64,000 bases of DNA, taken from Lentibacter algarum. Its GTDB lineage: Bacteria > Pseudomonadota > Alphaproteobacteria > Rhodobacterales > Rhodobacteraceae. How positions within the stretch are numbered: position 1 is the stretch's first letter; each line of letters starts with the position of its first letter. The translations under genes and the position numbers were made by a program. The notes under the pieces are model-generated. The model was given only the letters and a program-made list of their open reading frames with translations. It ran no database searches and was not told where the DNA came from. The stretch spans positions 1,240,001 through 1,304,000 of the forward strand of contig NZ_CP158687.1 in NCBI RefSeq assembly GCF_040580765.1, written 5' to 3'. Shown one piece after another: positions 1-64,000 of this stretch.

Positions 1-764
1 AGGTTCAGAACCTCGCCCTGAAACCCGAACGTCAGGCCGCTGATTTCGCTGACGCTATCCTCGGCAGAGGGTCCTTGGATCCTTAAATTAGCGCTGCCAT
101 TCGCCACAAAACCAGTGGGGTTGATGGCCGTCGACGCACTGATTGCGCCGATGATCAAATTGGGATCAATGCCCAAGGAGGATACAACCTGCGACGAGGG
201 TTCTACGAAAATCGCTTCTTCCGGTAGCCCTTGGATTTCAACATTGGCGACCCCTCCAACGGTCAATAGATCGCGGCGCATGAAGGTTGCGATATCCCAG
301 ATTTCAGCATCTGAAAATCCGGGCGCAGACACCGCGTAAAGAATTCCGAACACGTCACCAAAGTCGTCATTTACGATTGACGGCAAGGCCCCTGCTGGCA
401 GCCCTTGCTGCGCATCAGCGACACGATCACGAAGATCATCCCAAATCTGGGGGAGCTCATCTCTGCCGAATTGATCCTCCACCTCGACCTCAATGACCGA
501 ACTGCCGAAGGTATTGCGTGATGACACGGTCTTGATTTCGTCCATCTGCTGGATTTCAGCCTCGAGAACTTCGGAAATTTCTGCGGCAACCTCTGACGCA
601 GTCGCACCGGGATAGGGCGTGATGACAAGCGCAGATTTCAACGTAAACGTCGGGTCCTCTAGCTTGCCCACGGAAAGATAGCCGAAGGCACCGCCAAAAA
701 GGGCGAACAGCATAAACAGCCAAGTATAAATGGGGTATTCTATCGAGAAACGTGCAATTTTCAT
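1..764 (-). CDS. RND efflux pump, inner-membrane transporter (N-terminal part)
   Basis: Proton-driven inner-membrane transporter of the AcrB/RND superfamily, which would export drugs or other amphipathic compounds with the adaptor encoded just upstream. The start codon at 764 lies 4 bp after the adaptor stop, so the two form one leftward operon. Only the first 254 residues are in the window. After a short cytoplasmic start (MKIARFSIEYPIYTWLFML) there is one membrane helix at about residues 12-35, then the first periplasmic porter region, including a typical PGATASEVAAEI segment. The gene runs off the left edge, so the permease core and proton-relay residues cannot be checked. The RND family is clear; the substrate is unknown. 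Confidence 0.88.
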   Translation of the reverse strand, partial: MKIARFSIEYPIYTWLFMLFALFGGAFGYLSVGKLEDPTFTLKSALVITPYPGATASEVAAEISEVLEAEIQQMDEIKTVSSRNTFGSSVIEVEVEDQFGRDELPQIWDDLRDRVADAQQGLPAGALPSIVNDDFGDVFGILYAVSAPGFSDAEIWDIATFMRRDLLTVGGVANVEIQGLPEEAIFVEPSSQVVSSLGIDPNLIIGAISASTAINPTGFVANGSANLRIQGPSAEDSVSEISGLTFGFQGEVLN

Positions 765-768
765 GGGC

Positions 769-1845
769 TTATTCCACGCTCAGACCGGTGAAAGGACGCA
801 CAGTTTCGCCCTCTCGCAACATCTGTATGCCTGCACCGACCACCAGACTTGTCGGGTCAAGGCCGGTCACGGTGATCGAGGTTCCATTGGAAGACTCAAC
901 TTCGACAGAGGCCCAATTGACGGTTCCGTTCTCGCCGTCCGTATTGGGGATATAGACCATTACCTGTGCACCGTCCTCACCGATGGACACAGCAGATGGT
1001 GAGAGTTCAATTGCTTTTCCGTCGGTTGGCGCAAGCCGCGCCGTTACGGTCATTGACGCACCGGGAATGATCGCGGCGGGGACTTGATTTGATGGCAACG
1101 CCAGCGTCACTCGATAGCTTTGGCCAATATTTTGCGTCTCTGCATTGAATTCGCGAAGGACCAAGGGCACCTCACCCTTAAACAACGGCGATGTGCCGAC
1201 AAAGCTGATTGCGTCGACATCCGACAGGCTTTGAAACAACCGCTCTGGCACATCTATTTCAACGCGCACCTCGGACATATCATGCAGACGTACGATGGGC
1301 TGACCAGGCGTCACATTGGCAAAATTTGGTGTAAGACGCGATGCGACGAGAGCACGGAAAGGGGCGGCCAGCGTGGCATCTGCAAGCGCATCCGTGGCCT
1401 CGCGCAATGAAACAGCTGCCAGATCGCGGACAGTTTCCGCGTTTTCCGCCTGCGTCGCCGACGCCGCATTGGATTGAACGAGGGTTTGCGCGCGCGTCAG
1501 ATCGCGGTTTGCCTGCGCTAGTTGAAGTGTTGCACGTTCCACCGCGCGCTCAAAAGGTGCCAGATCCATCGCGGCGATTTGCACGCCTTGATCCAGAAAT
1601 TGCCCTTCTTGTGCATCAAACATAGTCAGTCGCCCACCGACCTCGAACGATAGATCAACCGTTTCACGCGCTGCGACCTGACCGAAGAAAACCCGTTCAA
1701 GTGCTGCGGCCTCTCCACCGGCTTGGATCAGTTTGACGGCGCGGATGGGGGCAACATCGCCGGACGGTGTCAGAACATCAGTATCTTGGGCAAAGCTGGG
1801 GGCGGCCAGTGCCATGACTGCTGCGATATGGAAGATCAGTTTCAT
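769..1845 (-). CDS. RND efflux periplasmic adaptor (HlyD/membrane fusion protein)
   Basis: Periplasmic adaptor of 358 aa that would link the RND transporter to an outer-membrane channel. Residues 1-19 are a Sec signal peptide (cleavage expected after SFA). There is no lipobox cysteine, so it is soluble or membrane-associated rather than lipidated. A barrel-sandwich start (VDLSFEVGGRLTMFDAQEGQ) is followed by a coiled-coil hairpin rich in Ala, Gln and Arg (about 85-145), the second lipoyl half, and beta-barrel domains. It is the first gene of the leftward operon. The upstream region holds two dyads that probably bind the divergent TetR regulator. Confidence 0.88.
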   Translation of the reverse strand: MKLIFHIAAVMALAAPSFAQDTDVLTPSGDVAPIRAVKLIQAGGEAAALERVFFGQVAARETVDLSFEVGGRLTMFDAQEGQFLDQGVQIAAMDLAPFERAVERATLQLAQANRDLTRAQTLVQSNAASATQAENAETVRDLAAVSLREATDALADATLAAPFRALVASRLTPNFANVTPGQPIVRLHDMSEVRVEIDVPERLFQSLSDVDAISFVGTSPLFKGEVPLVLREFNAETQNIGQSYRVTLALPSNQVPAAIIPGASMTVTARLAPTDGKAIELSPSAVSIGEDGAQVMVYIPNTDGENGTVNWASVEVESSNGTSITVTGLDPTSLVVGAGIQMLREGETVRPFTGLSVE

Positions 1846-1863
1846 GCGAGCGCTTTCTTGAAC

Positions 1864-1879
1864 AGTACTAAGCGGTACT
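1864..1879. promoter_or_regulatory. Probable TetR-type operator, imperfect copy
   Basis: AGTACTAAGCGGTACT is a near-palindrome with the same spacing (AGTACT-N4-RGTACT) as the perfect dyad 48 bp to the right. It lies 18 bp before the adaptor start, where it could overlap that gene's promoter or leader. Binding by the neighbouring TetR protein is inferred from position and symmetry. Confidence 0.55.
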
Positions 1880-1911
1880 TAAGCCGTGTTGCAGACTAGG
1901 CAAGCCGAAAG

Positions 1912-1927
1912 AGTACTGCGCAGTACT
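1912..1927. promoter_or_regulatory. Probable TetR-type operator, perfect 16-bp palindrome
   Basis: AGTACTGCGCAGTACT is identical to its reverse complement. It sits between the divergent regulator (start 1961) and the efflux operon (start 1845), the usual place for a TetR operator that controls both the pump and the regulator's own gene. Confidence 0.65.
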
Positions 1928-1960
1928 TTTCTTTTCCAAAAGGATTGCTAAGTATGTCGT

Positions 1961-2563
1961 ATGGGCAAAACGACATCTCAAGATCGTATCTTACATGCAG
2001 CTCGGCGGTTGTTTTTCGAGCATGGCTTCGGACAAGTATCGACGGACGTGCTGGCACGCGAGGCGGCTGTGTCAAAGGCCACGATCTATCGCCACTTTGA
2101 GAATATGGCTGATATTCTGCGGTGCGTGACCGAGGCCGAGGCCTTGAGGTTTCGCGAGATCACACCGCCGAAAACAGAAACGATCGCTGATCTACAAACG
2201 GCGCTGATACAATACGGAACCAAGCTGCTGACCTTCCTCAACGAGGCGGAAACCTTGGAATTTGCGCGCCTGATGCATGAAGGCGCGCGCGAAAACCCCG
2301 ATATCGGCGAGACGTTTTTTAATGCGGCCTATGGTCAGACGCAAAACGACTTTGCCAAAATGTTCGCTGCCGCACAAAACCGGGGCGTGCTGTCGGATCT
2401 GACAAGCCCGATGGATATTGCCGAGGATTTAATCGGGTTGCTGGAAGGATTGGGCATGGTGCGCGTCCAGTTGGGGGTCATTAAAGTGCCGTACCCAGAT
2501 GTCCAAGAACGGACTACGCGTGCGGTGAACACGATCCTGAAGATGCATGCGACTTCGCGTTAA
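1961..2563 (+). CDS. TetR/AcrR family transcriptional regulator
   Basis: Regulator of 200 aa. The N-terminal TetR DNA-binding domain is clear: helix 1 at RILHAARRLFFEHGFGQVS, then the helix-turn-helix DVLAREAAVSKATIYRHF at about residues 29-46. The C-terminal part is the ligand-binding and dimerisation region, with an AcrR-like C-terminal domain. It is divergent from the RND adaptor/pump operon and probably represses it through the two AGTACT dyads, being released by a pump substrate. The family is secure; the ligand is unknown. Confidence 0.9.
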   Translation: MGKTTSQDRILHAARRLFFEHGFGQVSTDVLAREAAVSKATIYRHFENMADILRCVTEAEALRFREITPPKTETIADLQTALIQYGTKLLTFLNEAETLEFARLMHEGARENPDIGETFFNAAYGQTQNDFAKMFAAAQNRGVLSDLTSPMDIAEDLIGLLEGLGMVRVQLGVIKVPYPDVQERTTRAVNTILKMHATSR

Positions 2564-2594
2564 TACCGTTAGGTAATCAAAAAAGAGCATCACC

Positions 2595-3260
2595 ATGACA
2601 TTGATTTCAAAGACGTCCTTCGACTTGCTGGACCAGCTTGCGCGCAACAACACCAAGGACTGGTATGACGCGCATAAAGCCGACATCAAAACCCATTGCC
2701 TCGCCCCGTTTGGCGAGATGTTGGAACATGTATCGAACCGCCTTATGGACAGCGATCGCCCACTTGAAGGTAGCGCGAAAACAATGTTTCGGATGCATCG
2801 GGATGTGCGGTTCTCAAAAGACAAAACGCCTTATAAATCATCGGTGTCTGGTGTCTTAACGCCCAGCGGAACCAAAGCCGAAATGGCGGGTATGGTTTAT
2901 GTCGAAATGAACGCCAGCGGCGGATGGGTGGCTGGCGGATTCTATAAATTACCAACAGCGCAGCTTAGCCTGATCCGGCAACGCATTATCGACGAACCTG
3001 ATGCGTTTCAAACCGTCCTAGACGGGTTGTCCGATGCAGGAACGGGACTTGCGGATATGGACCGCCTAACGCGCATGCCAAAAGGATTTAGCGAATATGA
3101 GGACCACCCGTTTGCGGAAGACATCAAGCGGAAAAGCTTCATTATCCGCGCGGATGTTGCGATGGCCTCATGGCTCAATGGTGATGTGACTGGCATCGTA
3201 GCGGATCTCGCCTGCACTGTAGGACCATTAGTCAAATTCGGTAAGACGGCTTTGGCGTAA
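2595..3260 (+). CDS. DUF2461 (TIGR02453) family protein
   Basis: Protein of 221 aa, close to the usual length of the DUF2461/TIGR02453 family, with the family's N-terminal signature (LLDQLARNNTKDWYDAHK) and the MFRMHRDVRFSKDKTPYKSS segment. The biochemical function of this family is not established. It lies 31 bp after the tetR stop and may be co-transcribed with it. This is the last intact host gene before the prophage; the putative left attachment core is 139 bp downstream. Confidence 0.82.
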   Translation: MTLISKTSFDLLDQLARNNTKDWYDAHKADIKTHCLAPFGEMLEHVSNRLMDSDRPLEGSAKTMFRMHRDVRFSKDKTPYKSSVSGVLTPSGTKAEMAGMVYVEMNASGGWVAGGFYKLPTAQLSLIRQRIIDEPDAFQTVLDGLSDAGTGLADMDRLTRMPKGFSEYEDHPFAEDIKRKSFIIRADVAMASWLNGDVTGIVADLACTVGPLVKFGKTALA

Positions 3261-3398
3261 GGTTCAGTGGACCGCCGAGAGCGTGCGGAACGAAAAGGCT
3301 CAAGTGTTAAGTTTATGAGGCCCTTGAATTTTGGCGGAACTCTCGTCCAAGCATCAGCAAAGCCGACATTGGTTCAGGTCGCAGCATCGGTGCCTTTG

Positions 3399-3411
3399 GG
3401 CTCTTTCCAGA
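3399..3411 (+). repeat. Candidate left attachment core (attL)
   Basis: GGCTCTTTCCAGA occurs here and again at 47624-47636 in the same orientation. This copy is between the last host gene (DUF2461) and the leftward integration operon. Serine integrases leave only short identities at att sites, so 13 bp is plausible; a chance match between two flanks of a few hundred bp is unlikely. Confidence 0.55.
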
Positions 3412-3430
3412 CCTTCGCCGCAACAGGCGC

Positions 3431-3460
3431 GAACGGCTGCTAAGGGCCGTTCGTGTTTTT
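3431..3460 (+). terminator. Rho-independent terminator
   Basis: GAACGGC and GCCGTTC pair across an 8-nt loop (3431-3437 with 3446-3452), followed by GTGTTTTT. Oriented rightward, it would stop transcription entering the prophage from the host DUF2461 side. It abuts the stop codon of the leftward gene ending at 3460. Confidence 0.6.
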
Positions 3461-3861
3461 CAGGCATCACCCTGTTTTGCTTCGTCAAAGGCGACCTTCG
3501 CCTGCTCCGCCCAAGGCAGTGCTGCACAATTGCTGAGGTTGATTTCGGTTATGGCGATGGCGTCGCGCCCGCAGGTCAGCCGCTTCAGCACCTCAGGCGC
3601 CAGGTAGGCTAGCCGTAGCTGCCTGCTGACATGACGCTCTGCGAGGTTCACAGCGATTGCCAGATCACGAACCGTGCCGAACTCACCTGCCTCCATGCGC
3701 CGCCGCCAACCCCATGCCCTGCCGATGGCCCGCAGGATGTGCGGGTCTTGGGTCTGGTCCGCACTGGGCAGGTAATCGGCGGGCGGCAGGATTTTGGGGC
3801 GCCCGTTCTTTTTACGCAGCTTGAGGGGAACGAATACCTGGATGGTATCGGGCGCGGTCAT
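3460..3861 (-). CDS. Recombinase-associated protein with a predicted HTH
   Basis: Basic protein of 133 aa whose start overlaps the stop of the serine recombinase gene (TAATG), so it is translationally coupled to it. Residues about 62-95 (TVRDLAIAVNLAERHVSRQL) look like a helix-turn-helix of the ParB/KorB type, suggesting DNA binding. It is the last gene of the integration operon. A role as accessory or directionality factor is possible but inferred only from position. Confidence 0.65.
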   Translation of the reverse strand: MTAPDTIQVFVPLKLRKKNGRPKILPPADYLPSADQTQDPHILRAIGRAWGWRRRMEAGEFGTVRDLAIAVNLAERHVSRQLRLAYLAPEVLKRLTCGRDAIAITEINLSNCAALPWAEQAKVAFDEAKQGDA

Positions 3862-5183
3862 TATTCCGCGGCCTCAAATTTGCGTGGGGTGATCATCTCC
3901 CGCATGACGCCTGCGATACCATCAGTGCGCATGTCGATGACGAGTCCTTCAGCGGTCACTGTAACGCGCCTAACAAGAAGTTGAATGATGCGGGCCTGCT
4001 CGCCTGGAAAAAGCTGATCCCAAAGCTTGGTGAAGTGCTGGAGTGCCTCGATGGCCTCTGCCTCAGGGATATCCATACGATCCAGCACGGCTATGACCTG
4101 TGCTGTGGTTTCGGGGGTTTGCAGAACGCGGCGGATCTCGGTAATGACGGCGGCCTCGGCGGTATCGGCCGGCAAACGTCTCGGGATACCATCGTTAGGC
4201 GTCTCACGGTTCTTCAGAAGGTCCATCGATACATAATAACGATACCGACGCGTGCCCTTCTTGGTGCTGGATGGGGTCATTGCGGCCCCTGTGGCACTGA
4301 ACAGTAACCCCTTCAGAAGTGCAGGCGTTTGCGTTCGGCTATTGTTCGCCCGCTTGCGGGGGCTTTCACTCATGATGTCATGCACCTGATCCCAAAGCCG
4401 AGGGTTGATGATGGCATCATGCTCACCGGGATAGGATTTGCCTTTATGGACAGCCTCGCCGCGATAGACGCGGTTGTTGAGCAGGCGGTAGAGGTAGCCC
4501 TTATCGACCAGCGTGCCTTGCTTGTTGCGGAACCCCTCGCTGCGCAACTCGCGGGCCAGAACAGTCGCGGATCCTATTTCCACAAAACGTTCAAACACCA
4601 TGCAGACCTTGGCAGCTTCCTCTTCGTTTACCACCAACTTACGGTCGACGACATCATAACCGAGGGGCACATAGCCGCCCATCCACATACCCTTCATGCG
4701 GGAGGCCTTCACCTTGTCGCGAATACGCTCTGCGGTGACCTCGCGCTCGAACTGTGCGAAGCTGAGTAGGATATTCAGCGTCAAGCGGCCCATGGATGTG
4801 GTTGTGTTGAACGATTGCGTTACGGAGACAAAGGTCACGCCGTTGCGATCGAACACCTCGACCAGTTTGGAAAAGTCCATAAGCGAGCGGCTGAGACGGT
4901 CGATTTTGTAAACGACAACGACGTCGACCAACCCGTCCTCGATATCAACAAGCAGTTGCTGCAGGGCAGGGCGCTCCAGTGTTCCGCCAGAGATGCCGCC
5001 ATCGTCATATTGATCGCGCACCAAGACCCAGCCTTCGGAGCGTTGGCTCGCGATATAGGCCTCGCAGGCCTCCCGCTGGGCGTGGAGCGAGTTGAACTCC
5101 TGCTCGAGGCCTTCCTCACTCGATTTGCGGGTGTAGATGGCGCAACGCAGGCGGCGGGTGGGTTTTGTCGGAACGTTCGTCAT
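3861..5183 (-). CDS. Large serine recombinase (phage integrase)
   Basis: Site-specific recombinase of 440 aa expected to integrate and excise the prophage through a 5'-phosphoserine DNA intermediate. The N-terminal resolvase domain holds the nucleophile in YTRKSS (Ser21 or Ser22) and the conserved arginines in KIDRLSRS. The recombinase domain follows (from about 160, including GGYVPLGYDV and the NNRVYRGEAVHKGK region). At about 290-315, where related recombinases have a zinc ribbon, no CxxC pairs are present (LLKGLLFSATGAAMTPSSTK). The C-terminus contains a helical region. It overlaps the DUF2924 gene by 4 bp. It is the only integrase in the prophage. Confidence 0.9.
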   Translation of the reverse strand: MTNVPTKPTRRLRCAIYTRKSSEEGLEQEFNSLHAQREACEAYIASQRSEGWVLVRDQYDDGGISGGTLERPALQQLLVDIEDGLVDVVVVYKIDRLSRSLMDFSKLVEVFDRNGVTFVSVTQSFNTTTSMGRLTLNILLSFAQFEREVTAERIRDKVKASRMKGMWMGGYVPLGYDVVDRKLVVNEEEAAKVCMVFERFVEIGSATVLARELRSEGFRNKQGTLVDKGYLYRLLNNRVYRGEAVHKGKSYPGEHDAIINPRLWDQVHDIMSESPRKRANNSRTQTPALLKGLLFSATGAAMTPSSTKKGTRRYRYYVSMDLLKNRETPNDGIPRRLPADTAEAAVITEIRRVLQTPETTAQVIAVLDRMDIPEAEAIEALQHFTKLWDQLFPGEQARIIQLLVRRVTVTAEGLVIDMRTDGIAGVMREMITPRKFEAAE

Positions 5184-5635
5184 GCCTCACCTCGCTTCCG
5201 CTCACGCAGTCCAAAGAAGCGGTAGCCGTTCCAGCGCGTTCCGGTGATGGCGCGGGCGACAGCCGACAGCGACTTGTAGCGCTGTCCTCTCCAATCGAAG
5301 CCGTCTTTCAGCACAGTCACCGTATGGGTAACACCATCCCATTCGCGGATGAGCTTGGTCCCGACCACCGGGTTACGCGGATCTGCAATCTGGGCCTTGC
5401 GCGTCAGCGTGCCTTCGACTTCGTCGGCCAGCAGGTCCAGCATGCGGCGTGTCTGCTTGTCCGGGCCACCATAGGTCAGCTCTTGGATCCGGTAAGCCAA
5501 ACGGCTTTCTAAAAACCTGTGGCTATTGTTTGGGGCAGGGGCGTTAAACAGCGCCTGCCATTCAGCCTTTAGCTCATTGACAGACATGGCTTTCAGGGCG
5601 GCCAAGCGCGTCAGGATGGGTTCGTGTGTGGTCAT
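5180..5635 (-). CDS. DUF2924 family protein
   Basis: Protein of 151 aa matching DUF2924, which is commonly encoded immediately before large serine recombinases in alphaproteobacterial mobile elements. Recognisable parts are the N-terminal LKAMSVNELKAEWQALFN segment and the C-terminal RRGQRYKSLSAVARAITGTRWNGYRFFGL-like end (here DWRGQRYKSLSAVARAIT). Its molecular role is unknown. Both ends overlap neighbours by 4 bp, so it is expressed as a unit with the recombinase. Confidence 0.82.
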   Translation of the reverse strand: MTTHEPILTRLAALKAMSVNELKAEWQALFNAPAPNNSHRFLESRLAYRIQELTYGGPDKQTRRMLDLLADEVEGTLTRKAQIADPRNPVVGTKLIREWDGVTHTVTVLKDGFDWRGQRYKSLSAVARAITGTRWNGYRFFGLRERKRGEA

Positions 5636-5859
5636 GCAAATCTCCTCTGAGTTGGAGTCGCAGTACCGCTCTGTTTGCGAGGGAAGTGTAGCGAACAGTC
5701 TCCAGTATTCTGGGATAGATGGTCGCGATCGCGCTCTTTAAGGCGCACAACTGCCTTGGCCAGCAGGCCATATAGCTCGGTCCGGCGTTCATGCGCCGTC
5801 ATGCGGTCAGGGTGCAGGGGGTTGGGACCCGCGCCGCAGTTTTTGGATGAATTGTTCAT
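5632..5859 (-). CDS. Small leader protein of the integration operon
   Basis: Hypothetical protein of 75 aa, first gene of the leftward integration operon. The start at 5859 was chosen because AGAGG lies 6 nt upstream and the product begins MNNSSKNCGAGPNPLHPDRM; a longer ORF upstream lacks a ribosome site. The C-terminal third is basic. It ends in an ATGA overlap with DUF2924. No family recognised. Confidence 0.6.
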   Translation of the reverse strand: MNNSSKNCGAGPNPLHPDRMTAHERRTELYGLLAKAVVRLKERDRDHLSQNTGDCSLHFPRKQSGTATPTQRRFA

Positions 5860-5865
5860 AATTGA

Positions 5866-5889
5866 CCTCTTTGACTTGGGCCAAAGAGG
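5866..5889 (-). promoter_or_regulatory. Hairpin sequestering the Shine-Dalgarno of the integration operon
   Basis: In the leftward mRNA, CCTCTTTG pairs perfectly with CAAAGAGG across an 8-nt loop. The 3' arm contains the AGAGG ribosome-binding site of the 75-aa leader gene, 6 nt before its ATG. Folding would block translation of the first gene of the integration operon. It could instead be a protein-binding dyad. Confidence 0.5.
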
Positions 5890-5927
5890 ATACGTTAAGT
5901 GCGTATTGACAAGTAAAAACAGTATGT

Positions 5928-5945
5928 TGTCGGTTAATGTCGGTT
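5928..5945. repeat. Direct repeat TGTCGGTT spaced 10 bp
   Basis: TGTCGGTT occurs at 5928-5935 and 5938-5945, one helical turn apart, in the promoter region of the integration operon. This suggests a side-by-side protein-binding site for a regulator such as the prophage repressor or an accessory factor. Confidence 0.4.
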
Positions 5946-5972
5946 TGTGACGCCCTCTGACGTGAACGTGTA

Positions 5973-6647
5973 TTAAACTACTCTGCCGTACCACCTAATC
6001 CGGCCAACGATATTGACCTCGTCAAGAAGACATTCATAGGGTGAATAATTCGGGTTGTCTGAGGTGACACGGATACGGGGTGGTTCACTGGAAGGTATAT
6101 GCTCGATCCGTTTGGCCATCAGTCCCATGCCGTCGTGCAATACGAACAGACCTGGCGGATAGGGAGACTTCCGGCTCATATCGACCAGGATCGTATCGCC
6201 ATCATTCAGTGTGGGGACCATGCTGTCCCCAGTAACGCGCAAGATCCTCAGATGTTTTGGGTTTGCCTCAAGTTCGTCTTCAATCCAGGATAGCCGGAAA
6301 TGATAGAGTTTACTGGCTTGCTCATCCTCTGAATGGATGACCGTACCACCACCCGCTGAGGCCTTTGCCTTGACGCCGGAGATGCCGACGAAGGTTGTGT
6401 CGGGGGAATAGATCTTGGGTGCATCGCCCTCTATCGTTCCATCTCCGTCGATCAGCCATTCAACATCGACCTTCAAGACATCCGCAACCTTCTGCAGCTT
6501 GGAACGGCTCGGCCGCACAGATTTGCCGCGGATGATGTCGTAAATAAAGGAACGGTTGAGGCCTGAGGCCTCTGCAACGGCCGCGGGGGTCATGTCGAGT
6601 TGGAAGGCACGTGCTTTCAATCGCTGTGCAATGTTCGTGACGATCAT
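5973..6647 (-). CDS. Phage repressor, HTH + S24 peptidase (CI/LexA-like)
   Basis: Lysogeny repressor of 224 aa. An XRE-type helix-turn-helix occupies about residues 8-62 (AAVAEASGLNRSFIYDIIRG). The C-terminal S24 domain has the nucleophile Ser142 in TGDSMVPT and the general base Lys179 in GLMAKRIEH. An Ala-Gly pair at 98-99 in AKASAGGGT is a plausible self-cleavage site, so RecA-stimulated induction by DNA damage is likely. It faces the early operon across a 100-bp region holding an inverted repeat, which fits a CI/Cro-type switch. Confidence 0.88.
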   Translation of the reverse strand: MIVTNIAQRLKARAFQLDMTPAAVAEASGLNRSFIYDIIRGKSVRPSRSKLQKVADVLKVDVEWLIDGDGTIEGDAPKIYSPDTTFVGISGVKAKASAGGGTVIHSEDEQASKLYHFRLSWIEDELEANPKHLRILRVTGDSMVPTLNDGDTILVDMSRKSPYPPGLFVLHDGMGLMAKRIEHIPSSEPPRIRVTSDNPNYSPYECLLDEVNIVGRIRWYGRVV

Positions 6648-6680
6648 GGTTATCCCCAGTCGGTTGTGGACTAATTTGGA

Positions 6681-6716
6681 TATCTATTATGTTGAAATAG
6701 GACAGTCAAATAGATA
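6681..6716. promoter_or_regulatory. Probable operator region of the lysogeny repressor
   Basis: TATCTATT (6681-6688) and AATAGATA (6709-6716) form a perfect inverted repeat, with a partial copy (GAAATAGGA) between them. The region lies between the repressor gene and the rightward early gene and is AT-rich, as expected of a phage switch. Binding is inferred. Confidence 0.5.
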
Positions 6717-6747
6717 AGAACAATCCATGAACAAGAGGGGGCTGCCA

Positions 6748-7419
6748 ATGTTGATTCCACGCGAGTATTTTACCCTACAAGAGGTTCTGGTGGATTGGGG
6801 CATCTCCGGATCTGAGCTAGGCTATGTAGTAGAAACGGGCCAGCTTGCCCTCTCGGTCCGTGTTTATGGATCCTTTGTGGTTGCCGATCGAAAGGATCGG
6901 CCTGGTCGTCCCAACCTGGATTTTGAGGGCGTCGTGGATCTGGAGCGGCGTGATGCGATGCGCGTGTTGCGAAAGCAGGCCTGTTCTGTTTCGTCTTTTG
7001 TCCAAGATGGTGGTAAGGTAGCAACATTCGAGGGCAATAGAGATTGGGTGGTTTATCGAGACGCACTTCTTGTGCGCGCCGCTGAACGAGAGCATTTTGA
7101 GGCGATAATTATGGCCGCCGATGCGCCACATGCTAATGATTATGATCGGTTTTTGTCGTTTGATCTAAATGGGCAGCATTACCTTTTTACTGATATGCAG
7201 GCGCGCGCTTTGAACTATTTGTTCATCTGTGCCATCACGGGTGACCCGGAGCAGCGTGGCGCCCAAATCTTAACGGCGGCAGGTTCGGCCTCGTTGAAGC
7301 TCAGCTATTTGTTTTCTAGCCGAAAAGGGTGGCGAGACATTATTCATCCTGTGTCGGGGCGTAGGGGCTATTACATGCTGGAGCCCTCCCTGGTGGTAAC
7401 AATGCGCGTCGGCACCTGA
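6748..7419 (+). CDS. Early phage protein of unknown function
   Basis: First rightward gene after the repressor, occupying the cro/early position. The start at 6748 (MLIPREYFTL) is preferred because AAGAGGGGG precedes it at good spacing; an in-frame ATG at 6727 would add seven residues but has a poor ribosome site. The 223-aa product has a basic central region (residues about 45-80) and a possible helix in YLFICAITGDPEQRG. A strong terminator follows directly, so it is a single-gene transcript. No family recognised; it may be a regulator. Confidence 0.6.
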   Translation: MLIPREYFTLQEVLVDWGISGSELGYVVETGQLALSVRVYGSFVVADRKDRPGRPNLDFEGVVDLERRDAMRVLRKQACSVSSFVQDGGKVATFEGNRDWVVYRDALLVRAAEREHFEAIIMAADAPHANDYDRFLSFDLNGQHYLFTDMQARALNYLFICAITGDPEQRGAQILTAAGSASLKLSYLFSSRKGWRDIIHPVSGRRGYYMLEPSLVVTMRVGT

Positions 7420-7442
7420 CATCTAATCTCCATGCTGAACAG

Positions 7443-7465
7443 GCCCGCTGCGAGCGGGCTTTTTT
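7443..7465 (+). terminator. Rho-independent terminator after the early gene
   Basis: GCCCGCT-GCG-AGCGGGC forms a 7-bp GC-only stem at 7443-7459 and is followed directly by TTTTTT. Confidence 0.85.
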
Positions 7466-7696
7466 GTGTCTGATGTGATAGAGATTCGATTTTGTGGACC
7501 GGCGCATCGTCCCATTTGGTCGGTGTTCGGTCGGCGCATGGTTGGTGGTTGGTTGGTATTGGGTTGGAGCTCCGACCGAAAATTTATCGGGCATTGATTT
7601 TCCTACAAAAATTAATTTTAGCTACCGACCGTTCGTGCCACGACCTCCAACCCAAGGCTTTGGCAAGGTGTTCTCATCAACGTGATGAGGACCGCT
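7466..7696. other. Non-coding control region before the replication operon
   Basis: No convincing gene here. The left half is G+T rich on the top strand, with several GGTTGGT and GGTCGGT units (about 7515-7570); the right half is AT-rich (AAAATTAATTTTAG near 7610) before the excisionase-like gene. It probably holds the promoter and binding sites for the long rightward operon; no specific promoter is assigned. Confidence 0.4.
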
Positions 7697-7921
7697 ATGA
7701 ACCAAGAAAACTCTCTATTGAGCACAAAGCTCCTGTCTCGGCGCTGGAACATTGCGCCGCGCACTTTGGAACGTTGGCGCACCGAAGGTCGTGGGCCGCA
7801 GTTCGTCCGGATTGGTCGGCACGTACGCTATCGCCTGACAGATATCATCGACTTTGAAGTCACGAATACACAAGCCAGCAGCGCTACTCATCATTTGAGT
7901 GCCGTTCGGTGCGCTGCATGA
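7697..7921 (+). CDS. Helix-turn-helix (excisionase/MerR-type) protein
   Basis: DNA-binding protein of about 74 aa with a winged-helix pattern: LLSRRWNIAPRTLERWRTEG followed by the wing GPQFVRIGRHVRYRLTDI. This is the HTH_17/excisionase-like fold seen in phage Xis and AlpA-type regulators. The ATG at 7697 is chosen because GATGAGGA lies just upstream; a GTG at 7682 would add five residues. It begins the replication operon, so it may regulate this operon or act as a directionality factor. Confidence 0.75.
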   Translation: MNQENSLLSTKLLSRRWNIAPRTLERWRTEGRGPQFVRIGRHVRYRLTDIIDFEVTNTQASSATHHLSAVRCAA

Positions 7922-8247
7922 CGACCCGTTTCGTAGGCAATGCGCCCAAGGTTTCGGAATTCAAACTGATGGCCTGGGTGGATACGGCGGCGCCTGGTGC
8001 ACGGCTGGTTTATCACGACGGCTTTCTGGCTGTTGATATGACCTCGAACGTTTCCACTCTGAGGAAACCCGATCTTGAAGACCTCCGCGCGACTGCCAGT
8101 GTAGCATTTCGCCTTTGTGAGCTTGGCCGCATCCACCTTGTCCAAGAACGCCTTGGACCGGATCGCTTTGCCTATGTCGCCATCGTCCGGCCGCACAACT
8201 GCGCTGTCCCCTCTGCCGCTGTGAAGCAACTTGCTGCAGCCGCTTGA
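7918..8247 (+). CDS. Conserved phage protein of unknown function
   Basis: Protein of 109 aa overlapping the HTH gene by 4 bp (ATGA), so translationally coupled. It begins MTTRFVGNAPKVSEFKLMAW and contains LVYHDGFLAVDMT and a helical LRATASVAFRLCELGRIHLVQER segment. No family recognised. Position suggests an early accessory role. Confidence 0.6.
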   Translation: MTTRFVGNAPKVSEFKLMAWVDTAAPGARLVYHDGFLAVDMTSNVSTLRKPDLEDLRATASVAFRLCELGRIHLVQERLGPDRFAYVAIVRPHNCAVPSAAVKQLAAAA

Positions 8248-8271
8248 CCTATACCCCGAAAAGGAGAAACC

Positions 8272-8763
8272 ATGACTTATCCCAATAACACCCCGAGCGT
8301 GGACGACATGCTCAACATGTCCACCGGCGAACTGTCGCAGATGCCGGTAGACCTGCTGGTCGCCCTTCAAGGCGAGCTTGATCATGCCAATAAACAGCTG
8401 AAAGCGGCCAACACGCGGTTTGGCGCCGCTCTCGAAGTACGTTATGCCACCCGTGCTGAGGAGGCCCGCAGGGGCTGCGGCAAGGATACTGGCACTGTGA
8501 GGCTGGTTGATGGCGATTACACCGTGGTGGCCGATCTACCCAAGCGCGTCGAGTGGGACCAGGAAAAGCTCGCACAGATTGCCCAGAACATTGCTGACAG
8601 CGGCGAGAACCCGGCCGAGTTTATCGACACCAAGCAGACTGTTTCGGAGCGCAAGTATGGCGCTCTGCCGGAGGCCTGGCGCAAGGGGTTTGAGTCCGCG
8701 CGCACCGTGAAGGTGGGGACGCTAAGGCTTAGGCTGGTTTCAGGCAGGGAGGAGGTACGCTGA
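8272..8763 (+). CDS. Early phage protein, helical N-terminus
   Basis: Protein of 163 aa with a helical first half (residues about 10-65) and a C-terminal half containing WDQEKLAQIAQNIADSGENP and KYGALPEAWRKGFESART. Such proteins lie beside Sak4-like ATPases in many alphaproteobacterial phages and probably belong to the same recombination module, but no activity can be assigned. The stop overlaps the ATP-binding gene start (TGATG). Confidence 0.6.
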   Translation: MTYPNNTPSVDDMLNMSTGELSQMPVDLLVALQGELDHANKQLKAANTRFGAALEVRYATRAEEARRGCGKDTGTVRLVDGDYTVVADLPKRVEWDQEKLAQIAQNIADSGENPAEFIDTKQTVSERKYGALPEAWRKGFESARTVKVGTLRLRLVSGREEVR

Positions 8764-9509
8764 TGGCCATTTCCCTCGCATCTCTGCGCAAAAAATCGGT
8801 GCTCCAGCCGCCGCGCATTCTGATCCACGGCGTGGCCGGGGTCGGCAAATCCACCTTTGCCGCTGACGCAGGCGCGCCGGTGTTCATCATGACCGAGGAT
8901 GGCCTCGGCAAACTGCAGGTCCCGCATTTTCCGTTGGCGACCAGTTATGCCGAAGTCGCGGAAGCGCTCGATGCATTGCTGGAGGAAAATCACGACTACG
9001 GCACAGTCGTCGTTGACAGCGTCGACTGGCTCGAGCCGCTGATCTGGGCTGAGGCCTGCAAACGCAATGGCTGGCAGTCGATCGAAACCCCAGGCTTCGG
9101 CAAGGGCTACGCCGAGGCGCTGATTATCTGGCGTGAATATCTCGATAAGCTAAACGCACTGCGGGACCGCAAAGGCATGGTCGCCATCCAGATTGCACAT
9201 ACCGATATCAAGCGCTTCGACAGCCCCGAACACGAACCCTACGATCGGTATGTGATCAAATTGCAGACCCGGGCCTCGGCACTGCTGCAGGAGCATTCGG
9301 ATGTGGTTCTTTTTGCCAATTACCAGATCTCGGTCGCCAAATCCGATGTCGGCTTCAACAAGAAGGTGACCCGCGCGCTCGGGTCCGGCGCGCGCGTGAT
9401 GCACACCGAAGAGCGTCCCGCCTTCCTTGCCAAAAACCGTTACGGCCTGCCGGACAACCTGCCGCTTTCGTGGTCAGAGTTCCTCGCAGCCATGCCCCAA
9501 TCCCAATGA
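8763..9509 (+). CDS. RecA-like ATP-binding protein (Sak4/AAA_24 type)
   Basis: ATPase of 248 aa. Walker A is GVAGVGKS (residues 23-30) and a Walker B-like strand is TVVVDSVDW (Asp85). Length, fold pattern and the adjacent DUF669 and PD-(D/E)XK genes match phage Sak4-type single-strand annealing ATPases, which pair DNA strands with a partner single-strand-binding protein. Rough domain order: P-loop core 1-190, then a C-terminal region with GSGARVMHTEERPAFLAKNR. Recombinase function is family-based inference. Confidence 0.78.
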   Translation: MAISLASLRKKSVLQPPRILIHGVAGVGKSTFAADAGAPVFIMTEDGLGKLQVPHFPLATSYAEVAEALDALLEENHDYGTVVVDSVDWLEPLIWAEACKRNGWQSIETPGFGKGYAEALIIWREYLDKLNALRDRKGMVAIQIAHTDIKRFDSPEHEPYDRYVIKLQTRASALLQEHSDVVLFANYQISVAKSDVGFNKKVTRALGSGARVMHTEERPAFLAKNRYGLPDNLPLSWSEFLAAMPQSQ

Positions 9510-9530
9510 TTGCCTTGAAAGGATATAACC

Positions 9531-10046
9531 ATGGCACGTTTTGATACGTCCTTTGACGCCACCAGCGTTGAACCCACCACCCCCTATGAGCTGCTGCCCG
9601 CAGGCAAATACCGTGCTCAGATCGTCGAGAGTGAAATGCGCGCGACCCGCAACGGTATGGGGCAGTTTCTCTGGCTGATGCTGGATATTTTGGACGGCCA
9701 GCATAAAGGGCGGAAGATCTTTGATCAGCTGAACCTTGTGAACCCGAACCCCACCACGGTCGAGATTGCACAGCGGACGCTGTCGGCAATCTGCCATGCG
9801 ACGGGCCGGATGCATGTCAGCGACAGCGAGGAATTGCACCTGATCCCGATGACGATCCAGGTAAAGATCAAGCCGCCGAAGAACGGCTACGGCGAGAGCA
9901 ATGCCATTGCTTATTTGCCGCCTGAAAGTGGGGGCGCCACGGCCGCTGCGGCAAAGCCTGCTGCAACCCCAGCAGCACCGCCCTCAACGCAGGCCGCTTC
10001 CGCGCCGCCCAAGATGGCCTCCGCGCCCTGGAACAAGAAGGGCTGA
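9531..10046 (+). CDS. DUF669 family protein, probable ssDNA-binding partner
   Basis: Protein of 171 aa matching DUF669. The globular part (1-130) starts with FDTSFDATSVEP and YELLPAGKYRAQIVESEMR; residues about 135-165 form an Ala/Pro-rich linker ending in the short tail ASAPWNKKG. An acidic or aromatic tail is usual for SSB proteins; here the tail is basic. DUF669 proteins are encoded beside Sak4/RecA-like recombinases and are thought to act as their single-strand-binding partners. Confidence 0.78.
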   Translation: MARFDTSFDATSVEPTTPYELLPAGKYRAQIVESEMRATRNGMGQFLWLMLDILDGQHKGRKIFDQLNLVNPNPTTVEIAQRTLSAICHATGRMHVSDSEELHLIPMTIQVKIKPPKNGYGESNAIAYLPPESGGATAAAAKPAATPAAPPSTQAASAPPKMASAPWNKKG

Positions 10047-10111
10047 TCATTCGCGCTGCTCCGCATCCCTGACTGACGGGGCAGCGTCCAACGCCATCTG
10101 AGGATATTCCC

Positions 10112-10474
10112 ATGACTGACCTGCATAACGCGGCCCCTCGGGCCGTGATCAGATCCGGCTTGCCTGATGACCAGCGCCGGTTGATCGAACTCGACGACGA
10201 TATTTCCAAGATCCGCACGCAGATTGCGACTGCTGATCTGGCGCGCCAACGGGGGCAAAAGCCCATCGACCCTGACTGGTTTCACCGGGCGCGCACCGCG
10301 CTGCGCCACCTGTGCCGCGAACGGTCCGAGTTGCTTGCCAAAGGTACCGGCCGTCGTCGCCGTGAAAAGCTGAAAGATGCTCTGATCGGCGTCCTGCGCG
10401 AGCGCCATGACCCGGACACTTGGAGCGGCATTCTGGCCGAGGCCCAAGCCCGTAGCGAACGGGAGGGCTTGTGA
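10112..10474 (+). CDS. Small helical phage protein
   Basis: Protein of 120 aa, almost entirely predicted helix and very basic, with LIELDDDISKIRTQIATADLARQRG near the start and RRRREKLKDALIGVLRERHDP near the end. It overlaps the next gene by 1 bp (TGATG). No named family; it sits inside the recombination module. Confidence 0.6.
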   Translation: MTDLHNAAPRAVIRSGLPDDQRRLIELDDDISKIRTQIATADLARQRGQKPIDPDWFHRARTALRHLCRERSELLAKGTGRRRREKLKDALIGVLRERHDPDTWSGILAEAQARSEREGL

Positions 10475-11418
10475 TGGCTGATCTTCCCGCACCACCCACG
10501 CCAACGCTGACGGCGATCTACGCCGATTATGAGGCCCGCCAGGGCGATGGCTTCCGTGACCATCTCGGCGCATCCATCATCGGTAAATCTTGCGCACGCG
10601 CGCTCTGGTATGATTTCCGCTGGGTGACGCCGTCACGCTTTTCCGGCCGCCTGCTGCGTCTGTTTGAGACCGGCCAGCTGGAAGAGGACCGTATGGTTCG
10701 CAACCTGCGCGCCACAGGGGCCACTGTTTTGGAACTAGACCCCGAAACAGGACGGCAAATCCGCGTGGAGGCCCATGGCGGTCATTTTGGCGGCTCGCTG
10801 GATGGCGTCGCCCTCGGTTTGCTCGAGGCCCCGAAAACCTGGCATGTGCTCGAGTTCAAGACCCATGGAGTCAAGAGCTTCACTGAGCTGACCGCCAAGG
10901 GCGTCTTGCTGTCCAAGCCGCAGCATGTCGCGCAGATGCAGATCTACATGCACCTGACCGGTATCACTCGGGCACTTTACATGGCGGTCTGCAAGAACAC
11001 GGACGCGCTGCATATCGAACGGGTTGAGGCCGATCCTGCGATGGCAGAGCGCCTTCTGGAAAAGGCTGGCCGGGTTATCTTCGCCCAACACCCACCAGCG
11101 CGGATCAGCGAAGATTCGGCTTGGTTTGAATGTCGTTTTTGCGATCACCACGCTGCCTGTCATGAGGCTGGCGCTGCCGCTGTGACCTGTCGTTCCTGTC
11201 TGCATTCCACTGCAGTCGTTGGCGGTTGGCACTGCGCGCGGCACGACAGAATGCTGGCTCCACCCGAGCAGCGCGCCGCCTGCGGCAAACATCTCTTCAT
11301 CCCCGACCTCGTGCCGGGTGAGGTCATCGATGCGGGGGAGGATATCGTCACCTACCGCATGGCTGATGGCTCCTCCTGGTCCAATGACGCCCGTGTCACG
11401 GAGGCCGCGCCATGCTGA
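10474..11418 (+). CDS. PD-(D/E)XK exonuclease (Cas4/RecB-like) with probable Fe-S cluster
   Basis: Nuclease of 314 aa. The active-site pattern is visible as GGSLDGV (Asp110) and LEFKTH (Glu127-x-Lys129), with QMQIYMHL as the following helix. An early cysteine in GKSCARALWY (Cys40) and a C-terminal group CRFCDHHAAC resemble the one-plus-three cysteine arrangement of Cas4/AddB iron-sulfur nucleases; more cysteines follow (CRSCL). It probably resects DNA ends for the Sak4-like recombinase. The C-terminus overlaps the helicase start by 7 bp. Confidence 0.8.
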   Translation: MADLPAPPTPTLTAIYADYEARQGDGFRDHLGASIIGKSCARALWYDFRWVTPSRFSGRLLRLFETGQLEEDRMVRNLRATGATVLELDPETGRQIRVEAHGGHFGGSLDGVALGLLEAPKTWHVLEFKTHGVKSFTELTAKGVLLSKPQHVAQMQIYMHLTGITRALYMAVCKNTDALHIERVEADPAMAERLLEKAGRVIFAQHPPARISEDSAWFECRFCDHHAACHEAGAAAVTCRSCLHSTAVVGGWHCARHDRMLAPPEQRAACGKHLFIPDLVPGEVIDAGEDIVTYRMADGSSWSNDARVTEAAPC

Positions 11419-13148
11419 CCCTGCGCCCATACCAAGAGGCTGCGATCTCTTCGATCTACGGCTATTTCAAGACCAACAAGGGTAACCCTCTGGTTGTCAT
11501 TCCAACAGCCGGCGGCAAGTCGCTCGTCATGGCGTCCTTTATTGAAGGGGTGTTGAAGGCGTGGCCGGATCAGCGCATCCTGATCGTGACCCATGTGCGC
11601 GAGTTGATCGCCCAGAACCATGCTGAGATGATCGGACTTTGGCCTGAGGCACCTGCCGGCATCTATTCGGCGGGCTTGGGCAAGCGCGAGGCGCAGGCCC
11701 GTGTTTTGTTTGCAGGCATCCAATCCATCCATCGCCGCGCCCATGAAATCGGCCACACCGATCTGGTGTTGATTGATGAGGCCCATCTGATCCCGGGCAA
11801 TTCCAGCACGATGTACAGGCGCTTTCTGGACGCCCTGCAGGTGATTAATCCCGCGCTGAAGGTGATCGGGCTCACGGCCACGCCGTTCCGAACGGGCAGC
11901 GGTATGCTGCATGAGGGCAAGGACGTACTCTTCACTGACATCGCCTATGAGGCGCCGGTGCGTGATCTCATTGACGCAGGATATCTGAGCCCTCTGGTTT
12001 CCAAGCAGCCCGCCACCCGGCTGGATGTCTCAAAGGTGGGGACCCGTGCTGGCGACTTCATTGCCCGCGATCTCGCGGCCGCGGTCGACCAGGAGGCCAC
12101 AACTCGGGCCGCTGTCAACGAGATCATCGACTACGGTAAAAATCGCAAGTCATGGCTGGCTTTCTGTTCGGGCGTCGAACACTCCCACCACGTTGCGCAG
12201 GAGTTCGATCGTCAGGGGATCACCTGCCGCACCATCTTTGGCGATACGCCAAAGGACGAGCGCGATGCTATTATCGCGGCCTTCAAGCGCGGCGAGATAC
12301 GGGCGTTGGCATCGATTGGCGTGTTGACCACGGGCTTCAACGCGCCCGGCGTCGATCTGATTGCATTGTTACGCCCCACCAAATCTGCAGGGCTTTATGT
12401 CCAAATGGTCGGTCGCGGTACGCGCTTGGCTCCGGACAAGGAAAACTGCTTGGTTCTGGATTTTGCGGAGAATGTCCGCCGCCACGGGCCGATCGATCTG
12501 GTTCGCCCGAAACGCCCAGGCGATGGCGGGGGTGGCGAGGCACCCACAAAGGTTTGCCCCGAGTGCGACAGCATCATGGCGCTCTCGGCGACGGAATGCC
12601 CTGACTGCGGCTACGTCTTCCCACCCCGTGAGGTGAAAATCGCCCCCACAGCGGCCACGCTTCCGGTTTTGTCGCCAAAAGTCCAATGGCTGCCGGTCCA
12701 TGGTGTGTCCTACAGCCGTCATGACAAGCGCGGCGGGCGCCCCTCAATGAAGGTCACCTATAGCTGCGGGCTCAAGTCCTACAACGAATGGGTCTGTGTC
12801 GAGCATCAGGGATATGCGCGCCAGAAGGCGCTCGAGTGGTGGCAAAAGCGTGCGCCGGGCTGCCCGATGCCACGCACGGTCGACGATGCCATTGCGCAGG
12901 CGGGGAAACTGACCCGGCCAATCGCGATCTCGGTACACCCGTCTGGCCGCTTTCTTGAAATCTCCGGTTACAGGTTCGATCCATGCCCCAACTCCACCCC
13001 GGCCTCTGCACCGTCTGCCACAGGGAACCTCGCGGGTTTGGTTGGTTCAACCCGATATTCACCGTCTCGGACAAGCGGCGGGACCAAAGCCGCAAACACT
13101 TCTGTTCTCGCATCTGCCAGGACATCTGTCACAGGAGGACAGGCATGA
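11412..13148 (+). CDS. Superfamily 2 DEAD/DEAH helicase (RadD-like)
   Basis: Helicase of up to 578 aa. Visible motifs are motif I PTAGGKS (31-37), motif II IDEAH (121-125), motif III GLTATPFR, motif V STGF-like GVLTTGFNAPG, and motif VI QMVGRGTR. A zinc ribbon CPECDSIMALSATECPDCGY follows at about 378-397. The organisation matches RadD/phage UvsW-like helicases acting in recombination or replication restart. The last 55 codons (from 12983) are also read by the next gene in another frame, and this helicase tail is low complexity, so the functional protein may effectively end near FLEISGYRFDP. Confidence 0.85.
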   Translation: MLTLRPYQEAAISSIYGYFKTNKGNPLVVIPTAGGKSLVMASFIEGVLKAWPDQRILIVTHVRELIAQNHAEMIGLWPEAPAGIYSAGLGKREAQARVLFAGIQSIHRRAHEIGHTDLVLIDEAHLIPGNSSTMYRRFLDALQVINPALKVIGLTATPFRTGSGMLHEGKDVLFTDIAYEAPVRDLIDAGYLSPLVSKQPATRLDVSKVGTRAGDFIARDLAAAVDQEATTRAAVNEIIDYGKNRKSWLAFCSGVEHSHHVAQEFDRQGITCRTIFGDTPKDERDAIIAAFKRGEIRALASIGVLTTGFNAPGVDLIALLRPTKSAGLYVQMVGRGTRLAPDKENCLVLDFAENVRRHGPIDLVRPKRPGDGGGGEAPTKVCPECDSIMALSATECPDCGYVFPPREVKIAPTAATLPVLSPKVQWLPVHGVSYSRHDKRGGRPSMKVTYSCGLKSYNEWVCVEHQGYARQKALEWWQKRAPGCPMPRTVDDAIAQAGKLTRPIAISVHPSGRFLEISGYRFDPCPNSTPASAPSATGNLAGLVGSTRYSPSRTSGGTKAANTSVLASARTSVTGGQA

Positions 13149-13369
13149 TCGATCCCACCCCAAATGAAATGCAGGCCATGAGCGTTGGCGGCCAATATGG
13201 TGGCGAATACCTCGAGAGTATCGGTAAATCGGATCTCGCCACTCTGACTGAGACCGAGTGGGATCGCTTCCTTGATGCGGTCATTACCGGATATTGCGAT
13301 CAACTGCGCGCGTTGGTGGGACAAGACCGCACTCGGCTCGACGCTATGACACCGGAGGTGCCCCTTTGA
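12983..13369 (+). CDS. DUF6511 family zinc-finger-like protein
   Basis: Protein of 128 aa matching DUF6511. The N-terminal half has paired cysteines CTVCHREPRGFGWFNP and FCSRICQD, a likely zinc site; the C-terminal half carries the strongly conserved MIDPTPNEMQAM and GGEYLESIGKSDLATLT blocks. The start at 12983 is kept despite overlapping the helicase by 166 bp because the cysteine-rich N-terminus is family-typical; a start at 13145 would remove it. Function unknown, but found with phage primases and helicases. Confidence 0.75.
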   Translation: MPQLHPGLCTVCHREPRGFGWFNPIFTVSDKRRDQSRKHFCSRICQDICHRRTGMIDPTPNEMQAMSVGGQYGGEYLESIGKSDLATLTETEWDRFLDAVITGYCDQLRALVGQDRTRLDAMTPEVPL

Positions 13370-15639
13370 TGGTTAATACATCGTATATGGCGCGCTTCGG
13401 CGCTCGGCTGGTCACCAATGGCTATGGCATCCTGCCAATCGGTCCGGGCACCAAAAAGCCTGGCCAGTTTAAGCGTGGAGTATGGGCAGACTACCCCGAG
13501 TGGAACCGGCACACCGAACGCCCAACCACGGAGGTTGAGGTGACGACATGGTCGACTTGGCCAGAGTGTGGCATCGGTCTTGTTGGCGGCACGGTTGCAG
13601 CTGTCGATATTGATGTGGTTGAGGATGCGGAACTGGCGCTCCACATTGAGCAATTGGCGCGTGAACGTTTGGGGGATACGCCCGCACTGCGCATCGGTAA
13701 GGCGCCAAAACGGATGCTGATTTATCGCACAGAAACCCCTTTCCGGGGTATCAAACGTCATCCGCTGGAGGTGCTTTGTCTGGGTCAGCAGTTCGTGGCC
13801 TACGCCAACCACCCGGACACGGGCGCGCCCTATGCCTGGCCAGAGGAAGGGCTGGCTGATCTCGATATCACGGAGCTGCCTGAAATCACCGCAGAGATGG
13901 CGCGCGCCTTTCTTGACGAGGCCTATGCATTGTTGCCCGAACATCTGCGGCAACGTGGCCTTGCGACAGGATCACCTGCCACGGAGCACCTGCAGGCCCA
14001 CAGCCAAATGGGGACATTGCCAGCCATTGAGACTGCGCTGAAATGTCTGCCAAATGCAGAGTTGGATTATGACAGCTGGGTGCGGATTGGCATGGCGCTG
14101 AAGGGGGCGCTTGGTGAGGCTGGGGGCGATATCTTTGCTGGCTGGTCAGCGCAGGCGGCCAAGGACGTGCCCAGCACAACAATGAAGGCCTGGGCCAGCT
14201 TCAAACCCGATCGCATTGGCGCCGGCACGATCTACTACCTCGCCATGGAGCGCGGCTGGCAACCTGATGCATCACTGCGCTTTGATGGATCGACGGCCCG
14301 CGATGAACAGCATCCTGCAGCGGATCTCTTGTCGAAGCTGGGAGGGCATTCCGAGGTTCATGAGGAACCTTCGGCCACCTCGACATTCACGCTGGCCATA
14401 CCGGATGGATTAGTGGGTGATTTGACCGATTACATGCTGTCAACAGCCCGGCGTCCTCAGCCGTTGTTGTCACTCGGTGCTAGCCTTTGCGCGATTGGTG
14501 CGCTCATGGGACGGCAGTATCGCACCGAGAGTAACCTGCGCTCGAACCTGTATGTTGTGGGCATTGCAGATAGCGGATCAGGCAAGAACCACGCCCGCGA
14601 AATCATCAACGAGACCTTCTTTGAGGCGGGATTGTCCCATCACCTTGGTGGCAACAAGATCGCCTCTGGCGCGGGGCTTCTGACCGCGCTGCACCGCCAG
14701 CCTGCGATCCTGTTCCAGATCGACGAGTTTGGCATGTTTTTGGCGGCGGCCGCTGATCGCAAGCGCAGTCCGCGCCACATAACTGAGATATTGGACAACA
14801 TGACAGAGCTCTTCACCTCAGCGGGTGGTATATTTCTTGGTGCGGAATATGCCAACCGGGATGGCACAAACGAGCGGCGGGATATCAATCAACCCTGCCT
14901 CAGTGTCTATGGCACTACGACGCCTTTGCACTTCTGGGGCGCATTGCAGGGCGCAAACGTCGTCGATGGCTCGCTTGCGCGTTTCCTAATCCTGCCGAGT
15001 GATGAGGATTACCCGGACGAGAACATCGCTGTTGGTATTCGGCAGGCCCCAACGGCACTGATCCGGGACCTGCAGTGCGTGGCCGCAGGCGGCTTGCTCG
15101 AGAAGGGCAATCTGATAGGCAAAACCGCGGACCAGAACACCACCGTGACGCCGATGATCGTGCCGATGACTGAGGAGGCTCGCGCACGGTTCAAGGCGCT
15201 CAGTCTCGAGTTGACAGGGGAGTTACGCGCAGCAGCGGGAACGGCATGCACAGCGATCCTAGCGCGTATCGGCGAAAACGCATTGAAACTGGCATTAATC
15301 GTCGCAGTAGGCCGTGATCCAGCGCGTCCTGAAATCGACCTCACGGCAGCGGATTGGGCCATTGATTTTGTGCGGTATTTTGCGCAGCGGACCATGGCTG
15401 CGGTCGAGCGTCATGTGGCCGATACCGAGGTTGAGGCTCATCTTAAACGGCTCAAAGAAATCATTCGAAATGCTGGCGCGAAGGGGATCACCAAGTCCGA
15501 GATCACCCGCGCATCACAATGGTTGAAATCCCGCGATCGAAATGAGATTCTGGAGACACTGATCGAAAGTGGGGACATCACTACCGGCATGCGCGAGACC
15601 GGCGGCCGTAGGGCCATGGTTTACCGAATTGTCAGGTGA
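13369..15639 (+). CDS. Primase-polymerase / helicase-like replication protein
   Basis: Protein of 756 aa from the ATG at 13369 (GGAGGTG upstream; TGATG overlap with the previous gene). An N-terminal bifunctional primase-polymerase domain (1-200) has the metal-binding AAVDIDVV (Asp80, Asp82). A PriCT-2-like linker follows (about 220-300, DYDSWVRIGMALKGALGE). A C-terminal ATPase of DUF3987 type has Walker A GIADSGSGKN at about residue 400 and a Walker B-like ILFQIDEFGMF near 450. It probably primes and unwinds phage DNA. The iteron-like region begins 8 bp after its stop. Confidence 0.85.
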   Translation: MVNTSYMARFGARLVTNGYGILPIGPGTKKPGQFKRGVWADYPEWNRHTERPTTEVEVTTWSTWPECGIGLVGGTVAAVDIDVVEDAELALHIEQLARERLGDTPALRIGKAPKRMLIYRTETPFRGIKRHPLEVLCLGQQFVAYANHPDTGAPYAWPEEGLADLDITELPEITAEMARAFLDEAYALLPEHLRQRGLATGSPATEHLQAHSQMGTLPAIETALKCLPNAELDYDSWVRIGMALKGALGEAGGDIFAGWSAQAAKDVPSTTMKAWASFKPDRIGAGTIYYLAMERGWQPDASLRFDGSTARDEQHPAADLLSKLGGHSEVHEEPSATSTFTLAIPDGLVGDLTDYMLSTARRPQPLLSLGASLCAIGALMGRQYRTESNLRSNLYVVGIADSGSGKNHAREIINETFFEAGLSHHLGGNKIASGAGLLTALHRQPAILFQIDEFGMFLAAAADRKRSPRHITEILDNMTELFTSAGGIFLGAEYANRDGTNERRDINQPCLSVYGTTTPLHFWGALQGANVVDGSLARFLILPSDEDYPDENIAVGIRQAPTALIRDLQCVAAGGLLEKGNLIGKTADQNTTVTPMIVPMTEEARARFKALSLELTGELRAAAGTACTAILARIGENALKLALIVAVGRDPARPEIDLTAADWAIDFVRYFAQRTMAAVERHVADTEVEAHLKRLKEIIRNAGAKGITKSEITRASQWLKSRDRNEILETLIESGDITTGMRETGGRRAMVYRIVR

Positions 15640-15647
15640 CCGACAGG

Positions 15648-15910
15648 CTTCTTTCAAAACGGGGCTTTCTTCAATTGAAAGAAGTTTGTGTCTAAGTATC
15701 TGTACATAAACGCATTTTTGACTTCCTTCACTTCCTTCAATCTTTCAAGAGGACACCAGTATATATGTGTTTGCTCGCGCGCGATGAGAAGTAAGGAGAA
15801 GGTACCTATTGAAATATAAGTAATATTGAAAGAAGGTATATTATACATACTGTTCAACGATTTACGGGCTGACTTCTTTCAAATCTGCCCGTTGAAGGAA
15901 TTGAAAGAAG
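15648..15910. repeat. Iteron cluster, candidate phage replication origin
   Basis: The 10-mer CTTCTTTCAA occurs five times exactly in about 260 bp: top strand at 15648-15657 and 15873-15882, bottom strand at 15675-15684, 15826-15835 and 15901-15910. Degenerate copies CTTCCTTCA(A) lie at 15722-15730 and 15731-15740, and TTGAAGGAA at 15892-15900. The stretch between about 15690 and 15860 is AT-rich, with ATATATG and TATATTATACATA. No gene is supported. It directly follows the primase/ATPase gene, the common place for an iteron-type origin. Confidence 0.6.
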
Positions 15911-16032
15911 TGCTGGGCGGCCCGTTCGCCCCGCACCTGACCTGACCAGATCACCCTTCGGGGCCTAGCGAGACCGCAGCCTTCACCGGCCAGTCCTCTC
16001 GCCTCGCTCACCAAACCGAAGAGGAGGTCTGC

Positions 16033-16521
16033 ATGACCCAAACAAACGAACACCCACGCACCATTCTTGCCCTCGATCTGGGTACCACCACCGGCTGGGC
16101 CATTCGCGGCTATGACGGCCTGATCACCAGCGGCACCGTCAGCTTCAAACCCAGCCGATATGACGGCGGTGGTATGCGCTACCTGCGCTTCACCAATTGG
16201 CTGACGGAACTCGACCGGCTGTCGGGTCCGATTTCGACGATCTGGTACGAAGAAGTAAGGCGGCATGCAGGCACCGATGCTGCCCATGTTTACGGCGGCC
16301 TCATGGCCTCACTGACCAGCTGGGGTGAGTTGCGCGGGGTGCCGTACCAAGGTGTCCCGGTGGGAACCATCAAAAAACACGCATCTGGCAAGGGCAACGC
16401 GCCCAAGCAGGCTATGATCGACGCTGCCCGCCAGCGCGGCTTCAACCCTGCAGATGACAACGAGGCGGACGCCATCGCGATCCTGCTCTGGGCGCTAGAG
16501 ACGAAGGGGGGTGTGGCATGA
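16033..16521 (+). CDS. RuvC-like Holliday-junction nuclease
   Basis: Protein of 162 aa with the RNase H/RuvC fold. The first acidic residue is Asp15 in ILALDLGTTTGWA, the second is in IWYEEVR, and the last pair in DDNEADAIAIL. The GVPVGTIKKHASGKGNAPKQAM segment is typical of phage RuvC-like proteins. It would resolve branched DNA before packaging. It begins a run of overlapping genes (ATGA with the next). Confidence 0.82.
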   Translation: MTQTNEHPRTILALDLGTTTGWAIRGYDGLITSGTVSFKPSRYDGGGMRYLRFTNWLTELDRLSGPISTIWYEEVRRHAGTDAAHVYGGLMASLTSWGELRGVPYQGVPVGTIKKHASGKGNAPKQAMIDAARQRGFNPADDNEADAIAILLWALETKGGVA

Positions 16522-16730
16522 GTGGCATGCGGTTTACACCTCGCGGCTACGGTGGTCATCGCCGTGACCCTGACCGGGTCAAGCGCGACGGCTGGTACGA
16601 CCAAGGCGTGCTGGCTGTGAGCGTGGAGGACCACCGGCTGACCTGGCCCGAGCGCGAATTAGTGGAACAACTGGGAACGAAACTCTATGGCAAACGCCCG
16701 CAGGGCAGGGAGGTACGTCATGGCCGATGA
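16518..16730 (+). CDS. Small basic phage protein
   Basis: Protein of 70 aa, rich in Arg, Gly and His at the N-terminus (FTPRGYGGHRRDPDRVKRDG), with a helical C-terminal half containing VEDHRLTWPERELVEQLG. It overlaps the previous gene by 4 bp and the next by 11 bp. No family recognised. Confidence 0.55.
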   Translation: MSGMRFTPRGYGGHRRDPDRVKRDGWYDQGVLAVSVEDHRLTWPERELVEQLGTKLYGKRPQGREVRHGR

Positions 16731-17145
16731 ATGGACGCGGGCAATGGTGGCCGACCGCTTGGACCTCGCGGCGGACGTAATGCGGTCCATGCCGCCTGTG
16801 CGCCCGCAAGGCTATGTCAGCGCCTGGCCGGAATATGTCTCGACCTTCGCCGATCAAGTTGGGCAGGAGCAGCGGATGAAAAAGCCACTGCCCTCACCAC
16901 GGATGATTACGCAGGCCGATGAGGCCATGCTCTGGCTGCGGTGGGTGGATAAGGACATCGGTGAGATCCTCTGGGCCCGCGCCAACCGCAAGGCCTGGAA
17001 GGGGATCTGCTGGGCGCATGGTGTCAGCCGGGCCACGGCCAGTCGGCGGCACGAGTATGGGCTTGCCGTGGTTGTTTGGCGCTTGAACGGCCGAACTGTG
17101 CCGCGCAAGCGGTCGATGGATTATGTTATTCAGCGTACCGCTTGA
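16720..17145 (+). CDS. DUF6362 family protein
   Basis: Protein of 141 aa from the ATG at 16720, chosen over 16687 because GGGAGG lies upstream and MADEWTRAMVADRLDLAADV is the family-like start. The conserved region includes PSPRMITQADEAMLWLRWV and a helix-turn-helix-like HGVSRATASRRHEYGLAVV, suggesting DNA binding. It ends the replication block; a late-gene regulator role is possible but not shown. Confidence 0.72.
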   Translation: MADEWTRAMVADRLDLAADVMRSMPPVRPQGYVSAWPEYVSTFADQVGQEQRMKKPLPSPRMITQADEAMLWLRWVDKDIGEILWARANRKAWKGICWAHGVSRATASRRHEYGLAVVVWRLNGRTVPRKRSMDYVIQRTA

Positions 17146-17636
17146 GTGATTAGGGCGGCAGAAAGTTCCGCCGCCCTGTCAACCCCTCTCATGCGCGCGA
17201 GACACTTTTCGGTGAGACATTGTAAGCCGTGACAGATGTCGATCGAGAGGCTAAAAGATTTGTAAGATGAGGGTCGTGTGGCTGAGAGAACCGGGTCTGT
17301 TTGGATGGGTTTATGGAGGTGCAAATGGTGACCGGTTTTCCAAAAAAAACTGTCTCTGGTCGATTTTGTGAGACACGTAACCTATTGAAATTGAACGGGT
17401 CCCTTCTGTTTGTAACTGTATATGGGGGGGCGAGGCGCCGCGCTTTCCTAGTGACAGCCTCAAAAACACCCATTTCGTTTCGCTTTGAGCAAAACCTCAA
17501 TGAAACTTGAGCCTGACGGCCAGCTAAACCCCGCCTGAAACGAAACGGGGGTCTGACCCCATTTCGCTTCGCGGACCTACGGTTCGTTTCACGACCCGAA
17601 CCCGTTTCGGTTCGGCGCTTTTCTAAGGAAACACTC
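17146..17636. other. Intergenic region with TTTCGNTTC repeats and a hairpin
   Basis: No supported gene in 491 bp. TTTCGNTTC occurs as TTTCGTTTC at 17473-17481 (top) and 17537-17545 (bottom), TTTCGCTTC at 17562-17570 and TTTCGGTTC at 17605-17613; GTTCGTTTC at 17582-17590 is one base off. A 10-bp stem with one mismatch (17541-17550 with 17557-17566) spans two of them. All lie within 165 bp of the ParB-domain methyltransferase start. They could be binding sites of that protein or of a late regulator. Confidence 0.5.
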
Positions 17637-18869
17637 ATGGACGTTTTCGAGCTGCCGCTTGAGCAGATCATTCCCTATGCGCGCAACCCGCGTAACAACA
17701 CGCAGGCTATCGCCACGGTGGCAGCCTCGATCCAGGAGTTTGGCTGGCGACAGCCGATCGTTGTGGATGAGGCAATGGTTGTTCTGGCCGGGCACACGCG
17801 GCTGGAAGCGGCGCGCAAGCTCGGTTTCAAGACCGCACCAGTGCATGTGGCCAAAGGTTTAACCGAGGCCCAGGCCCGCGCTTTTCGGATCATGGACAAC
17901 CGCTCAAGCGAGAACGCGGAGTGGGACAAGGACCTCTTGAACCTCGAACTGGCGGATTTGTTGGAGACTGATTTTGATCTGGGCCTGACGGGTTTTACTG
18001 ATGACGAATTGAACGCGCTGATGAACAGCCTTGAGGAGGGCGCTGGTTCACGGGAGAGCGAAGATGATATCCCTGAACTTCCTGATGAACAGGTAAGCCG
18101 ACTGGGCGATCTCTGGATCCTTGGCAATCACCGGCTCCTTTGTGGTGACAGCACGGTGGCCACCGATGTCGAGCGGGTTCTGAATGGCGTGAAGCCGCTA
18201 TTGCTCATAAGCGATCCACCGTACGGAGTAGAATACGATCCGGGCTGGCGCAATCAGACAGGGGCGGCAAAGACGAAACGCACCGGCAAGGTGCTGAATG
18301 ATGATCGGGCTGATTGGCGCGAGGCCTGGGCGCTGTTTCCAGGCGATGTCGCCTATGTCTGGCATGGCGCGCTGCATGCTGCGACGGTCGCCGAAAGTCT
18401 TGAGGCCGCTGGCTTCATGATCCGCTCCCAGATCATCTGGGCGAAGGAGCGGCTGGTTCTGAGCCGGGGCGATTATCACTGGCAGCATGAGCCGGCATGG
18501 TATGCTGTAAAAAAGAGTGGCAAAGGCCATTGGGCGGGTGATCGCAAGCAGACGACGCTGTGGCAAATCCCGAGTAAGGATCAGGATGCCAAGACTGTCC
18601 ACGGAACACAGAAGCCTGTGGAATGCATGCGGCGTCCGATCCTGAACAACTCAAGCCCGGGGCAGGCGGTCTATGAGCCCTTTATGGGATCAGGTACCAC
18701 ACTGATCGCGGCTGAGACCACGGGGCGGGTCTGCTACGGGATCGAGTTAAACCCCGCTTATGTTGATGTTGCTGTAGAGCGGTGGCAGCAGTTTACGGGG
18801 CAACAGGCCATACTTGACGGAGGCGAGCAGACCTTCGATGCCCTGAAAGCTGAGCGTGTGGCCGCATGA
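17637..18869 (+). CDS. DNA methyltransferase with N-terminal ParB-like domain
   Basis: Protein of 410 aa. Residues 1-90 are a ParB/sulfiredoxin-like nuclease fold (LEQIIPYARNPRNN, VLAGHTRLEAARKLG). The C-terminal methyltransferase has catalytic motif IV ISDPPYGVEY at about 191-200 and S-adenosylmethionine motif I YEPFMGSGTT at about 345, the beta-class order. DPPY suggests an exocyclic amino methyltransferase, probably N6-adenine. No restriction gene is adjacent. Phage versions may protect DNA from host restriction or regulate genes. It overlaps the next gene by 4 bp. Confidence 0.87.
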   Translation: MDVFELPLEQIIPYARNPRNNTQAIATVAASIQEFGWRQPIVVDEAMVVLAGHTRLEAARKLGFKTAPVHVAKGLTEAQARAFRIMDNRSSENAEWDKDLLNLELADLLETDFDLGLTGFTDDELNALMNSLEEGAGSRESEDDIPELPDEQVSRLGDLWILGNHRLLCGDSTVATDVERVLNGVKPLLLISDPPYGVEYDPGWRNQTGAAKTKRTGKVLNDDRADWREAWALFPGDVAYVWHGALHAATVAESLEAAGFMIRSQIIWAKERLVLSRGDYHWQHEPAWYAVKKSGKGHWAGDRKQTTLWQIPSKDQDAKTVHGTQKPVECMRRPILNNSSPGQAVYEPFMGSGTTLIAAETTGRVCYGIELNPAYVDVAVERWQQFTGQQAILDGGEQTFDALKAERVAA

Positions 18870-19126
18870 AACAGTCTCGCCTCATGTCGCTGATTGAAGC
18901 GATTACCAACGTTTTTGTTGGATATATTCTCGCCGTGGTGACGCAAATCGTCGTGTTCCCATTGTTTGGCATCGACGCCGTCTTGAGTGATCATTTGACG
19001 ATCGGCTTGGCATTTGTCGGCGTGTCTTTGGCTCGGGGATATCTGCTGCGGCGCTTGTTTGAGCGTCTTGGCAAAAGATTGTCAGGGCGCGATACTTCTA
19101 TGTATGAGTCGTCAACAGGATCTTAA
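18866..19126 (+). CDS. Small membrane protein, DUF7220-like
   Basis: Protein of 86 aa starting MKQSRLMSLIEAITNVFVGY. Two membrane helices are visible (about 13-34 and 43-60), then an amphipathic basic tail (LLRRLFERLGKRLSG). It resembles DUF7220 family proteins encoded near phage terminases. Function unknown. Confidence 0.65.
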   Translation: MKQSRLMSLIEAITNVFVGYILAVVTQIVVFPLFGIDAVLSDHLTIGLAFVGVSLARGYLLRRLFERLGKRLSGRDTSMYESSTGS

Positions 19127-19457
19127 CACGCACCGCTCCTCTGATGGAGGCGAGGTGCCAAAAACGGTGCTGCCGCAAAATCTTGCGGCTTCGCTGCAGC
19201 ATCTACCTGAGCATGACATTATGCGTCTCGCAGAGGCATTGGCGACCGAGTTGGACAGACGCGGTCTTACGGCGCCCAAGGAGAAAGCCAAGCCGCAAAG
19301 CAAAAGCGTGCCAGATCCGATCCTGTCACAGTTGACCCGATCACAGATCGGCTTGATCCGGTCGTCTATCCAAGCAGGTGTGAAGCCTGCTGCGTTGTCC
19401 CGGCAATTTGGTATTACGCGTGCACAGATCACGGCAGCTCTCAAAGAGGGCAAATAA
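19104..19457 (+). CDS. HTH-containing phage protein
   Basis: Protein of 117 aa from ATG 19104 (MSRQQDLNTHRSSDGG), overlapping the membrane-protein gene by 23 bp. The C-terminus SSIQAGVKPAALSRQFGITR is a resolvase/IS-type helix-turn-helix preceded by a helical LAEALATELDRRG segment, suggesting a DNA-binding regulator. No named family. Confidence 0.6.
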   Translation: MSRQQDLNTHRSSDGGEVPKTVLPQNLAASLQHLPEHDIMRLAEALATELDRRGLTAPKEKAKPQSKSVPDPILSQLTRSQIGLIRSSIQAGVKPAALSRQFGITRAQITAALKEGK

Positions 19458-19482
19458 AAAAGGGCCAGCACAAGGCTGGCCC
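19456..19482 (-). terminator. Rho-independent terminator for the leftward DUF3489 transcript
   Basis: GGGCCAGC and GCTGGCCC pair perfectly across a 5-nt loop. On the bottom strand the stem is followed by TTTTTT. It lies about 150 bp beyond the DUF3489 stop and also faces the end of the rightward HTH gene. Confidence 0.75.
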
Positions 19483-19629
19483 AGTCTGAGGCAGCTTAAA
19501 GTGGCGCGGGGGTGCACCACTTTGAGCAGTTGAGGTTTCATACAGGCGAATCCTCGCCAAAAATCATTGGCATGCCGCAGGATTTTACAAGAAAGGGCTG
19601 GGCTTAAAGGTAGCTGAGTTACTGAGAAG

Positions 19630-19944
19630 TCACACATTAAGTGTTTCGGTACGGCCGAGGACGAGCAGGCCATTGGCATAGGAGTAGTGGGCAGCCCTTG
19701 TGGTTTTGAACATTATCTCAGTGTCTGGCAGCCTGTAGATGCGGCCACGGATCGCATCGAGCTGCGATGTGATCTTGAGGCCATGCCGTTTTTTAAGCGC
19801 ACCTGATAGCGCACCGCGAACGGTGTGTGCTCGCCATTGGGTAGCTGCGGCAATCTCGGGAATTGTGGCACCTTCGTCTCTGAGCAGCAAATCGATAATT
19901 GTCTGTAGCTTGGTTTGTCGGGGGCTTGCAGCGGTCGTCATCAT
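19630..19944 (-). CDS. DUF3489 family protein
   Basis: Protein of 104 aa matching DUF3489: a winged-helix-like domain with LQTIIDLLLRDEGATIPEIA and QWRAHTVRGALSGALKKRHG. Likely a small DNA-binding regulator, leftward between the early and late blocks. The last 25 residues are not family-typical. A strong leftward terminator lies downstream. Confidence 0.75.
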   Translation of the reverse strand: MMTTAASPRQTKLQTIIDLLLRDEGATIPEIAAATQWRAHTVRGALSGALKKRHGLKITSQLDAIRGRIYRLPDTEIMFKTTRAAHYSYANGLLVLGRTETLNV

Positions 19945-19968
19945 GATATCTTCGGATTATGTGGCTGA

Positions 19969-20271
19969 TTACACTGCATGCTCGCCTTCCTTAAAGGCGC
20001 TGTCCGTGATGTTTTTAAGCAGGCTGGCATAGTGCTCGAGAGTGCCGACGTCGCCCCAGTTGATCTCGTCGGGATGGCTGTTGAAATGGTTATCGCTGAG
20101 GTGTGCCAAGCGGGCGAGCATTTCGTCGATCTCGGCCTTTTTGCCGAGGAAGGCGGCAAGCGCTGCGTCGTGGTTGCGTTGCTCCTTTGCGGTGCGGAGC
20201 TGATGGCGGTGCGTTTGTTGCGGGTTGAGGTGGGGCAAGTTGGCGGCTCCTAGCTGCGTTGATTGATGCAA
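19969..20271 (-). CDS. Hypothetical protein upstream of DUF3489
   Basis: Protein of 100 aa, helical and His/Asn-rich, with KAEIDEMLARLAHLSDNHFN and INWGDVGTLEHYASLLKNIT. It is 24 bp upstream of DUF3489 in the same direction and probably co-transcribed. No family recognised; this pair commonly precedes the terminase genes in related prophages. Confidence 0.6.
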   Translation of the reverse strand: MHQSTQLGAANLPHLNPQQTHRHQLRTAKEQRNHDAALAAFLGKKAEIDEMLARLAHLSDNHFNSHPDEINWGDVGTLEHYASLLKNITDSAFKEGEHAV

Positions 20272-20352
20272 TCAGCTTCGCTCTACTGGGTCGCTCTATC
20301 CACTATAATCGCAGCAATAACATGGCTCATTTCAAACCTGTAGGATCACTTT

Positions 20353-20949
20353 ATGTCAGCAGCCACCCAATCCATCGGTGTGATCGCAAAGCTGCTTGAT
20401 CTGTCGGAGCGCAGGGTTCAGCAGCTGAGCCGGGAGGGGGTGATCCCGAAGGCGGAGCGCGGTCAGTATGATCTGATCGGGTCGGTGCGTGGATATGTGC
20501 GCTACCTGCGAGATCAGGCGCTGAAGGCGCAGGCGGGTGCGCCCGACTATGCCGCCGAACGGGCGCGCTTTATCCGGGCCCGCGCCGACCTTGCGGAAAT
20601 GGAAGCGAAAGAAAAGCGCCGATCTCTGATTGCAGCCGACCAGGTTGAAGCGGCTTGGATCGCCGTACTGGCGCTTTTGAGAACCCGTCTGTTGGCGCTG
20701 CCTGACCGGCTGGCTCCACAGGTATTAGAGCAATCCACAGTCGGAGATACCCGTAACCTTATTCGTGCCGCCATTCGCGAGGTGCTTGATGATCTCGCAG
20801 AGCCAGACATTGAATTTAAAACCGACCCTGACATTGATGGGCTCAGCGATCCTGAAACGGACGGTGGCAAGGGCACTAGCGGTTCTGAAACCACCGCCGG
20901 ACCTAACGATCAGCGATTGGGCGGACCAGAACCGGCGGCTGAGTTCTGA
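20353..20949 (+). CDS. terS: Terminase small subunit (Nu1-like)
   Basis: Protein of 198 aa. The N-terminal winged-helix DNA-binding domain (5-50, SIGVIAKLLDLSERRVQQLS) is of the phage lambda Nu1 type and would recognise the packaging site. A helical middle (RARADLAEMEAKEKRR) is followed by a Gly/Pro/Asp-rich tail. It opens the late operon and overlaps the large subunit by 113 bp. Confidence 0.82.
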   Translation: MSAATQSIGVIAKLLDLSERRVQQLSREGVIPKAERGQYDLIGSVRGYVRYLRDQALKAQAGAPDYAAERARFIRARADLAEMEAKEKRRSLIAADQVEAAWIAVLALLRTRLLALPDRLAPQVLEQSTVGDTRNLIRAAIREVLDDLAEPDIEFKTDPDIDGLSDPETDGGKGTSGSETTAGPNDQRLGGPEPAAEF

Positions 20950-22762
20950 AGCCAGCGCCGAGCCTGGCCAATGGCGGACAAGCCGCGCCGAATACCAGCG
21001 CGGGATTATGGACGCGATCTCGGATCCCACAGCGGAAACTGTTGTGATCATGTCGGGCAGTCAAATTGGTAAGTCGGAATCTATACTCAATATGGTTGGG
21101 TTTCACATAGACCATGACCCGGCACCGATCATGGTGGTGATGCCGACAGAGCGGGACGCTGAAACCTGGTCGAAGGACCGCTTTTCGCCAATGGCGCGAG
21201 ATACGCCTTGTTTACAGGACAAGATTGCCAACCCCAAATCACGGGATGGGAACAACAAGATCCTGCACAAACGGTTTCCGGGTGGCCACCTAACCATTGT
21301 GGGTGCCAACGCACCTTCTGGTCTGGCAAGTCGTCCGATCCGGTTGCTGCTTTGTGATGAGGTCGATCGCTACCCGTTCAGCGCGGGGGCCGAGGGCGAT
21401 CCGGTCAACCTTGCAAGAAAGCGCACCGTGACGTTCTGGAACCGCAAGATCGTGCTGGTCTCAACGCCGACGAACAAGGGCGCGAGCCGGATCGAGACGG
21501 CGTTTGAGGAAAGTGATCAGCGCCGTTTCTGGGTGCCATGTCCCGACTGTGGGTATGATCAAATCCTGATCTGGCCACAGGTCAAATGGGACAAGGGCGA
21601 GGATGGTGGCCACAAGCCGGACACTGCACGGTATCACTGCGTTGACTGCGATGCAGCTTGGCGCGACGAGGTCCGCTGGGCGGCAGTGTCAAAGGGGCAC
21701 TGGGTTGCTGAGCAGCCCTTTGCGGGCACAGCCGGGTTCCATCTGAACGAGCTTTATTCGCCTTGGGTTCGATTGGCTGCGATGGTCAAAACCTTCCTGT
21801 CGGCGCGGGCTGGCGGGGATGATATGATGAAGACCTTCATCAACACATCGCTGGGTGAGACCTGGATGGAAAGTGGTGAGGCACCCGACTGGCAACGCTT
21901 GCAGGGGCAGAAGGAAGAGTGGGCACCCGGCACTGTGCCGGCCGATGGGTTGTTTCTGACAGCAGGCGCGGATGTTCAAAAGGACCGGATTGAGGTTGAT
22001 GTCTGGGCCTGGGGTAGGGGGCTGCAGAGTTGGTTAATCGATCATGTTGTTATTGAGGGTGGTCCCGGAGCTTCGGCATGCTGGCAGAAACTCTCCGAGC
22101 TTTTGGGGCAGACTTGGCAACACGCCAGCGGCCAGCACCTGAGCATTGCAAAACTGGCGATCGATACGGGCTATGAGACCAGTGCTGTTTACGCCTGGGC
22201 GCGTCAGGTCGGCTTTGCTCAGGTGGCGCCGGTCAAGGGACTTGAGGGGTTCAACCGCGCAAGCCCGGTGACGGGACCAACCTTTGTGGATGCCACGATT
22301 GGCGGCAAGCGGCTGCGGCGCGGTGCGCGGCTCTGGTCAGTGGCGACATCTACGTTCAAAGCGGAAACCTATCGTTTCCTGCGCCAGGATCGGCCGACGC
22401 CAGAGGAAATCACCGCGGGATCCACGTTTCCAGCGGGAACAGTGCATCTGCCAACTTGGGCCGACAGTGAATGGCTCAAGCAGCTGACGGCTGAGCAGCT
22501 GGTCACCGTTAAGAACAAGCGCGGATTTGCAAAGCTCGAATGGCAAAAGCTGCGTGAGCGCAATGAGGCGCTGGATTGCCGGGTATATGCGCGCGCAGCT
22601 GCTTGGATTGCCGGTGCGGACCGCTGGTCGGAAGCGCGGTGGGCCGAGTTGGAGCGACAGCTCGCGGTCGAAACTAGCGGGCCAGCGGTAGAGGCAAACG
22701 CAAAACCAACGCTGCGGCCATCTGCAAGAAGGCGGACGATGCGGTCGAGTTATATGGGGTGA
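20837..22762 (+). CDS. terL: Terminase large subunit (GpA family)
   Basis: Packaging ATPase and nuclease of 641 aa from ATG 20837 (MGSAILKRTVARALAVL). Features: ATPase Walker A-like GSQIGKSE, Walker B LLLCDEVDRYP, a zinc-binding pair CPDCGYDQ and CVDCDAAW, and the nuclease segment TAGADVQKDRIEVDVWAWG with the first catalytic Asp. It resembles lambda gpA in order and length. An upstream ATG at 20765 would add 24 non-conserved residues and was not chosen. Confidence 0.9.
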   Translation: MGSAILKRTVARALAVLKPPPDLTISDWADQNRRLSSEASAEPGQWRTSRAEYQRGIMDAISDPTAETVVIMSGSQIGKSESILNMVGFHIDHDPAPIMVVMPTERDAETWSKDRFSPMARDTPCLQDKIANPKSRDGNNKILHKRFPGGHLTIVGANAPSGLASRPIRLLLCDEVDRYPFSAGAEGDPVNLARKRTVTFWNRKIVLVSTPTNKGASRIETAFEESDQRRFWVPCPDCGYDQILIWPQVKWDKGEDGGHKPDTARYHCVDCDAAWRDEVRWAAVSKGHWVAEQPFAGTAGFHLNELYSPWVRLAAMVKTFLSARAGGDDMMKTFINTSLGETWMESGEAPDWQRLQGQKEEWAPGTVPADGLFLTAGADVQKDRIEVDVWAWGRGLQSWLIDHVVIEGGPGASACWQKLSELLGQTWQHASGQHLSIAKLAIDTGYETSAVYAWARQVGFAQVAPVKGLEGFNRASPVTGPTFVDATIGGKRLRRGARLWSVATSTFKAETYRFLRQDRPTPEEITAGSTFPAGTVHLPTWADSEWLKQLTAEQLVTVKNKRGFAKLEWQKLRERNEALDCRVYARAAAWIAGADRWSEARWAELERQLAVETSGPAVEANAKPTLRPSARRRTMRSSYMG

Positions 22763-23053
22763 TCAAAATGCCAGTGTCCGCTGGACGATGCTCGGATCCT
22801 TATCGATCAAAGCCAGCAAAACGCGCGCCGGGCCTTCAGGGCTACGACGGTGTTGCTCCCAGTTCAGCAGAGTTGCTTTTTTGACCCCGATACTTTTGGC
22901 AAACTCGGCCTGCGACAGGCCTGTCCGGGCGCGAATGGCCTGAACGTCGGCTTCGGGGATTTCGATCTCGTGGATCTTGCCCAAGTTCTCGCCGCGGGCG
23001 TGTGCGATGGCTTCTTTGAGGCCTTGTTCGATACTTTTGAATGCGTCGCTCAT
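22763..23053 (-). CDS. HTH antitoxin (HigA/NadS-like)
   Basis: Protein of 96 aa with an XRE helix-turn-helix at residues about 40-75 (IRARTGLSQAEFAKSIGVKKATLLNWEQ, here cited by position) after an acidic-to-basic N-terminal arm. It reads against the late operon, starting in an ATGA overlap with a RelE-like toxin remnant and ending 1 bp from the terL stop. With the toxin truncated, it may now act only as a regulator or as protection against a similar host toxin. Confidence 0.78.
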   Translation of the reverse strand: MSDAFKSIEQGLKEAIAHARGENLGKIHEIEIPEADVQAIRARTGLSQAEFAKSIGVKKATLLNWEQHRRSPEGPARVLLALIDKDPSIVQRTLAF

Positions 23054-23208
23054 CTTGCGCTCCTGTAGCTGTCGGCCAGCAGTTTGCCATAGGATTTGAC
23101 TGTTTCCGTCTCTGCCTTGCTCAAATTGGCTTTTTCGTTCTTGGCGAAGACGGTGATCAGAAAGATCGGCATGTCATCATCGCCGTTGTCGACAGTTACG
23201 ATGCTCAT
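23050..23208 (-). pseudogene. RelE/HigB-type toxin remnant (C-terminal third)
   Basis: The 52 codons before the antitoxin read MPIFLITVFAKNEKANLSKAE in their core, the C-terminal strand and helix of RelE/HigB toxins (normally about 90-120 aa). No upstream toxin sequence is present: an in-frame TGA lies four codons before the ATG at 23208, followed by the phage gpW region. The N-terminal catalytic portion is missing, so toxicity is unlikely. Confidence 0.65.
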
Positions 23209-23262
23209 AGGGTTAATTATGCGTCATTGGCGTATGTGTCAATGGCGCACAGAGGATGTCTG

Positions 23263-23478
23263 ATGTCTGATCTCGCGACCTTGCACTGTCGCCGCAATGC
23301 TTTGACAGCACAACGCGCCTCCGGCGTAGCGCGCGTAAGCTATGACGGGAAAACGGTCGACTACCGCTCTGTGGCTGAAATCGACCGCGCCATTGAAGCG
23401 TTGGATCGCGAAATCGCCACACTCGAAGGGCGACGGGTCGTACGGCAGGTGCGCATTTCCACATCTAAAGGTCTGTAA
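23263..23478 (+). CDS. Head-tail joining protein (gpW-like)
   Basis: Protein of 71 aa between terminase and portal, as in lambda W. The core is helical with a beta hairpin: LATLHCRRNALTAQRASGVA and RVSYDGKTVDYRSVAEIDRA. It would seal the portal vertex after packaging. The start at 23263 follows an AGAGGATG-like ribosome site; the antisense toxin/antitoxin pair separates it from terL. Confidence 0.78.
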   Translation: MSDLATLHCRRNALTAQRASGVARVSYDGKTVDYRSVAEIDRAIEALDREIATLEGRRVVRQVRISTSKGL

Positions 23479-23481
23479 CCC

Positions 23482-24981
23482 ATGGGGCTATTTGGCATGT
23501 TTCGTCGCCCCAAGCTGGGCGGCCCCAAAGCGATGCGTGCGCGTCTTGAAGGGGCGATGTCAAAACGACGACTTCGCGGTTGGAACCCGCCGCTTGAAAA
23601 CATCAATGCGTTGGTGGCATCGGGTGGGCCAAAGTTGCTGGCCCGCTCGCGTGAACTGGTGGTGACGAACGGCTATGCGGCGAATGCCTGCGAGGCCTTT
23701 GCATCCAACATGGTGGGGGATGGAATTAAGCCGTCCTCACTGATTGAGGATGCAGCATTACGTGATGAGGTCCAGCGGCTTTGGCTTGCTTGGACCGATG
23801 AGGCGGATGCCGACGGGCTGACGGATTTTTATGGTCTGCAGGCGATGGTTGCGCGCGAAATGTTTGTTGCGGGTGAATGCTTCGTGCGGATGCGCCCGCG
23901 CCGGGCCGAAGATGGCTTGCTAGTTCCGCTGCAGTTGCAGCTACTACAATCGGAAATGCTGCCCTTTGAGAAGACCGAGACGGCCCCGAACGGGAACCGC
24001 ATCCGCTGCGGGATCGAGTTTGACCTAATCGGTCGGCGGGTGGCTTATCATTTCCGCAGGCGTCATCCCGGTGACAGTACCGACCAGCGCGTCGCCATAC
24101 CGGAAACGGTGCGCGTCCCGGCCGAAGACGTGCTGCATATCTACCGGCCCATTGATGCGGGCCAGATCCGTGGCCTGCCGCATGTGGCTCCGGCCATGGT
24201 GCGGTTGTTCCTGCTTGATCAGTATGATGACGCCGAACTCGATCGCAAAAAGACAGCAGCAATGTTTGCCGGCTTCATCACCAAGACAGCGCCGGAAGAT
24301 CCGATGATGGGCGAGGGCGAGGCGGATCTTGATGGCGCAGCCATGGCCAGCCTTGAGCCTGGCACCATGCAGGTTCTGCTGCCGGGCGAGGATGTGAAGT
24401 TCTCAAGCCCTGCTGATGTCGGCGGTGGCTATGAGGCGTTTCAATATCGCACGTTGCTTGCGGTGTCTGCCTCACTGGGGTTGCCCTATCACCTTGTGAC
24501 CGGTGATGTCCGGCAGGCGAACTATTCCAGCCTGAGGGCAGAACTGGTTGAGTTCCGCCGGCGTGTGCAACAGTTGCAGCACGGGGTGATTGCGCATCAG
24601 CTCTGCCGACCGATTTGGCGACGCTGGCTGGATACTGCACAGCTGGTGGGTCGGCTTAATCTGCCTGACCCCGCGGCTGCGCGCACGGTACAGTGGATCC
24701 CGCCCCGGTGGGATTGGGTCGATCCCTTGAAAGATATTCAGGCGCAGGTGCTGGCGATGGAGGCGGGCATCACCTCAAGACGCAAGGTGGTCGAGGCCAC
24801 CGGCTATGATGTCGAAGAAGTCGACCGTGAAAACGCTGCCGATGCTGCGCGGACAAAGCAGTTTGGGCTCGTGTACCGCACCAGCCCAGGCGAGACGCAA
24901 GGTGCGCGGGCAACACCGAGCCAGACGCCGGAACCAGATGACAAAGGCGACGATTCCGCCGCTCAATCCAAACAGGAGTGA
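23482..24981 (+). CDS. Phage portal protein (lambda family)
   Basis: Portal of 499 aa, close to lambda gpB (533). It forms the dodecameric DNA channel at one capsid vertex. Family segments include RSRELVVTNGYAANACEAFASN near residue 55 (cited in part), HIYRPIDAGQIRGLPHVAPA and LGLPYHLVTGDVRQANYSSL, and a low-complexity polar C-terminus. Three bp separate it from gpW and 4 bp from the protease gene. Confidence 0.9.
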   Translation: MGLFGMFRRPKLGGPKAMRARLEGAMSKRRLRGWNPPLENINALVASGGPKLLARSRELVVTNGYAANACEAFASNMVGDGIKPSSLIEDAALRDEVQRLWLAWTDEADADGLTDFYGLQAMVAREMFVAGECFVRMRPRRAEDGLLVPLQLQLLQSEMLPFEKTETAPNGNRIRCGIEFDLIGRRVAYHFRRRHPGDSTDQRVAIPETVRVPAEDVLHIYRPIDAGQIRGLPHVAPAMVRLFLLDQYDDAELDRKKTAAMFAGFITKTAPEDPMMGEGEADLDGAAMASLEPGTMQVLLPGEDVKFSSPADVGGGYEAFQYRTLLAVSASLGLPYHLVTGDVRQANYSSLRAELVEFRRRVQQLQHGVIAHQLCRPIWRRWLDTAQLVGRLNLPDPAAARTVQWIPPRWDWVDPLKDIQAQVLAMEAGITSRRKVVEATGYDVEEVDRENAADAARTKQFGLVYRTSPGETQGARATPSQTPEPDDKGDDSAAQSKQE

Positions 24982-24985
24982 CACT

Positions 24986-26095
24986 ATGAACAGTTGGTAC
25001 ACGATCCGTGCCCGGGCAACGGGCGCGGAAGTGCTGATCTATGACGAAATCGGCGCCTACGGCGTTTCTGCCAAAGGGTTTCTGGCCGAGCTGGGCACGC
25101 TGCCAGATGATGCGCCTATTGATTTGCGCCTCAATAGCCCTGGAGGCTCAGTCTTTGATGCGGTTGCAATCTATAACGCCCTGAAGCGGCATGCGGGTGA
25201 AATCACTGTCTGGATCGATGGGATTGCAGCCTCGGCTGCGAGCTATATCGCCATGGCGGGCGACGAGATCGTCATGCCGGAAAACGCTTTTCTGATGATC
25301 CATGACCCGTCTGGCGTTGTCATGGGCACGGCCGCTGATATGCGCGACATGGCCGGTACGTTGGACAAGATCGCAGCCAGCATGACGCGGGGATACGCGG
25401 CCAAATCCGGCAAGCCGGAGGCTGAAATCGCGGCACTGCTGTCGGCGGAGACATGGTTTGACGCAAAAGATGCGTTGGAGGCGGGGCTGGCCACGCGCAT
25501 GGCAGAGCCGGTGCGCATTGCCGCCAGCTTTGATATCGGGCGGTTCCGTAACGTCCCGCCTGAACTGGTTGAGGCAGTTGAGGCCATCGCGCCTGACCCC
25601 GCAACCACAGCCAGGGAAATCGTTGGAGACGATAACGGTGTGGCAGGCAATGACGCTGCGCCAATCGCATCTGATCCCGCGACCAAGGTTCCCGCCGGGA
25701 ACGTTGATCCGGTGGCAACAACCGCCGATCCTACGTGTACAAGTGTGCAGGATGAGGGTCTTCAAGCCGGAAACGCCCAATCGCGTGCGGGAGAGAGCTG
25801 CGCTGCAGCCGCCAACGCACCACCCGACGCACCACTCGACGCTGGGGCGATCCGCGCTGAGGCGATGTCTCATGCCCGCGCTGTGATCGATCTTTGCCGC
25901 CTTGCGGGCCAGCCGCAGATGGCAGGTCGTTTCCTAGAGGAAGACGTGGGGCTCGACGAGGTCCGCCATCGACTTCTGGCAGTCAAGGCCGACGCCACGC
26001 CTGACATCACCGCCGCCCATGCCCAACCCGGGCCAGCGGCCTCTACAAATCCCTGGGGCGAGGTCATCGCCCGTACATTTCGCCAAAAAGGATAA
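24986..26095 (+). CDS. ClpP-like head maturation protease with scaffold-like tail
   Basis: Protein of 369 aa from ATG 24986 (CAGGAGTG upstream). The ClpP/S49-like domain (1-190) has LNSPGGSVFDAV and the nucleophile region IAASAASYIAMAGDE (probable Ser83), with His106 in LMIHDPSG. A long Ala/Pro/Asp-rich segment (about 200-300) precedes a helical C-terminus, as expected if it also acts as scaffold like lambda C/Nu3. It would process capsid proteins during head assembly. Confidence 0.85.
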   Translation: MNSWYTIRARATGAEVLIYDEIGAYGVSAKGFLAELGTLPDDAPIDLRLNSPGGSVFDAVAIYNALKRHAGEITVWIDGIAASAASYIAMAGDEIVMPENAFLMIHDPSGVVMGTAADMRDMAGTLDKIAASMTRGYAAKSGKPEAEIAALLSAETWFDAKDALEAGLATRMAEPVRIAASFDIGRFRNVPPELVEAVEAIAPDPATTAREIVGDDNGVAGNDAAPIASDPATKVPAGNVDPVATTADPTCTSVQDEGLQAGNAQSRAGESCAAAANAPPDAPLDAGAIRAEAMSHARAVIDLCRLAGQPQMAGRFLEEDVGLDEVRHRLLAVKADATPDITAAHAQPGPAASTNPWGEVIARTFRQKG

Positions 26096-26101
26096 TCGTT
26101 C

Positions 26102-26473
26102 ATGACCATGCTCACAGAAGGAAAACACACAGGCGGCTTTCTCGTCTGGGAAGTGCTGCGTGATTACACCCGCGAAACCGTGACCATCGCCTCTGGCGCA
26201 GGTAAGCTTGAGCCTGGCACGGTGCTTGGAAGAATTACCACCGGCGGAAAATACACAAGCTTTGCACCTGGCGCGTCCAACGGCAGTCAGAACGCTTCTG
26301 GCATCCTGTGGGACTCTGTGGATGCGAGCGCAGCTGATGCCCCTGGGGTTGTCCTTCTCCGAGGCCCTGCCATCGCTAATCGCCACGACCTCGTCTGGCC
26401 TGATGGTGCAACCGAAGCCCAGATCACTGCCGCCACAACTGCGCTCGCCTCAATTGGCATCATTCTGCGCTGA
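26102..26473 (+). CDS. Head decoration protein (gpD-like)
   Basis: Protein of 123 aa matching the HDPD family (lambda D, 110 aa): TGGFLVWEVLRDYTRETVTI at the start and LEPGTVLGRITTGGKYTSFA. It stabilises the expanded capsid as trimers. It lies between the protease and major capsid genes, as in lambda. Confidence 0.82.
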   Translation: MTMLTEGKHTGGFLVWEVLRDYTRETVTIASGAGKLEPGTVLGRITTGGKYTSFAPGASNGSQNASGILWDSVDASAADAPGVVLLRGPAIANRHDLVWPDGATEAQITAATTALASIGIILR

Positions 26474-26512
26474 AGCGTAGCCCCAAACCCATTACATTAA
26501 GGAGGCTGGCAT

Positions 26513-27526
26513 ATGGCCACCATGGATATCTTTGAAGGCGATGCCTTCTCCGTCATAGAACTCACCCGCGCCCTCGAAAACATTCCCTTCAAGCCTGCCA
26601 CTCTTTCTGGCTCCGATTTGTTCGCAGAACGCGGCGTACGCACCCGTACGGTCGTGATTGAAAGTCGTGACGGCACTTTGTCGCTCATCCCGTTTTCGGA
26701 ACGGGGCGGAGGCTATGATCAGCAGATGCCGGAAAGCCGGCAGGTGCGGGCCTTCGTGTGTCGTCAGTTCAAAAAGCAAGATGTGCTTTGGGCATCCGAG
26801 ATCCAAGGTATTCGTGAGTTTGGCTCTGAGAGCGTAACACAGCAGGCTCAAGCCGAGATCGCACGCCGCATGCGACGCCTGCGCACTGATGCAGAGGCAA
26901 CGTTTGAGTATCATCTTCTCAACGGTATTCAGGGCTTGGTTAAAGATCCTCGTGATGGCTCGGTGGTAATCAATTTCGCGAATGAATTTGGGATCACGCC
27001 TGTGGCGGAGATCGATTTTGATCTCGATAATCAGTCGCCAGCTTCTGGGGCGCTGCGCAAGCGCTGCCAAGCTTTAATTGAAAGTGTTGAGGATAGCTTG
27101 GGTGGGCTTGCGGTCGGGCCTGTGCAACTGCGTGCGGAATGTGGCTCGGCGTTCTTTGCGGATCTTGTGGCGCATAAGGAGATCCGGTAGACCTATCTCA
27201 ACACGGCTGCTGCGAATGAGTTGCGGGGCAGGGCGGTGGATGAGTTTACCTTTGGCGGTATCACATTCCGCCGTTATGGTGGCACTTCAACCATTGGGGT
27301 GCCAACTGACAAAGCGTTTTTCTATCCACAGGGGATCGAGGGCCTGTTTGAGATCTACTTCGCACCGGCTGACACCTTTGAGACAGTCAATACGATCGGC
27401 TTGCCGCTTTATGCCCGTATGATTCCGGATCGGGAGCGGGATGAGTGGGTGCGTCTGGAGATCGAGAGCAATCCCTTACCGATTTGCACCCGGCCACAGG
27501 TGCTGCGCTCGGCCAAGCGCACCTGA
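26513..27526 (+). pseudogene. Major capsid protein (gpE family) interrupted by an amber codon
   Basis: A reading frame of 337 codons, matching lambda gpE in length (341), has a TAG at 27188-27190 (codon 226). Both sides are clear capsid E sequence in the same frame: ESRQVRAFVCRQFKKQDVLW before, and TYLNTAAANELRGRAVDEFT then PQGIEGLFEIYF after. The context HKEIR-stop-TYLN suggests an original GAG (Glu) changed to TAG by one base. A good ribosome site (AAGGAGG) precedes the start. The phage cannot make full capsid without suppression, unless this is a sequencing error. Confidence 0.85.
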
Positions 27527-27837
27527 TGACAGCCTTCGCTGATGCGCTTGGTGTTTTGTTTAGGGATGCCAATCTCTCGGTTGAAATTTGGCACCGTGAT
27601 GTTGAGGGGCAATTCACCTGTGCTCGTGGCATCCTGCGGCGGCCGGATGAACTCACTGACTTTGGCGCGGCTCGGCTTCTCTCAGACACCACCCGGATCG
27701 ATGTCCGGGTGGCGGATATTCCAGCCCCTCTGCCGCAGGAACAGATCCTGATCGGCGAGGAAACCTTCCTGATCCAGGGCGAGCCGCAACGCGACCGGGA
27801 GCGGTTGGTCTGGACCATTGAGCTTACCCCAGCATGA
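27526..27837 (+). CDS. Head-tail attachment protein (FII-like)
   Basis: Protein of 103 aa starting MTAFADALGVLFRDANLSVE, overlapping the capsid stop by 1 bp. It ends in beta-rich sequence (ILIGEETFLIQGEPQRDRER). Length and place directly after the capsid gene match lambda FII-type joining proteins. The call rests mainly on synteny. Confidence 0.7.
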   Translation: MTAFADALGVLFRDANLSVEIWHRDVEGQFTCARGILRRPDELTDFGAARLLSDTTRIDVRVADIPAPLPQEQILIGEETFLIQGEPQRDRERLVWTIELTPA

Positions 27838-28466
27838 AACTTGGCCTTGATATCAAACCCGACCTCATTGCCGTGATGGCAGACGAGGTGAAAGCCGGGG
27901 AAAAGGCTGTCAGCACTGCGATGCGTGCAGCGGGCACGGACCTTAAAACCGCATGGCGCGGGCAGATCACTCAAGCTGGCCTCGGTCGGCGATTGTCGAA
28001 TTCGATCCGGAGCCAAACCTATCCGAAAACCGGGGAAAGTTTGAAGGCCGCAGCTCTGGTCTGGTCGAATGCACCCCAAATCATCGGGGCCCACGACACC
28101 GGACCATTGATCCGCTCAAAGGACGGGTTCTGGCTTGCTATCCCAACGCCGGCAGCCGGTAAGGGCGCGCGCGGCAAGGCGCTGACCCCAGGCGAATGGG
28201 AGCGGCGGCGGGGTCTACGGTTGCGGTTTGTCTATCGGCGGAGCGGTCCAAGCTTGCTGGTGGCAGATGGCCGGCTCAACAATCGCGGACTGGGCGTGGC
28301 GTCTCGCTCAAAATCGGGTCGTGGACGAAGTACAGTTCCGATCTTTCTTTTGGTGCCGCAGGTGAAACTAGCGAAGCGGCTCAATCTGGAGCGAGATGCT
28401 GAACGGGTGCAGGCAGCGGTACCTGGGCTGATCGTGGCAAACTGGCTCGAAAGGTTTAGCGTTTAG
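27834..28466 (+). CDS. DUF6441 family minor tail protein (gpZ position)
   Basis: Protein of 210 aa matching DUF6441, with EVKAGEKAVSTAMRAAGTDL, the aromatic stretch GPLIRSKDGFWLAIPTPAAG and LRLRFVYRRSGPSLLVADGR. It occupies the lambda gpZ place, so tail completion is likely. Its 3' end converges with the antisense acyl carrier protein gene, overlapping by 11 bp. Confidence 0.75.
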   Translation: MKLGLDIKPDLIAVMADEVKAGEKAVSTAMRAAGTDLKTAWRGQITQAGLGRRLSNSIRSQTYPKTGESLKAAALVWSNAPQIIGAHDTGPLIRSKDGFWLAIPTPAAGKGARGKALTPGEWERRRGLRLRFVYRRSGPSLLVADGRLNNRGLGVASRSKSGRGRSTVPIFLLVPQVKLAKRLNLERDAERVQAAVPGLIVANWLERFSV

Positions 28467-28701
28467 CGCTCAAGGCTCTTTGAACAAATGCCTCCGCGTC
28501 ACCAACGGTTATGATTTCCTCAGACTCTGCATCTTTAATTTCAAGCTCAAACGCCTCTTCTAAACGCATGACCAGCTCAATTTTATCAAGGCTGTTCGCG
28601 CCGAGATCTTGAATGAAAGACGTCTCATGGGAGAGTTCATTCACGTTGAGATCAAATTTTTGCGCCACAATTTCGCGAACGGTTACTCCAGATGTATTCA
28701 T
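28456..28701 (-). CDS. Acyl carrier protein-like cargo gene
   Basis: Protein of 81 aa with the full carrier-protein pattern: helix 1 VREIVAQKFDLN, then QDLGANSLDKIELVMRLEEA with Ser37 as the expected phosphopantetheine site, and the last helix. The canonical Asp before Ser is Asn here. GGAGG precedes ATG 28701 at good spacing. It reads against the late operon between DUF6441 and the tail terminator, and is visibly more A+T rich than its neighbours. It may be modified by the host phosphopantetheinyl transferase and enter host lipid metabolism; no acyl enzyme is nearby. Confidence 0.85.
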   Translation of the reverse strand: MNTSGVTVREIVAQKFDLNVNELSHETSFIQDLGANSLDKIELVMRLEEAFELEIKDAESEEIITVGDAEAFVQRALSAKR

Positions 28702-28778
28702 GCTCAGTCCTCCTATAACGGGAGCGATCACCTCCGCCAGTATGCTCATTGACATAGCCATCCCTTGGGAAGAACTCA

Positions 28779-29204
28779 ATGCCCACCACCCGCGAAACCA
28801 TCCTAAGCGCTTTGACGGATCTGCTTAGCACGATCCCGCATGTGGCTGTTTTACGCGGAGAAGTTCTGCCGGAACGCATTCCGCCGGCGGGGCTCATAAT
28901 CCTGCGCGATGGAAATCCAGGAGAGCCAAGCGTGACCTTGTCTCCGTTGACCTATCACTTTCAACATCAGGCCGAACTCGAGGTGATCGTGCAATCAACG
29001 ACTGATCGAAACGCTCTCCTTGACGCTATAGTCGGACAAATCGGGGCCGTGATTGCGGTGGACCGAACTCTTGGAGGGCTTTGTGACTGGATCGAGCCTG
29101 AAGCGCCTGAGCCGGTCGATCTTCCAGTAGAGGGTGGGGCCAGTTTAAAAGCCGCCATCGTCGTCGTTGTACTGCACTATTCTGTTGCCAATAGTTTCGA
29201 GTGA
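28779..29204 (+). CDS. Tail terminator/completion protein (gpU position)
   Basis: Protein of 141 aa: helical start MPTTRETILSALTDLLSTIP, then alternating strands (GLIILRDGNP, HQAELEVIVQSTTDRNALLD) ending in ASLKAAIVVVVLHYSVANS, as in lambda-type tail terminators. Homologues are sometimes mislabelled acyl-CoA transferases; no such motif is present. The surrounding carrier protein and bactofilin genes are cargo on the other strand. Confidence 0.65.
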   Translation: MPTTRETILSALTDLLSTIPHVAVLRGEVLPERIPPAGLIILRDGNPGEPSVTLSPLTYHFQHQAELEVIVQSTTDRNALLDAIVGQIGAVIAVDRTLGGLCDWIEPEAPEPVDLPVEGGASLKAAIVVVVLHYSVANSFE

Positions 29205-29287
29205 GACTGTTTTTTGACCACCCTTCATCAGATGCTTTCAAGAGTAGCCGCTATCATGATGAACTGACGTCAACTTGATGATGTACT

Positions 29288-29455
29288 TTAAACTGGGATA
29301 TAGCTGCTCAGGAGATTTAAGACAAAAACCAGTAGGGTGAGAGCCACGATAACGAGGATCATGAACATTGACGGTTTAAGGCTACTCTTTCTGCCCTTTG
29401 GTTTTTTAAAATCAAGTCCCAATGGTTTAGATCTCTGCTCCTTGCCCCCAGACAT
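29288..29455 (-). CDS. Small single-span membrane protein next to bactofilin
   Basis: A 55-residue product: a basic cytoplasmic start (MSGGKEQRSKPLGLDFKKPK), then one membrane helix (about residues 29-49, SMFMILVIVALTLLVFVLNLL cited by position) and SSYIPV. It begins 46 bp after the bactofilin stop on the same strand and probably shares its transcript. No strong ribosome site is visible. It could anchor the bactofilin to the membrane; that is inference. Confidence 0.55.
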   Translation of the reverse strand: MSGGKEQRSKPLGLDFKKPKGRKSSLKPSMFMILVIVALTLLVFVLNLLSSYIPV

Positions 29456-29501
29456 TAGCAAGTGAAGGCTAGCAGATTTTTTATATAATGCGATGATTTC
29501 T

Positions 29502-29957
29502 TTAATCTTGAGTGGAGCGTTTCGGCCTGCACGTCATATGGCCATCAATCATGGCGCCAGCTTCAACAGAAACGCGTTCACATTGGATATCTGCTTTGGT
29601 CGCACTTTTGCTTTTAAACGTTGCATCCTCAGCCACCAAGTTGCCGGTGAGTGTGCCGCTGACTGTGATGTGCTTTGTGCTGACTTTGCCGTTTATGCGC
29701 CCGTCTTCGGTAATAAAGAGGGTATCGGCACTTAGATCACCTGTGATTTGACCGCAAAACTCAAGAATACCCGTTGTGGTTAGGTTTCCTGTGATCACAA
29801 GGTCTGATTGCACAACAGATTTTTGACGCTTATCTCGCGCAGGAGCGGGCGTCTCACCCGGTAGTGGTGGTCTTGACGATTTACCTGATGGGTCATCGTC
29901 AATCACTTCCAGTGTTTTAGGTTTGTTGGCTTCATTTTGTTTTGCAAAAATAGACAT
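29502..29957 (-). CDS. Bactofilin (polymer-forming cytoskeletal protein)
   Basis: Protein of 151 aa from ATG 29957, with TTGGGGG as ribosome site. Residues about 1-48 are a disordered arm (DDDPSGKSSRPPLPGETPAP); 49-140 form the DUF583 right-handed beta-helix with regular hydrophobic rungs (SDLVITGNLTTTGILEFCGQ, VSTKHITVSGTLTGNLVAED). Bactofilins polymerise without nucleotide and organise cell-shape, stalk or polar machinery. It is leftward between tail genes and more A+T rich than they are, so it is probably acquired cargo. Confidence 0.87.
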   Translation of the reverse strand: MSIFAKQNEANKPKTLEVIDDDPSGKSSRPPLPGETPAPARDKRQKSVVQSDLVITGNLTTTGILEFCGQITGDLSADTLFITEDGRINGKVSTKHITVSGTLTGNLVAEDATFKSKSATKADIQCERVSVEAGAMIDGHMTCRPKRSTQD

Positions 29958-30046
29958 CGGTTTTTCCCCCAAGCTTAAGTCAATCAATAAATCACAAAAC
30001 GTCAAGACAATTGCGTTGAAGGTCACATCCGCAGAAAGGACAGTTT

Positions 30047-30988
30047 ATGGCACGAGCCCAAGGGGCGCGGGCGCAGATGGCGTTTGCGTTTGAGACGACT
30101 TATGGCACGCCGCCTGCGAGCGGCTACACCAAGATGCCCTTCGCCAGTACATCGCTCGGGGCCGAGCAACCCCTGCAAACTTCAGAGCTCTTGGGCTATG
30201 GCCGCGATCCGCAGGCGCCAATCAAAGATGCGGTGACAGCGGATGGCAATGTGGTGATCCCGATTGCTGTTGAGGCCTTTGGCTTCTGGCTGAAGGCTGT
30301 ATTTGGGGCACCCACGACCACCGGCGCGGAGGCGCCATACACGCACGAGTTCCGGTCCGGAAATTGGGCGCTTCCATCCTTCTCGGTCGAGACCGGCATG
30401 CCAGAGGTGCCGCGCTATGCGATGTATTCCGGCTGTATGGTGGACAGCCTCAATTGGCAGATGGCGCGCTCTGGTCTGCTGACCGCAACAGCCAGCATCG
30501 TGGCGCAGGGCGAGGAAGTCGCCACCAGTACCGCCGTAGGCACACCAACCACGATCGCGCTGAAACGCTTCGGGCATTTCAACGGAGCTATCACGCGCAA
30601 TGGGACCAACATCGGGAATGTTGTCTCTGCCGAACTGACCTATGCCAACAATCTAGATCGCATCGAGACGATCCGGGCCGATGGCAAGATCGATGGCGCG
30701 GACCCGTCTATTGCCGCACTCACCGGCAACGTGGTTGTCCGCTTTGCCGATCAGACGCTTGTAACGCAGGCGATCAACGGAGACGCTTGCGAGCTCGAGT
30801 TTTCCTATATGTTGCCGACGGGCGAGAGCCTGACCGTCACCGCACATGCTGTTTATCTGCCACTCCCGCGGATCGAGATCTCAGGCCCGCAGGGTGTACA
30901 GGCCACCTTCGACTGGCAGGCGGCGAGTGATCCGGTTGTGGGCCGGATGTGCACTGTCACCCTAACCAATGACCGCGAGGAGTACTGA
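30047..30988 (+). CDS. Phage tail tube protein
   Basis: Protein of 313 aa. It starts MARAQGARAQMAFAFETTYG, has a beta-rich body (LKRFGHFNGAITRNGTNIGN) and a C-terminal Ig-like region (TVTLTNDREEY end). Place before the G/GT-like pair and length match the lambda V family of tube-forming proteins. It restarts the rightward late genes after the bactofilin insertion. Confidence 0.82.
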   Translation: MARAQGARAQMAFAFETTYGTPPASGYTKMPFASTSLGAEQPLQTSELLGYGRDPQAPIKDAVTADGNVVIPIAVEAFGFWLKAVFGAPTTTGAEAPYTHEFRSGNWALPSFSVETGMPEVPRYAMYSGCMVDSLNWQMARSGLLTATASIVAQGEEVATSTAVGTPTTIALKRFGHFNGAITRNGTNIGNVVSAELTYANNLDRIETIRADGKIDGADPSIAALTGNVVVRFADQTLVTQAINGDACELEFSYMLPTGESLTVTAHAVYLPLPRIEISGPQGVQATFDWQAASDPVVGRMCTVTLTNDREEY

Positions 30989-31350
30989 TGCTACGATTGA
31001 ACCTGTCTACTGAACCGCGGTGGCTCGATCTCGGTCACGGCGTCCGCCTGCTGGTGGAGCCGCTTACCACAGCTATCATGTTGGCCGCGCGGAGCGATCC
31101 GACGATCATCGCCGCTGCAAGCGATGCGGAAACCAGCGCCTCCAATGATGATCTCGCCCGTATCGTGGCCAAAGCTGTGGCCCGCATCGTCGTAAAGGAT
31201 TGGGAGGGCGTCGGAGACGAGGACGGCAAACCGCTGCCTCTGACGTCAGAGGGCATCGGTGCGCTTCTGGAACTCTGGCCGATCTTTGAGGCCTTCCAGA
31301 CCAAATACATCGCGGGCGCGCTCATTCTGGATGCGGAAAAAAACGCCTGA
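30988..31350 (+). CDS. Tail assembly chaperone, short form (gpG-like)
   Basis: Protein of 120 aa, start overlapping the tube stop (TGATG). It is the upstream partner of a frameshift pair: the last codons GCG GAA AAA AAC GCC TGA contain A AAA AAC, and the -1 frame is open for 114 further codons. In lambda the G and GT products coat the tape measure during tail assembly and leave the final tail. Mostly helical with a conserved TTAIMLAARSDPTI start. Confidence 0.75.
   Translation: MLRLNLSTEPRWLDLGHGVRLLVEPLTTAIMLAARSDPTIIAAASDAETSASNDDLARIVAKAVARIVVKDWEGVGDEDGKPLPLTSEGIGALLELWPIFEAFQTKYIAGALILDAEKNA
31338..31344 (+). promoter_or_regulatory. -1 programmed frameshift slippery site
   Basis: The heptamer A AAA AAC is in the right phase for simultaneous -1 slippage, with the zero-frame TGA six bases after it. 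Slippage gives AAA CGC CTG ACC and enters the downstream open frame directly. Confidence 0.7.
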
Positions 31351-31685
31351 CCGCTCTCGCCGACTGGGAGTTCGGCGGGGGCGGTGAGTATTGCGCGGCA
31401 TGTTCTTCTGCATGTCCGGACTGCCCACGCAGCCTTCACAAACCGCTAACACTCGAGGGCTGGCAGATCTGGGATCTCGTCCAACGGCTTGGTGGCCAGA
31501 TACGCGTTGCCGGTGGCATGAGCGGTGGCGCTGTCCTTGGCTGGGATATGGGTGCGGCGCTCCATCTCGGGGCGGCTCTTGGAGTTTCGCCTCTGATCAC
31601 AGCGGAGCTGTTACCGCCAATTGAGGCGGTGATGGTGCGTAACATCAGTGACGAGATGTGCTTAGAGGCCAACAGCCTTGATTAA
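31344..31685 (+). CDS. Tail assembly chaperone, T-like extension made by frameshift
   Basis: Downstream frame of the G/GT pair. It has no ATG near its beginning; the first in-frame ATG is about 50 codons in. Reached by -1 slippage it would give a fusion of about 232 aa. The extension starts RLTALADWEFGGGGEYCAAC and contains CAACSSACPDC, two CxxC pairs suggesting a metal site, then LTLEGWQIWDLVQRLGGQIR. Position between G-like gene and tape measure and sizes (120/232 versus lambda 140/279) fit gpGT. Confidence 0.72.
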   Translation, partial: RLTALADWEFGGGGEYCAACSSACPDCPRSLHKPLTLEGWQIWDLVQRLGGQIRVAGGMSGGAVLGWDMGAALHLGAALGVSPLITAELLPPIEAVMVRNISDEMCLEANSLD

Positions 31686-31713
31686 TGGTCATGAGATTAG
31701 ATAGGGCATAAGC

Positions 31714-32091
31714 TCACTGAATTTTTGGAATATAGAGCACGGAAGGCAACCCTTCAAAATGTGCATCACAGGTCAATAGCTCGGCACCATGTGCTTGTGC
31801 TGTTGCAAAAATAACTGCGTCAGCTGTGGCCAGCCGATGTGTGCGGCAGGCCTCTGCCGCTGCCAAAGCAATCTCTGTATCGAGAGGGACAACCTGACAG
31901 ACCTGAGTAAAGGCAATGGCCTGATCTGCTTTGTCTTCTCCCACTTCACGCGTTAGCCATTTAGCCAACTCAAGTTGCACCATACTCGGGACCAACCAGG
32001 TATCCTGACCTGGCAGATGCTCCGATATCCGGTCTGCTATGGGTGAACCAATCAGCCATTCAATCCAGGCAGAGGTATCAACAAGGATCAT
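31714..32091 (-). CDS. vapC: VapC toxin, PIN-domain ribonuclease
   Basis: Protein of 125 aa with the four acidic PIN residues: Asp5 in LVDTSAWIEW, Glu41 in QLELAKW, Asp91 in TADAVIF, and Asp109 in TCDAHF. VapC toxins cut tRNA or rRNA and are blocked by VapB. It overlaps the antitoxin gene by 1 bp and reads against the late operon, between the tail chaperone and the tape measure. It appears intact. Confidence 0.88.
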   Translation of the reverse strand: MILVDTSAWIEWLIGSPIADRISEHLPGQDTWLVPSMVQLELAKWLTREVGEDKADQAIAFTQVCQVVPLDTEIALAAAEACRTHRLATADAVIFATAQAHGAELLTCDAHFEGLPSVLYIPKIQ

Positions 32092-32303
32092 CAGTACCGA
32101 TCCGAGCGATCACGATAATCTGAGGCTCTTGCCCCCGCTGCGATGCCCTTAAGGGCGTCGCGCTCTGGAACGGGAACCAACAGAACGCCTTGCCCCTTTG
32201 GGATGAACGCAAAGATTAGGCCCGCTTCCCAGTGTTGCGCAGTACGGATCGCCTTAGGAATCGATATTTGGAATTTTGAAGAAAGAGTTGCTGTTTCGGT
32301 CAT
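32091..32303 (-). CDS. vapB: VapB antitoxin, AbrB/MazE-type
   Basis: Protein of 70 aa from ATG 32303 (MTETATLSSKFQISIPKAIR), a SpoVT/AbrB swapped-hairpin DNA-binding domain, then a C-terminal toxin-binding tail. It should neutralise VapC and repress the operon, probably through the three 7-bp repeats 29-49 bp upstream. An upstream ATG at 32426 lies inside the tape-measure start and was not used. Confidence 0.83.
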   Translation of the reverse strand: MTETATLSSKFQISIPKAIRTAQHWEAGLIFAFIPKGQGVLLVPVPERDALKGIAAGARASDYRDRSDRY

Positions 32304-32331
32304 GTTTGTACCTTTAACGCATCGATAATCT

Positions 32332-32352
32332 AAACGTAAGACGTAAAGCGTA
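32332..32352. repeat. Three tandem 7-bp repeats, probable VapBC operator
   Basis: AAACGTA, AGACGTA and AAGCGTA lie head to tail, just upstream of vapB and before the tape-measure gene. On the vapB strand they read TACGCTT, TACGTCT, TACGTTT. Regular 7-bp spacing suggests cooperative AbrB-type binding. Confidence 0.45.
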
Positions 32353-32375
32353 GATTTGCAAGGATGACATACTCT

Positions 32376-34835
32376 ATGACCACCAAACAGGTATCCGTCC
32401 GCCTCTCTGCGACTGGCGGCCGACAAGTGCGTGCCGAGCTAGAAGGCGTTGGTGCGGCCGGCTCGCGGGGCATGGGGCGTCTGAGCCGGGAGCTGGATCA
32501 AGCCAATGCGCGCATGGCGGCTTTTGCGCGCCGCGCCAAGATTGCCGCGACAGCTGTTGCGGTCGCCTTGGCCGGTGCTGTTGTTGCAATGACCCGCTCG
32601 ACGATCATCGCCGCCAATGAGATTGATCAGCTGTCACAAGTTGCAAATGCGGCACCGGAGCTGTTCCAGCGCTGGTCGGCGGCCTCCGCCACGGTGGGGA
32701 TCGAGCAAGAGAAGCTCGCCGATATCCTCAAGGACGTGAATGACCGTGTGGGGGACTTTCTGCAGACGGGCGGCGGTCCGATGGCAGACTTTTTTGAGAA
32801 CATCGCACCACGCGTTGGCGTGACGGCCGATCAGTTTGCCCGGCTTTCCGGGCCGGAGGCGCTGCAACTCTATGTCGATAGCCTCGAGCGCGCAGGCGTC
32901 AGCCAGCAGGAAATGACTTTCTATCTCGAGGCCATGGCGTCAGATACGACACGACTTATCCCGCTTATGCAAAACGGCGGGGCGGAGATGACCCGGCTGG
33001 GTGCGCAAGCTCAAGCGCTCGGCGCTGTTTTGGATACCGACGCCATCGCCGCGATGCGTCGATCCGAACTCGCGCTGGTCAGCATCGGACAAGTCTTCGC
33101 TGGGGTGCGCAACCGGATTGCTGTGGCTCTCGCCCCATCGCTGGAGGCTGCAGCCAATGCGTTTGTCGCGCTGGCGTCCAGCATAAGCCCAATCAGTCGG
33201 GGGTTCGACGCGGTGCTGAGCAACCTTGACCGGGTGGCGATCTACGCCGGGACCTTCGCCACCTTCCTCGCTGGTCGCTGGGCGACCGCGATGGCTGCCG
33301 CGGCGCTCTCTGTCCGAGGCCTCGCCTCCACGCTGGTGGTCCTGAAGGGCGCCTTGATCCGCACCGGGATAGGTGCTCTGATCGTTGGTGCAGGCGAGTT
33401 AGTCTATTGGTTCACGCGCCTTGTCTCTGGCGCAGGCGGCTTTGGCGAGGCTATGGGCCTCTTGAAAGACGTTGCTGTCGAGGTCTGGGACCGGATCAAG
33501 ATGGGGGCATCAAGCGCCGGGGCTGCGGCCACCGCCATGTTCTATGACCTGAAAGCCGATGCCGCGTCTGGCATGGCCGGGGCCATCGTTAGCGTCGTGG
33601 GCTTTGGCAACACCACTGCCAACACCTTCGAGGGTGCCCTAATGGCTGTCCGCGAGATCTGGTCGCGCCTGCCAGCGGTGATCGGTGATCTAATCTTCTC
33701 GGCCGCCAACCGCATGCTCGACGGGATAGAGGCGATGCTGAATGGCGCCATTACCCGGATCGATGCCTTTACGGGAAAGATCCGCGATGCGCTGGCGGCT
33801 GTGGGCATCGAGACCACTTTTGGCGAGATTGGTGAGATCAGCCTTGGGGATATCCCGAACCCCTTCGCGGGTGCTTCCGCAGATGCGGGAACGGCTGTGG
33901 CAGAGGCGTTTCGCCGAGCCTTCGAGGATGATCCGCTCACTGTTCCCGACCTTGGGCTTGACGCGATCGCCGCCGAGGCGCTGGCCACTGCGAACACCTA
34001 CCGTCAGGCAGCCACCGAACTGGCAAATGGCGCGACAGCACCGCTCACCTCTTGGGCTGCGCTGCGCGACGCCGTTGCGGGCACCGGCGAAGAAGGCGCG
34101 GCTGCGCTGGATGAGGCTACAGTTTCAGCAGATCGGCTATCGGATGCCATGGACCGAGCTGGTGGTGCGGCCGGGAGCGCTGGCGAACGGGTCGTAACCG
34201 GGTGGCGTGCGGTCTCAGAATCCCTTCAGGCTTATGCCACAGAGTCTTTGAACTGGGGCAAAGGCCTCGGCGAAACCCTGACCGGCGCTTTCAGCGGTGC
34301 GGAAAGCGCCTTCCGGAGCTTCGTCGAGACCGGTAAGTTCGACTTCAAGGGCCTTGTGCGCTCGATCCTGGCGGACTTGGCTGTACTGTCGTTCAAGCGC
34401 GCGGTGCTGGGGCCCATCGCTTCGGCGCTCTCAGGCATCTTTGGCGGCGGGTCCGTCGCAGCGGCCGTCTCGCATGCGGGTGGTATTGTGGGACTGTCCG
34501 GACATAGCCGCTCGGTGCCCGCGATGGCTTTCGCTGGCGCTCCCCGGATGCATTCCGGTGGGAGCGTGGAGCCGGTTGGCTCCTGGGCGGGTCTTCGCCC
34601 CGACGAGGTCCCGACGATCCTGCAGCGCGGGGAAAGGGTGCTAAACCGGCGCGAGGCGGCTAGCTACAGACAAGGCAATGCTGGCTCGGGCGTGACCGTA
34701 AATATCGACGCGCGTGGGGCGCAGATGGGCGTGGCAGAGCAAATCGACGCACGCCTTCGTACGGCCATCCCCGAGATCGCCCGCATTGCGAAGGAAAGCG
34801 TCGCCGATGGCCGACGCCGGGGTCAGGTGATCTGA
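32376..34835 (+). CDS. Tail tape measure protein
   Basis: Protein of 819 aa from ATG 32376 (MTTKQVSVRLSATGGRQVRA; AAGGA upstream); the ATG at 32364 would add four residues. An N-terminal coiled coil is followed by a membrane-like stretch at about 52-75 (AATAVAVALAGAVVAM), helical repeats and hydrophobic segments. The C-terminus contains a lambda gpH-like end (FGGGSVAAAVSHAGGIVG, PTILQRGERVLNRREA). Its length sets tail length; similarity in size to lambda H (853 aa) predicts a lambda-like tail of about 130 nm. Confidence 0.88.
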   Translation: MTTKQVSVRLSATGGRQVRAELEGVGAAGSRGMGRLSRELDQANARMAAFARRAKIAATAVAVALAGAVVAMTRSTIIAANEIDQLSQVANAAPELFQRWSAASATVGIEQEKLADILKDVNDRVGDFLQTGGGPMADFFENIAPRVGVTADQFARLSGPEALQLYVDSLERAGVSQQEMTFYLEAMASDTTRLIPLMQNGGAEMTRLGAQAQALGAVLDTDAIAAMRRSELALVSIGQVFAGVRNRIAVALAPSLEAAANAFVALASSISPISRGFDAVLSNLDRVAIYAGTFATFLAGRWATAMAAAALSVRGLASTLVVLKGALIRTGIGALIVGAGELVYWFTRLVSGAGGFGEAMGLLKDVAVEVWDRIKMGASSAGAAATAMFYDLKADAASGMAGAIVSVVGFGNTTANTFEGALMAVREIWSRLPAVIGDLIFSAANRMLDGIEAMLNGAITRIDAFTGKIRDALAAVGIETTFGEIGEISLGDIPNPFAGASADAGTAVAEAFRRAFEDDPLTVPDLGLDAIAAEALATANTYRQAATELANGATAPLTSWAALRDAVAGTGEEGAAALDEATVSADRLSDAMDRAGGAAGSAGERVVTGWRAVSESLQAYATESLNWGKGLGETLTGAFSGAESAFRSFVETGKFDFKGLVRSILADLAVLSFKRAVLGPIASALSGIFGGGSVAAAVSHAGGIVGLSGHSRSVPAMAFAGAPRMHSGGSVEPVGSWAGLRPDEVPTILQRGERVLNRREAASYRQGNAGSGVTVNIDARGAQMGVAEQIDARLRTAIPEIARIAKESVADGRRRGQVI

Positions 34836-34836
34836 G

Positions 34837-35424
34837 ATGGGCATTCCTGTCTTGCCCATAACGCTTGTGTCCTCGCTTGAGCGGCGGCTGGTGACATCTG
34901 TTGCCGAGGCACGCTCGCCCTTTACCGGCACGTCCCAGATCCAAGATTGGGGCGCGTCGTGGTGGGAATACCAGATCGAGATGGCAGTGACCCAAGGGGC
35001 CAAGGCGCGGCGGCTCTCGGCCTTCTTTACGGCCCTTGGTGGATTGCGCGGCCGGTTTCTGTTCCCTGATCCATCGATCGAGGTGCCTTTGGGGCTGGGC
35101 AATCCTTATGTCACAGAGGCGCAGGTTGCGGGAGCATCCACTTTGCGCACGGCTGGTTGGGGACTTGGCCTTCGCGCGGGGGATTTCTTCCAACTGGGCT
35201 CGGATGCCACCACCCGGCTCTACCAGCTGACGGCGGATGTGATCCCTTTGGGCAGTGAGGCGACGCTCGCCTTCGTGCCGCCGCTTCGGGCTTCCGTGCC
35301 GGTCGGCACGCTCCTTGGCCTTGAGACCCCGTCGGTCCTGTTGCGTCTGACGGCCCCGGTCCCCTCGGTCATCGGTCGAGCGGATCAGCACCGATTTACG
35401 ATATCAGCCCGCGAAGCCCTTTAA
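34837..35424 (+). CDS. DUF2460 tail protein (gpM-like)
   Basis: Protein of 195 aa in DUF2460, the family also present in Rhodobacter gene transfer agent. Segments: TSQIQDWGASWWEYQIEMAV near residue 30 and LGGLRGRFLFPDPS. It would be a tail-tip component linking tube to hub. It starts 1 bp after the tape-measure stop. Confidence 0.8.
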   Translation: MGIPVLPITLVSSLERRLVTSVAEARSPFTGTSQIQDWGASWWEYQIEMAVTQGAKARRLSAFFTALGGLRGRFLFPDPSIEVPLGLGNPYVTEAQVAGASTLRTAGWGLGLRAGDFFQLGSDATTRLYQLTADVIPLGSEATLAFVPPLRASVPVGTLLGLETPSVLLRLTAPVPSVIGRADQHRFTISAREAL

Positions 35425-35440
35425 CCAGCGAGGCCCTCTA

Positions 35441-36001
35441 ATGAGCCGTGATTTGACCCACGCCTTCGCCACTGCACTGGCCGATCAAAGCCTCAGGCCG
35501 GTCATCTTCTTCGAGGGTCAGTTCGCCACGGGCTGGGTCCGGATCTGGTCAGGGCTGGGAGAGGTCAGCTGGAACGGGCAAACTTGGGCTGGGGCTGGAT
35601 CGCTCTTAGGCCTCGGCTCGCTCGATGAAACCGGGGAGGTCGTGGCTGGCGGCACAGCGGTGTCGCTGTCCGGCGTACCGCTGGACTTGGTGCAGATGGC
35701 CATTGAGGAAGCGCGTCAGGGCCTGCCAGGCCGGATCTGGCTGGGGCTTCTCTCCGAGAATGGCGGCATCATTGCCAATCCGGTTCAGGCCTTCTCGGGT
35801 CGGCTCGATGTCCCTGAAATCAAGGATGACGCGGACACCTGCACAATCACGATCAGCTATGAGAGCAGATTGATCGACCTGACCGTGGCGCGGACCTGGC
35901 GCTATACGCACGAAAGCCAGCAGGTCTTGTTTCCGGGCGACCTTGGCTTCGAATATGTGACCGCGATCCAGGACAGAGAAATCACCTGGGGGCGTGGATG
36001 A
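35441..36001 (+). CDS. Tail tip protein (gpL position)
   Basis: Protein of 186 aa, beta-rich, with FFEGQFATGWVRIWSGLGEV and TITISYESRLIDLTVARTWR. It lies between the DUF2460 and DUF6950 genes where lambda gpL and GTA hub-like proteins lie. The hub role is from position; no catalytic motif is seen. It overlaps the next gene by 4 bp. Confidence 0.65.
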   Translation: MSRDLTHAFATALADQSLRPVIFFEGQFATGWVRIWSGLGEVSWNGQTWAGAGSLLGLGSLDETGEVVAGGTAVSLSGVPLDLVQMAIEEARQGLPGRIWLGLLSENGGIIANPVQAFSGRLDVPEIKDDADTCTITISYESRLIDLTVARTWRYTHESQQVLFPGDLGFEYVTAIQDREITWGRG

Positions 36002-36411
36002 TGCTCCGTCGCGTTGACCATTGGGAACGCCTGCTTGCATCGGCGATCGATACCGCTCGGGCAAAGCCCTTTGTCTGGGGCGTTCATGACTGCCCGACCT
36101 TTGCCTTCGAGACGCGCATGATCCTGACCGGCGGAGAGGATGTCGCGGGCCTCTGGCGCGGGCGCTACACCACAGCGCTCGGCGGCGCGCGGGTTATGCG
36201 CCGCCTGGGCTGGGCCTCGCTCGAGGACATGGGTCATGCGTTCCTCGGCGAACCCCGCCCGGGCGTTTTGTTGGCCCAACGCGGCGACATCGTTCTGGCC
36301 GACACCGGTCTTGGCTTCGGCATTTGCAATGGGGCCAGCGCCGTCGGAATGGCGCCCGCGGGCCTCGTGACCGTACCGCTCACCTCTTGCCGGCTTGCCT
36401 GGCTCATCTGA
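35998..36411 (+). CDS. DUF6950 tail protein (gpK position)
   Basis: Protein of 137 aa in DUF6950, an NlpC/P60-related fold. The possible nucleophile is Cys in WGVHDCPTFAFE, and a second conserved region is QRGDIVLADTGLGFGICNG. In lambda the K protein cuts peptidoglycan during DNA entry; the equivalent His was not identified, so activity is uncertain. Starts with ATGATG overlapping the previous stop. Confidence 0.72.
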   Translation: MMLRRVDHWERLLASAIDTARAKPFVWGVHDCPTFAFETRMILTGGEDVAGLWRGRYTTALGGARVMRRLGWASLEDMGHAFLGEPRPGVLLAQRGDIVLADTGLGFGICNGASAVGMAPAGLVTVPLTSCRLAWLI

Positions 36412-36426
36412 ATACGGACCCAATCC

Positions 36427-38973
36427 ATGCCCTTCATCGTGACAGCCGTCACCGCGATCGCGGGGGCGATCAGCGGCGTATTGGCTGCAGGCGGTATTGG
36501 CGCTGCGCTCTTGCGGATCGGCGGGACGCTACTGCTGTCCTATGCGGCGCAGGCACTGATGCCTAAGCCCCAGACCACGATGCAGCCGCGGACGGTGACG
36601 ATCCGCGAGCCCGTGGTGCCGCGCGATCTTGTCTATGGTCGCACCCGCAAGGGCGGGGTCATCGTCTTCCTGCACTCCTCAGGACCCAGCAACACATACC
36701 TCGATCTGGTGATTGTGCTGGCCACGCACCGGGTCAAATCGATCGGGGCCATCTATTTCGAAGGCGAAATGGCGGTAAATGCCGCAGGGACCGCGCAGGG
36801 CCACTGGGCCGGCAAGGTCATCGTTGAGAAGAAACTGGGTGCCGCCAACCAGACGGCCTTTGCGGGCCTGAAATCCGCGCTGCCGGACAAGTGGACCGAG
36901 AACCATCGGCTTCGGGGCTGTGCCGCGATCCGGCTGCGGCTCACTTATGACCAGGATGCCTTCCCGAGCGGGATCCCGAACATCACGGTCGATCTCGAGG
37001 GCAAAGACGACATCTGGGACCCGCGGACGCAAACCGCAGGGTATTCGGAAAACCCAGCCCTTTGCCTTGCTGATTACATGGCCAATCCGACTTGGGGCAT
37101 CGGCGCGCGCATCGGCCGGCCAGACGGGATCGACGAGATGTCCTTGGTCGAGGCTGCCAACATTTGCGACGAAACCGTCCCGCTTGCCGGCGGTGGGTCG
37201 GAGCCGCGCTATGCCTGCAATGGGGTGATTACGCTTTCCGAGGTCCCGAAGACCATTATCGAGGGGATGCTCTCGTCCTTCGCCGGCCGCTGCGCTTTCT
37301 CCGCTGGGTCTTGGCGCATCCACGCAGGCGCCTGGCGGGCCCCGGACGTGGCGCTGACTGCGGATCATATCCGTGAAGGTGGGCTGACCTTGGCCACGCG
37401 CGTGACCATGTCATCGAACTTCAACGGCGTGCGGGGGCAGTTCGTCAGCCCCGAGAACGATTGGCAGCCGGACGACTTCCCGGCCTATGCGAGCACTGTC
37501 TATGTGGCCGAAGACGGTGGTGAGCGGAAATGGCGGGATATCTCGCTGCCGTTCACGATCTCGGCCGCCATGGCGCAGCGGCTGGCGAAGATTGAGCTCG
37601 AGCGCGCGCGTCGGCAGATGACGGTACGGCTCTCGGGCAACCTCTCGGCCTGGGCAGCCACCGTCGGGGATGTGGTGACGCTCTCTTATGCCCGCTGGGG
37701 CTTTGCGGCGAAGCCTTTTGAAGTGCGTGGGGTCAGTCTTGATTTGAGGGCATCGGGCGATGGAGCGTTATTGCTGCCAGAGCTCGTTTTGCGCGAGACC
37801 TCGCCGCTCGTTTACGATTGGTCCGCCTCCGAGCAGCAGATTTATGCAGCCGCCCCACGCACGGCGCTTCCCAATGCCTATGACATCCCGGCACCCGGCG
37901 CGCCGCAGGTGACGGAAGACCTCTATGTCACACGGGACGGGGGCGGGCTGAAGGTACTGGCTAAGATCAGCTGGGAGGCGGCACCGTCTGGATTTGTCGC
38001 GGCCTATCAGCTGCAAGGCAAACTTGCTGGCGCGGCCGACTGGATCGATTATGGCCGCACCGACGGCGTGAGTTTGGACATCCGCGACATCGCGCCGGGG
38101 GCTTGGGCCTTCCGTGTCAAAGCAATCTCGGTCTTGGGCGTTTCCTCGCCTTGGCAGGAGACAGCGGTTGAAATTCTGGGGCTGACCGCCCCACCGGCGC
38201 AGCTTGAGAACGTGACATTGCAAACGGCGGGCGGGCTGGCGATCCTGAAATGGTCACGCTCGGTGGATCCGGATGTGCGGGTCGGCGGCAATATCGTGAT
38301 CCGGCACTCAAAGGAAGCAACGGCAACCTGGGCCGACAGCTATTCGATGGACCGGGTATCGGGCGGTGAGGCCATCGCCGTCGTGCCTCTGAAACCCGGG
38401 ACCTATCTGGTGCGGGCTGAAGACAGCGGCGGCCGTGCGGGCCCGGAAACCCGTGTTTCGACCAAGGGCGCGCAGGTGCTAGCCTTCTCGACCTTGGACT
38501 TCTTGCAAGCTGATCCTGGGTTTCTTGGCGTAAAAGCCGGGCTGCAGGTGACAGGATCAAACCTGACGCTCGCCACGGCGACGGCAAATGGCGTGACACA
38601 AGTGACGGCAATGGACGGCGAATACGCTTTCGCCGCCGGTCTCGATCTTGGGGCCGTGAAACGCGTGCGGCTCCGCTCGGAAATCGGCGTTGCCGCCCTG
38701 GCGCTTAATGACCGGATCGACGCTCGCACTGCCTTGATGGACACATGGGCCGACTTCGATGGCTCAGCAGGTGCAGAAATCGATGTGCTCTTCGAGATCC
38801 GCGAGACCGATGACGATCCGGCTGCATCGCCGAATTGGGGTCCCTGGGGCCGGCTCGACAACCACGAAATCGAAGCTCGCGCGGTGCAAGCGCGGGCGTA
38901 TCTGACGACGAAGGACGCGTCCTATACGCCCATCGTCTCGCAACTGCGGCTTTATGCCGATGAGGTCGTTTGA
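36427..38973 (+). CDS. Central tail fibre / host specificity protein (gpJ-like)
   Basis: Protein of 848 aa forming the tail tip. The N-terminus is hydrophobic (IVTAVTAIAGAISGVLAAGG), followed by hub domains with EPVVPRDLVYGRTRKGGVIV and ENPALCLADYMANPTWGIGA (DUF3672/phage tail type). Fibronectin III-like domains occupy about 490-650, and a C-terminal region probably contacts the receptor. It is the usual determinant of host range in lambda-like phages. It is followed directly (TTGATG) by a fibre with an S74 domain. Confidence 0.87.
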   Translation: MPFIVTAVTAIAGAISGVLAAGGIGAALLRIGGTLLLSYAAQALMPKPQTTMQPRTVTIREPVVPRDLVYGRTRKGGVIVFLHSSGPSNTYLDLVIVLATHRVKSIGAIYFEGEMAVNAAGTAQGHWAGKVIVEKKLGAANQTAFAGLKSALPDKWTENHRLRGCAAIRLRLTYDQDAFPSGIPNITVDLEGKDDIWDPRTQTAGYSENPALCLADYMANPTWGIGARIGRPDGIDEMSLVEAANICDETVPLAGGGSEPRYACNGVITLSEVPKTIIEGMLSSFAGRCAFSAGSWRIHAGAWRAPDVALTADHIREGGLTLATRVTMSSNFNGVRGQFVSPENDWQPDDFPAYASTVYVAEDGGERKWRDISLPFTISAAMAQRLAKIELERARRQMTVRLSGNLSAWAATVGDVVTLSYARWGFAAKPFEVRGVSLDLRASGDGALLLPELVLRETSPLVYDWSASEQQIYAAAPRTALPNAYDIPAPGAPQVTEDLYVTRDGGGLKVLAKISWEAAPSGFVAAYQLQGKLAGAADWIDYGRTDGVSLDIRDIAPGAWAFRVKAISVLGVSSPWQETAVEILGLTAPPAQLENVTLQTAGGLAILKWSRSVDPDVRVGGNIVIRHSKEATATWADSYSMDRVSGGEAIAVVPLKPGTYLVRAEDSGGRAGPETRVSTKGAQVLAFSTLDFLQADPGFLGVKAGLQVTGSNLTLATATANGVTQVTAMDGEYAFAAGLDLGAVKRVRLRSEIGVAALALNDRIDARTALMDTWADFDGSAGAEIDVLFEIRETDDDPAASPNWGPWGRLDNHEIEARAVQARAYLTTKDASYTPIVSQLRLYADEVV

Positions 38974-39632
38974 TGGCGCAGACATCCAACTTCGTGATAG
39001 CGAACGACGCAGGCGCGGCCGTTCGAGCGCGCATCAATGAGGTGATCGCCGCACTGCAATCGACGAGTGCCGGGTCCTCGGCACCAACAGCCACGGTTGC
39101 CGGTATGCTCTGGGTCGATACCTCGGTATCGCCGCCGGTGCTGCGCCGACGAAACGCCACCAACACAGGCTGGGATGCGCTGCTCGATGCGGCAGGCAAT
39201 CTGGAGGGGCTGGGAAATACGGCAGTGGCGCGTACGAACCTTGGCCTCGGGACAATGGCCACGAAATCCGCCGCCGACTATGACGTGGCGATCGCGGCAA
39301 AAGCTGCGCTGTCCGGGGCAACCTTCACCGGCGTCGTCACCGCCCCGAACTTCGTCTCCTCGTCTGATGCCCAGTTGAAGGCGGAAGTCGAGACCATTGC
39401 GGACGCTCTTGCCTTGGTCAGCGCCTTGCGCGGTGTGCGCTTCACCATGGATGGCACGCGCCAAATCGGGGTGATTGCTCAGGAGGTTGAGGGGGTGCTG
39501 CCCGAGGTGGTGCGGGCGGATGCGCAAACCGGTCAGCTCTCAGTCGCTTATGGCAATATCACCGGTCTGTTGATTGAGGCTGTCAAAGAACTCACCGCTC
39601 GCGTGGCGGCATTAGAGGAGGCGCGCCTATGA
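38973..39632 (+). CDS. Tail fibre with C-terminal S74 chaperone domain
   Basis: Protein of 219 aa. The fibre part (1-130) is followed by an intramolecular chaperone: FVSSSDAQLKAEVETIADAL, then MDGTRQIGVIAQEVEGVLPE and a C-terminal coiled coil (VKELTARVAALEE). S74 domains trimerise the fibre and then cleave at the Ser in SSSD. A second fibre at 42879 carries a homologous domain. Confidence 0.85.
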   Translation: MAQTSNFVIANDAGAAVRARINEVIAALQSTSAGSSAPTATVAGMLWVDTSVSPPVLRRRNATNTGWDALLDAAGNLEGLGNTAVARTNLGLGTMATKSAADYDVAIAAKAALSGATFTGVVTAPNFVSSSDAQLKAEVETIADALALVSALRGVRFTMDGTRQIGVIAQEVEGVLPEVVRADAQTGQLSVAYGNITGLLIEAVKELTARVAALEEARL

Positions 39633-39940
39633 CTGAAGGTGGGTTTATTGAAATGATCAACTCGGTCTTTGGAGGCGCCGTCACCACACTGATCGGCGCC
39701 TTTACCGGCCGGCTGATGTGGCATTCGGGTGAAGTAAAACTCGGCAACCGCCGCTTTTTTGGCAAAGAACTCCTGTGGGAAATCCCCGTCGCCGTCGGCA
39801 TGGCCCTGATCGGGGAGGCGGCGGCGCGTTACATCGGCCTGTCGCAGCCGGTCTCGACCGGGTTTGTGGCCACGCTTGCTTATCTGGGTCCGCGCGGGGC
39901 GGAAGCGCTGCTGGGGGCCTGGCTCTGCCGAAAGAAATAA
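39629..39940 (+). CDS. Probable holin-like membrane protein
   Basis: Protein of 103 aa with hydrophobic segments at about 8-27 (INSVFGGAVTTLIGAFTGRL), 52-70 (IPVAVGMALIGEAAARYIGL) and 75-97, placed directly before the endolysin. A LydA/phage_holin_3-like role in membrane permeabilisation is inferred from size, helices and position. Confidence 0.6.
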   Translation: MTEGGFIEMINSVFGGAVTTLIGAFTGRLMWHSGEVKLGNRRFFGKELLWEIPVAVGMALIGEAAARYIGLSQPVSTGFVATLAYLGPRGAEALLGAWLCRKK

Positions 39941-40014
39941 CCCGTCCACCACCAAAAGAAATCCTGCACGCCATCCCATCTGGGGAGGCGTTTTCCTTTG
40001 CATGGGAGACAACC

Positions 40015-40947
40015 ATGACGCCATTCGACATCGCCCGCAGCTACATCGGCACGACCGAGGGACCGGGCCCCGCTGACAATCCCGTCATCATGGAGATGTA
40101 TGCCTCGGTCGGCCACGACTGGGTGGAACATGATAGCGTCGCCTGGTGCGCGGCCTTCGTCGGACATTGCCTCGAGATGGCCGGGATCAAATCCACCCGC
40201 AAGCTGACGGCGCGCTCCTATCTCGACTGGGGCGTGCCCATTGACGTGACAGACGCCCAACAAGGCGACATCGGTGTGATCCCCCGCGGCTCCTCCAGCT
40301 GGCAGGGCCATGTGTTCTTTATCGATCGGATCGAGGGCGCTTGGGTCTGGGGCCTGGGCGGCAACCAAGACGACGCAGTCACTGTGAAACGCTTTCCGGT
40401 CTCGAAACTCCTCGGTGTGCGGCGCGCCGGGAATGTCGCACCTGCTGTGACGCTGTCGGTGAAGGCGGTTCAGCAGCGGTTGAAGGATCTGGGCTATCAC
40501 GAAGTCGGCCAAGTCGACGGAAAAGTGGGGCCGCGCACCCGCGCTGCCATTTTGGCCTTCCGAAACGACAAAAGCCTGCCACTTTTGCCCATCATCGACG
40601 TGACGCTGACCGAGGCGCTGGAGAATGCCGCCCCTCGCGAAATCACACCTGAGAGGTCATCTGGTGCTCCGACGGAAAGCCGAATTGTAACGGCATCCAA
40701 TGCGCAGATCGGTCTCGGTGTCATTGGCGCGGCGGGATCGATCGGCAGCCAGATCGCGCCGGCACTCGCGGAGGCCGAACAGGCCCGAGACATGGCCGGG
40801 CGCGTGTTCACCTTGATTGGGCTGGAAAGCGCGCTTTCCGATGCCTTGCCCTGGATTGGTGCGGCGGTGTTCATTGGCGTGGTGATCTATGCCCTACGCG
40901 CCAAGGCGGCCCGGATCGGCGACCACCGCTCGGGGAAAACGCCATGA
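40015..40947 (+). CDS. Endolysin, TIGR02594 (CHAP-like) with PG-binding domain and TM anchor
   Basis: Cell wall hydrolase of 310 aa from ATG 40015. Residues 1-130 are the TIGR02594/CHAP-like amidase or endopeptidase, with Cys45 in SVAWCAAFVGHC and a His in WQGHVFFID. Residues about 145-190 form a PG_binding_1-like domain (VKAVQQRLKDLGYHEVGQVD). A membrane helix at about 281-298 (ALPWIGAAVFIGVVIYAL) would tether it. It lies between holin-like and spanin genes. Confidence 0.83.
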   Translation: MTPFDIARSYIGTTEGPGPADNPVIMEMYASVGHDWVEHDSVAWCAAFVGHCLEMAGIKSTRKLTARSYLDWGVPIDVTDAQQGDIGVIPRGSSSWQGHVFFIDRIEGAWVWGLGGNQDDAVTVKRFPVSKLLGVRRAGNVAPAVTLSVKAVQQRLKDLGYHEVGQVDGKVGPRTRAAILAFRNDKSLPLLPIIDVTLTEALENAAPREITPERSSGAPTESRIVTASNAQIGLGVIGAAGSIGSQIAPALAEAEQARDMAGRVFTLIGLESALSDALPWIGAAVFIGVVIYALRAKAARIGDHRSGKTP

Positions 40948-41201
40948 GCCTCGTTCTAACCGCGCTGCTCTCCGGCCTTGGTCGACGCTTCGCTTATTGG
41001 GGCGCAATTGTTGCGGCCGTTGGTGTCGCAGTCTGGATCCTGCTCCGGCAGGGCAAGCACGCCGCAGAGGCCGACCTCGCCATTCGCCGCGCCGATGCCC
41101 GTGTCCGCGCGCTGCAAACGTCCAAGGACATCCGTCATGACCTTCAAAACACTGATCGTACCGATCTTGAGCGCCGGGCTAACCGCTGGATGCGCGATTG
41201 A
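40944..41201 (+). CDS. Rz-like inner-membrane spanin
   Basis: Protein of 85 aa with an N-terminal membrane anchor (RFAYWGAIVAAVGVAVWILL, about 16-36) and a periplasmic coiled-coil region (AEADLAIRRADARVRALQTS). It overlaps the endolysin by 4 bp. The lipoprotein partner starts inside its 3' end, as in lambda Rz/Rz1. It would help fuse inner and outer membranes at lysis. Confidence 0.72.
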   Translation: MSLVLTALLSGLGRRFAYWGAIVAAVGVAVWILLRQGKHAAEADLAIRRADARVRALQTSKDIRHDLQNTDRTDLERRANRWMRD

Positions 41202-41340
41202 TCCGCGGAGTTTGCGCGACGATTGCGATTGGGCCGAGCCTATTCGTCCTTCTCGTGGTGATGTGCTGAGCGATGACACTCTGGCCCAGATCGTTGCCCA
41301 TAACGAAGTCGGCGCGCGGCTCTGCGGGTGGCAGCCATGA
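41137..41340 (+). CDS. Rz1-like outer-membrane spanin lipoprotein
   Basis: Protein of 67 aa in a different frame from the Rz-like gene, beginning within its last 65 bp. The signal peptide MTFKTLIVPILSAGLTAGCA has a lipobox-like LTAGC, predicting lipidation at Cys19. The mature part is polar (about 48 residues). The embedded arrangement supports the spanin call. Confidence 0.7.
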   Translation: MTFKTLIVPILSAGLTAGCAIDPRSLRDDCDWAEPIRPSRGDVLSDDTLAQIVAHNEVGARLCGWQP

Positions 41341-41690
41341 CCGTGGCCACTTTGAGCGAAGGTCCGGCGATCCTCGTTGGTTATGCTTGGCGGCTGCAGA
41401 TTGAGGCAGAGGCACCGGTTTTTGTCGACGGCGCAAGCTATGCCGGCCATCTGCGCCTCAAACCCAGTGACCCGACGCTACTGGCAGAACTCTCAAGCGC
41501 TGATGGCGGGATAGAGCACATCACCGATACGGTGTTGGAACTGTCTCTTACACCTGCCCAAACCGCAGGTCTCACGCCCGGTCGCGTGGTGCTGGACTTG
41601 GTTCGCACGGATCTCGAGCCAGACCTACACTTGGGCTTTCTCATTGAAATCCCCGTGATGCTGCCGGTGACGCGAGGGCTGAGCCCATGA
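41337..41690 (+). CDS. Baseplate/fibre-associated protein of unknown function
   Basis: Protein of 117 aa overlapping the Rz1-like gene by 4 bp. Sequence is beta-rich with LVGYAWRLQIEAEAPVFVDG and QTAGLTPGRVVLDLVRTDLE, resembling N-terminal domains of receptor-binding fibre proteins (BppU-like). First gene of the fibre block. Confidence 0.55.
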   Translation: MTVATLSEGPAILVGYAWRLQIEAEAPVFVDGASYAGHLRLKPSDPTLLAELSSADGGIEHITDTVLELSLTPAQTAGLTPGRVVLDLVRTDLEPDLHLGFLIEIPVMLPVTRGLSP

Positions 41691-41893
41691 GTGAAGCGAT
41701 CCGGCAAACAGGCCCGATCACTATCACCGCGCCGATCAAGGTGCGCGTTGTAAACGGGCCATTCCGTATTCGGCTTGGCGGCCAGCCAGGACCGCAGGGG
41801 GCGACAGGCCCACAAGGCGACAAGGGCGATCAAGGTGATCCGGGCATCACGATCCTGCCCACCGACGCCCCCATCAATGGAGGATTTTTCTGA
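41687..41893 (+). CDS. Short collagen-like fibre protein
   Basis: Protein of 68 aa. After a beta-strand start (TGPITITAPIKVRVVNGPFR), residues about 32-53 form a Gly-X-Y collagen-like run (GQPGPQGATGPQGDKGDQGD). Collagen repeats trimerise phage fibres. It overlaps both neighbours (ATGA, TGATG). The two oxygenase-like proteins further on could in principle act on such Pro-containing repeats. Confidence 0.65.
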   Translation: MSEAIRQTGPITITAPIKVRVVNGPFRIRLGGQPGPQGATGPQGDKGDQGDPGITILPTDAPINGGFF

Positions 41894-42876
41894 TGGCCAA
41901 TACGATCCAGCTCAAACGCCGCGTCTCCGGCGTGGCGGGTGCGCCCGCAGCACTGAAATCAGGCGAGCTTGCTCACAACGAGGTCGACAACACGGTCTAT
42001 GTCGGAAAGGGCGACGACGGCAGCGGCAATGCAACCTCCATCGTCCCCTTAGCAGGGAGTGGCGGCTTTCTGGCACTGGTGGGCACGCAGACAGTTGGTG
42101 GGGCCAAAACCTTCTCTCTCGTGCCAAAATCTGGACAAGATGCCAGCAGCGGGCCCGATCTTGTTCGCAAGTCGCAGGTCGACAGTCTGCTATCGGCGAA
42201 AGCGCCCTTGGCGTCACCCACCTTCACAGGATCGCCCACGGCGCCGACGGCGGTCGCGGGCACGAACTCCACGCAGATTGCGACGACAGCCTTCGTCAAT
42301 GAGGCCATTGCCGGTTTTGGCGCCGGAGACATGGCAAAATCCACCTATGACACCGACAATGACGGCAAGGTGGATGCCGCAGAAGTTGCGGATGCCGCTC
42401 CTTGGGCCGGCATTACCGGCAAACCCTCGAGCTTTACGCCCTCCAGCCACAGCCATTCGATCGCGCAAGTCACGGGGCTCCAGACGGCGCTCGATGCAAA
42501 GGCGCCTCTTGCATCGCCTGCGCTGACAGGATCGCCGACCGCCCCCACTGCAACGACCGGCACAAACACGACGCAGATCGCGACCACAGCCTTTGTTGCC
42601 GCCGCAATTGGTGCGCTCATCGATGCCGCTCCCGGCGCCATGGACACGCTGAACGAATTGGCGGCAGCCCTGGGCGATGATCCGAACTTTGCGACCACGG
42701 TTACGAACGCGCTAGCGGGCAAGCTTTTCGCTGCCTCGAACCTGTCGGATGTTCCGAACAAGGCGACAGCGCGCTCGAACCTCGGGCTGGGGTCCCTTGC
42801 CACGCAAGCAGCCAACAATGTCGCGATCACCGGTGGGTCGATCACCGGGATCACACTTGATGGTGGGACCTTCTGA
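41893..42876 (+). CDS. Tail fibre protein with internal repeats
   Basis: Protein of 327 aa beginning MANTIQLKRRVSGVAGAPAA, a phage fibre start also found in the next gene. A unit APLASPTFTGSPTAPTAVAG followed by TNSTQIATTAFV occurs twice (about residues 104-136 and 204-236), typical of phage tail-fibre shafts. A region between them contains DTDNDGKVDAAEVADAAP. No S74 domain is present. Confidence 0.78.
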   Translation: MANTIQLKRRVSGVAGAPAALKSGELAHNEVDNTVYVGKGDDGSGNATSIVPLAGSGGFLALVGTQTVGGAKTFSLVPKSGQDASSGPDLVRKSQVDSLLSAKAPLASPTFTGSPTAPTAVAGTNSTQIATTAFVNEAIAGFGAGDMAKSTYDTDNDGKVDAAEVADAAPWAGITGKPSSFTPSSHSHSIAQVTGLQTALDAKAPLASPALTGSPTAPTATTGTNTTQIATTAFVAAAIGALIDAAPGAMDTLNELAAALGDDPNFATTVTNALAGKLFAASNLSDVPNKATARSNLGLGSLATQAANNVAITGGSITGITLDGGTF

Positions 42877-42878
42877 TC

Positions 42879-43583
42879 ATGGCCAATACACTTCTTCTTA
42901 AACGCACGACTGTCGCAGGCCGTGTGCCCAGTTCAGCGCAACTTGCTGCCGGTGAATTGGCGGTGAATGTGCCCGATGGCAAGCTTTACCTCAAGCGCGT
43001 CTCCGGTGCGGAGACCATAATTGAGCTTGGACAGACAGGGCCGGAGGGCCCAATGGGCCCAGCAGGACCCCAAGGCGCGAGCGGGCCCACAGGACCAAAG
43101 GGAGATACCGGGGCCACTGGGCCCCAAGGCCCCGCTGGGACAGATGGCTCTCCGGACACGGCGGCCCAGGTGCGCGCAAAGCTTATCACCGTCGATGGGG
43201 CTGGCTCAGGGATTGATGCCGACCTTTTAGATGGCAGCCACGCCAGCGCCTTTGCAAAACTCTCAGGCGCGACCTTTTCTGGCACGGTGACGGCGCCAAA
43301 TTTTGTCTCATCCTCCGATGTGAGGCTCAAATCCAACATCGCACCCATTCCCCAGGCACTGGCCAAAGTGAAGGCGCTGACCGGGATTACGTTCACCATG
43401 GCGGGCAATGAGACCCCGCAGATGGGTCTTATTGCGCAGGACGTGCAGAGAGTTGCCCCAGAGGTGGTTGTCGAGGCTGATGGTGTTTTGCGCCTCGCTT
43501 ATGGCAACCTCGTAGGCCTTCTTGTCGAGGCCATCAAGGACCTCGCCCAAGAGGTTGATCAGCTAAAAAGGACTGCGCTGTGA
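42879..43583 (+). CDS. Collagen-like tail fibre with S74 chaperone domain
   Basis: Protein of 234 aa. The start MANTLLLKRTTVAGRVPSSA is related to that of the preceding fibre. A collagen-like segment follows at about 50-88 (TGPEGPMGPAGPQGASGPTG and on), then a shaft (LLDGSHASAFAKLSGATF) and a C-terminal S74 chaperone (FVSSSDVRLKSNIAPIPQAL, ETPQMGLIAQDVQRVAPEVV). The S74 part is closely related to that of the fibre at 38973. Confidence 0.83.
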   Translation: MANTLLLKRTTVAGRVPSSAQLAAGELAVNVPDGKLYLKRVSGAETIIELGQTGPEGPMGPAGPQGASGPTGPKGDTGATGPQGPAGTDGSPDTAAQVRAKLITVDGAGSGIDADLLDGSHASAFAKLSGATFSGTVTAPNFVSSSDVRLKSNIAPIPQALAKVKALTGITFTMAGNETPQMGLIAQDVQRVAPEVVVEADGVLRLAYGNLVGLLVEAIKDLAQEVDQLKRTAL

Positions 43584-44488
43584 TTGAGACGGGACTTCAT
43601 GTCATCCACAATACGGGATCGCGGCTCCATTATGCCGTTGATGTCCAGGACACATATGCAGGGATTGCTGTCTTTGAGCCCTGTGAAGAGGGGTCTGTCA
43701 TGGGCCTTGGGGACGACGCAGTTCTATGGGCAGATATCTTGGCCATGCTTGAAGAGCCGTTTGACATGGCGAACTCTGCGGGATTTGTCGATATGCGCGG
43801 CAATGGCCTCTTTGTCCCTGACATTCCAGGGTTAACGCATGGGGCTATATACCGTGGCAGGTCTTACGTGTTCCTTGATGGAATGATCGGCCACGATGAA
43901 ATCACTGATTATGCTTTGATCGATATCATGACGAATGAGGCAGCCTATCCACTGCCTTGGCGCAATCGCTTTGCGCAATCGGCACGCGAGAAGGTGGATT
44001 ATTCCTTTCGACATCGGGCGCGAACGCAGTGCTCCAACGCGCTTGTTATTTTTATGCCTATCGCGGGGGCTCTCACAACCGCCCGTGTCGAGCTTCTTTG
44101 TGATCAAGACCCCATCCTTTTAAACGGCACGACGATTACAGGCAGGATTGATGACGCGACAATTCCAAATGACGGGCAGTGGTTCAAACAGTTTTATTTC
44201 CACGTAAAGACACCGCTTGAGACTGTCACGGTTGCCGCCGGCGCGCGTGTTGACGTGCCAATAGCGCTGCGTTGGAACAAGGACGACATGCCATGCGCTC
44301 ATGCGTTGAGGCTCAAACTCGAAAGTGATGCGGGATATCTGCCAAAGCGCCGGTTAATCACCGATGAAAACGGGTTGGGCAGTTTTACGATCGAGGCGCT
44401 AGGGTTGAACTCAGGGGATCATATTGCTGTTAAAATCAACACCGAGCATTACACGGCCATCGGTAAAATCATTTTGGAGGTTGTGTGA
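43580..44488 (+). CDS. Beta-rich protein, first gene of the modification cassette
   Basis: Protein of 302 aa starting with GTG (AAGGA 8 nt upstream), coupled to the fibre gene stop. No family recognised. The first half contains GLGDDAVLWADILAMLEEPF and PLPWRNRFAQSAREKVDYSF; the C-terminal 100 residues look like an Ig-like or beta-sandwich domain (DENGLGSFTIEALGLNSGDH, ending IGKIILEVV). It may be a virion-attached domain or a scaffold for the modifying enzymes. It overlaps the next gene by 1 bp. Confidence 0.6.
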   Translation: MIETGLHVIHNTGSRLHYAVDVQDTYAGIAVFEPCEEGSVMGLGDDAVLWADILAMLEEPFDMANSAGFVDMRGNGLFVPDIPGLTHGAIYRGRSYVFLDGMIGHDEITDYALIDIMTNEAAYPLPWRNRFAQSAREKVDYSFRHRARTQCSNALVIFMPIAGALTTARVELLCDQDPILLNGTTITGRIDDATIPNDGQWFKQFYFHVKTPLETVTVAAGARVDVPIALRWNKDDMPCAHALRLKLESDAGYLPKRRLITDENGLGSFTIEALGLNSGDHIAVKINTEHYTAIGKIILEVV

Positions 44489-45228
44489 TGGACCTTCAAA
44501 CAACGACGGAAATCCAGCTGATTTATCCTGCTTTTGTTATGCACAAGCACTGGGAGATGCCAGAGGGCTTTAACGATCGCCTGCATGCGCTGGCCGCCGA
44601 GGACGCTGAAGCAAATCGCATCCAAGACGCGGGCGACGGGAGAAACGTTGGTGATCAAACCAATCACCTCGGGCATCTGCGCCATAACTTCCTGATGGAT
44701 CGACGCGACCCCGTGATTGCAGTGCTGGCGCAGATGGTTGCAGCAGCGGTGCGAGAATATTTGCAGATTGCTTATGGTTATGATCACAAGGGCGAGATTG
44801 CCATGATGTCGGATACCTTCTGGCAGCGTCGCTCAAAGCGCGAACACATTGGGATTAACGCGCATACGCATATCCAGACCGATATTGTCTGCACCTATTA
44901 TCCGCGCGTGGTATTGGACACTGATTGTCCTCAGACCTCGCTACATCGTGGGGCGGTGCGCTTTTACGATCCTGCAAATGTTGGCAAACGGCTTTGGCCT
45001 TGCAACAATCCAGGTACCTACGTGGGCGGCTGGTACGCCGTTGAGCCCAAAACCGGCTCGATGCTGGTCTTTGAAGGGCATGTGCCCCATGACAGCACCT
45101 ATTTTGAGGGCGAGGAGCGGATGTGCATTCCGGTTCTTTGTGCGCTCGAGCTTCCCAATTCCCACTGCAAGGCAGGTCTAGCCGAGATTTTAGCCCATCA
45201 AGCGCAAGGAGACACAGATGGCTTATAA
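44488..45228 (+). CDS. 2OG-Fe(II) oxygenase-like protein 1
   Basis: Protein of 246 aa from ATG 44488 (GGAGG upstream). The second half follows the double-stranded beta-helix pattern of TIGR02466/PF13759-type dioxygenases: NAHTHIQTDIVCTYYPRVV (metal-binding His with a nearby Asp), GAVRFYDP, then KTGSMLVFEGHVPHDSTYFE with the distal His and a basic residue a few positions on (EERMCIPV). It would hydroxylate or otherwise oxidise a peptide using 2-oxoglutarate. The product target is presumably in the same operon. Confidence 0.72.
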   Translation: MDLQTTTEIQLIYPAFVMHKHWEMPEGFNDRLHALAAEDAEANRIQDAGDGRNVGDQTNHLGHLRHNFLMDRRDPVIAVLAQMVAAAVREYLQIAYGYDHKGEIAMMSDTFWQRRSKREHIGINAHTHIQTDIVCTYYPRVVLDTDCPQTSLHRGAVRFYDPANVGKRLWPCNNPGTYVGGWYAVEPKTGSMLVFEGHVPHDSTYFEGEERMCIPVLCALELPNSHCKAGLAEILAHQAQGDTDGL

Positions 45229-45553
45229 AGTTGGGTCAACCATCGTGATTAACGACAGCGGCTATGTGGATTGGTCACGGATTTCCAATAAGCCAGCGAT
45301 TGGGGCTGGCGACATTACCTCCGTTGGGATCTCCAATGGGACGCCGGCAAGCGGTGTGAAATTTGTAAATAACCAATACACGCTCAACTCACTCTCTGTG
45401 TTTGCGGCCAATAGAAGTACAACGGGCAACTGTAATTGCACGGCAAATTGCTATGTTGAGAGCCTCTCGGGAGGAGGGACATCGGGTGCAGTCACAATTA
45501 CTGCGAACCGGAAGTATTTTTACTGTAATTGCAACTGTAACTGTCGGTGCTGA
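45218..45553 (+). CDS. Cys-Asn-rich fibre-like peptide, candidate RiPP precursor
   Basis: Protein of 111 aa with AAGGAG before the ATG. The start (MAYKVGSTIVINDSGYVDWS) looks like a phage tail-fibre N-terminus. The rest is small-residue rich, with two Cys-Asn tracts: NCNCTANC at 71-78 (Cys72, 74, 78) and YFYCNCNCNCRC at 100-111 (Cys103, 105, 107, 109, 111, the last residue). Eight cysteines, none elsewhere. It sits between two oxygenases and before a radical SAM enzyme, overlapping the first oxygenase by 11 bp, which is the layout expected of a modified substrate. Confidence 0.7.
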   Translation: MAYKVGSTIVINDSGYVDWSRISNKPAIGAGDITSVGISNGTPASGVKFVNNQYTLNSLSVFAANRSTTGNCNCTANCYVESLSGGGTSGAVTITANRKYFYCNCNCNCRC

Positions 45554-45555
45554 GG

Positions 45556-46188
45556 ATGGATGTTCGCAGCACGACGCTTGAGCTCTGGCCCGCAAGGATC
45601 AGCTTTTTTGAAACCCCGCCGGATTGGGAAGTGAACCGGCGCCTGGGAGATGAGGCCATTGCGCGGGCAGGGGGTGTGGATGAGAAGACACCCGGCAGCG
45701 CCGCAAAGCGGCGGGTTCGGGGTATTTTGGACGACAGCACCGAAGGCCAGGCGCTCAAAGCGCATCTCTTTGGCTGTGCACGCTTAGTTCTTGGAAACTG
45801 GTCGATATATCTCGATCCCAACCTTTGTGAAAACCGCGCCCTCGTGATTATGCCCGGCGGCTTTATCTCAACCCACAAAGATAGCCGTGAGGGGGATTTG
45901 ACATGCGTGCATTTTTTAACCGGTAGCGGCGCAGGGCAGCCCATTAACAGTGTTGGGATGCCTCGCTTTGTGATTGAAGACCCATCGCGCTACTTTGATG
46001 AGGGGCGCTTGCCCTTCGAGAGCCGTCATGGCTTCTCAGTCAACCCAAGGCCAGGGCTGTCGGTGTTCTTTCCTTCCCATATTCCCCACAACCAGCATCC
46101 CTACACAGGGCGCAGGCCCCATGTGCAGGTCGTGGCGAACTTCCGCCTAAACCTGCCGACTGCAATCGAAGAAAGGCTTTTTGACTGA
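45556..46188 (+). CDS. 2OG-Fe(II) oxygenase-like protein 2
   Basis: Protein of about 210 aa. The ATG at 45556 lies 2 bp after the precursor stop; a GTG at 45547 would add three residues. Reinitiation is likely because the ribosome site is poor. Metal motif His-x-Asp is visible in ISTHKDSREGDLTCVHFL, and the distal His and Arg in FFPSHIPHNQHPYTGRRPHV. It is related in plan to oxygenase 1 but not a close copy. Its place directly after the Cys-Asn peptide argues for that substrate. Confidence 0.7.
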   Translation: MDVRSTTLELWPARISFFETPPDWEVNRRLGDEAIARAGGVDEKTPGSAAKRRVRGILDDSTEGQALKAHLFGCARLVLGNWSIYLDPNLCENRALVIMPGGFISTHKDSREGDLTCVHFLTGSGAGQPINSVGMPRFVIEDPSRYFDEGRLPFESRHGFSVNPRPGLSVFFPSHIPHNQHPYTGRRPHVQVVANFRLNLPTAIEERLFD

Positions 46189-47423
46189 TGTGGTTTGATT
46201 TAACCTTAGAGGCACGCGATGGCAGTCGCCATCATATGCGCTACAATTCGCACACCTCCGAATGTGAAGGCTTGCCGCTTCCGGTGGAGCCGGGGGTATT
46301 TGAGCCGGTTGAGCGCGTGTCAAAGTCTGCGCCGCTTGGAAAATCACGTGCGCCCCGCGTTCTCAAAATCCAACTTGGGCTATCGTGTAACTACGCCTGC
46401 AGCTACTGTAATCAAGCTGTCCAGATTGGTGATGCGACCGTTTCCAAATTAGCAGACGTTGCGCAGTTTCTGACCCAGCTTGATGGATGGATCGCACAAG
46501 CCCCGGAACAGATTGAGCTTTGGGGCGGTGAGCCTTTTCTCTACTGGGCGAAGATCAAACGGTTAATCCCCGCGCTCGCGGAGCGGTTTCCGGAGGTTGT
46601 GTTCTCGATCATCACGAATGGCTCGCTCCTCGACCGCGAAAAGCTCGACTTCATCGAACAATACGACATTGCCATCGGGATCAGCCATGACGGGCCGGGG
46701 CAACACTTGCGCGGACCTGATCCGCTAGATGATCCTCACAAGCGGCGCTGGATTGAAACCCTCTTGGCCGAGCGCTCGGAAAAGACCAGCTTTAACGCAG
46801 TGCTGACGCGAGAGTATCACGATCTGCGCGCCCTTAAGGCTTGGTTTACTGAGAAGGTCGGGCCGGATGTGTTTGTCGGGCTCGAAGGTGTTGTAAATGT
46901 CTATGACGCAGCGACCGCAATCGGGACAGGGCGGTTCGAGCCCGCGGAACTGAATAGCCTGACGCGGTCGATCTTCGAGGCGCTGGCGGAGGACCCGAAT
47001 GCGTTTGGCCTAGGTGAGCGTGTCGACGAGTTCTATGCATCGATCCAGCGCCGCCGGCCCATCGAAGCCCTCGGTCAAAAATGCGGAATGGACAGCCCAG
47101 ACGCCATCGCCGTCGATCTGCGCGGGAACGTCATGACCTGCCAGAACACCGGGGCAAAGGGGGCCCACAAGATTGGGCATGTTGCCGACTTTGAAGCGAT
47201 CGCGCTTGATACCGCGACGCATTTTGCGTTTCGGGACGAGTGTATGGCCTGTCCCGTTGTCCAGCTCTGCAAGGGCTCCTGCATGTTCCTCGAAGGGGAC
47301 TTCTTCAAGCAGAGCTGCGCCAACGAGTTTGCGTTTAATATGGGGATCTTGATGGCGGCTGTCTGGCATTTGACGGGGATGGTTGTGATTGGGGTGGAGG
47401 GCTCCGGCTCACCGTTCTCGTGA
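46188..47423 (+). CDS. Radical SAM enzyme with SPASM domain
   Basis: Protein of 411 aa. The radical SAM cluster motif is CNYACSYC (Cys67, 71, 74) in QLGLSCNYACSYCNQ; IELWGGEPFLYW has the SAM-binding GGEP. The C-terminal SPASM region carries CGMDSPDAI, VMTCQNTGAKG, then CMACPVVQLCKGSC and a last Cys in KQSCANEF, enough for auxiliary [4Fe-4S] clusters. The first 55 residues are an extra domain, possibly a peptide-recognition element. SPASM enzymes form thioether or C-C crosslinks on peptides; the Cys-Asn peptide two genes upstream is the obvious substrate. Last intact phage gene. Confidence 0.88.
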   Translation: MWFDLTLEARDGSRHHMRYNSHTSECEGLPLPVEPGVFEPVERVSKSAPLGKSRAPRVLKIQLGLSCNYACSYCNQAVQIGDATVSKLADVAQFLTQLDGWIAQAPEQIELWGGEPFLYWAKIKRLIPALAERFPEVVFSIITNGSLLDREKLDFIEQYDIAIGISHDGPGQHLRGPDPLDDPHKRRWIETLLAERSEKTSFNAVLTREYHDLRALKAWFTEKVGPDVFVGLEGVVNVYDAATAIGTGRFEPAELNSLTRSIFEALAEDPNAFGLGERVDEFYASIQRRRPIEALGQKCGMDSPDAIAVDLRGNVMTCQNTGAKGAHKIGHVADFEAIALDTATHFAFRDECMACPVVQLCKGSCMFLEGDFFKQSCANEFAFNMGILMAAVWHLTGMVVIGVEGSGSPFS

Positions 47424-47641
47424 TCGCGGCGAGCTGGTTGACTGGCTGCGCGACGCCGGGTTTTAAAGCGAACGGTGTGTAAGCGTATCCGCCGGTCGCG
47501 GAATACAGCAGGGAGTTTTAGGCACTTGCGGTCGAAGAATTGGCGTTACTTCAGGAAGAGTTAACCGTCATCAAGATAATGAGCGATTATGCTGTTTTGT
47601 GGCAGCAGGCATTTTCATGCAGTGGCTCTTTCCAGAGGTAA
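47396..47641 (+). pseudogene. Broken phage lipoprotein gene (Rz1-like/lysis-associated)
   Basis: One frame reads LTVLVIAASWLTGCATPGFK (lipoprotein signal and lipobox LTGC), then GV-stop-AYPPVAEYSREF-stop-ALAVEELALLQEELTV and MSDYAVLWQQA. This matches the pattern of small lipoproteins near phage lysis genes in Rhodobacteraceae. TAA at 47468-47470 and TAG at 47519-47521 interrupt it, and no start codon is visible upstream. The terminal stop lies just beyond the putative attR core. Confidence 0.6.
47624..47636 (+). repeat. Candidate right attachment core (attR)
   Basis: GGCTCTTTCCAGA matches 3399-3411. It overlaps the last codons of the lipoprotein pseudogene, at the end of phage-like sequence; host-type genes resume at 47791. 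Confidence 0.55.
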
Positions 47642-47790
47642 CCTGCTTTCGTTGGAGCCCCCAGAAGTGACTCATCGCTTGACGATAGAGCGCGGCGTAC
47701 CGACGAATTTAACTTGCAGGGATTTTTTGCCCGCGAAACCGCTTGTGTCTGTTAACCAGACCAGACGAATATCGACAAAGCAGGCCCGAG

Positions 47791-48141
47791 TTACATTGAG
47801 AAATTTGTTGTTTCGCATTTTGAGGTGCTTAGGTTGGCCATTTGCTGGACACTCACCAAACTGTTTTCAATATCAACTTCAAAGCGCAGTGTATCGGCTT
47901 CAGCTATGATGACGTTGTCTATTACGGAGGTGATGCGAAGTCTGCTGTTGCCGTTTGGTTGTGACAGTTGAACGTCAGACCCCAATGTCGCTTTGTTGAT
48001 TATGAGTTCAAAGGGGCCAATCAGCGTATTTGAGCAAAGGAATGTTTTGTGCTCAAACCGTGTGAAGGCGCCACTCCCCAAAATTGTGACCAGCCCAGCA
48101 AACACCAGTGCGCCAATTGCTCCATATAACCATTTTATCAT
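47791..48141 (-). CDS. Hypothetical membrane-anchored protein
   Basis: Protein of 116 aa with one N-terminal membrane helix (LYGAIGALVFAGLVTILGSG) and a beta-rich extracytoplasmic domain (LQLSQPNG-like, with SRLRITSVIDNVIIAEADTL). It overlaps the upstream gene by 4 bp, forming a two-gene operon divergent from flgB. A flagellar link is suggested only by neighbourhood. Not recognised. Confidence 0.6.
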   Translation of the reverse strand: MIKWLYGAIGALVFAGLVTILGSGAFTRFEHKTFLCSNTLIGPFELIINKATLGSDVQLSQPNGNSRLRITSVIDNVIIAEADTLRFEVDIENSLVSVQQMANLSTSKCETTNFSM

Positions 48142-48746
48142 TTTTTATCCTGGTTATCTGAGTTGGCCTCGTCTTTAGACGGGGCCTTTTTGGTGTTTTG
48201 CTTGTCTTTGGCCGTGGCTTTTTTGGCCTCGCTTTCAGCCGCGTCTTCGGTGACGATCTCTGCTTTTTTGGCGTGCACCAGTTTCTGTGCATCCTCTGCA
48301 TTTACTTTAACCACGAAGTCCTTAAAAAAACGCATACCGTTGACAACAGTTTCCTCTAATATTTTGACGGTCTCCCAAGCTTGATCTGCGGAGGCATTGG
48401 CCACATCTGTCGCGTCCGTTTGTTCTTGTGTGGGTGTCTTTGGCACAAAGTTGAGCTTTGAGCGCGCTGGCTCTAGCACCTCAAGACAATCTGCCACTTG
48501 TGGAACGTCATCAGAGGCAATGGTCAACAACCGCTGTCGAATAAGCCAGGTTTGCGCAGCCAATGAACCAAGCCGTGCGGTCTCATCTTTTTCCTTTGTC
48601 AAGTTCAGCCGTAGCGTTTCCAAGGCTTGATCAAGGCTTTCTGACTTTACCGATTTTAAAAACTTCAGCCTGAGACGCTTCATTTGTGCAGATAGAGCAG
48701 CGAGGCCTGAGACTGTTACTTTAGGTGATTGAGAATATTTTGACAT
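48138..48746 (-). CDS. Hypothetical helical protein beside the flagellar operon
   Basis: Protein of 202 aa from ATG 48746 ([20 protein letters not shown]); an upstream ATG at 48776 would add ten residues and cannot be excluded. It is helical with coiled-coil tendency ([20 protein letters not shown]) and ends in a long Lys/Ala/Asp-rich tail ([20 protein letters not shown]). Divergent from flgB. No family recognised. Confidence 0.6.
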
Positions 48747-48842
48747 TTTTTTGTCTCGTGTTGGTTGGTTTGGCATTCAACTTGCAAATATCGCTCCAAG
48801 ATTAGTGATTTTAACAAGAAAATTAAAATAGGCGAGATACAA

Positions 48843-49229
48843 ATGGACGGTATCAGACGGCATTTTGGAATTCATGACGATGCTCTTGCACTGCGCTCAA
48901 AGCGCAATAGCATATTGGCCTCGAACATTGCCAATGCGGCTACCCCACACTTCAAGGCGCGCGATGTTGACTTTGAGGCAACCCTAGCCAAAGCTATGCC
49001 TGACGGTCCACTCGCGACAACAAACTCGCGCCATGTCTCTCGCGGTTCAAACCTGAACGCGGATCGGTTGCAATATCGTGATCCAGTTAATCCATCTCTG
49101 GATGGGAACACCGTCGAGCTTGCTGTTGAGCAGATGCAATTTTCGGAAAACGTTGTGCGATATCAAACATCGCTCACCTTCCTGAACCGTAAGGTATCAG
49201 GGCTCTTGTCTGCGATTAAGGGGGAATAA
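48843..49229 (+). CDS. flgB: Flagellar basal-body rod protein FlgB
   Basis: Proximal rod protein of 128 aa from ATG 48843 ([20 protein letters not shown]). It has the rod motif [20 protein letters not shown] and the C-terminal helix typical of FlgB. First gene of a long, tightly spaced operon; the next gene starts directly after its stop. An upstream in-frame ATG (48765) would overlap the divergent gene and was not used. Confidence 0.9.
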
Positions 49230-49646
49230 ATGTCAGGTATTGAAAACATTTTTGACGTCGCAAGCCGGGCGATGTCGTCGCAGATGACTAGGCTAAACAC
49301 GGTTGCAAGCAACATTGCCAACGCCCGCAGCGTTGCTGGCAGTCGCGAAGAAGCCTATCAGGCGATCAAGCCTTTGTTTGAAACTGAATATGCCAACAAA
49401 GTAAGTGAAAACGGAATATCGACAGTTAATGTGCGGGGTATTGTGACTGCTGACCGTGAGCCAAACAAAGTCTATCAACCCGATCACCCCAAGGCGGATG
49501 AGGAAGGCTATGTGTGGGGCGCTGCCGTCAATATTGAAGAAGAAATGGTGGAGATGCTGGAAGCGTCGCGCCAATACCAAAACAATCTGGAAGTCGTGTC
49601 GACCTTGCGCTCATTAATGATGCGCACAGTCAACATGGGCCGCTAA
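49230..49646 (+). CDS. flgC: Flagellar basal-body rod protein FlgC
   Basis: Proximal rod protein of 138 aa. The N-terminal FLG_bb_rod motif is TRLNTVASNIANARSVAGSR; the C-terminal helix includes EEEMVEMLEASRQYQNNLEV. It starts on the base following the flgB stop codon. Confidence 0.93.
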   Translation: MSGIENIFDVASRAMSSQMTRLNTVASNIANARSVAGSREEAYQAIKPLFETEYANKVSENGISTVNVRGIVTADREPNKVYQPDHPKADEEGYVWGAAVNIEEEMVEMLEASRQYQNNLEVVSTLRSLMMRTVNMGR

Positions 49647-49660
49647 GCAAAGGAAACACC

Positions 49661-50362
49661 ATGTCAACTGTAGACTCAACGGGCGCAGCGGCGCAGCAAG
49701 CCATTTTCGACAAATTGGGTATCAACACCCAGAAGTCGGCGACAGAACGTGCAAGCGGTGACAAGCTTGGCCAAGATGATTTTTTGCAACTCATGACCGC
49801 CCAGTTGCAAAACCAAGATCCGTTCGCGCCAATGGAGAATGGGGACTTTATTGCACAGATGGCGCAGTTTTCGACAGTTTCTGGGATTGAAGAAATTAAC
49901 ACAAACCTTAAAACTCTTTCAGGTGAGATGCAACAAACGCGGATCGCGACCGCCTCCACTTTGCTGGGCCACTCGGTGCTTGTGCCAGGCGCGATCGCGC
50001 GGCCAGATGACAACGGTGAAATTCATGGTGTTTTCGAGCTACCCCAGGCAGCAAGCGCTTCTCGCGTATCCTTTAGCGATGCCTCAACTGGCGAGTTGCT
50101 TCACAGTGAAGATCTAGGGCCACAAGGCACAGGCCTGGCTGGGTTTAGCTGGACAAATATCCCGACTGAATTGCGAGAGGGTAATAGAAAAATCAAAGTC
50201 GATATTGCAGCCAATACTGGCAAAGGCATGGAGACAATGGGCCCCTCAATTTATGCACGGGTGCTTTCAGCTTCGTCTATTGGCGATGTTTCTGACAGCC
50301 CAATGCTAGATGTCGAAGATTATGGCACGATTGATGCAGGCTCGGTGAGCCGCATCCGCTAA
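49661..50362 (+). CDS. flgD: Flagellar hook assembly protein FlgD (hook cap)
   Basis: Protein of 233 aa. The N-terminus has the export/capping region LGQDDFLQLMTAQLQNQDPF and the C-terminus a FlgD Ig-like/tudor domain (ASRVSFSDASTGELLHSEDL). FlgD caps the growing hook and allows FlgE subunits to add beneath it. It lies 14 bp after flgC. Confidence 0.92.
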   Translation: MSTVDSTGAAAQQAIFDKLGINTQKSATERASGDKLGQDDFLQLMTAQLQNQDPFAPMENGDFIAQMAQFSTVSGIEEINTNLKTLSGEMQQTRIATASTLLGHSVLVPGAIARPDDNGEIHGVFELPQAASASRVSFSDASTGELLHSEDLGPQGTGLAGFSWTNIPTELREGNRKIKVDIAANTGKGMETMGPSIYARVLSASSIGDVSDSPMLDVEDYGTIDAGSVSRIR

Positions 50363-50419
50363 GGCGCAAATTACTTGAGGGCTGAGTTATGCCCAAAACA
50401 CGATAGGAGAGGGTAACAT

Positions 50420-53400
50420 ATGTCATTTTACACAGCATTGACTGGCCTTAACGGCGCGCAGGCCGATATTTCGGCAACATCCAACAACATTGCCAACGTT
50501 GGGACAACGGGTTTTAAGAGAAGTCGCGCTGAATTTGGCGATATCTTCGCAACCTCACCTTTGCAGAATGCCTCCTCTTCAATCGGTTCGGGCACGATCC
50601 TCAAAGGGATCAAGCAACAGTTCACGCAGGGCAACATTGCCTCCTCGCTCAACGCGCTTGACCTTGCCATTTCGGGGCAGGGCTTTTTTGCTTTGAAGCC
50701 CTCTCTCACCTCTACTCAAACGGTCTACACTCGCAACGGCTCGTTTAACGTGGATAACGATCGGTATGTTGTCGACAGTGCGGGCCAGTATCTGATGACA
50801 TATCCTGTCAACCTTGACGGCTCGGTTACAGCGAAAGACCTCGACAGTGCCGTGCCTTTGCAGCTTCCTGTCACCTCGGGCGAGCCAAAAGCCACAGGCA
50901 AAATCGACTTGGGCGTGAACGTACCCGCCGATGCGCCTGTCGTGACCGACCTTGAGCAATTTGCTGATGGCTACCAGTTTGATCCGAGTGATGCGAACAG
51001 CTACACAAACTCGACTTCGATCACCATCTTCGATGATTTGGGAAATCCGACAATTGCCACGATTTACTTCATCAAGACACAAAACGCTTCTGCCGAAGAC
51101 CCTACAAACAAATACGACACACGTTTGGTCATCAATGATACGATCATTGACCCTGACCTTGTGAGCGCTGTTGATGACACGGGAAAGCAGCTTTTTATTG
51201 ACCGCTTTGGCGCACAGACGACCGCGGTTCCTGATGACAACTACTTCCTCGAGGGGAAGGGTGCGCCGCTCTATAAAATGGATGACTTGAACCAACAGGT
51301 CAAGTCTCAACCCGCGACGCTCCAGGGTGAGCAGAGTAGCTTTGACTTTGGTGAAGAAGGCGACAAACTTGTCGAGATTGTAACAGACCCCTTATTGTTT
51401 AAAGCGACGCGAGAAGCGGGTAATGCGGATAGTGACATTTACTGGGGCAAAGACTTTTTGACTGTCAACGTAGACGACGGCGATGCGCCTGTTTCGATTA
51501 ACCTGCGTCCCGGGAAATACAATGCCGAGCAACTCGCCTCCGAAGTGGAGCGGGCGATTAACGAGGCCTATGGCGACGATAAGAAGATCCAGATTTTCCA
51601 GAACGTTGATGATAAACTGACAATTGATCTCTTTAAGTTATCAGCCGATGGTACACTGCAAGGGTTGGGCGACAACAAAATCGAAATCGATTTGCTCCAA
51701 GACAGCTCTGTTTCAACGTTAATGGGTATGGATGTTGAGGGTGCTTCTCCTGATTTTACGCGCGAGGAGTTCTTGGCTCACACCCAAGCTCGCCTTGTTG
51801 ATGAGCTGAACGACTATATCTATGACCCCGATGGCTCCCTCGGCACCGGGGCTGCAACGCTTGGTGTTGAAGGCCGCCTTTTTGTGCGCAGCATTGGTGC
51901 GGCTATGGATGGCCCCTATGACCAGCCAGAGGTTATCACAATAACGCATACACAAGACACGGACGCTGGCGATACCGTGTCCCAGGATCGTTATTTGGCC
52001 CACTCCTATTATGGGAAGCGCCCCAGCTTGTCAGTCTATGATCAAAAAGCAGAGCTGTTGGAAGTTGATGCGGACGGAGCTATCCATGCGGATGGCAATG
52101 CTGTTGTCTATGATAACACCCAGAACACTCTGACGGTATATGTGCCAAATGATTTTGGAACGCCGACGTCGTCCTCAATTCGTCTTGTGGGGGCTTCGAC
52201 AGATGCTGATTTCCAAAACCATCTCAATGGTCGTGAGCTTCGTATATTTGAAAATGTAGCGACTGATAACTATCGGATGCTGCGCATTGACACCAGCGGG
52301 CTCAATCTTCCTGAAGCCGGGTTCAATTTGGACAGCGACAATATTTCTATCCTCTATGAGCCTTCACAGGATCTGGAAGCCTTTTTTGAAGGGGCAACTT
52401 CCACAATTGCAGGCGGTTTTGAAACGTTTAATTCAAAGCGGATTGTGGTGCGCGAAACGGGTGAAGCCGCGATGCGTGCATCAGACGAAAAATCGCTGAA
52501 TGAAGCCATTATATTCGGGAGCACTTTGATCGACACGACGGGTGTGTCGCTTGCCAAGCTGGGGCTGCCCGCCTCAGGCACGCCTGTTGTGGCCACTGAG
52601 ACTGTCGCTTCAAATGCCGCAGCTGTGGTCGCAACTGAGACGACAGCCGCAGACTCTACGACTGCGGAGGTGCATACGCTTGCTCTCGGGCTTACGGCGT
52701 TTGACAAGCGGCTGACCACCATCAACATTGGCAGTGACAGCATCACAGCGGATCTGCGCAAGCTTGACCATGCGGATATGGCTGCGGTTGTAACAACGCT
52801 GAATGCGCTGCCTGCCGCGACCGCCGCAGGGGTCACCTTTTCCACCACGGGGTCTGACTTGGTTGTGACTGCAAATGCCGTTAACACGGATTTGGGTGTG
52901 GTAAGTGTTGCGACTGCGGAGACGCATACCTTGTCTTTGGGCTTGGCGGCCTTCAGCGAAAAATTCAACAACATCAGCATTGGCGACAAAACAATCAGTG
53001 CTGATTTTCGAGCGCTTGATCATGATGACATGGCGGCGGTTGTGGCAACGCTTAACGGCTTGCCTGCAACGGCAATTGCAGGTGTTACGTTTTCAACAAC
53101 AGGCTCTGATCTTATTGTGACGGCGAATGCGCTGGCGGATGATCTTGGTGCTGTCAGCGTGGCGACTATTTCCAATGGCGCCAGCAGCAAGGTGGCTTGG
53201 GTTGATGAAAATAACCCGCCGATCAAAATTGCCTATGACGAAACAAATCAGCGTCTGCAATTTAATGTTGATCGCACGGTTTTGGGCACTGGCACAGGCA
53301 GTAACTTCAACGCCTTCACCGTTTATGGCGCGTCTGATGCCGACAGCACCAACGGCCTTGGCATTCCTGCGGGTGGCAACGCTGAGCAAGTGCTTATTCG

Positions 53401-54778
53401 TGGCGGCGAAATTCTATCCACTGAGCCTTTCATTGCGGATGGTGAGGAAGTGCAACTCAACGACAAGCGGTATGGCGTTTCGGTGAGCTACAATGGCGAC
53501 ACCAAATCTTTCACCGTGGCGAGCGGCACGACAGGCGAAAACATTGACGCAAACGGCGCTCTCGGAGTGGCAACTGATCAGAAAGCGTCAAACATTCAGA
53601 TTGGTCGACGCATTATTTCGACCAGTGGTGATGGCAGCACAGATTTGAGCGAAAGCATTGATCTGGACAGCCGTATTATTGGCGGTGGCGAAAACGCACT
53701 CTTTGGCTTTGGCGCGTCCAAGCAGGACTTCAGCTTCCAAGAGGGGCGTGGCCTCGCTGCGAAACCTGCAGTTGCAACAGGTCGTGCGGCACAGGGCGAC
53801 TTGACGGAGGTGTTCCGGTTGACGTCCAACAATGGCGAAAACCGCTTCAACGTCTCGGTCAACGGCATCGCGGGTATCATTGATATCCCACCAGGCAACT
53901 ACGTTGGCACGACTCTGGCGACGGCACTTGAAGAGCGGATCAACCAAATTTCTGATCCTGTCACGGGCCAAACAGTTGGTGGCGTTACAGTCCGTTACTC
54001 AACTGTCGACAACGGTTTTGTGTTCCAAACGGGCACAACAGGCGATGGCTCTACGATTAAGGTAAAGGGAGCCGCGCGCTTGGGCCTAGATGAGGTTCCT
54101 TTGGGCGTTGGGTCCGTGCCAAGAATCTTTAATTTGGTCCAAGCCACCAATGCCGATGGCATCGCGCTTTACGTGGACCCTGAAGGCAATGTTGTGACAA
54201 CGCCGCCGGCAGAAATGGTGGATGGTTATTTCCCGCTTTACATTGATGAGGGAGAGCTGACCTTTGATAAAACAGGTAAGCTTGTCAGCCCGAAAAACAA
54301 TGTGCGCTATGAACAGCAGGCTGAAGGCTTCTCGATTTCATTGGATATTGATTACTCAACATCCAGTCAGTTTGCCCAGCCATTCTCTGTTCTATCCGTC
54401 GAGCAAGACGGTTTCACATCGGGTCGTTTGGATGGTTTGGAAATCGACAGCTCGGGAACCATTCGTGCGAACTATACCAACGGGCAAAACAACCCGCTTG
54501 GTAAAATTGTTGTGGCAAACTTCAACAACCAAAATGGTTTGAAGCAAATTGGGAATGCAACATATGTTGAAACGGCTGTTTCTGGAACGCCACAAGTGGG
54601 TGAAGCTGGGGCCGAAGGATTTGGCAACATCTTGTCAGGCTCGCTTGAGCGATCAAACGTTGATATTACCGAAGAACTAGTGAACTTGATTACTGCGCAA
54701 CGGAACTATCAAGCCTCTGCCAAAGCAATTGAGACAACCACGAGCCTTACTCAAACGATCATCAATATTCGTATGTAA
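50420..54778 (+). CDS. flgE: Very large flagellar hook protein FlgE
   Basis: Hook protein of 1452 aa, about three times the usual 400-450. The ends are normal: FYTALTGLNGAQADISATSN with SNNIANVGTTGFKRSRAEFG, and the C-terminal EELVNLITAQRNYQASAKAI. The large middle (about 100-1300) is beta-rich. Residues 752-835 and 836-919 are tandem copies (HTLALGL..AFDKRL and HTLSLGLAAFSEKF). GGAGAGGG precedes the start. The extra domains would lie on the hook surface. The following genes are in normal order. Confidence 0.9.
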   Translation: MSFYTALTGLNGAQADISATSNNIANVGTTGFKRSRAEFGDIFATSPLQNASSSIGSGTILKGIKQQFTQGNIASSLNALDLAISGQGFFALKPSLTSTQTVYTRNGSFNVDNDRYVVDSAGQYLMTYPVNLDGSVTAKDLDSAVPLQLPVTSGEPKATGKIDLGVNVPADAPVVTDLEQFADGYQFDPSDANSYTNSTSITIFDDLGNPTIATIYFIKTQNASAEDPTNKYDTRLVINDTIIDPDLVSAVDDTGKQLFIDRFGAQTTAVPDDNYFLEGKGAPLYKMDDLNQQVKSQPATLQGEQSSFDFGEEGDKLVEIVTDPLLFKATREAGNADSDIYWGKDFLTVNVDDGDAPVSINLRPGKYNAEQLASEVERAINEAYGDDKKIQIFQNVDDKLTIDLFKLSADGTLQGLGDNKIEIDLLQDSSVSTLMGMDVEGASPDFTREEFLAHTQARLVDELNDYIYDPDGSLGTGAATLGVEGRLFVRSIGAAMDGPYDQPEVITITHTQDTDAGDTVSQDRYLAHSYYGKRPSLSVYDQKAELLEVDADGAIHADGNAVVYDNTQNTLTVYVPNDFGTPTSSSIRLVGASTDADFQNHLNGRELRIFENVATDNYRMLRIDTSGLNLPEAGFNLDSDNISILYEPSQDLEAFFEGATSTIAGGFETFNSKRIVVRETGEAAMRASDEKSLNEAIIFGSTLIDTTGVSLAKLGLPASGTPVVATETVASNAAAVVATETTAADSTTAEVHTLALGLTAFDKRLTTINIGSDSITADLRKLDHADMAAVVTTLNALPAATAAGVTFSTTGSDLVVTANAVNTDLGVVSVATAETHTLSLGLAAFSEKFNNISIGDKTISADFRALDHDDMAAVVATLNGLPATAIAGVTFSTTGSDLIVTANALADDLGAVSVATISNGASSKVAWVDENNPPIKIAYDETNQRLQFNVDRTVLGTGTGSNFNAFTVYGASDADSTNGLGIPAGGNAEQVLIRGGEILSTEPFIADGEEVQLNDKRYGVSVSYNGDTKSFTVASGTTGENIDANGALGVATDQKASNIQIGRRIISTSGDGSTDLSESIDLDSRIIGGGENALFGFGASKQDFSFQEGRGLAAKPAVATGRAAQGDLTEVFRLTSNNGENRFNVSVNGIAGIIDIPPGNYVGTTLATALEERINQISDPVTGQTVGGVTVRYSTVDNGFVFQTGTTGDGSTIKVKGAARLGLDEVPLGVGSVPRIFNLVQATNADGIALYVDPEGNVVTTPPAEMVDGYFPLYIDEGELTFDKTGKLVSPKNNVRYEQQAEGFSISLDIDYSTSSQFAQPFSVLSVEQDGFTSGRLDGLEIDSSGTIRANYTNGQNNPLGKIVVANFNNQNGLKQIGNATYVETAVSGTPQVGEAGAEGFGNILSGSLERSNVDITEELVNLITAQRNYQASAKAIETTTSLTQTIINIRM

Positions 54779-54801
54779 TGTCAATTTAGAAAGAAAATGC
54801 T

Positions 54802-55560
54802 ATGGATAGGATGATCCACACCGCGTTGAACTCGCTTCACAACCTGCATGATATTCGCCAAACCACCGCCCAAAACCTGAGTAGTGTTGATATCCCTGGA
54901 TTTCGGACGGATCTTCCCAATGATGGTGCAGCGGCGTTTGTTGAGGCGATGGACGCGGCGTCTGCGCGGGTCATGAATTTGGAAACAGGGAAGGCGGGTT
55001 TTTCGAATAAACAGGGTGCTTTACGGCAAACAGGAATACAAACAGACGTTGCGATTGTTTCTGAGGGGTATTTTTTCGTAAAGCCCGCTAATGGAGAAAT
55101 CGCGCTTGATAGGCGCGGAGACTTTTACCTCAGTCCAGAAGGATTTTTACAAAACGGAGCTGGAGATTTGGTTTTGGACGACGGGCTGCAACCAATTGAG
55201 CTTCCGGCGTTCAACGAGTTTCAGATCTCAAACGTTGGTGAGATATCTATCGCTCAATTTGATGGCCCTGAGGGACAGTTTCAAAGTTATGGATTTTTGG
55301 GTTTAACATCTGCTACATCGGAGGCTTTGACAAAGGGTGATGATGGCAAAATCCGCCGCTTCGATGGAACAGTTCCAGATCCAAAACAAGGCCCTTTGCT
55401 CGCGCAGGGTATGCTTGAACAATCAAATGTAGATCCTGTTGCACAGTTAGTGCAATCTATTGAAGCGCAACGGCAATTTGAAATTGGGGTGAAGTTTATC
55501 AAGATGGCTGAAGACATTGACCGCGGAGGAGCCGAATTGATGCGATTGCCACAAAACTGA
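54802..55560 (+). CDS. flgF: Flagellar basal-body rod protein FlgF
   Basis: Proximal/distal rod protein of 252 aa. The N-terminal motif is degenerate for the class (NLHDIRQTTAQNLSSVDIPG) but the C-terminal FLG_bbr_C region is clear (MLEQSNVDPVAQLVQSIEAQ and RQFEIGVKFIKMAED). Twenty-three bp follow flgE. Confidence 0.88.
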   Translation: MDRMIHTALNSLHNLHDIRQTTAQNLSSVDIPGFRTDLPNDGAAAFVEAMDAASARVMNLETGKAGFSNKQGALRQTGIQTDVAIVSEGYFFVKPANGEIALDRRGDFYLSPEGFLQNGAGDLVLDDGLQPIELPAFNEFQISNVGEISIAQFDGPEGQFQSYGFLGLTSATSEALTKGDDGKIRRFDGTVPDPKQGPLLAQGMLEQSNVDPVAQLVQSIEAQRQFEIGVKFIKMAEDIDRGGAELMRLPQN

Positions 55561-55619
55561 CACTGGCTTGGCATGGCTCTTGCAAGATAGTGGTGAGCCT
55601 CTGATATAGGAGTGGTAAA

Positions 55620-56408
55620 ATGTCTTCAAGCGCAATGCATGTGGCCAAAACTGGCCTGAATGCCCAACAAAATAAAATGCAGATAATTGCCAACAACTTG
55701 GCAAACGTTAACACAACAGGCTTTAAACGCGACCGCGCCAATTTTGAAAGCCTCCTGTATCAGACAATCCGGTCAGGCGGCGCTCAGACTGCTGACGGTA
55801 ATATGCTAACGTCGGCCTCTACCGTTGGCACGGGTGTGACTATGGTGAACACTCAAAAGCTATATTCTCAAGGTAGTCTCATTAGTACGGATAACTCGCT
55901 TGATCTTGCGATTGATGGGTCGGGATTTTTCCAAGTGCTGATGCCGGACGGGCGTATGGGTTATACCCGCAACGGAACATTTTCCCGCAATGGCGAGGGC
56001 ACGTTAACCACGTCAAGCGGCTATGTCGTCCAGCCTGAGGTTGGGATTCCGGACAATGTCAGCGAAATCAATGTGTCGGCGGACGGTATTGTGTCTGTCA
56101 AGCTTGCTGGCGAGACCCAGCCGCAAGAAGTTGGACAATTGACGCTGGCCAATTTTGCCAACCCACGGGGGCTTCAGCCCGTAGGTGAAACATTCGCCGT
56201 TGAAACACCTGCCAGTGGAGCCCCCATCGAAGGTGCGCCTCTTAATGGTGGCTTTGGCAAACTTGTGCAAGGATATCTTGAGGGATCTAATGTAAATGTT
56301 GTTCAACAACTTGTCGACATGATCGAAACCCAACGCGCCTATGAGGTCAGCTCAAAATCAATCTCATCTGTTGATGAGATGATGCGTTATCTCTCGAACA
56401 ATCTGTGA
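55620..56408 (+). CDS. flgG: Flagellar distal rod protein FlgG
   Basis: Distal rod protein of 262 aa, the usual length. N-terminal LQIIANNLANVNTTGFKRDR (here MQIIANNLANVNTTGFKRDR) and C-terminal YLEGSNVNVVQQLVDMIETQ are diagnostic. It overlaps the flgH frame region by a few bases. Confidence 0.95.
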   Translation: MSSSAMHVAKTGLNAQQNKMQIIANNLANVNTTGFKRDRANFESLLYQTIRSGGAQTADGNMLTSASTVGTGVTMVNTQKLYSQGSLISTDNSLDLAIDGSGFFQVLMPDGRMGYTRNGTFSRNGEGTLTTSSGYVVQPEVGIPDNVSEINVSADGIVSVKLAGETQPQEVGQLTLANFANPRGLQPVGETFAVETPASGAPIEGAPLNGGFGKLVQGYLEGSNVNVVQQLVDMIETQRAYEVSSKSISSVDEMMRYLSNNL

Positions 56409-56419
56409 GGAGCGAACTG

Positions 56420-57091
56420 ATGGTCAGCTCAAAAATTGTCTGTTTGGCGTTTGGTGCGATGGCGCTAGCAGGGTGTGGAACAACTTTTGTTGAAGAGCAA
56501 AATAGCCTCCAATATAGCCCTGTCATGCCGCAAGCCGCGCTTGAAATTCAGACAGGGTTTGCTTCGGGTGCGATTTACAACCCCTCCCAAGCAGGTCTTT
56601 TTGCAACTGATAGGCGGGCAAGTCGCGTCGGAGATATCCTAACGATATCCTTTTCTGAACGTTTTCAAGCCACGAAATCGCAGAATGCAGCCAACGGTAA
56701 GGCTGCGAGTTTCGAGATGAGCTTACCGAATGTGCTGGGTTTGGATAAGCTATCGAACGGGCTTAGCACGGGCACCACGCAATCCTTCTCTGGCTCTGGC
56801 TCTGCGGCGCAATCAAACAGTTTGACGGGGCAGATGTCTGTAACTGTTGCGCGTGTATATGAGGGTGGAAACCTAGAAATTCTGGGCCAAAAAAAGCTCA
56901 CGCTGAACAATGGAGATGAGTATATCCGTGTGCGAGGTATCGTGCGCCCAGAAGACATTTCGTCAAAGAATGTTGTCTTATCAGATAGAATTGCCAACGC
57001 CGAAATCAAATATATCGGAGCGGGTGATGTGGCCGATACAGGCAAGGTCGGTTGGTTACAGCGCGCTGCTACAACTCTTTCACCCTATTGA
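56420..57091 (+). CDS. flgH: Flagellar L-ring lipoprotein FlgH
   Basis: Outer-membrane L-ring protein of 223 aa from ATG 56420 (GTGAGGAG 7 nt upstream). The signal peptide ends in the lipobox LAGC (Cys19). Conserved features: [20 protein letters not shown] and [20 protein letters not shown]. An ATG at 56405 gives five extra residues but a worse ribosome site. Confidence 0.93.
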
Positions 57092-57105
57092 CAGTGGATA
57101 AAAAA

Positions 57106-58242
57106 ATGGCCCTGCCGCATTGTATCAAACCTCTATTTACAGCCTTTTTGATGACGGCTTTTCTATCGCAAGCTGCCATGGGCGAACGTATCAAAGACAT
57201 TGCCAGTGTCGCTGGGGTGCGCTCTAATCAACTTGTCGGCTATGGTATTGTGGTTGGTCTTGCGGGCACGGGTGATGGCAGCTCGGGGCTGACGTTGCAG
57301 TCGATGCAGGCCATGGTCTCACGCTTTGGTCTTGTCACGGAAGTTTCAGGGCTGAATGCAAAAAATGCTGCCGCTGTTATGGTAACTGCAGAGCTTCCAC
57401 CTTTCTTAAAGCCGGGGCAGACGCTGGATATCACCGCATCTACCATGGGCGGAGCGAGTTCGTTGCGGGGCGGCACATTGCTGATGACGCCTCTCTTGGG
57501 CGCCGATGGTGAGACCTATGCCATTGCACAAGGCAACCTTGTTGTTGGCGGTTTAGGGGTTCAGGGTGCGGATCAATCCTCGCTGGTGGTGAATGTTCCG
57601 ACCGTGGGGCGCGTTCCGCGTGGCGCCTCGGTTGAGCGAATGGTGCCCAGCTCATTTCTGGAAACCCCACATCTTGTGCTAAACTTACACAAAGGAGATT
57701 TCACGACAGCAACAAACACTGCAGAGGCCATCAACGGGATATTTGGCCCCGATGTGGCTGTGCCACTTGATGCTAACTCCATACGGGTCCGTGCGCCCCA
57801 AGACCCAAGTCAGCGGGTATCGTTTGTTTCGTTACTTGAGAACGTTGAAGTGACGCAAGCCGAGCCGCCCGCCCGCGTGATCATCAATTCGCGCACCGGC
57901 ACCGTTGTGATTGGTGGCAATGTGCGTGTCACACCAGCAGCGGTAACACATGGCTCAATGACCGTGCGGGTCAACGAGGATTTTAATGTTGATCAGGGGC
58001 AGACGGTTGTCACAAATGGTGATCAGACAATTGTTGCAGACAATGAACCCGTGGTGACACCCGACACAGAAATTGATGTTGAAGCCGAGCCGGCGCGTGC
58101 CTTTATTTTTGACACAGGCGTGTCCTTGTCGTCATTGGTAGACGCCATCAATGCCGTCGGTGCATCTGCTTCAGACCTTGTTGCCATTCTAGAAGCTTTG
58201 CGCGAGGCGGGCGCATTGCGCGCCGAGCTTGTCGTGATTTAG
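57106..58242 (+). CDS. flgI: Flagellar P-ring protein FlgI
   Basis: Periplasmic P-ring protein of 378 aa from ATG 57106. A Sec signal peptide ends near [20 protein letters not shown]. The body is highly conserved ([40 protein letters not shown]). It forms the bushing for the rod in the peptidoglycan layer. Confidence 0.95.
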
Positions 58243-58250
58243 GTGGCGTT

Positions 58251-58601
58251 ATGGGTGACTCTCTGAACAACTTCATGAAGCCGGCTGCACTGATGCAGCT
58301 GCGCAGTTCAACTGGCAGTTCGGCGGCTTGGAACAGAACAACTGTCGACACAAGCAAGAGTCAACGTGAGCAATTGCAAGGAGTTGCCAAGGAATTTGAG
58401 GCTGCCTTCTTGGCTGAATTCTTAAAACAAGGGCGCGCAGGCGAATTGGCTGAGGGTATGTTTTCCTCGGAAGCAGGCAAAACATTTCAAGGTATGCTTG
58501 ATGTTGAAATGGCGCGTGCAAGCTCAGGTGGGTTAAACTTGGGGATCGCTGACGCAATGGTTGAACAACTTGGGCGCGGCTTGCCCAAAGAGGTCAAATA
58601 A
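58251..58601 (+). CDS. flgJ: Rod-binding protein, FlgJ N-terminal type
   Basis: Protein of 116 aa corresponding to the rod-binding/capping half of FlgJ (LQGVAKEFEAAFLAEFLKQG, FSSEAGKTFQGMLDVEMARA). The muramidase domain of enterobacterial FlgJ is absent, as is normal in alphaproteobacteria, where a separate enzyme is used. It lies between flgI and flgK. Confidence 0.85.
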   Translation: MGDSLNNFMKPAALMQLRSSTGSSAAWNRTTVDTSKSQREQLQGVAKEFEAAFLAEFLKQGRAGELAEGMFSSEAGKTFQGMLDVEMARASSGGLNLGIADAMVEQLGRGLPKEVK

Positions 58602-58603
58602 AC

Positions 58604-61600
58604 ATGGCTGGGCTTTTTGACATTGGCAGCAGCGGCATTCAGGCCTACCGTAAGGCGCTGAGTGTCACGGGGCAGAATATAGCGAACCTTAACACTGAGG
58701 GATATCGCCGCCGCGAAGCCTCGATGGAGGAAATATCCGCCACCCAAGGCAACATTTTAAGTGTTTCAGATCAGGCGGGGCTGGGCGTTCGGGTGTCCGA
58801 CATCAGTAGGGCATTTGATAGTTTCATTGTTGGGCGCGCTCGAGATACGGCCTCTGATTTTGCCAGGGCCGATTCATACAAAGGCGCGCTTGATACGCTT
58901 GAAACAGTACTGCTGCCCGAAGATTATGATCTTACATTTTCAATCAATGAGTTTTTTGATGGCATCAGTTCAATTGCTCGAGCCCCCGGTGACACAGCAG
59001 GTCGGGTTGTTGCTTTAGAGCAGGGCCGCTCATTGGCCTCTGCGTTCCAGTCACTTGCGCGCTCTTTGCAAAGCTTTCAGACCGCTATCGAGAGCGAAGT
59101 CCGCAACAATGTCGAAGCGCTCAACACTGAATTATCAGGCCTCGCCGATATTCAGGCACAGCTTATTTCTGCGGGGGGCAGTGGCAAGGCATCAAACGCG
59201 CTGCTGGATCAAAGGGACAAGTCTATTTCGGCAATTGCTGATTATGTGGGGTTGTCAGCCGATTACAACGTGCGCGGTGATGCGCGGCTTACGCTTGGCG
59301 CAACGGGCAGCGGCCCTATTTTGGTCGAGAGTAAGGCGGCTGGCCAGTTGTCCGTGACTGTGAGCGATGGTCAGATCAATGTGTATGCTGGAATGGGGGG
59401 GGCGCAAACCCAGACTCAACAGCTAACATCTGGCGGCTTGGCCGGATTGATTGCCGCTTATGAAGCGGTCAGTCAGACCACCCGTGATCTGGACGCCTTG
59501 GCGCGCAAGGTCAGCAGAGATTTGAACTCGGTGCATCAAGGCGGTATCACACTTGATGGCGATGCGGGCAAAGATTTGTATAGTCTCGATAGCTATACGC
59601 TCACCCCTTCTGCGACAAATTTGGGTGCGATCACTTCCTATGTGAGCGCTGTTGGTGAGCTGCCTGAAGCCGATATTGAACTTGAGATTGTCTATGATAA
59701 ATCGCGCGCGCTTTGGAGTGGTGCACAAGCCGATGGTACCGTTGTGGCGACAGGCAAAAACGGATTTGTATATCAAGGGCTTGATGTCAGCATAAGCGGG
59801 CAGGCGGCTGATGGAGACACGCTGTTTTTTTCAGTATCGCGTGGTAAAGCGGAGAATATGGCGTTTCTTTTGACGCGCCCAGAAGAGTTTGCGGCCGCCG
59901 GGCAGCTTTTGACCAGCGAGGGCCTAGACAACCAAGGCTCGGCAACCCTAACAGCGCAGGCCTTTACTCCTTATGTGGCGTCGGGGTTTGAAAGTTTGAT
60001 GGTGTCTCTGCCCAATGATGACGGCGTTGCCGCCGCGACACGTCTGCGCTCTGATGGCTTTGCTGGGGTCATCCCTGCTTCCGTGAGAAGTCTGGAGCTC
60101 TTCTCACTCAAAACCCAGGACAACGTCACGTTTAGTCTCTCTGATGAGCAGCAAACCAGCCTAACTGAGCTGACGCTCACACTTGATGGCACCGAGCACA
60201 GCTTTGAAACAACCGCGTTTAAGGAACGCATTGTCTCAGAAGCTGATATTGATATGGCCAATTTGGCACAGATGCTGAACGCCGGCACCATCACAACAGG
60301 CGCGGGATTAAGCTTGGCTGATTTGGGTGTGTTTGCAGCCGGGGAAAGTGGCTTGCTTTCGTTGGCCAGTGCGCAGGCGTCCTTAACGGCAGCCTCTCTC
60401 CAAGCCGATGCGAAAATCACGGGAAGCGTCTCGCTGGGCAATGATACTGGCTCCCAGATTCAGGTGTTTACCCGTGAGGGACGCCAGATTGCAGGCACGC
60501 CTTTGAGTGATGCTGATGTGATGCAATATCTTACGCCGGCCAATGGCTTTTTGGAGACGGCGGAATACCGGGCAGATTATCTGAATGGTGTCGCTGAGGG
60601 CGGCTTGCAAAACATGAGTGTGAGCCGGAAAACCCCTGTTGGCACGCAAAGCCTGCGGTTTTCTGGTGAGGGGTTCGTTCCGCCAGTCGTGACCGACAGT
60701 GTTATGCCGCTCAGCGTGCAAACCCCAGCTCAAACCCTATTTTTGTCAGTGAGCAGCGATGCCGCCGCTGAAATTGAAATACCACAAGGCGTGATGGCCG
60801 ATTACATCGCTTCTGAAATCAACGCATTACGCGGAGATCTTGGCGTTACGGCAACGGCTCAAACCCGTGTCGAGCTCAGCGAGATTCCAGATGGTATCGT
60901 GCGATTTTCTCTGACGGGAGACAACACTCAAGCCATTGATATTGAGGGCTACGTGAGTGACGGTGATGTGTCTGACTTAGCTGTGTTGATCAATGCACAA
61001 ACACATGAAACAGGCGTAACAGCGTATGTTTCATCCTCAAGGGACAAATTCGTATTGCTGAACAATACGGGCGCAGACATTGTTTTAGGAAATATCTCAA
61101 CAAGCGGTGAGGCTCTAAAGGCTATGCCTGTTGGCAAGGCGGGCCACCCACGGTTGGACACCTCTGTTTCACTTGGGGATGATGCTGCGAGTTTTGCGCG
61201 TTTTGGTGGCGAAGTCACGCTCACGGCGAGTGCAAACTTTTCGCTGACGGGCACTGGCGGAACCAAATCCAGCCTTGCTGATAGCTTTGAAGGCGGCTTG
61301 ATCACCCGTGTGGTGGATCAAGCGGGCAGTTGGCAAGAGCTGAGTTTTCAAACCACCGAGGGGATTGATGGCAACGAGGCCCGTCCAGATGGCAGTTTGG
61401 CGAGCGCTGCGGCGTTGAACTTCAGCGTCAGCTTGGAGACGGATGGATCAGCGGCCCGCCTTGAGGCTGTTGTAGAGGCCAAAGATTTTTCAGAGTTTTC
61501 AAGCGGGGCTGTTGCTACAGCCATGGCTGCCCAATTGCGAGGAATGACGCCTGTGCCAACCTTAACTGGCGCCGGTTTTTCTGACTCCAGCACATTGCCG

Positions 61601-62854
61601 CAAACAGGGGCTAGCATTACACTCAGCTTGGGAACGCAAGATTACATTCTGACGATGGATGATGGCGAAATTCTTGTCAGCGGGCCTGAGGCGGGTCGTT
61701 TGAGTGCAGGCTTCAACGAGAACCTAGAGCTGGTTGTGAGTGCTCATCGCGGCATGGAAACCGGGCAGATGCTCAGCGTATCTTCAAGCGCCAGTGAAGC
61801 CTCAATGGCTGCGTTTGGCCTATCTGAAAGTGCGCGTCAGGAAGTTATGACAGGTCGGGCTTTTGCCGCCGATAAATTAAGCGAAACGCCTGTGACTCTG
61901 ACGCTTGAAATTGCAAACGCATATTTTGAAGTGAGCGTCACAGAAGACAGCTCTGGCGCCGTTTCGGTGACAAGCGACGTGGCGTTGCCTAGCAATACGT
62001 TAGCTGACATTGTTGTGGGTGAGGATGGCAGCTATCAATTCCAAATCACACGCTCTGGTGCGGATACCCTTGAGAGCTTCAGAATTATTGCCAGCGACGG
62101 CGCGCGGACGCTTGGCCTCACAACAACCCCCAACCAAATTTTGGTGACAGAAGCAGGCTTGCGCTTGAGCACGGCAGATTCTACGGCGGTTGATGTCACT
62201 GGCACTGCTGACAGCCTCATTTCGGAGCATCTGTCGCTTGAAAACCTACCAGCTGAGGAACTCATTGTTATTCTAACAGGAGATGGCGCTCGTCGCTTGT
62301 CGGCACAGTTTGAAGAGGCAGATCAGCCTGTTCAAACTGGCCTGAACCGTCCACTGGAAGTTCTAGTGAGCGATGCCTTGAGTGGACGCTTGGAAATCAT
62401 TGACACCATTAGCGGGCATTCCATTGCGACACGCTATGTTGACGAAACCGGCCGGATAAATGTGGCGGGCCTAGATTTGTTGCTCAATGGCGATGTGGCC
62501 ACGGGTGATAGCTTTACAATTGCTGCAAATACCCGAGGTGCGGGTGATGGGCGCAATATTTCTCAGATCCTGGCTTTGCAGTCTCTTAACAAACAAACGG
62601 GGCAGGGCGGGTTTGCCACAAGCTTTAGTGCGCTGATCACTGACATGGGCGCGAAAGTGAAAGCGGGGACCATTGCTGCGGAGTCTGCTGAAGCTGTGAG
62701 AGATGCTGCGCGCGAATTAGAGTCAGAGTTTTCTGGGGTCAATCTTGATACCGAGGCCGCCAGGCTTTTGGAGCAGCAGCAAGCCTATCAAGCGCTCGCA
62801 CGGGTCTTGAGCACAGCCAAAGAGTTGCTGGACACTCTTATGAATTCGATTTGA
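58604..62854 (+). CDS. flgK: Very large hook-filament junction protein FlgK
   Basis: HAP1 of 1416 aa, roughly three times the usual 480-550. N-terminal motifs are normal (YRKALSVTGQNIANLNTEGY, then ISRAFDSFIVGRARDTASDF) and the C-terminus ends LLEQQQAYQALARVLSTAKE with the usual helix. The extra length (about 330-1300) is beta-rich, acidic and Thr/Ser-rich. Its growth parallels that of FlgE, suggesting linked evolution. It starts 2 bp after flgJ. Confidence 0.9.
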   Translation: MAGLFDIGSSGIQAYRKALSVTGQNIANLNTEGYRRREASMEEISATQGNILSVSDQAGLGVRVSDISRAFDSFIVGRARDTASDFARADSYKGALDTLETVLLPEDYDLTFSINEFFDGISSIARAPGDTAGRVVALEQGRSLASAFQSLARSLQSFQTAIESEVRNNVEALNTELSGLADIQAQLISAGGSGKASNALLDQRDKSISAIADYVGLSADYNVRGDARLTLGATGSGPILVESKAAGQLSVTVSDGQINVYAGMGGAQTQTQQLTSGGLAGLIAAYEAVSQTTRDLDALARKVSRDLNSVHQGGITLDGDAGKDLYSLDSYTLTPSATNLGAITSYVSAVGELPEADIELEIVYDKSRALWSGAQADGTVVATGKNGFVYQGLDVSISGQAADGDTLFFSVSRGKAENMAFLLTRPEEFAAAGQLLTSEGLDNQGSATLTAQAFTPYVASGFESLMVSLPNDDGVAAATRLRSDGFAGVIPASVRSLELFSLKTQDNVTFSLSDEQQTSLTELTLTLDGTEHSFETTAFKERIVSEADIDMANLAQMLNAGTITTGAGLSLADLGVFAAGESGLLSLASAQASLTAASLQADAKITGSVSLGNDTGSQIQVFTREGRQIAGTPLSDADVMQYLTPANGFLETAEYRADYLNGVAEGGLQNMSVSRKTPVGTQSLRFSGEGFVPPVVTDSVMPLSVQTPAQTLFLSVSSDAAAEIEIPQGVMADYIASEINALRGDLGVTATAQTRVELSEIPDGIVRFSLTGDNTQAIDIEGYVSDGDVSDLAVLINAQTHETGVTAYVSSSRDKFVLLNNTGADIVLGNISTSGEALKAMPVGKAGHPRLDTSVSLGDDAASFARFGGEVTLTASANFSLTGTGGTKSSLADSFEGGLITRVVDQAGSWQELSFQTTEGIDGNEARPDGSLASAAALNFSVSLETDGSAARLEAVVEAKDFSEFSSGAVATAMAAQLRGMTPVPTLTGAGFSDSSTLPQTGASITLSLGTQDYILTMDDGEILVSGPEAGRLSAGFNENLELVVSAHRGMETGQMLSVSSSASEASMAAFGLSESARQEVMTGRAFAADKLSETPVTLTLEIANAYFEVSVTEDSSGAVSVTSDVALPSNTLADIVVGEDGSYQFQITRSGADTLESFRIIASDGARTLGLTTTPNQILVTEAGLRLSTADSTAVDVTGTADSLISEHLSLENLPAEELIVILTGDGARRLSAQFEEADQPVQTGLNRPLEVLVSDALSGRLEIIDTISGHSIATRYVDETGRINVAGLDLLLNGDVATGDSFTIAANTRGAGDGRNISQILALQSLNKQTGQGGFATSFSALITDMGAKVKAGTIAAESAEAVRDAARELESEFSGVNLDTEAARLLEQQQAYQALARVLSTAKELLDTLMNSI

Positions 62855-62869
62855 TGAAAGGCCGTTAAC

Positions 62870-64000
62870 ATGACGATTAGCACCAAGATGTTCAATGAAC
62901 AGACAATCGCCAATCTTGGCCGCCTGTCAGAGCAATTGAGTGGCCTGCAAGAGCAGGTTGCCTCGGGGAAGAAGCCTATAAAACCCTCAACAGACCCTGT
63001 TGCAACCGCCAAGCTTTCGGCCGCCAAAGAGCTTGAGGCTGGGTTGGCGCGGTTTCGCGGCAATATGAACCGGATTGACACACGTTTGAGCGAAACCGAC
63101 GTTGCATTGGGCCAGGTGCAAACCGTTATGACGCGCTTGAAAGAGCTTTCTATTCAGGCTTCAAATGACACCCTTAATGATGTGGATCGGCTATCAATTC
63201 GCAAAGAAGTGACACAGTATAAGGCCTTTTTGGTTGGTTTGGCCAACACCAAAGATGCGCAGGGGCAAGCGCTTTTTGGCGGCTATATGACGAATACTGC
63301 CCCGTTTTCCATGAGTTTGGATGGCCAGGTCAGCTACCTCGGTGACACCGGAATGCACAGTCTACCTGTCTCGCAATCGCTGAGCCTGGCGACAGGGCTT
63401 GATGGCGCTGCAAGCTTCATGCGAATTCAAACAGAGCAGGGGCCAAAGTCGGTTTTTGATATTGTTGCAGAGTTTGAAACATCGCTGAAGGTGATGGCCG
63501 ATCGCGAAACCAGTGTGAAAGTGCTGTCCCCCGACGGCGCAAGGCTTAGTTTTGAAATTGGCCGTTCACCACGGCCCCAAACTCTGCGCCTTGAGGGGAG
63601 TCTTGGTGCGGCCGATATCACAGTGACGATGGTATCGGGGACGATGCGTCCCATGATTGAAGCCATCAATGCACAAACTTCCGCTACGGGCGTAAGCGCC
63701 CAAGTTTCAGAGGATGGAAATACCATCAGATTGAAAAGCAGCGACGGCGAGGCGTTTACAATATCTGGGTTTCAGGCCGATGATATTGATGGCGCAGAGT
63801 CAGTGCCAAGCCGCCAGATCACCGTGCAACAAATCGTGGGTGACACTGTTCTTGGGGAGCCTGTGGTGTTGGTTGATCAAGACAACGCGCTCAAAACATC
63901 TGTGGCAGGTTTAGACAGCGTGATCTTGCACATGGCCTCGGCCCGCGCGCAAGTGGGCGCCTTTGCCGCTACAGCCGAAATTCAGTCTGATATGCTCGCA
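62870..64000 (+). CDS. flgL: Hook-associated protein FlgL (cut by right edge)
   Basis: At least 377 codons from ATG 62870; the gene runs off the window. The flagellin-like N-terminus is MTISTKMFNEQTIANLGRLS, followed by QEQVASGKKPIKPSTDPVAT and the helix VQTVMTRLKELSIQASNDTL. HAP3 forms the second junction ring between hook and filament. Already 377 residues without reaching the C-terminal flagellin helix, so it may also be larger than usual. Confidence 0.92.
   Translation, partial: MTISTKMFNEQTIANLGRLSEQLSGLQEQVASGKKPIKPSTDPVATAKLSAAKELEAGLARFRGNMNRIDTRLSETDVALGQVQTVMTRLKELSIQASNDTLNDVDRLSIRKEVTQYKAFLVGLANTKDAQGQALFGGYMTNTAPFSMSLDGQVSYLGDTGMHSLPVSQSLSLATGLDGAASFMRIQTEQGPKSVFDIVAEFETSLKVMADRETSVKVLSPDGARLSFEIGRSPRPQTLRLEGSLGAADITVTMVSGTMRPMIEAINAQTSATGVSAQVSEDGNTIRLKSSDGEAFTISGFQADDIDGAESVPSRQITVQQIVGDTVLGEPVVLVDQDNALKTSVAGLDSVILHMASARAQVGAFAATAEIQSDMLA

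What the first reader, a model, noticed from the sequence alone, without database searches (positions are those of the whole stretch)
43580..47423. Phage-encoded peptide-modification cassette: Cys-Asn peptide, two 2OG oxygenases, radical SAM/SPASM
Five genes overlap end to start directly after the collagen-like S74 fibre: a 302-aa beta-rich protein, a 2OG-Fe(II)-oxygenase-like protein, a 111-aa peptide with eight cysteines in Cys-Asn tracts, a second oxygenase and a radical SAM enzyme with CxxxCxxC and a SPASM cysteine set. Known SPASM enzymes install thioether or C-C crosslinks on peptides made in the same operon. Here the substrate looks like a virion part, so the product could be a crosslinked, oxidised tail tip rather than a secreted peptide. 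I know of no described phage system with this combination.
Basis: partly seen in the sequence, partly recalled or inferred. Interest (0 to 1): 0.92.

Follow-up and report, generated by a model that had tools for sequence, protein, structure and literature searches.

The report
Radical enzymes paired with phage-fibre tips
Many phages, including the prophage in this window, carry a radical-SAM enzyme next to a tail-fibre-like protein that ends in alternating cysteines, and the two tend to come and go together, which suggests that these phages chemically finish the very tip of their tail fibres.

Summary
The window has five overlapping genes: a 302-aa beta-rich protein, a 2OG-oxygenase-like protein, a 111-aa protein ending YCNCNCNCRC, a second oxygenase-like protein, and a radical SAM/SPASM enzyme. 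They lie at the end of a prophage, after its fibre genes.

C-terminal Cys-x-Cys tracts, x mostly Asn, end fibre-like proteins in many phages. In 88 loci fetched by fibre body with the tip left out of the query, tract and enzyme are both present in 65 and both absent in 21; two have a weak tract only. From the enzyme side, 109 of 117 loci have a tract by a relaxed rule, 86 by a strict one. In some phages a Hint or S74 domain follows the tract; self-cleavage would leave the tract at the new C-terminus.

Best reading: the enzyme modifies the cysteines of the fibre tip, most likely as thioether cross-links. Its ten conserved cysteines are the PapB set; anSME has more. Outside the runs 215 of 298 cysteines follow Asn, but in runs x can be Ala, Asp or Lys. 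Oxygenases and the 302-aa family are common, not universal.

Chemistry and presence in the virion are inferred. My paper searches found no description.

The parts
42879..43583 (+). collagen-like fibre with C-terminal S74 chaperone domain, no Cys tract; last fibre gene before the cassette
   Evidence: Pfam S74 and collagen over cut-off; tail PHROGs
43580..44488 (+). 302-aa protein (b302 family): N-terminal part without a solved-fold match here, C-terminal Ig-like domain (residues about 206-302)
44485..45228 (+). 2OG-Fe(II)-oxygenase-like protein 1, HxH in place of HxD/E
   Evidence: PF13759 24.4 bits, below cut-off 27; phrog_81 1.1e-8; motif HTH
45218..45553 (+). 111-aa small protein, fibre-tip-like, putative substrate
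   Evidence: ORF; 74 relatives with the alternating Cys tail; variable middle, conserved ends
45428..45451 (+). first Cys cluster, residues 71-78 (NCNCTANC)
   Evidence: numbering
45521..45550 (+). C-terminal alternating tract, residues 102-111 (YCNCNCNCRC)
   Evidence: Cys 105, 107, 109, 111 invariant in the 24 aligned rows
45547..46188 (+). 2OG-Fe(II)-oxygenase-like protein 2, HxD...H
   Evidence: PF13759 15.1 bits, below cut-off; phrog_81 7.7e-6; HKD motif and the invariant second His
46188..47423 (+). radical SAM/SPASM enzyme, 411 aa
46386..46409 (+). radical SAM cluster motif CX3CX2C (residues 67-74)
   Evidence: 36 of 36 aligned members
47082..47318 (+). SPASM Cys set, residues 299-377 (CX13GX4C ... 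CX2CX5CX3C ... C)
   Evidence: 36 of 36 aligned members

Best explanation
A phage tail-fibre-tip maturation cassette. Shown by sequence: fibre-like proteins that end in (Cys-x)n tracts travel with a dedicated radical SAM/SPASM enzyme. Inferred: during virion assembly the enzyme binds a tract Cys through an open site on its auxiliary Fe-S cluster, takes a hydrogen from a neighbouring residue (often the Asn before the Cys) and joins sulphur to carbon, repeating along the tract, so that the distal tip becomes a stapled, chemically inert structure. The 2OG oxygenases, where present, would hydroxylate side chains of the same fibre. The 302-aa protein may present the substrate or act as a fibre chaperone. 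In the window the substrate is the separate 111-aa protein, encoded between the two oxygenases. Rough shares: the enzyme acts on the tract, 0.9; the tract is a virion fibre tip, 0.85; the product is a thioether cross-link, 0.55.
For: Tract to enzyme: of 59 loci with a C-terminal CNCNCNC ORF, 44 have an enzyme hit in the held stretch (43 over 90 bits) and 6 more in the whole record; of 61 other loci, 1 in the held stretch (L021) and 1 more (L018) among the 12 searched as whole records. Enzyme to tract: strict tract in 86 of 117, relaxed in 109 of 117, against 10 of 117 on the opposite strand. Fibre body to both: of 88 loci, strict rule on the fibre ORF and downstream enzyme: 61 both, 23 neither, 3 enzyme only, 1 tract only; in these last four the missing partner lies elsewhere in the locus. 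In 40 clusters at 80% identity: 20, 16, 3, 1; Fisher p 3e-7 before that resolution. One tail-fibre PHROG matches 11 of 40 tract proteins. Tract followed by a Hint or S74 domain in some loci. Enzyme: ten Cys in the order of PapB's (AC1 three, AC2 four; PMC10470005, passages), 36 of 36. Best NCBIfam neighbour PapB, 6.3e-19; best solved fold CteB.
Against: No chemistry was measured. PapB is strict for Cys-X3-Asp (PMC8172795, passages), so CxC spacing would need a new bond geometry; a ring between neighbouring residues would be small. The enzyme scores far under the PapB cut-off (68.4 against 340). The PapB paper says its ten Cys are shared with anSME too, so the Cys argument rests only on the extra Cys of anSME. 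The best sequence match in the PDB is TigE, not a thioether enzyme as far as I recall. No RRE in the model (no helix before residue 76). Eight of 117 enzyme loci show no tract and one of the 109, L146, a doubtful one; two of 88 fibre loci show a weak tract without the enzyme. The profile for the reverse search was built mostly from enzymes found by the tract, so that test is partly circular.
Confidence: 0.6

Rival explanations
1. Metal-clasp tip: in the trimeric fibre the alternating Cys face inward and bind metal ions along the axis, as His-x-His does in the T4 gp37 needle (recalled), and the radical enzyme makes a minor or activating change.
For: Strict alternation suits an extended strand with one face of Cys; long (CK)n tracts in L131 and L133; tract at the C-terminus.
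Against: Does not explain why the enzyme goes with the tract, nor why Asn precedes most Cys outside the runs (215 of 298).
Confidence: 0.15
2. Cys oxidation as in anaerobic sulfatase maturation: tip cysteines become formylglycine aldehydes that could react with the host surface.
Against: anSME shows extra Cys in its CGMNGTCTC stretch where this family has a single conserved Cys, so the family seems to lack a further ligand on that cluster; score 43.5 against a cut-off of 349.
Confidence: 0.1
3. A secreted RiPP-like peptide or lysogenic-conversion product rather than a virion part.
For: The window's 111-aa protein is small and has no PHROG match. A HlyD-type secretion gene lies in the window at 769-1845, 42 kb away.
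Against: 41 of 71 non-redundant tract proteins have 200 aa or more and many match tail-fibre PHROGs. In L399, L401 and L405 the tract is on a separate small ORF near an S74-like fibre (by eye), as in the window. No transporter or protease match among the cassette's five genes.
Confidence: 0.07
4. The enzyme serves another target and merely sits next to the fibre genes.
For: Linkage alone cannot prove a substrate; 8 of 117 loci lack a visible tract.
Against: Presence and absence follow the tip, not the fibre body; more divergent radical SAM genes also sit in loci with CNCNCNC proteins.
Confidence: 0.05

Closest known systems
PapB/PapA ranthipeptide pair (NF047865)
   Same: SPASM enzyme with ten cluster Cys in the same order and similar spacing; Cys-bearing substrate encoded next to it (PMC10470005 passages)
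   Different: substrate motif Cys-X3-Asp in a peptide; here alternating Cys at the C-terminus of fibre-like proteins; score far below the PapB cut-off
CteB/CteA SCIFF maturase (PDB 5wgg, 5why)
   Different: CteB has an N-terminal RRE domain (PMC8172795 passages); none seen in this model; different substrate
anSME (PDB 4k36)
   Same: fold and SPASM layout
   Different: extra Cys in the auxiliary-cluster stretch, sulfatase substrate
His-Xaa-Ser, CXXX-repeat and Cys-every-fifth radical SAM systems (NCBIfam)
   Same: radical SAM enzymes beside proteins with short repeats (recalled, from the family names)
   Different: other repeats, not phage fibres as far as I recall; only scores far under cut-off here
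Thermus phage rSAM-DUF483 module (PMC11437467, passages read)
   Same: radical SAM gene module in phages and prophages
   Different: other partner genes; 'tail fiber' and 'cysteine' do not occur in that paper's text
T4 gp37 His-x-His iron needle (recalled)
   Same: alternating residue at a fibre tip
   Different: His, no radical enzyme

Membership tests
radical SAM / SPASM enzymes | radical SAM domain with CX3CX2C | tested here: met
   PF04055 42.4 against 29.5; 36 of 36
radical SAM / SPASM enzymes | SPASM seven-Cys set (motif form recalled) and curated SPASM model | tested here: met
   TIGR04085 30.5 against 27; C299-X13-G-X4-C318, C352-X2-C-X5-C-X3-C365, C377 in 36 of 36
PapB ranthipeptide maturases (NF047865) | curated score | tested here: not met
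   68.4 against 340
thioether-forming maturases (PapB/CteB type) | three-Cys AC1 with a free site, four-Cys AC2 | tested here: inconclusive
   Cys number and order fit the PapB map, but cluster ligation was not tested and that paper says the ten Cys are shared with anSME
thioether-forming maturases (PapB/CteB type) | N-terminal RRE domain (winged helix, three strands and three helices) | tested here: not met
   the model has only strands before residue 76; RRE description from PMC8326336 passages
thioether-forming maturases (PapB/CteB type) | thioether product | not testable with these tools
   needs mass spectrometry
anSME | curated score; additional Cys in the AuxI stretch (ligand role recalled) | tested here: not met
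   43.5 against 349; single conserved Cys in the family where anSME reads CGMNGTCTC
2OG-Fe(II) oxygenases (PF13759) | curated score | tested here: not met
   24.4 and 15.1 against 27; 19 of 28 aligned members match at E<=0.01
2OG-Fe(II) oxygenases | HxD/E...H metal triad | tested here: inconclusive
   protein 2 HKD...H fits; protein 1 HTH; in 28 aligned rows HxD/E 17, HxH 10, HxA 1
phage tail fibres (tract proteins) | match to tail-fibre families | tested here: inconclusive
   the window's 111-aa protein matches none at E<=1e-4; phrog_7389 (tail fiber) matches 11 of 40, other tail PHROGs up to 9 of 40 each, overlap not counted

The most novel reading that the evidence does not exclude
A whole class of phages carries covalently stapled, oxidised tail-fibre tips made by a dedicated radical SAM/SPASM enzyme that joins each tract Cys to the residue before it (site Asn-Cys and relatives) or across the three chains of the trimer. 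In some phages a Hint or S74 domain is cut off to expose the finished tip. It would be a virion part matured by radical chemistry, with a new cross-link geometry.
Probability: 0.35. Interest if true: 0.95.

Novelty: new variant of a known kind. Interest (0 to 1): 0.87.

Why it matters
Radical SAM/SPASM enzymes with Cys-rich partners are known from peptide natural products. A virion tail-fibre tip as the substrate would be a new place for this chemistry and a new way to build the part of a phage that touches its host. The tract can be searched for directly, isolated phages carry the system (Achromobacter phages JWF and 2-1), and a mass measurement would settle the main question. It also suggests a role for a phage gene family that PHROGs describes only as 'radical SAM domain-containing protein' (phrog_1802).

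Tried and rejected
Secreted peptide reading: set low (see rivals). Asn as the fixed target: rejected, x is Asn in 357, Ala in 99, Asp in 65, Lys in 40 of 621. Gly, Pro, Val, Ile and Thr together make 18 of 621 against 37% in the protein bodies; this hints that a free beta-carbon is needed, but the selection rule (at least half of x in N, D, A, K, Q, S, R) favours it, so I do not lean on it. The 302-aa protein as an enzyme or RRE: no support; solved-structure matches cover its Ig-like C-terminus, and the N-terminal part was not folded alone. Promoter and terminator scans gave nothing beyond shuffles (promoter-like 3 against a mean of 3.2, terminator-like 9 against 7.6, sd 2.7). Plasmids: no match to one family member (L127) at E<=1e-20 among 72,556 records.

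Rows dropped before counts: the 88-locus table keeps 88 of 231 loci with a recognised fibre ORF (238 newly fetched), those with a closed ORF and at least 5 kb downstream. Without the length rule the strict table is: fA 68 both, 11 tract only, 5 neither; fB 18 both, 8 tract only, 7 enzyme only, 33 neither; fC 18 both, 3 tract only, 33 neither. The enzyme-side count keeps 117 of 149 loci with at least 3.5 kb upstream; 149 of 158 had an enzyme over 200 bits. Some contigs occur in more than one of the three sets and many loci are related; by enzyme clusters, 85 of 93 at 90%, 52 of 58 at 70% and 14 of 17 at 50% identity have a tract. In L146, L162 and L180 the best tract lies downstream of the enzyme; that of L146 has no Asn-Cys and may not be real. 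The relaxed rule also fires on the opposite strand in 3 of 88 and 10 of 117 loci.

Nine tract loci lack the enzyme also in the whole record: L004, L050, L060, L088, L098, L100, L102, L106, L112. In L050, L060, L088, L098, L102 and L112 the held stretch beyond the tract ORF is 164 to 1201 bases; the record of L098 is 19 kb long and I did not check on which side. L004, L100 and L106 are ORFs of 50-64 aa that may not be genes. L018, classed 'other' by my rule, has the enzyme and looks like a true case; L021, also 'other', has an internal tract beside an enzyme. Only 12 of the 61 'other' loci were searched as whole records.

Papers: nine searches listed no description of a radical SAM enzyme acting on phage fibres. 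They cover open-licence PMC papers only, no bioRxiv, few subscription journals. I saw passages of PMC3556154, PMC9228384, PMC11437467, PMC8172795, PMC8326336 and PMC10470005; a term search in PMC9959647 gave no passage.
Full report
What is in the window. Five + strand ORFs overlap end to start at 43580-47423, right after a collagen/S74 fibre. Upstream are phage genes in the usual order: terminase 20765, portal 23482, head protease 24806, tail tube 30047, tape measure 32364 and a J-like tail protein 36427. Downstream come flagellar genes (49230 and 54802). The IMG/VR provirus with a near-identical enzyme (L123, 100% over residues 1-405) ends at that enzyme's stop codon, so the cassette probably closes the prophage. 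A serine recombinase lies at 3861-5183 on the other strand. The genome is one contig of 3.28 Mb with one match to the enzyme. Among 198 genomes of the same family, 3 including its own have the enzyme and 1, its own, the 111-aa protein: sporadic prophage cargo.

The substrate candidate. The 111-aa protein has 74 listed database relatives, all with an alternating Cys tail. In a 24-row alignment the first 35 residues or so and the last 35 are conserved and the middle varies in length and sequence; the tail Cys are invariant. By eye the N-terminus resembles that of another short tract protein, in L045.

The tract is a general ending of fibre-like proteins. By my rule 59 have the tract near the end of an ORF; 61 are short, off-frame or otherwise placed. 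In the 44 of 59 with an enzyme hit, the nearest hit is on the strand of the tract ORF. Of 40 tract proteins scanned, 11 match one tail-fibre PHROG and other tail PHROGs match up to 9 each, while the window's protein matches none. Of 71 non-redundant tract proteins 41 have 200 aa or more, counted from the first Met.

Tract and enzyme go together. From the tract: 44 of 59 have an enzyme hit in the held stretch (43 over 90 bits), 6 more in the whole record; in the other class 1 of 61, and L018 in addition among 12 searched whole. From the enzyme: I built a profile from 18 enzymes (A3: the window, JWF and 16 from tract loci, so not independent of the tract) and fetched viral and genome loci. Of 149 loci with an enzyme over 200 bits, 117 have 3.5 kb upstream; 86 of these have a strict and 109 a relaxed tract. 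The relaxed rule fires on the opposite strand in 10 of 117. Misses are L164, L168, L179, L194, L222, L242, L248, L257; L194 has a looser Cys-rich end and in L242 the enzyme is cut by the contig end.

From the fibre body: three fibre bodies without their tips fetched 238 new loci. In the 88 with enough downstream sequence, the fibre's own tip and a downstream enzyme agree in 84 (61 both, 23 neither). In the other four the missing partner is elsewhere in the locus: in L399, L401 and L405 the tract sits on a separate small ORF near an S74-like fibre (by eye), the layout of the window, and L477 has an enzyme upstream. With the relaxed rule anywhere on the strand and an enzyme over 90 bits anywhere in the locus, the table is 65 both, 21 neither, 2 tract without enzyme (L406, L422), 0 enzyme without tract. 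So related fibre bodies occur with both tip and enzyme or with neither. This is the strongest result.

What else travels along. Among the ORFs between tract gene and enzyme two families dominate: 83 ORFs of the 302-aa family and 76 oxygenase-like ORFs, the window's three counted in. In the 117 loci the 302-aa family is near the enzyme in 90, the oxygenase family in 76, both in 65, neither in 16. Two scanned members of a further cluster are 2OG oxygenases of another Pfam family (PF13640, 34.3 and 26.8 bits against 27). The Achromobacter phages have another 240-aa protein in this place.

Tracts that are not at the encoded end. In JWF the fibre runs NCNCDCNCNCSC straight into a Hint domain (PF05203, 47.5 against 32.1); 2-1 reads alike (not scanned). 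L134 also passes the cut-off (34.5), with a short linker after the tract; L167, L175, L176 and L231 match below it; L254 gave no match; L253 and L259 were not scanned but, like L254, read FPAGT...MADG after the tract. In JWF, 2-1, L175, L231, L254 and L259 the Cys before FPAG is the last tract Cys, which by the usual Hint layout (recalled) would be its first residue. L131 and L133 have (CK)n tracts followed by an S74 domain (50.6 and 44.4 against 22). If these domains cut themselves off, as their kinds do (recalled), the tract again becomes the C-terminus. This is an inference.

The site. In 71 non-redundant tract proteins, of 298 Cys outside the runs (last 150 residues) 215 follow Asn (72%; Asn is 8.7% overall), while 48 of 281 are followed by Asn. 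So the preferred unit is Asn-Cys rather than Cys-Asn. Within runs x is Asn 357, Ala 99, Asp 65, Lys 40 of 621 in 131 proteins. The chemistry must therefore use something these residues share, such as the alpha or beta carbon.

How rare among isolates. In 50,697 phage records JWF (two records) and 2-1 are the only ones that match at E<=1e-20 with three different family members as queries. Genome hits span Rhodobacteraceae, other alphaproteobacteria, Burkholderiales, Halomonas and MAGs with other labels; binning errors are possible, and in Halomonas (L268) and Polynucleobacter necessarius (L269) no single ORF reaches 200 bits.

Judgement. Observation confirmed; pairing strong; virion role likely; chemistry open. 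I score it high because the pairing was tested from three sides and the remaining question is directly testable.

Noticed in passing
L121:6811-8262, L122:6742-8184, L231:6852-7907; also L134:7088-7918 with a linker: Cys tract followed by a Hint (intein-like) domain in fibre-like phage proteins; in the first three the last tract Cys stands where the Hint domain would begin (by eye).
   Followed up: partly
L131:1951-2745, L133:1490-2227: Very long (Cys-Lys)n tracts before an S74 chaperone domain.
   Followed up: partly
L007, L013, L113 (scanned); L081, L091, L477 (not scanned): Loci with CNCNCNC-type or similar proteins and more divergent radical SAM genes, several copies in L013; PapB is the best NCBIfam match for both L007 genes, L113 and two of four L013 genes. 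Possibly a second lineage of the same partnership.
   Followed up: partly
L127:7922-8965, L230:7489-8976: A second radical SAM gene with a SPASM match over cut-off just before the main enzyme.
   Followed up: partly
window 45218-45553 and relatives P0121-P0194: Conserved ends and a strongly variable middle in the 111-aa family, as in host-contact proteins.
   Followed up: no
G177 (L528, L530): Two open frames of 197 aa covering only the second half of the enzyme in a same-family genome; possibly remnants.
   Followed up: no
window 44485-45228: HxH in place of the usual HxD/E in 10 of 28 aligned members of the oxygenase family.
   Followed up: no
window 47424-49230: The prophage end is close to flagellar genes; the IMG/VR provirus with the near-identical enzyme ends at its stop codon.
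   Followed up: no
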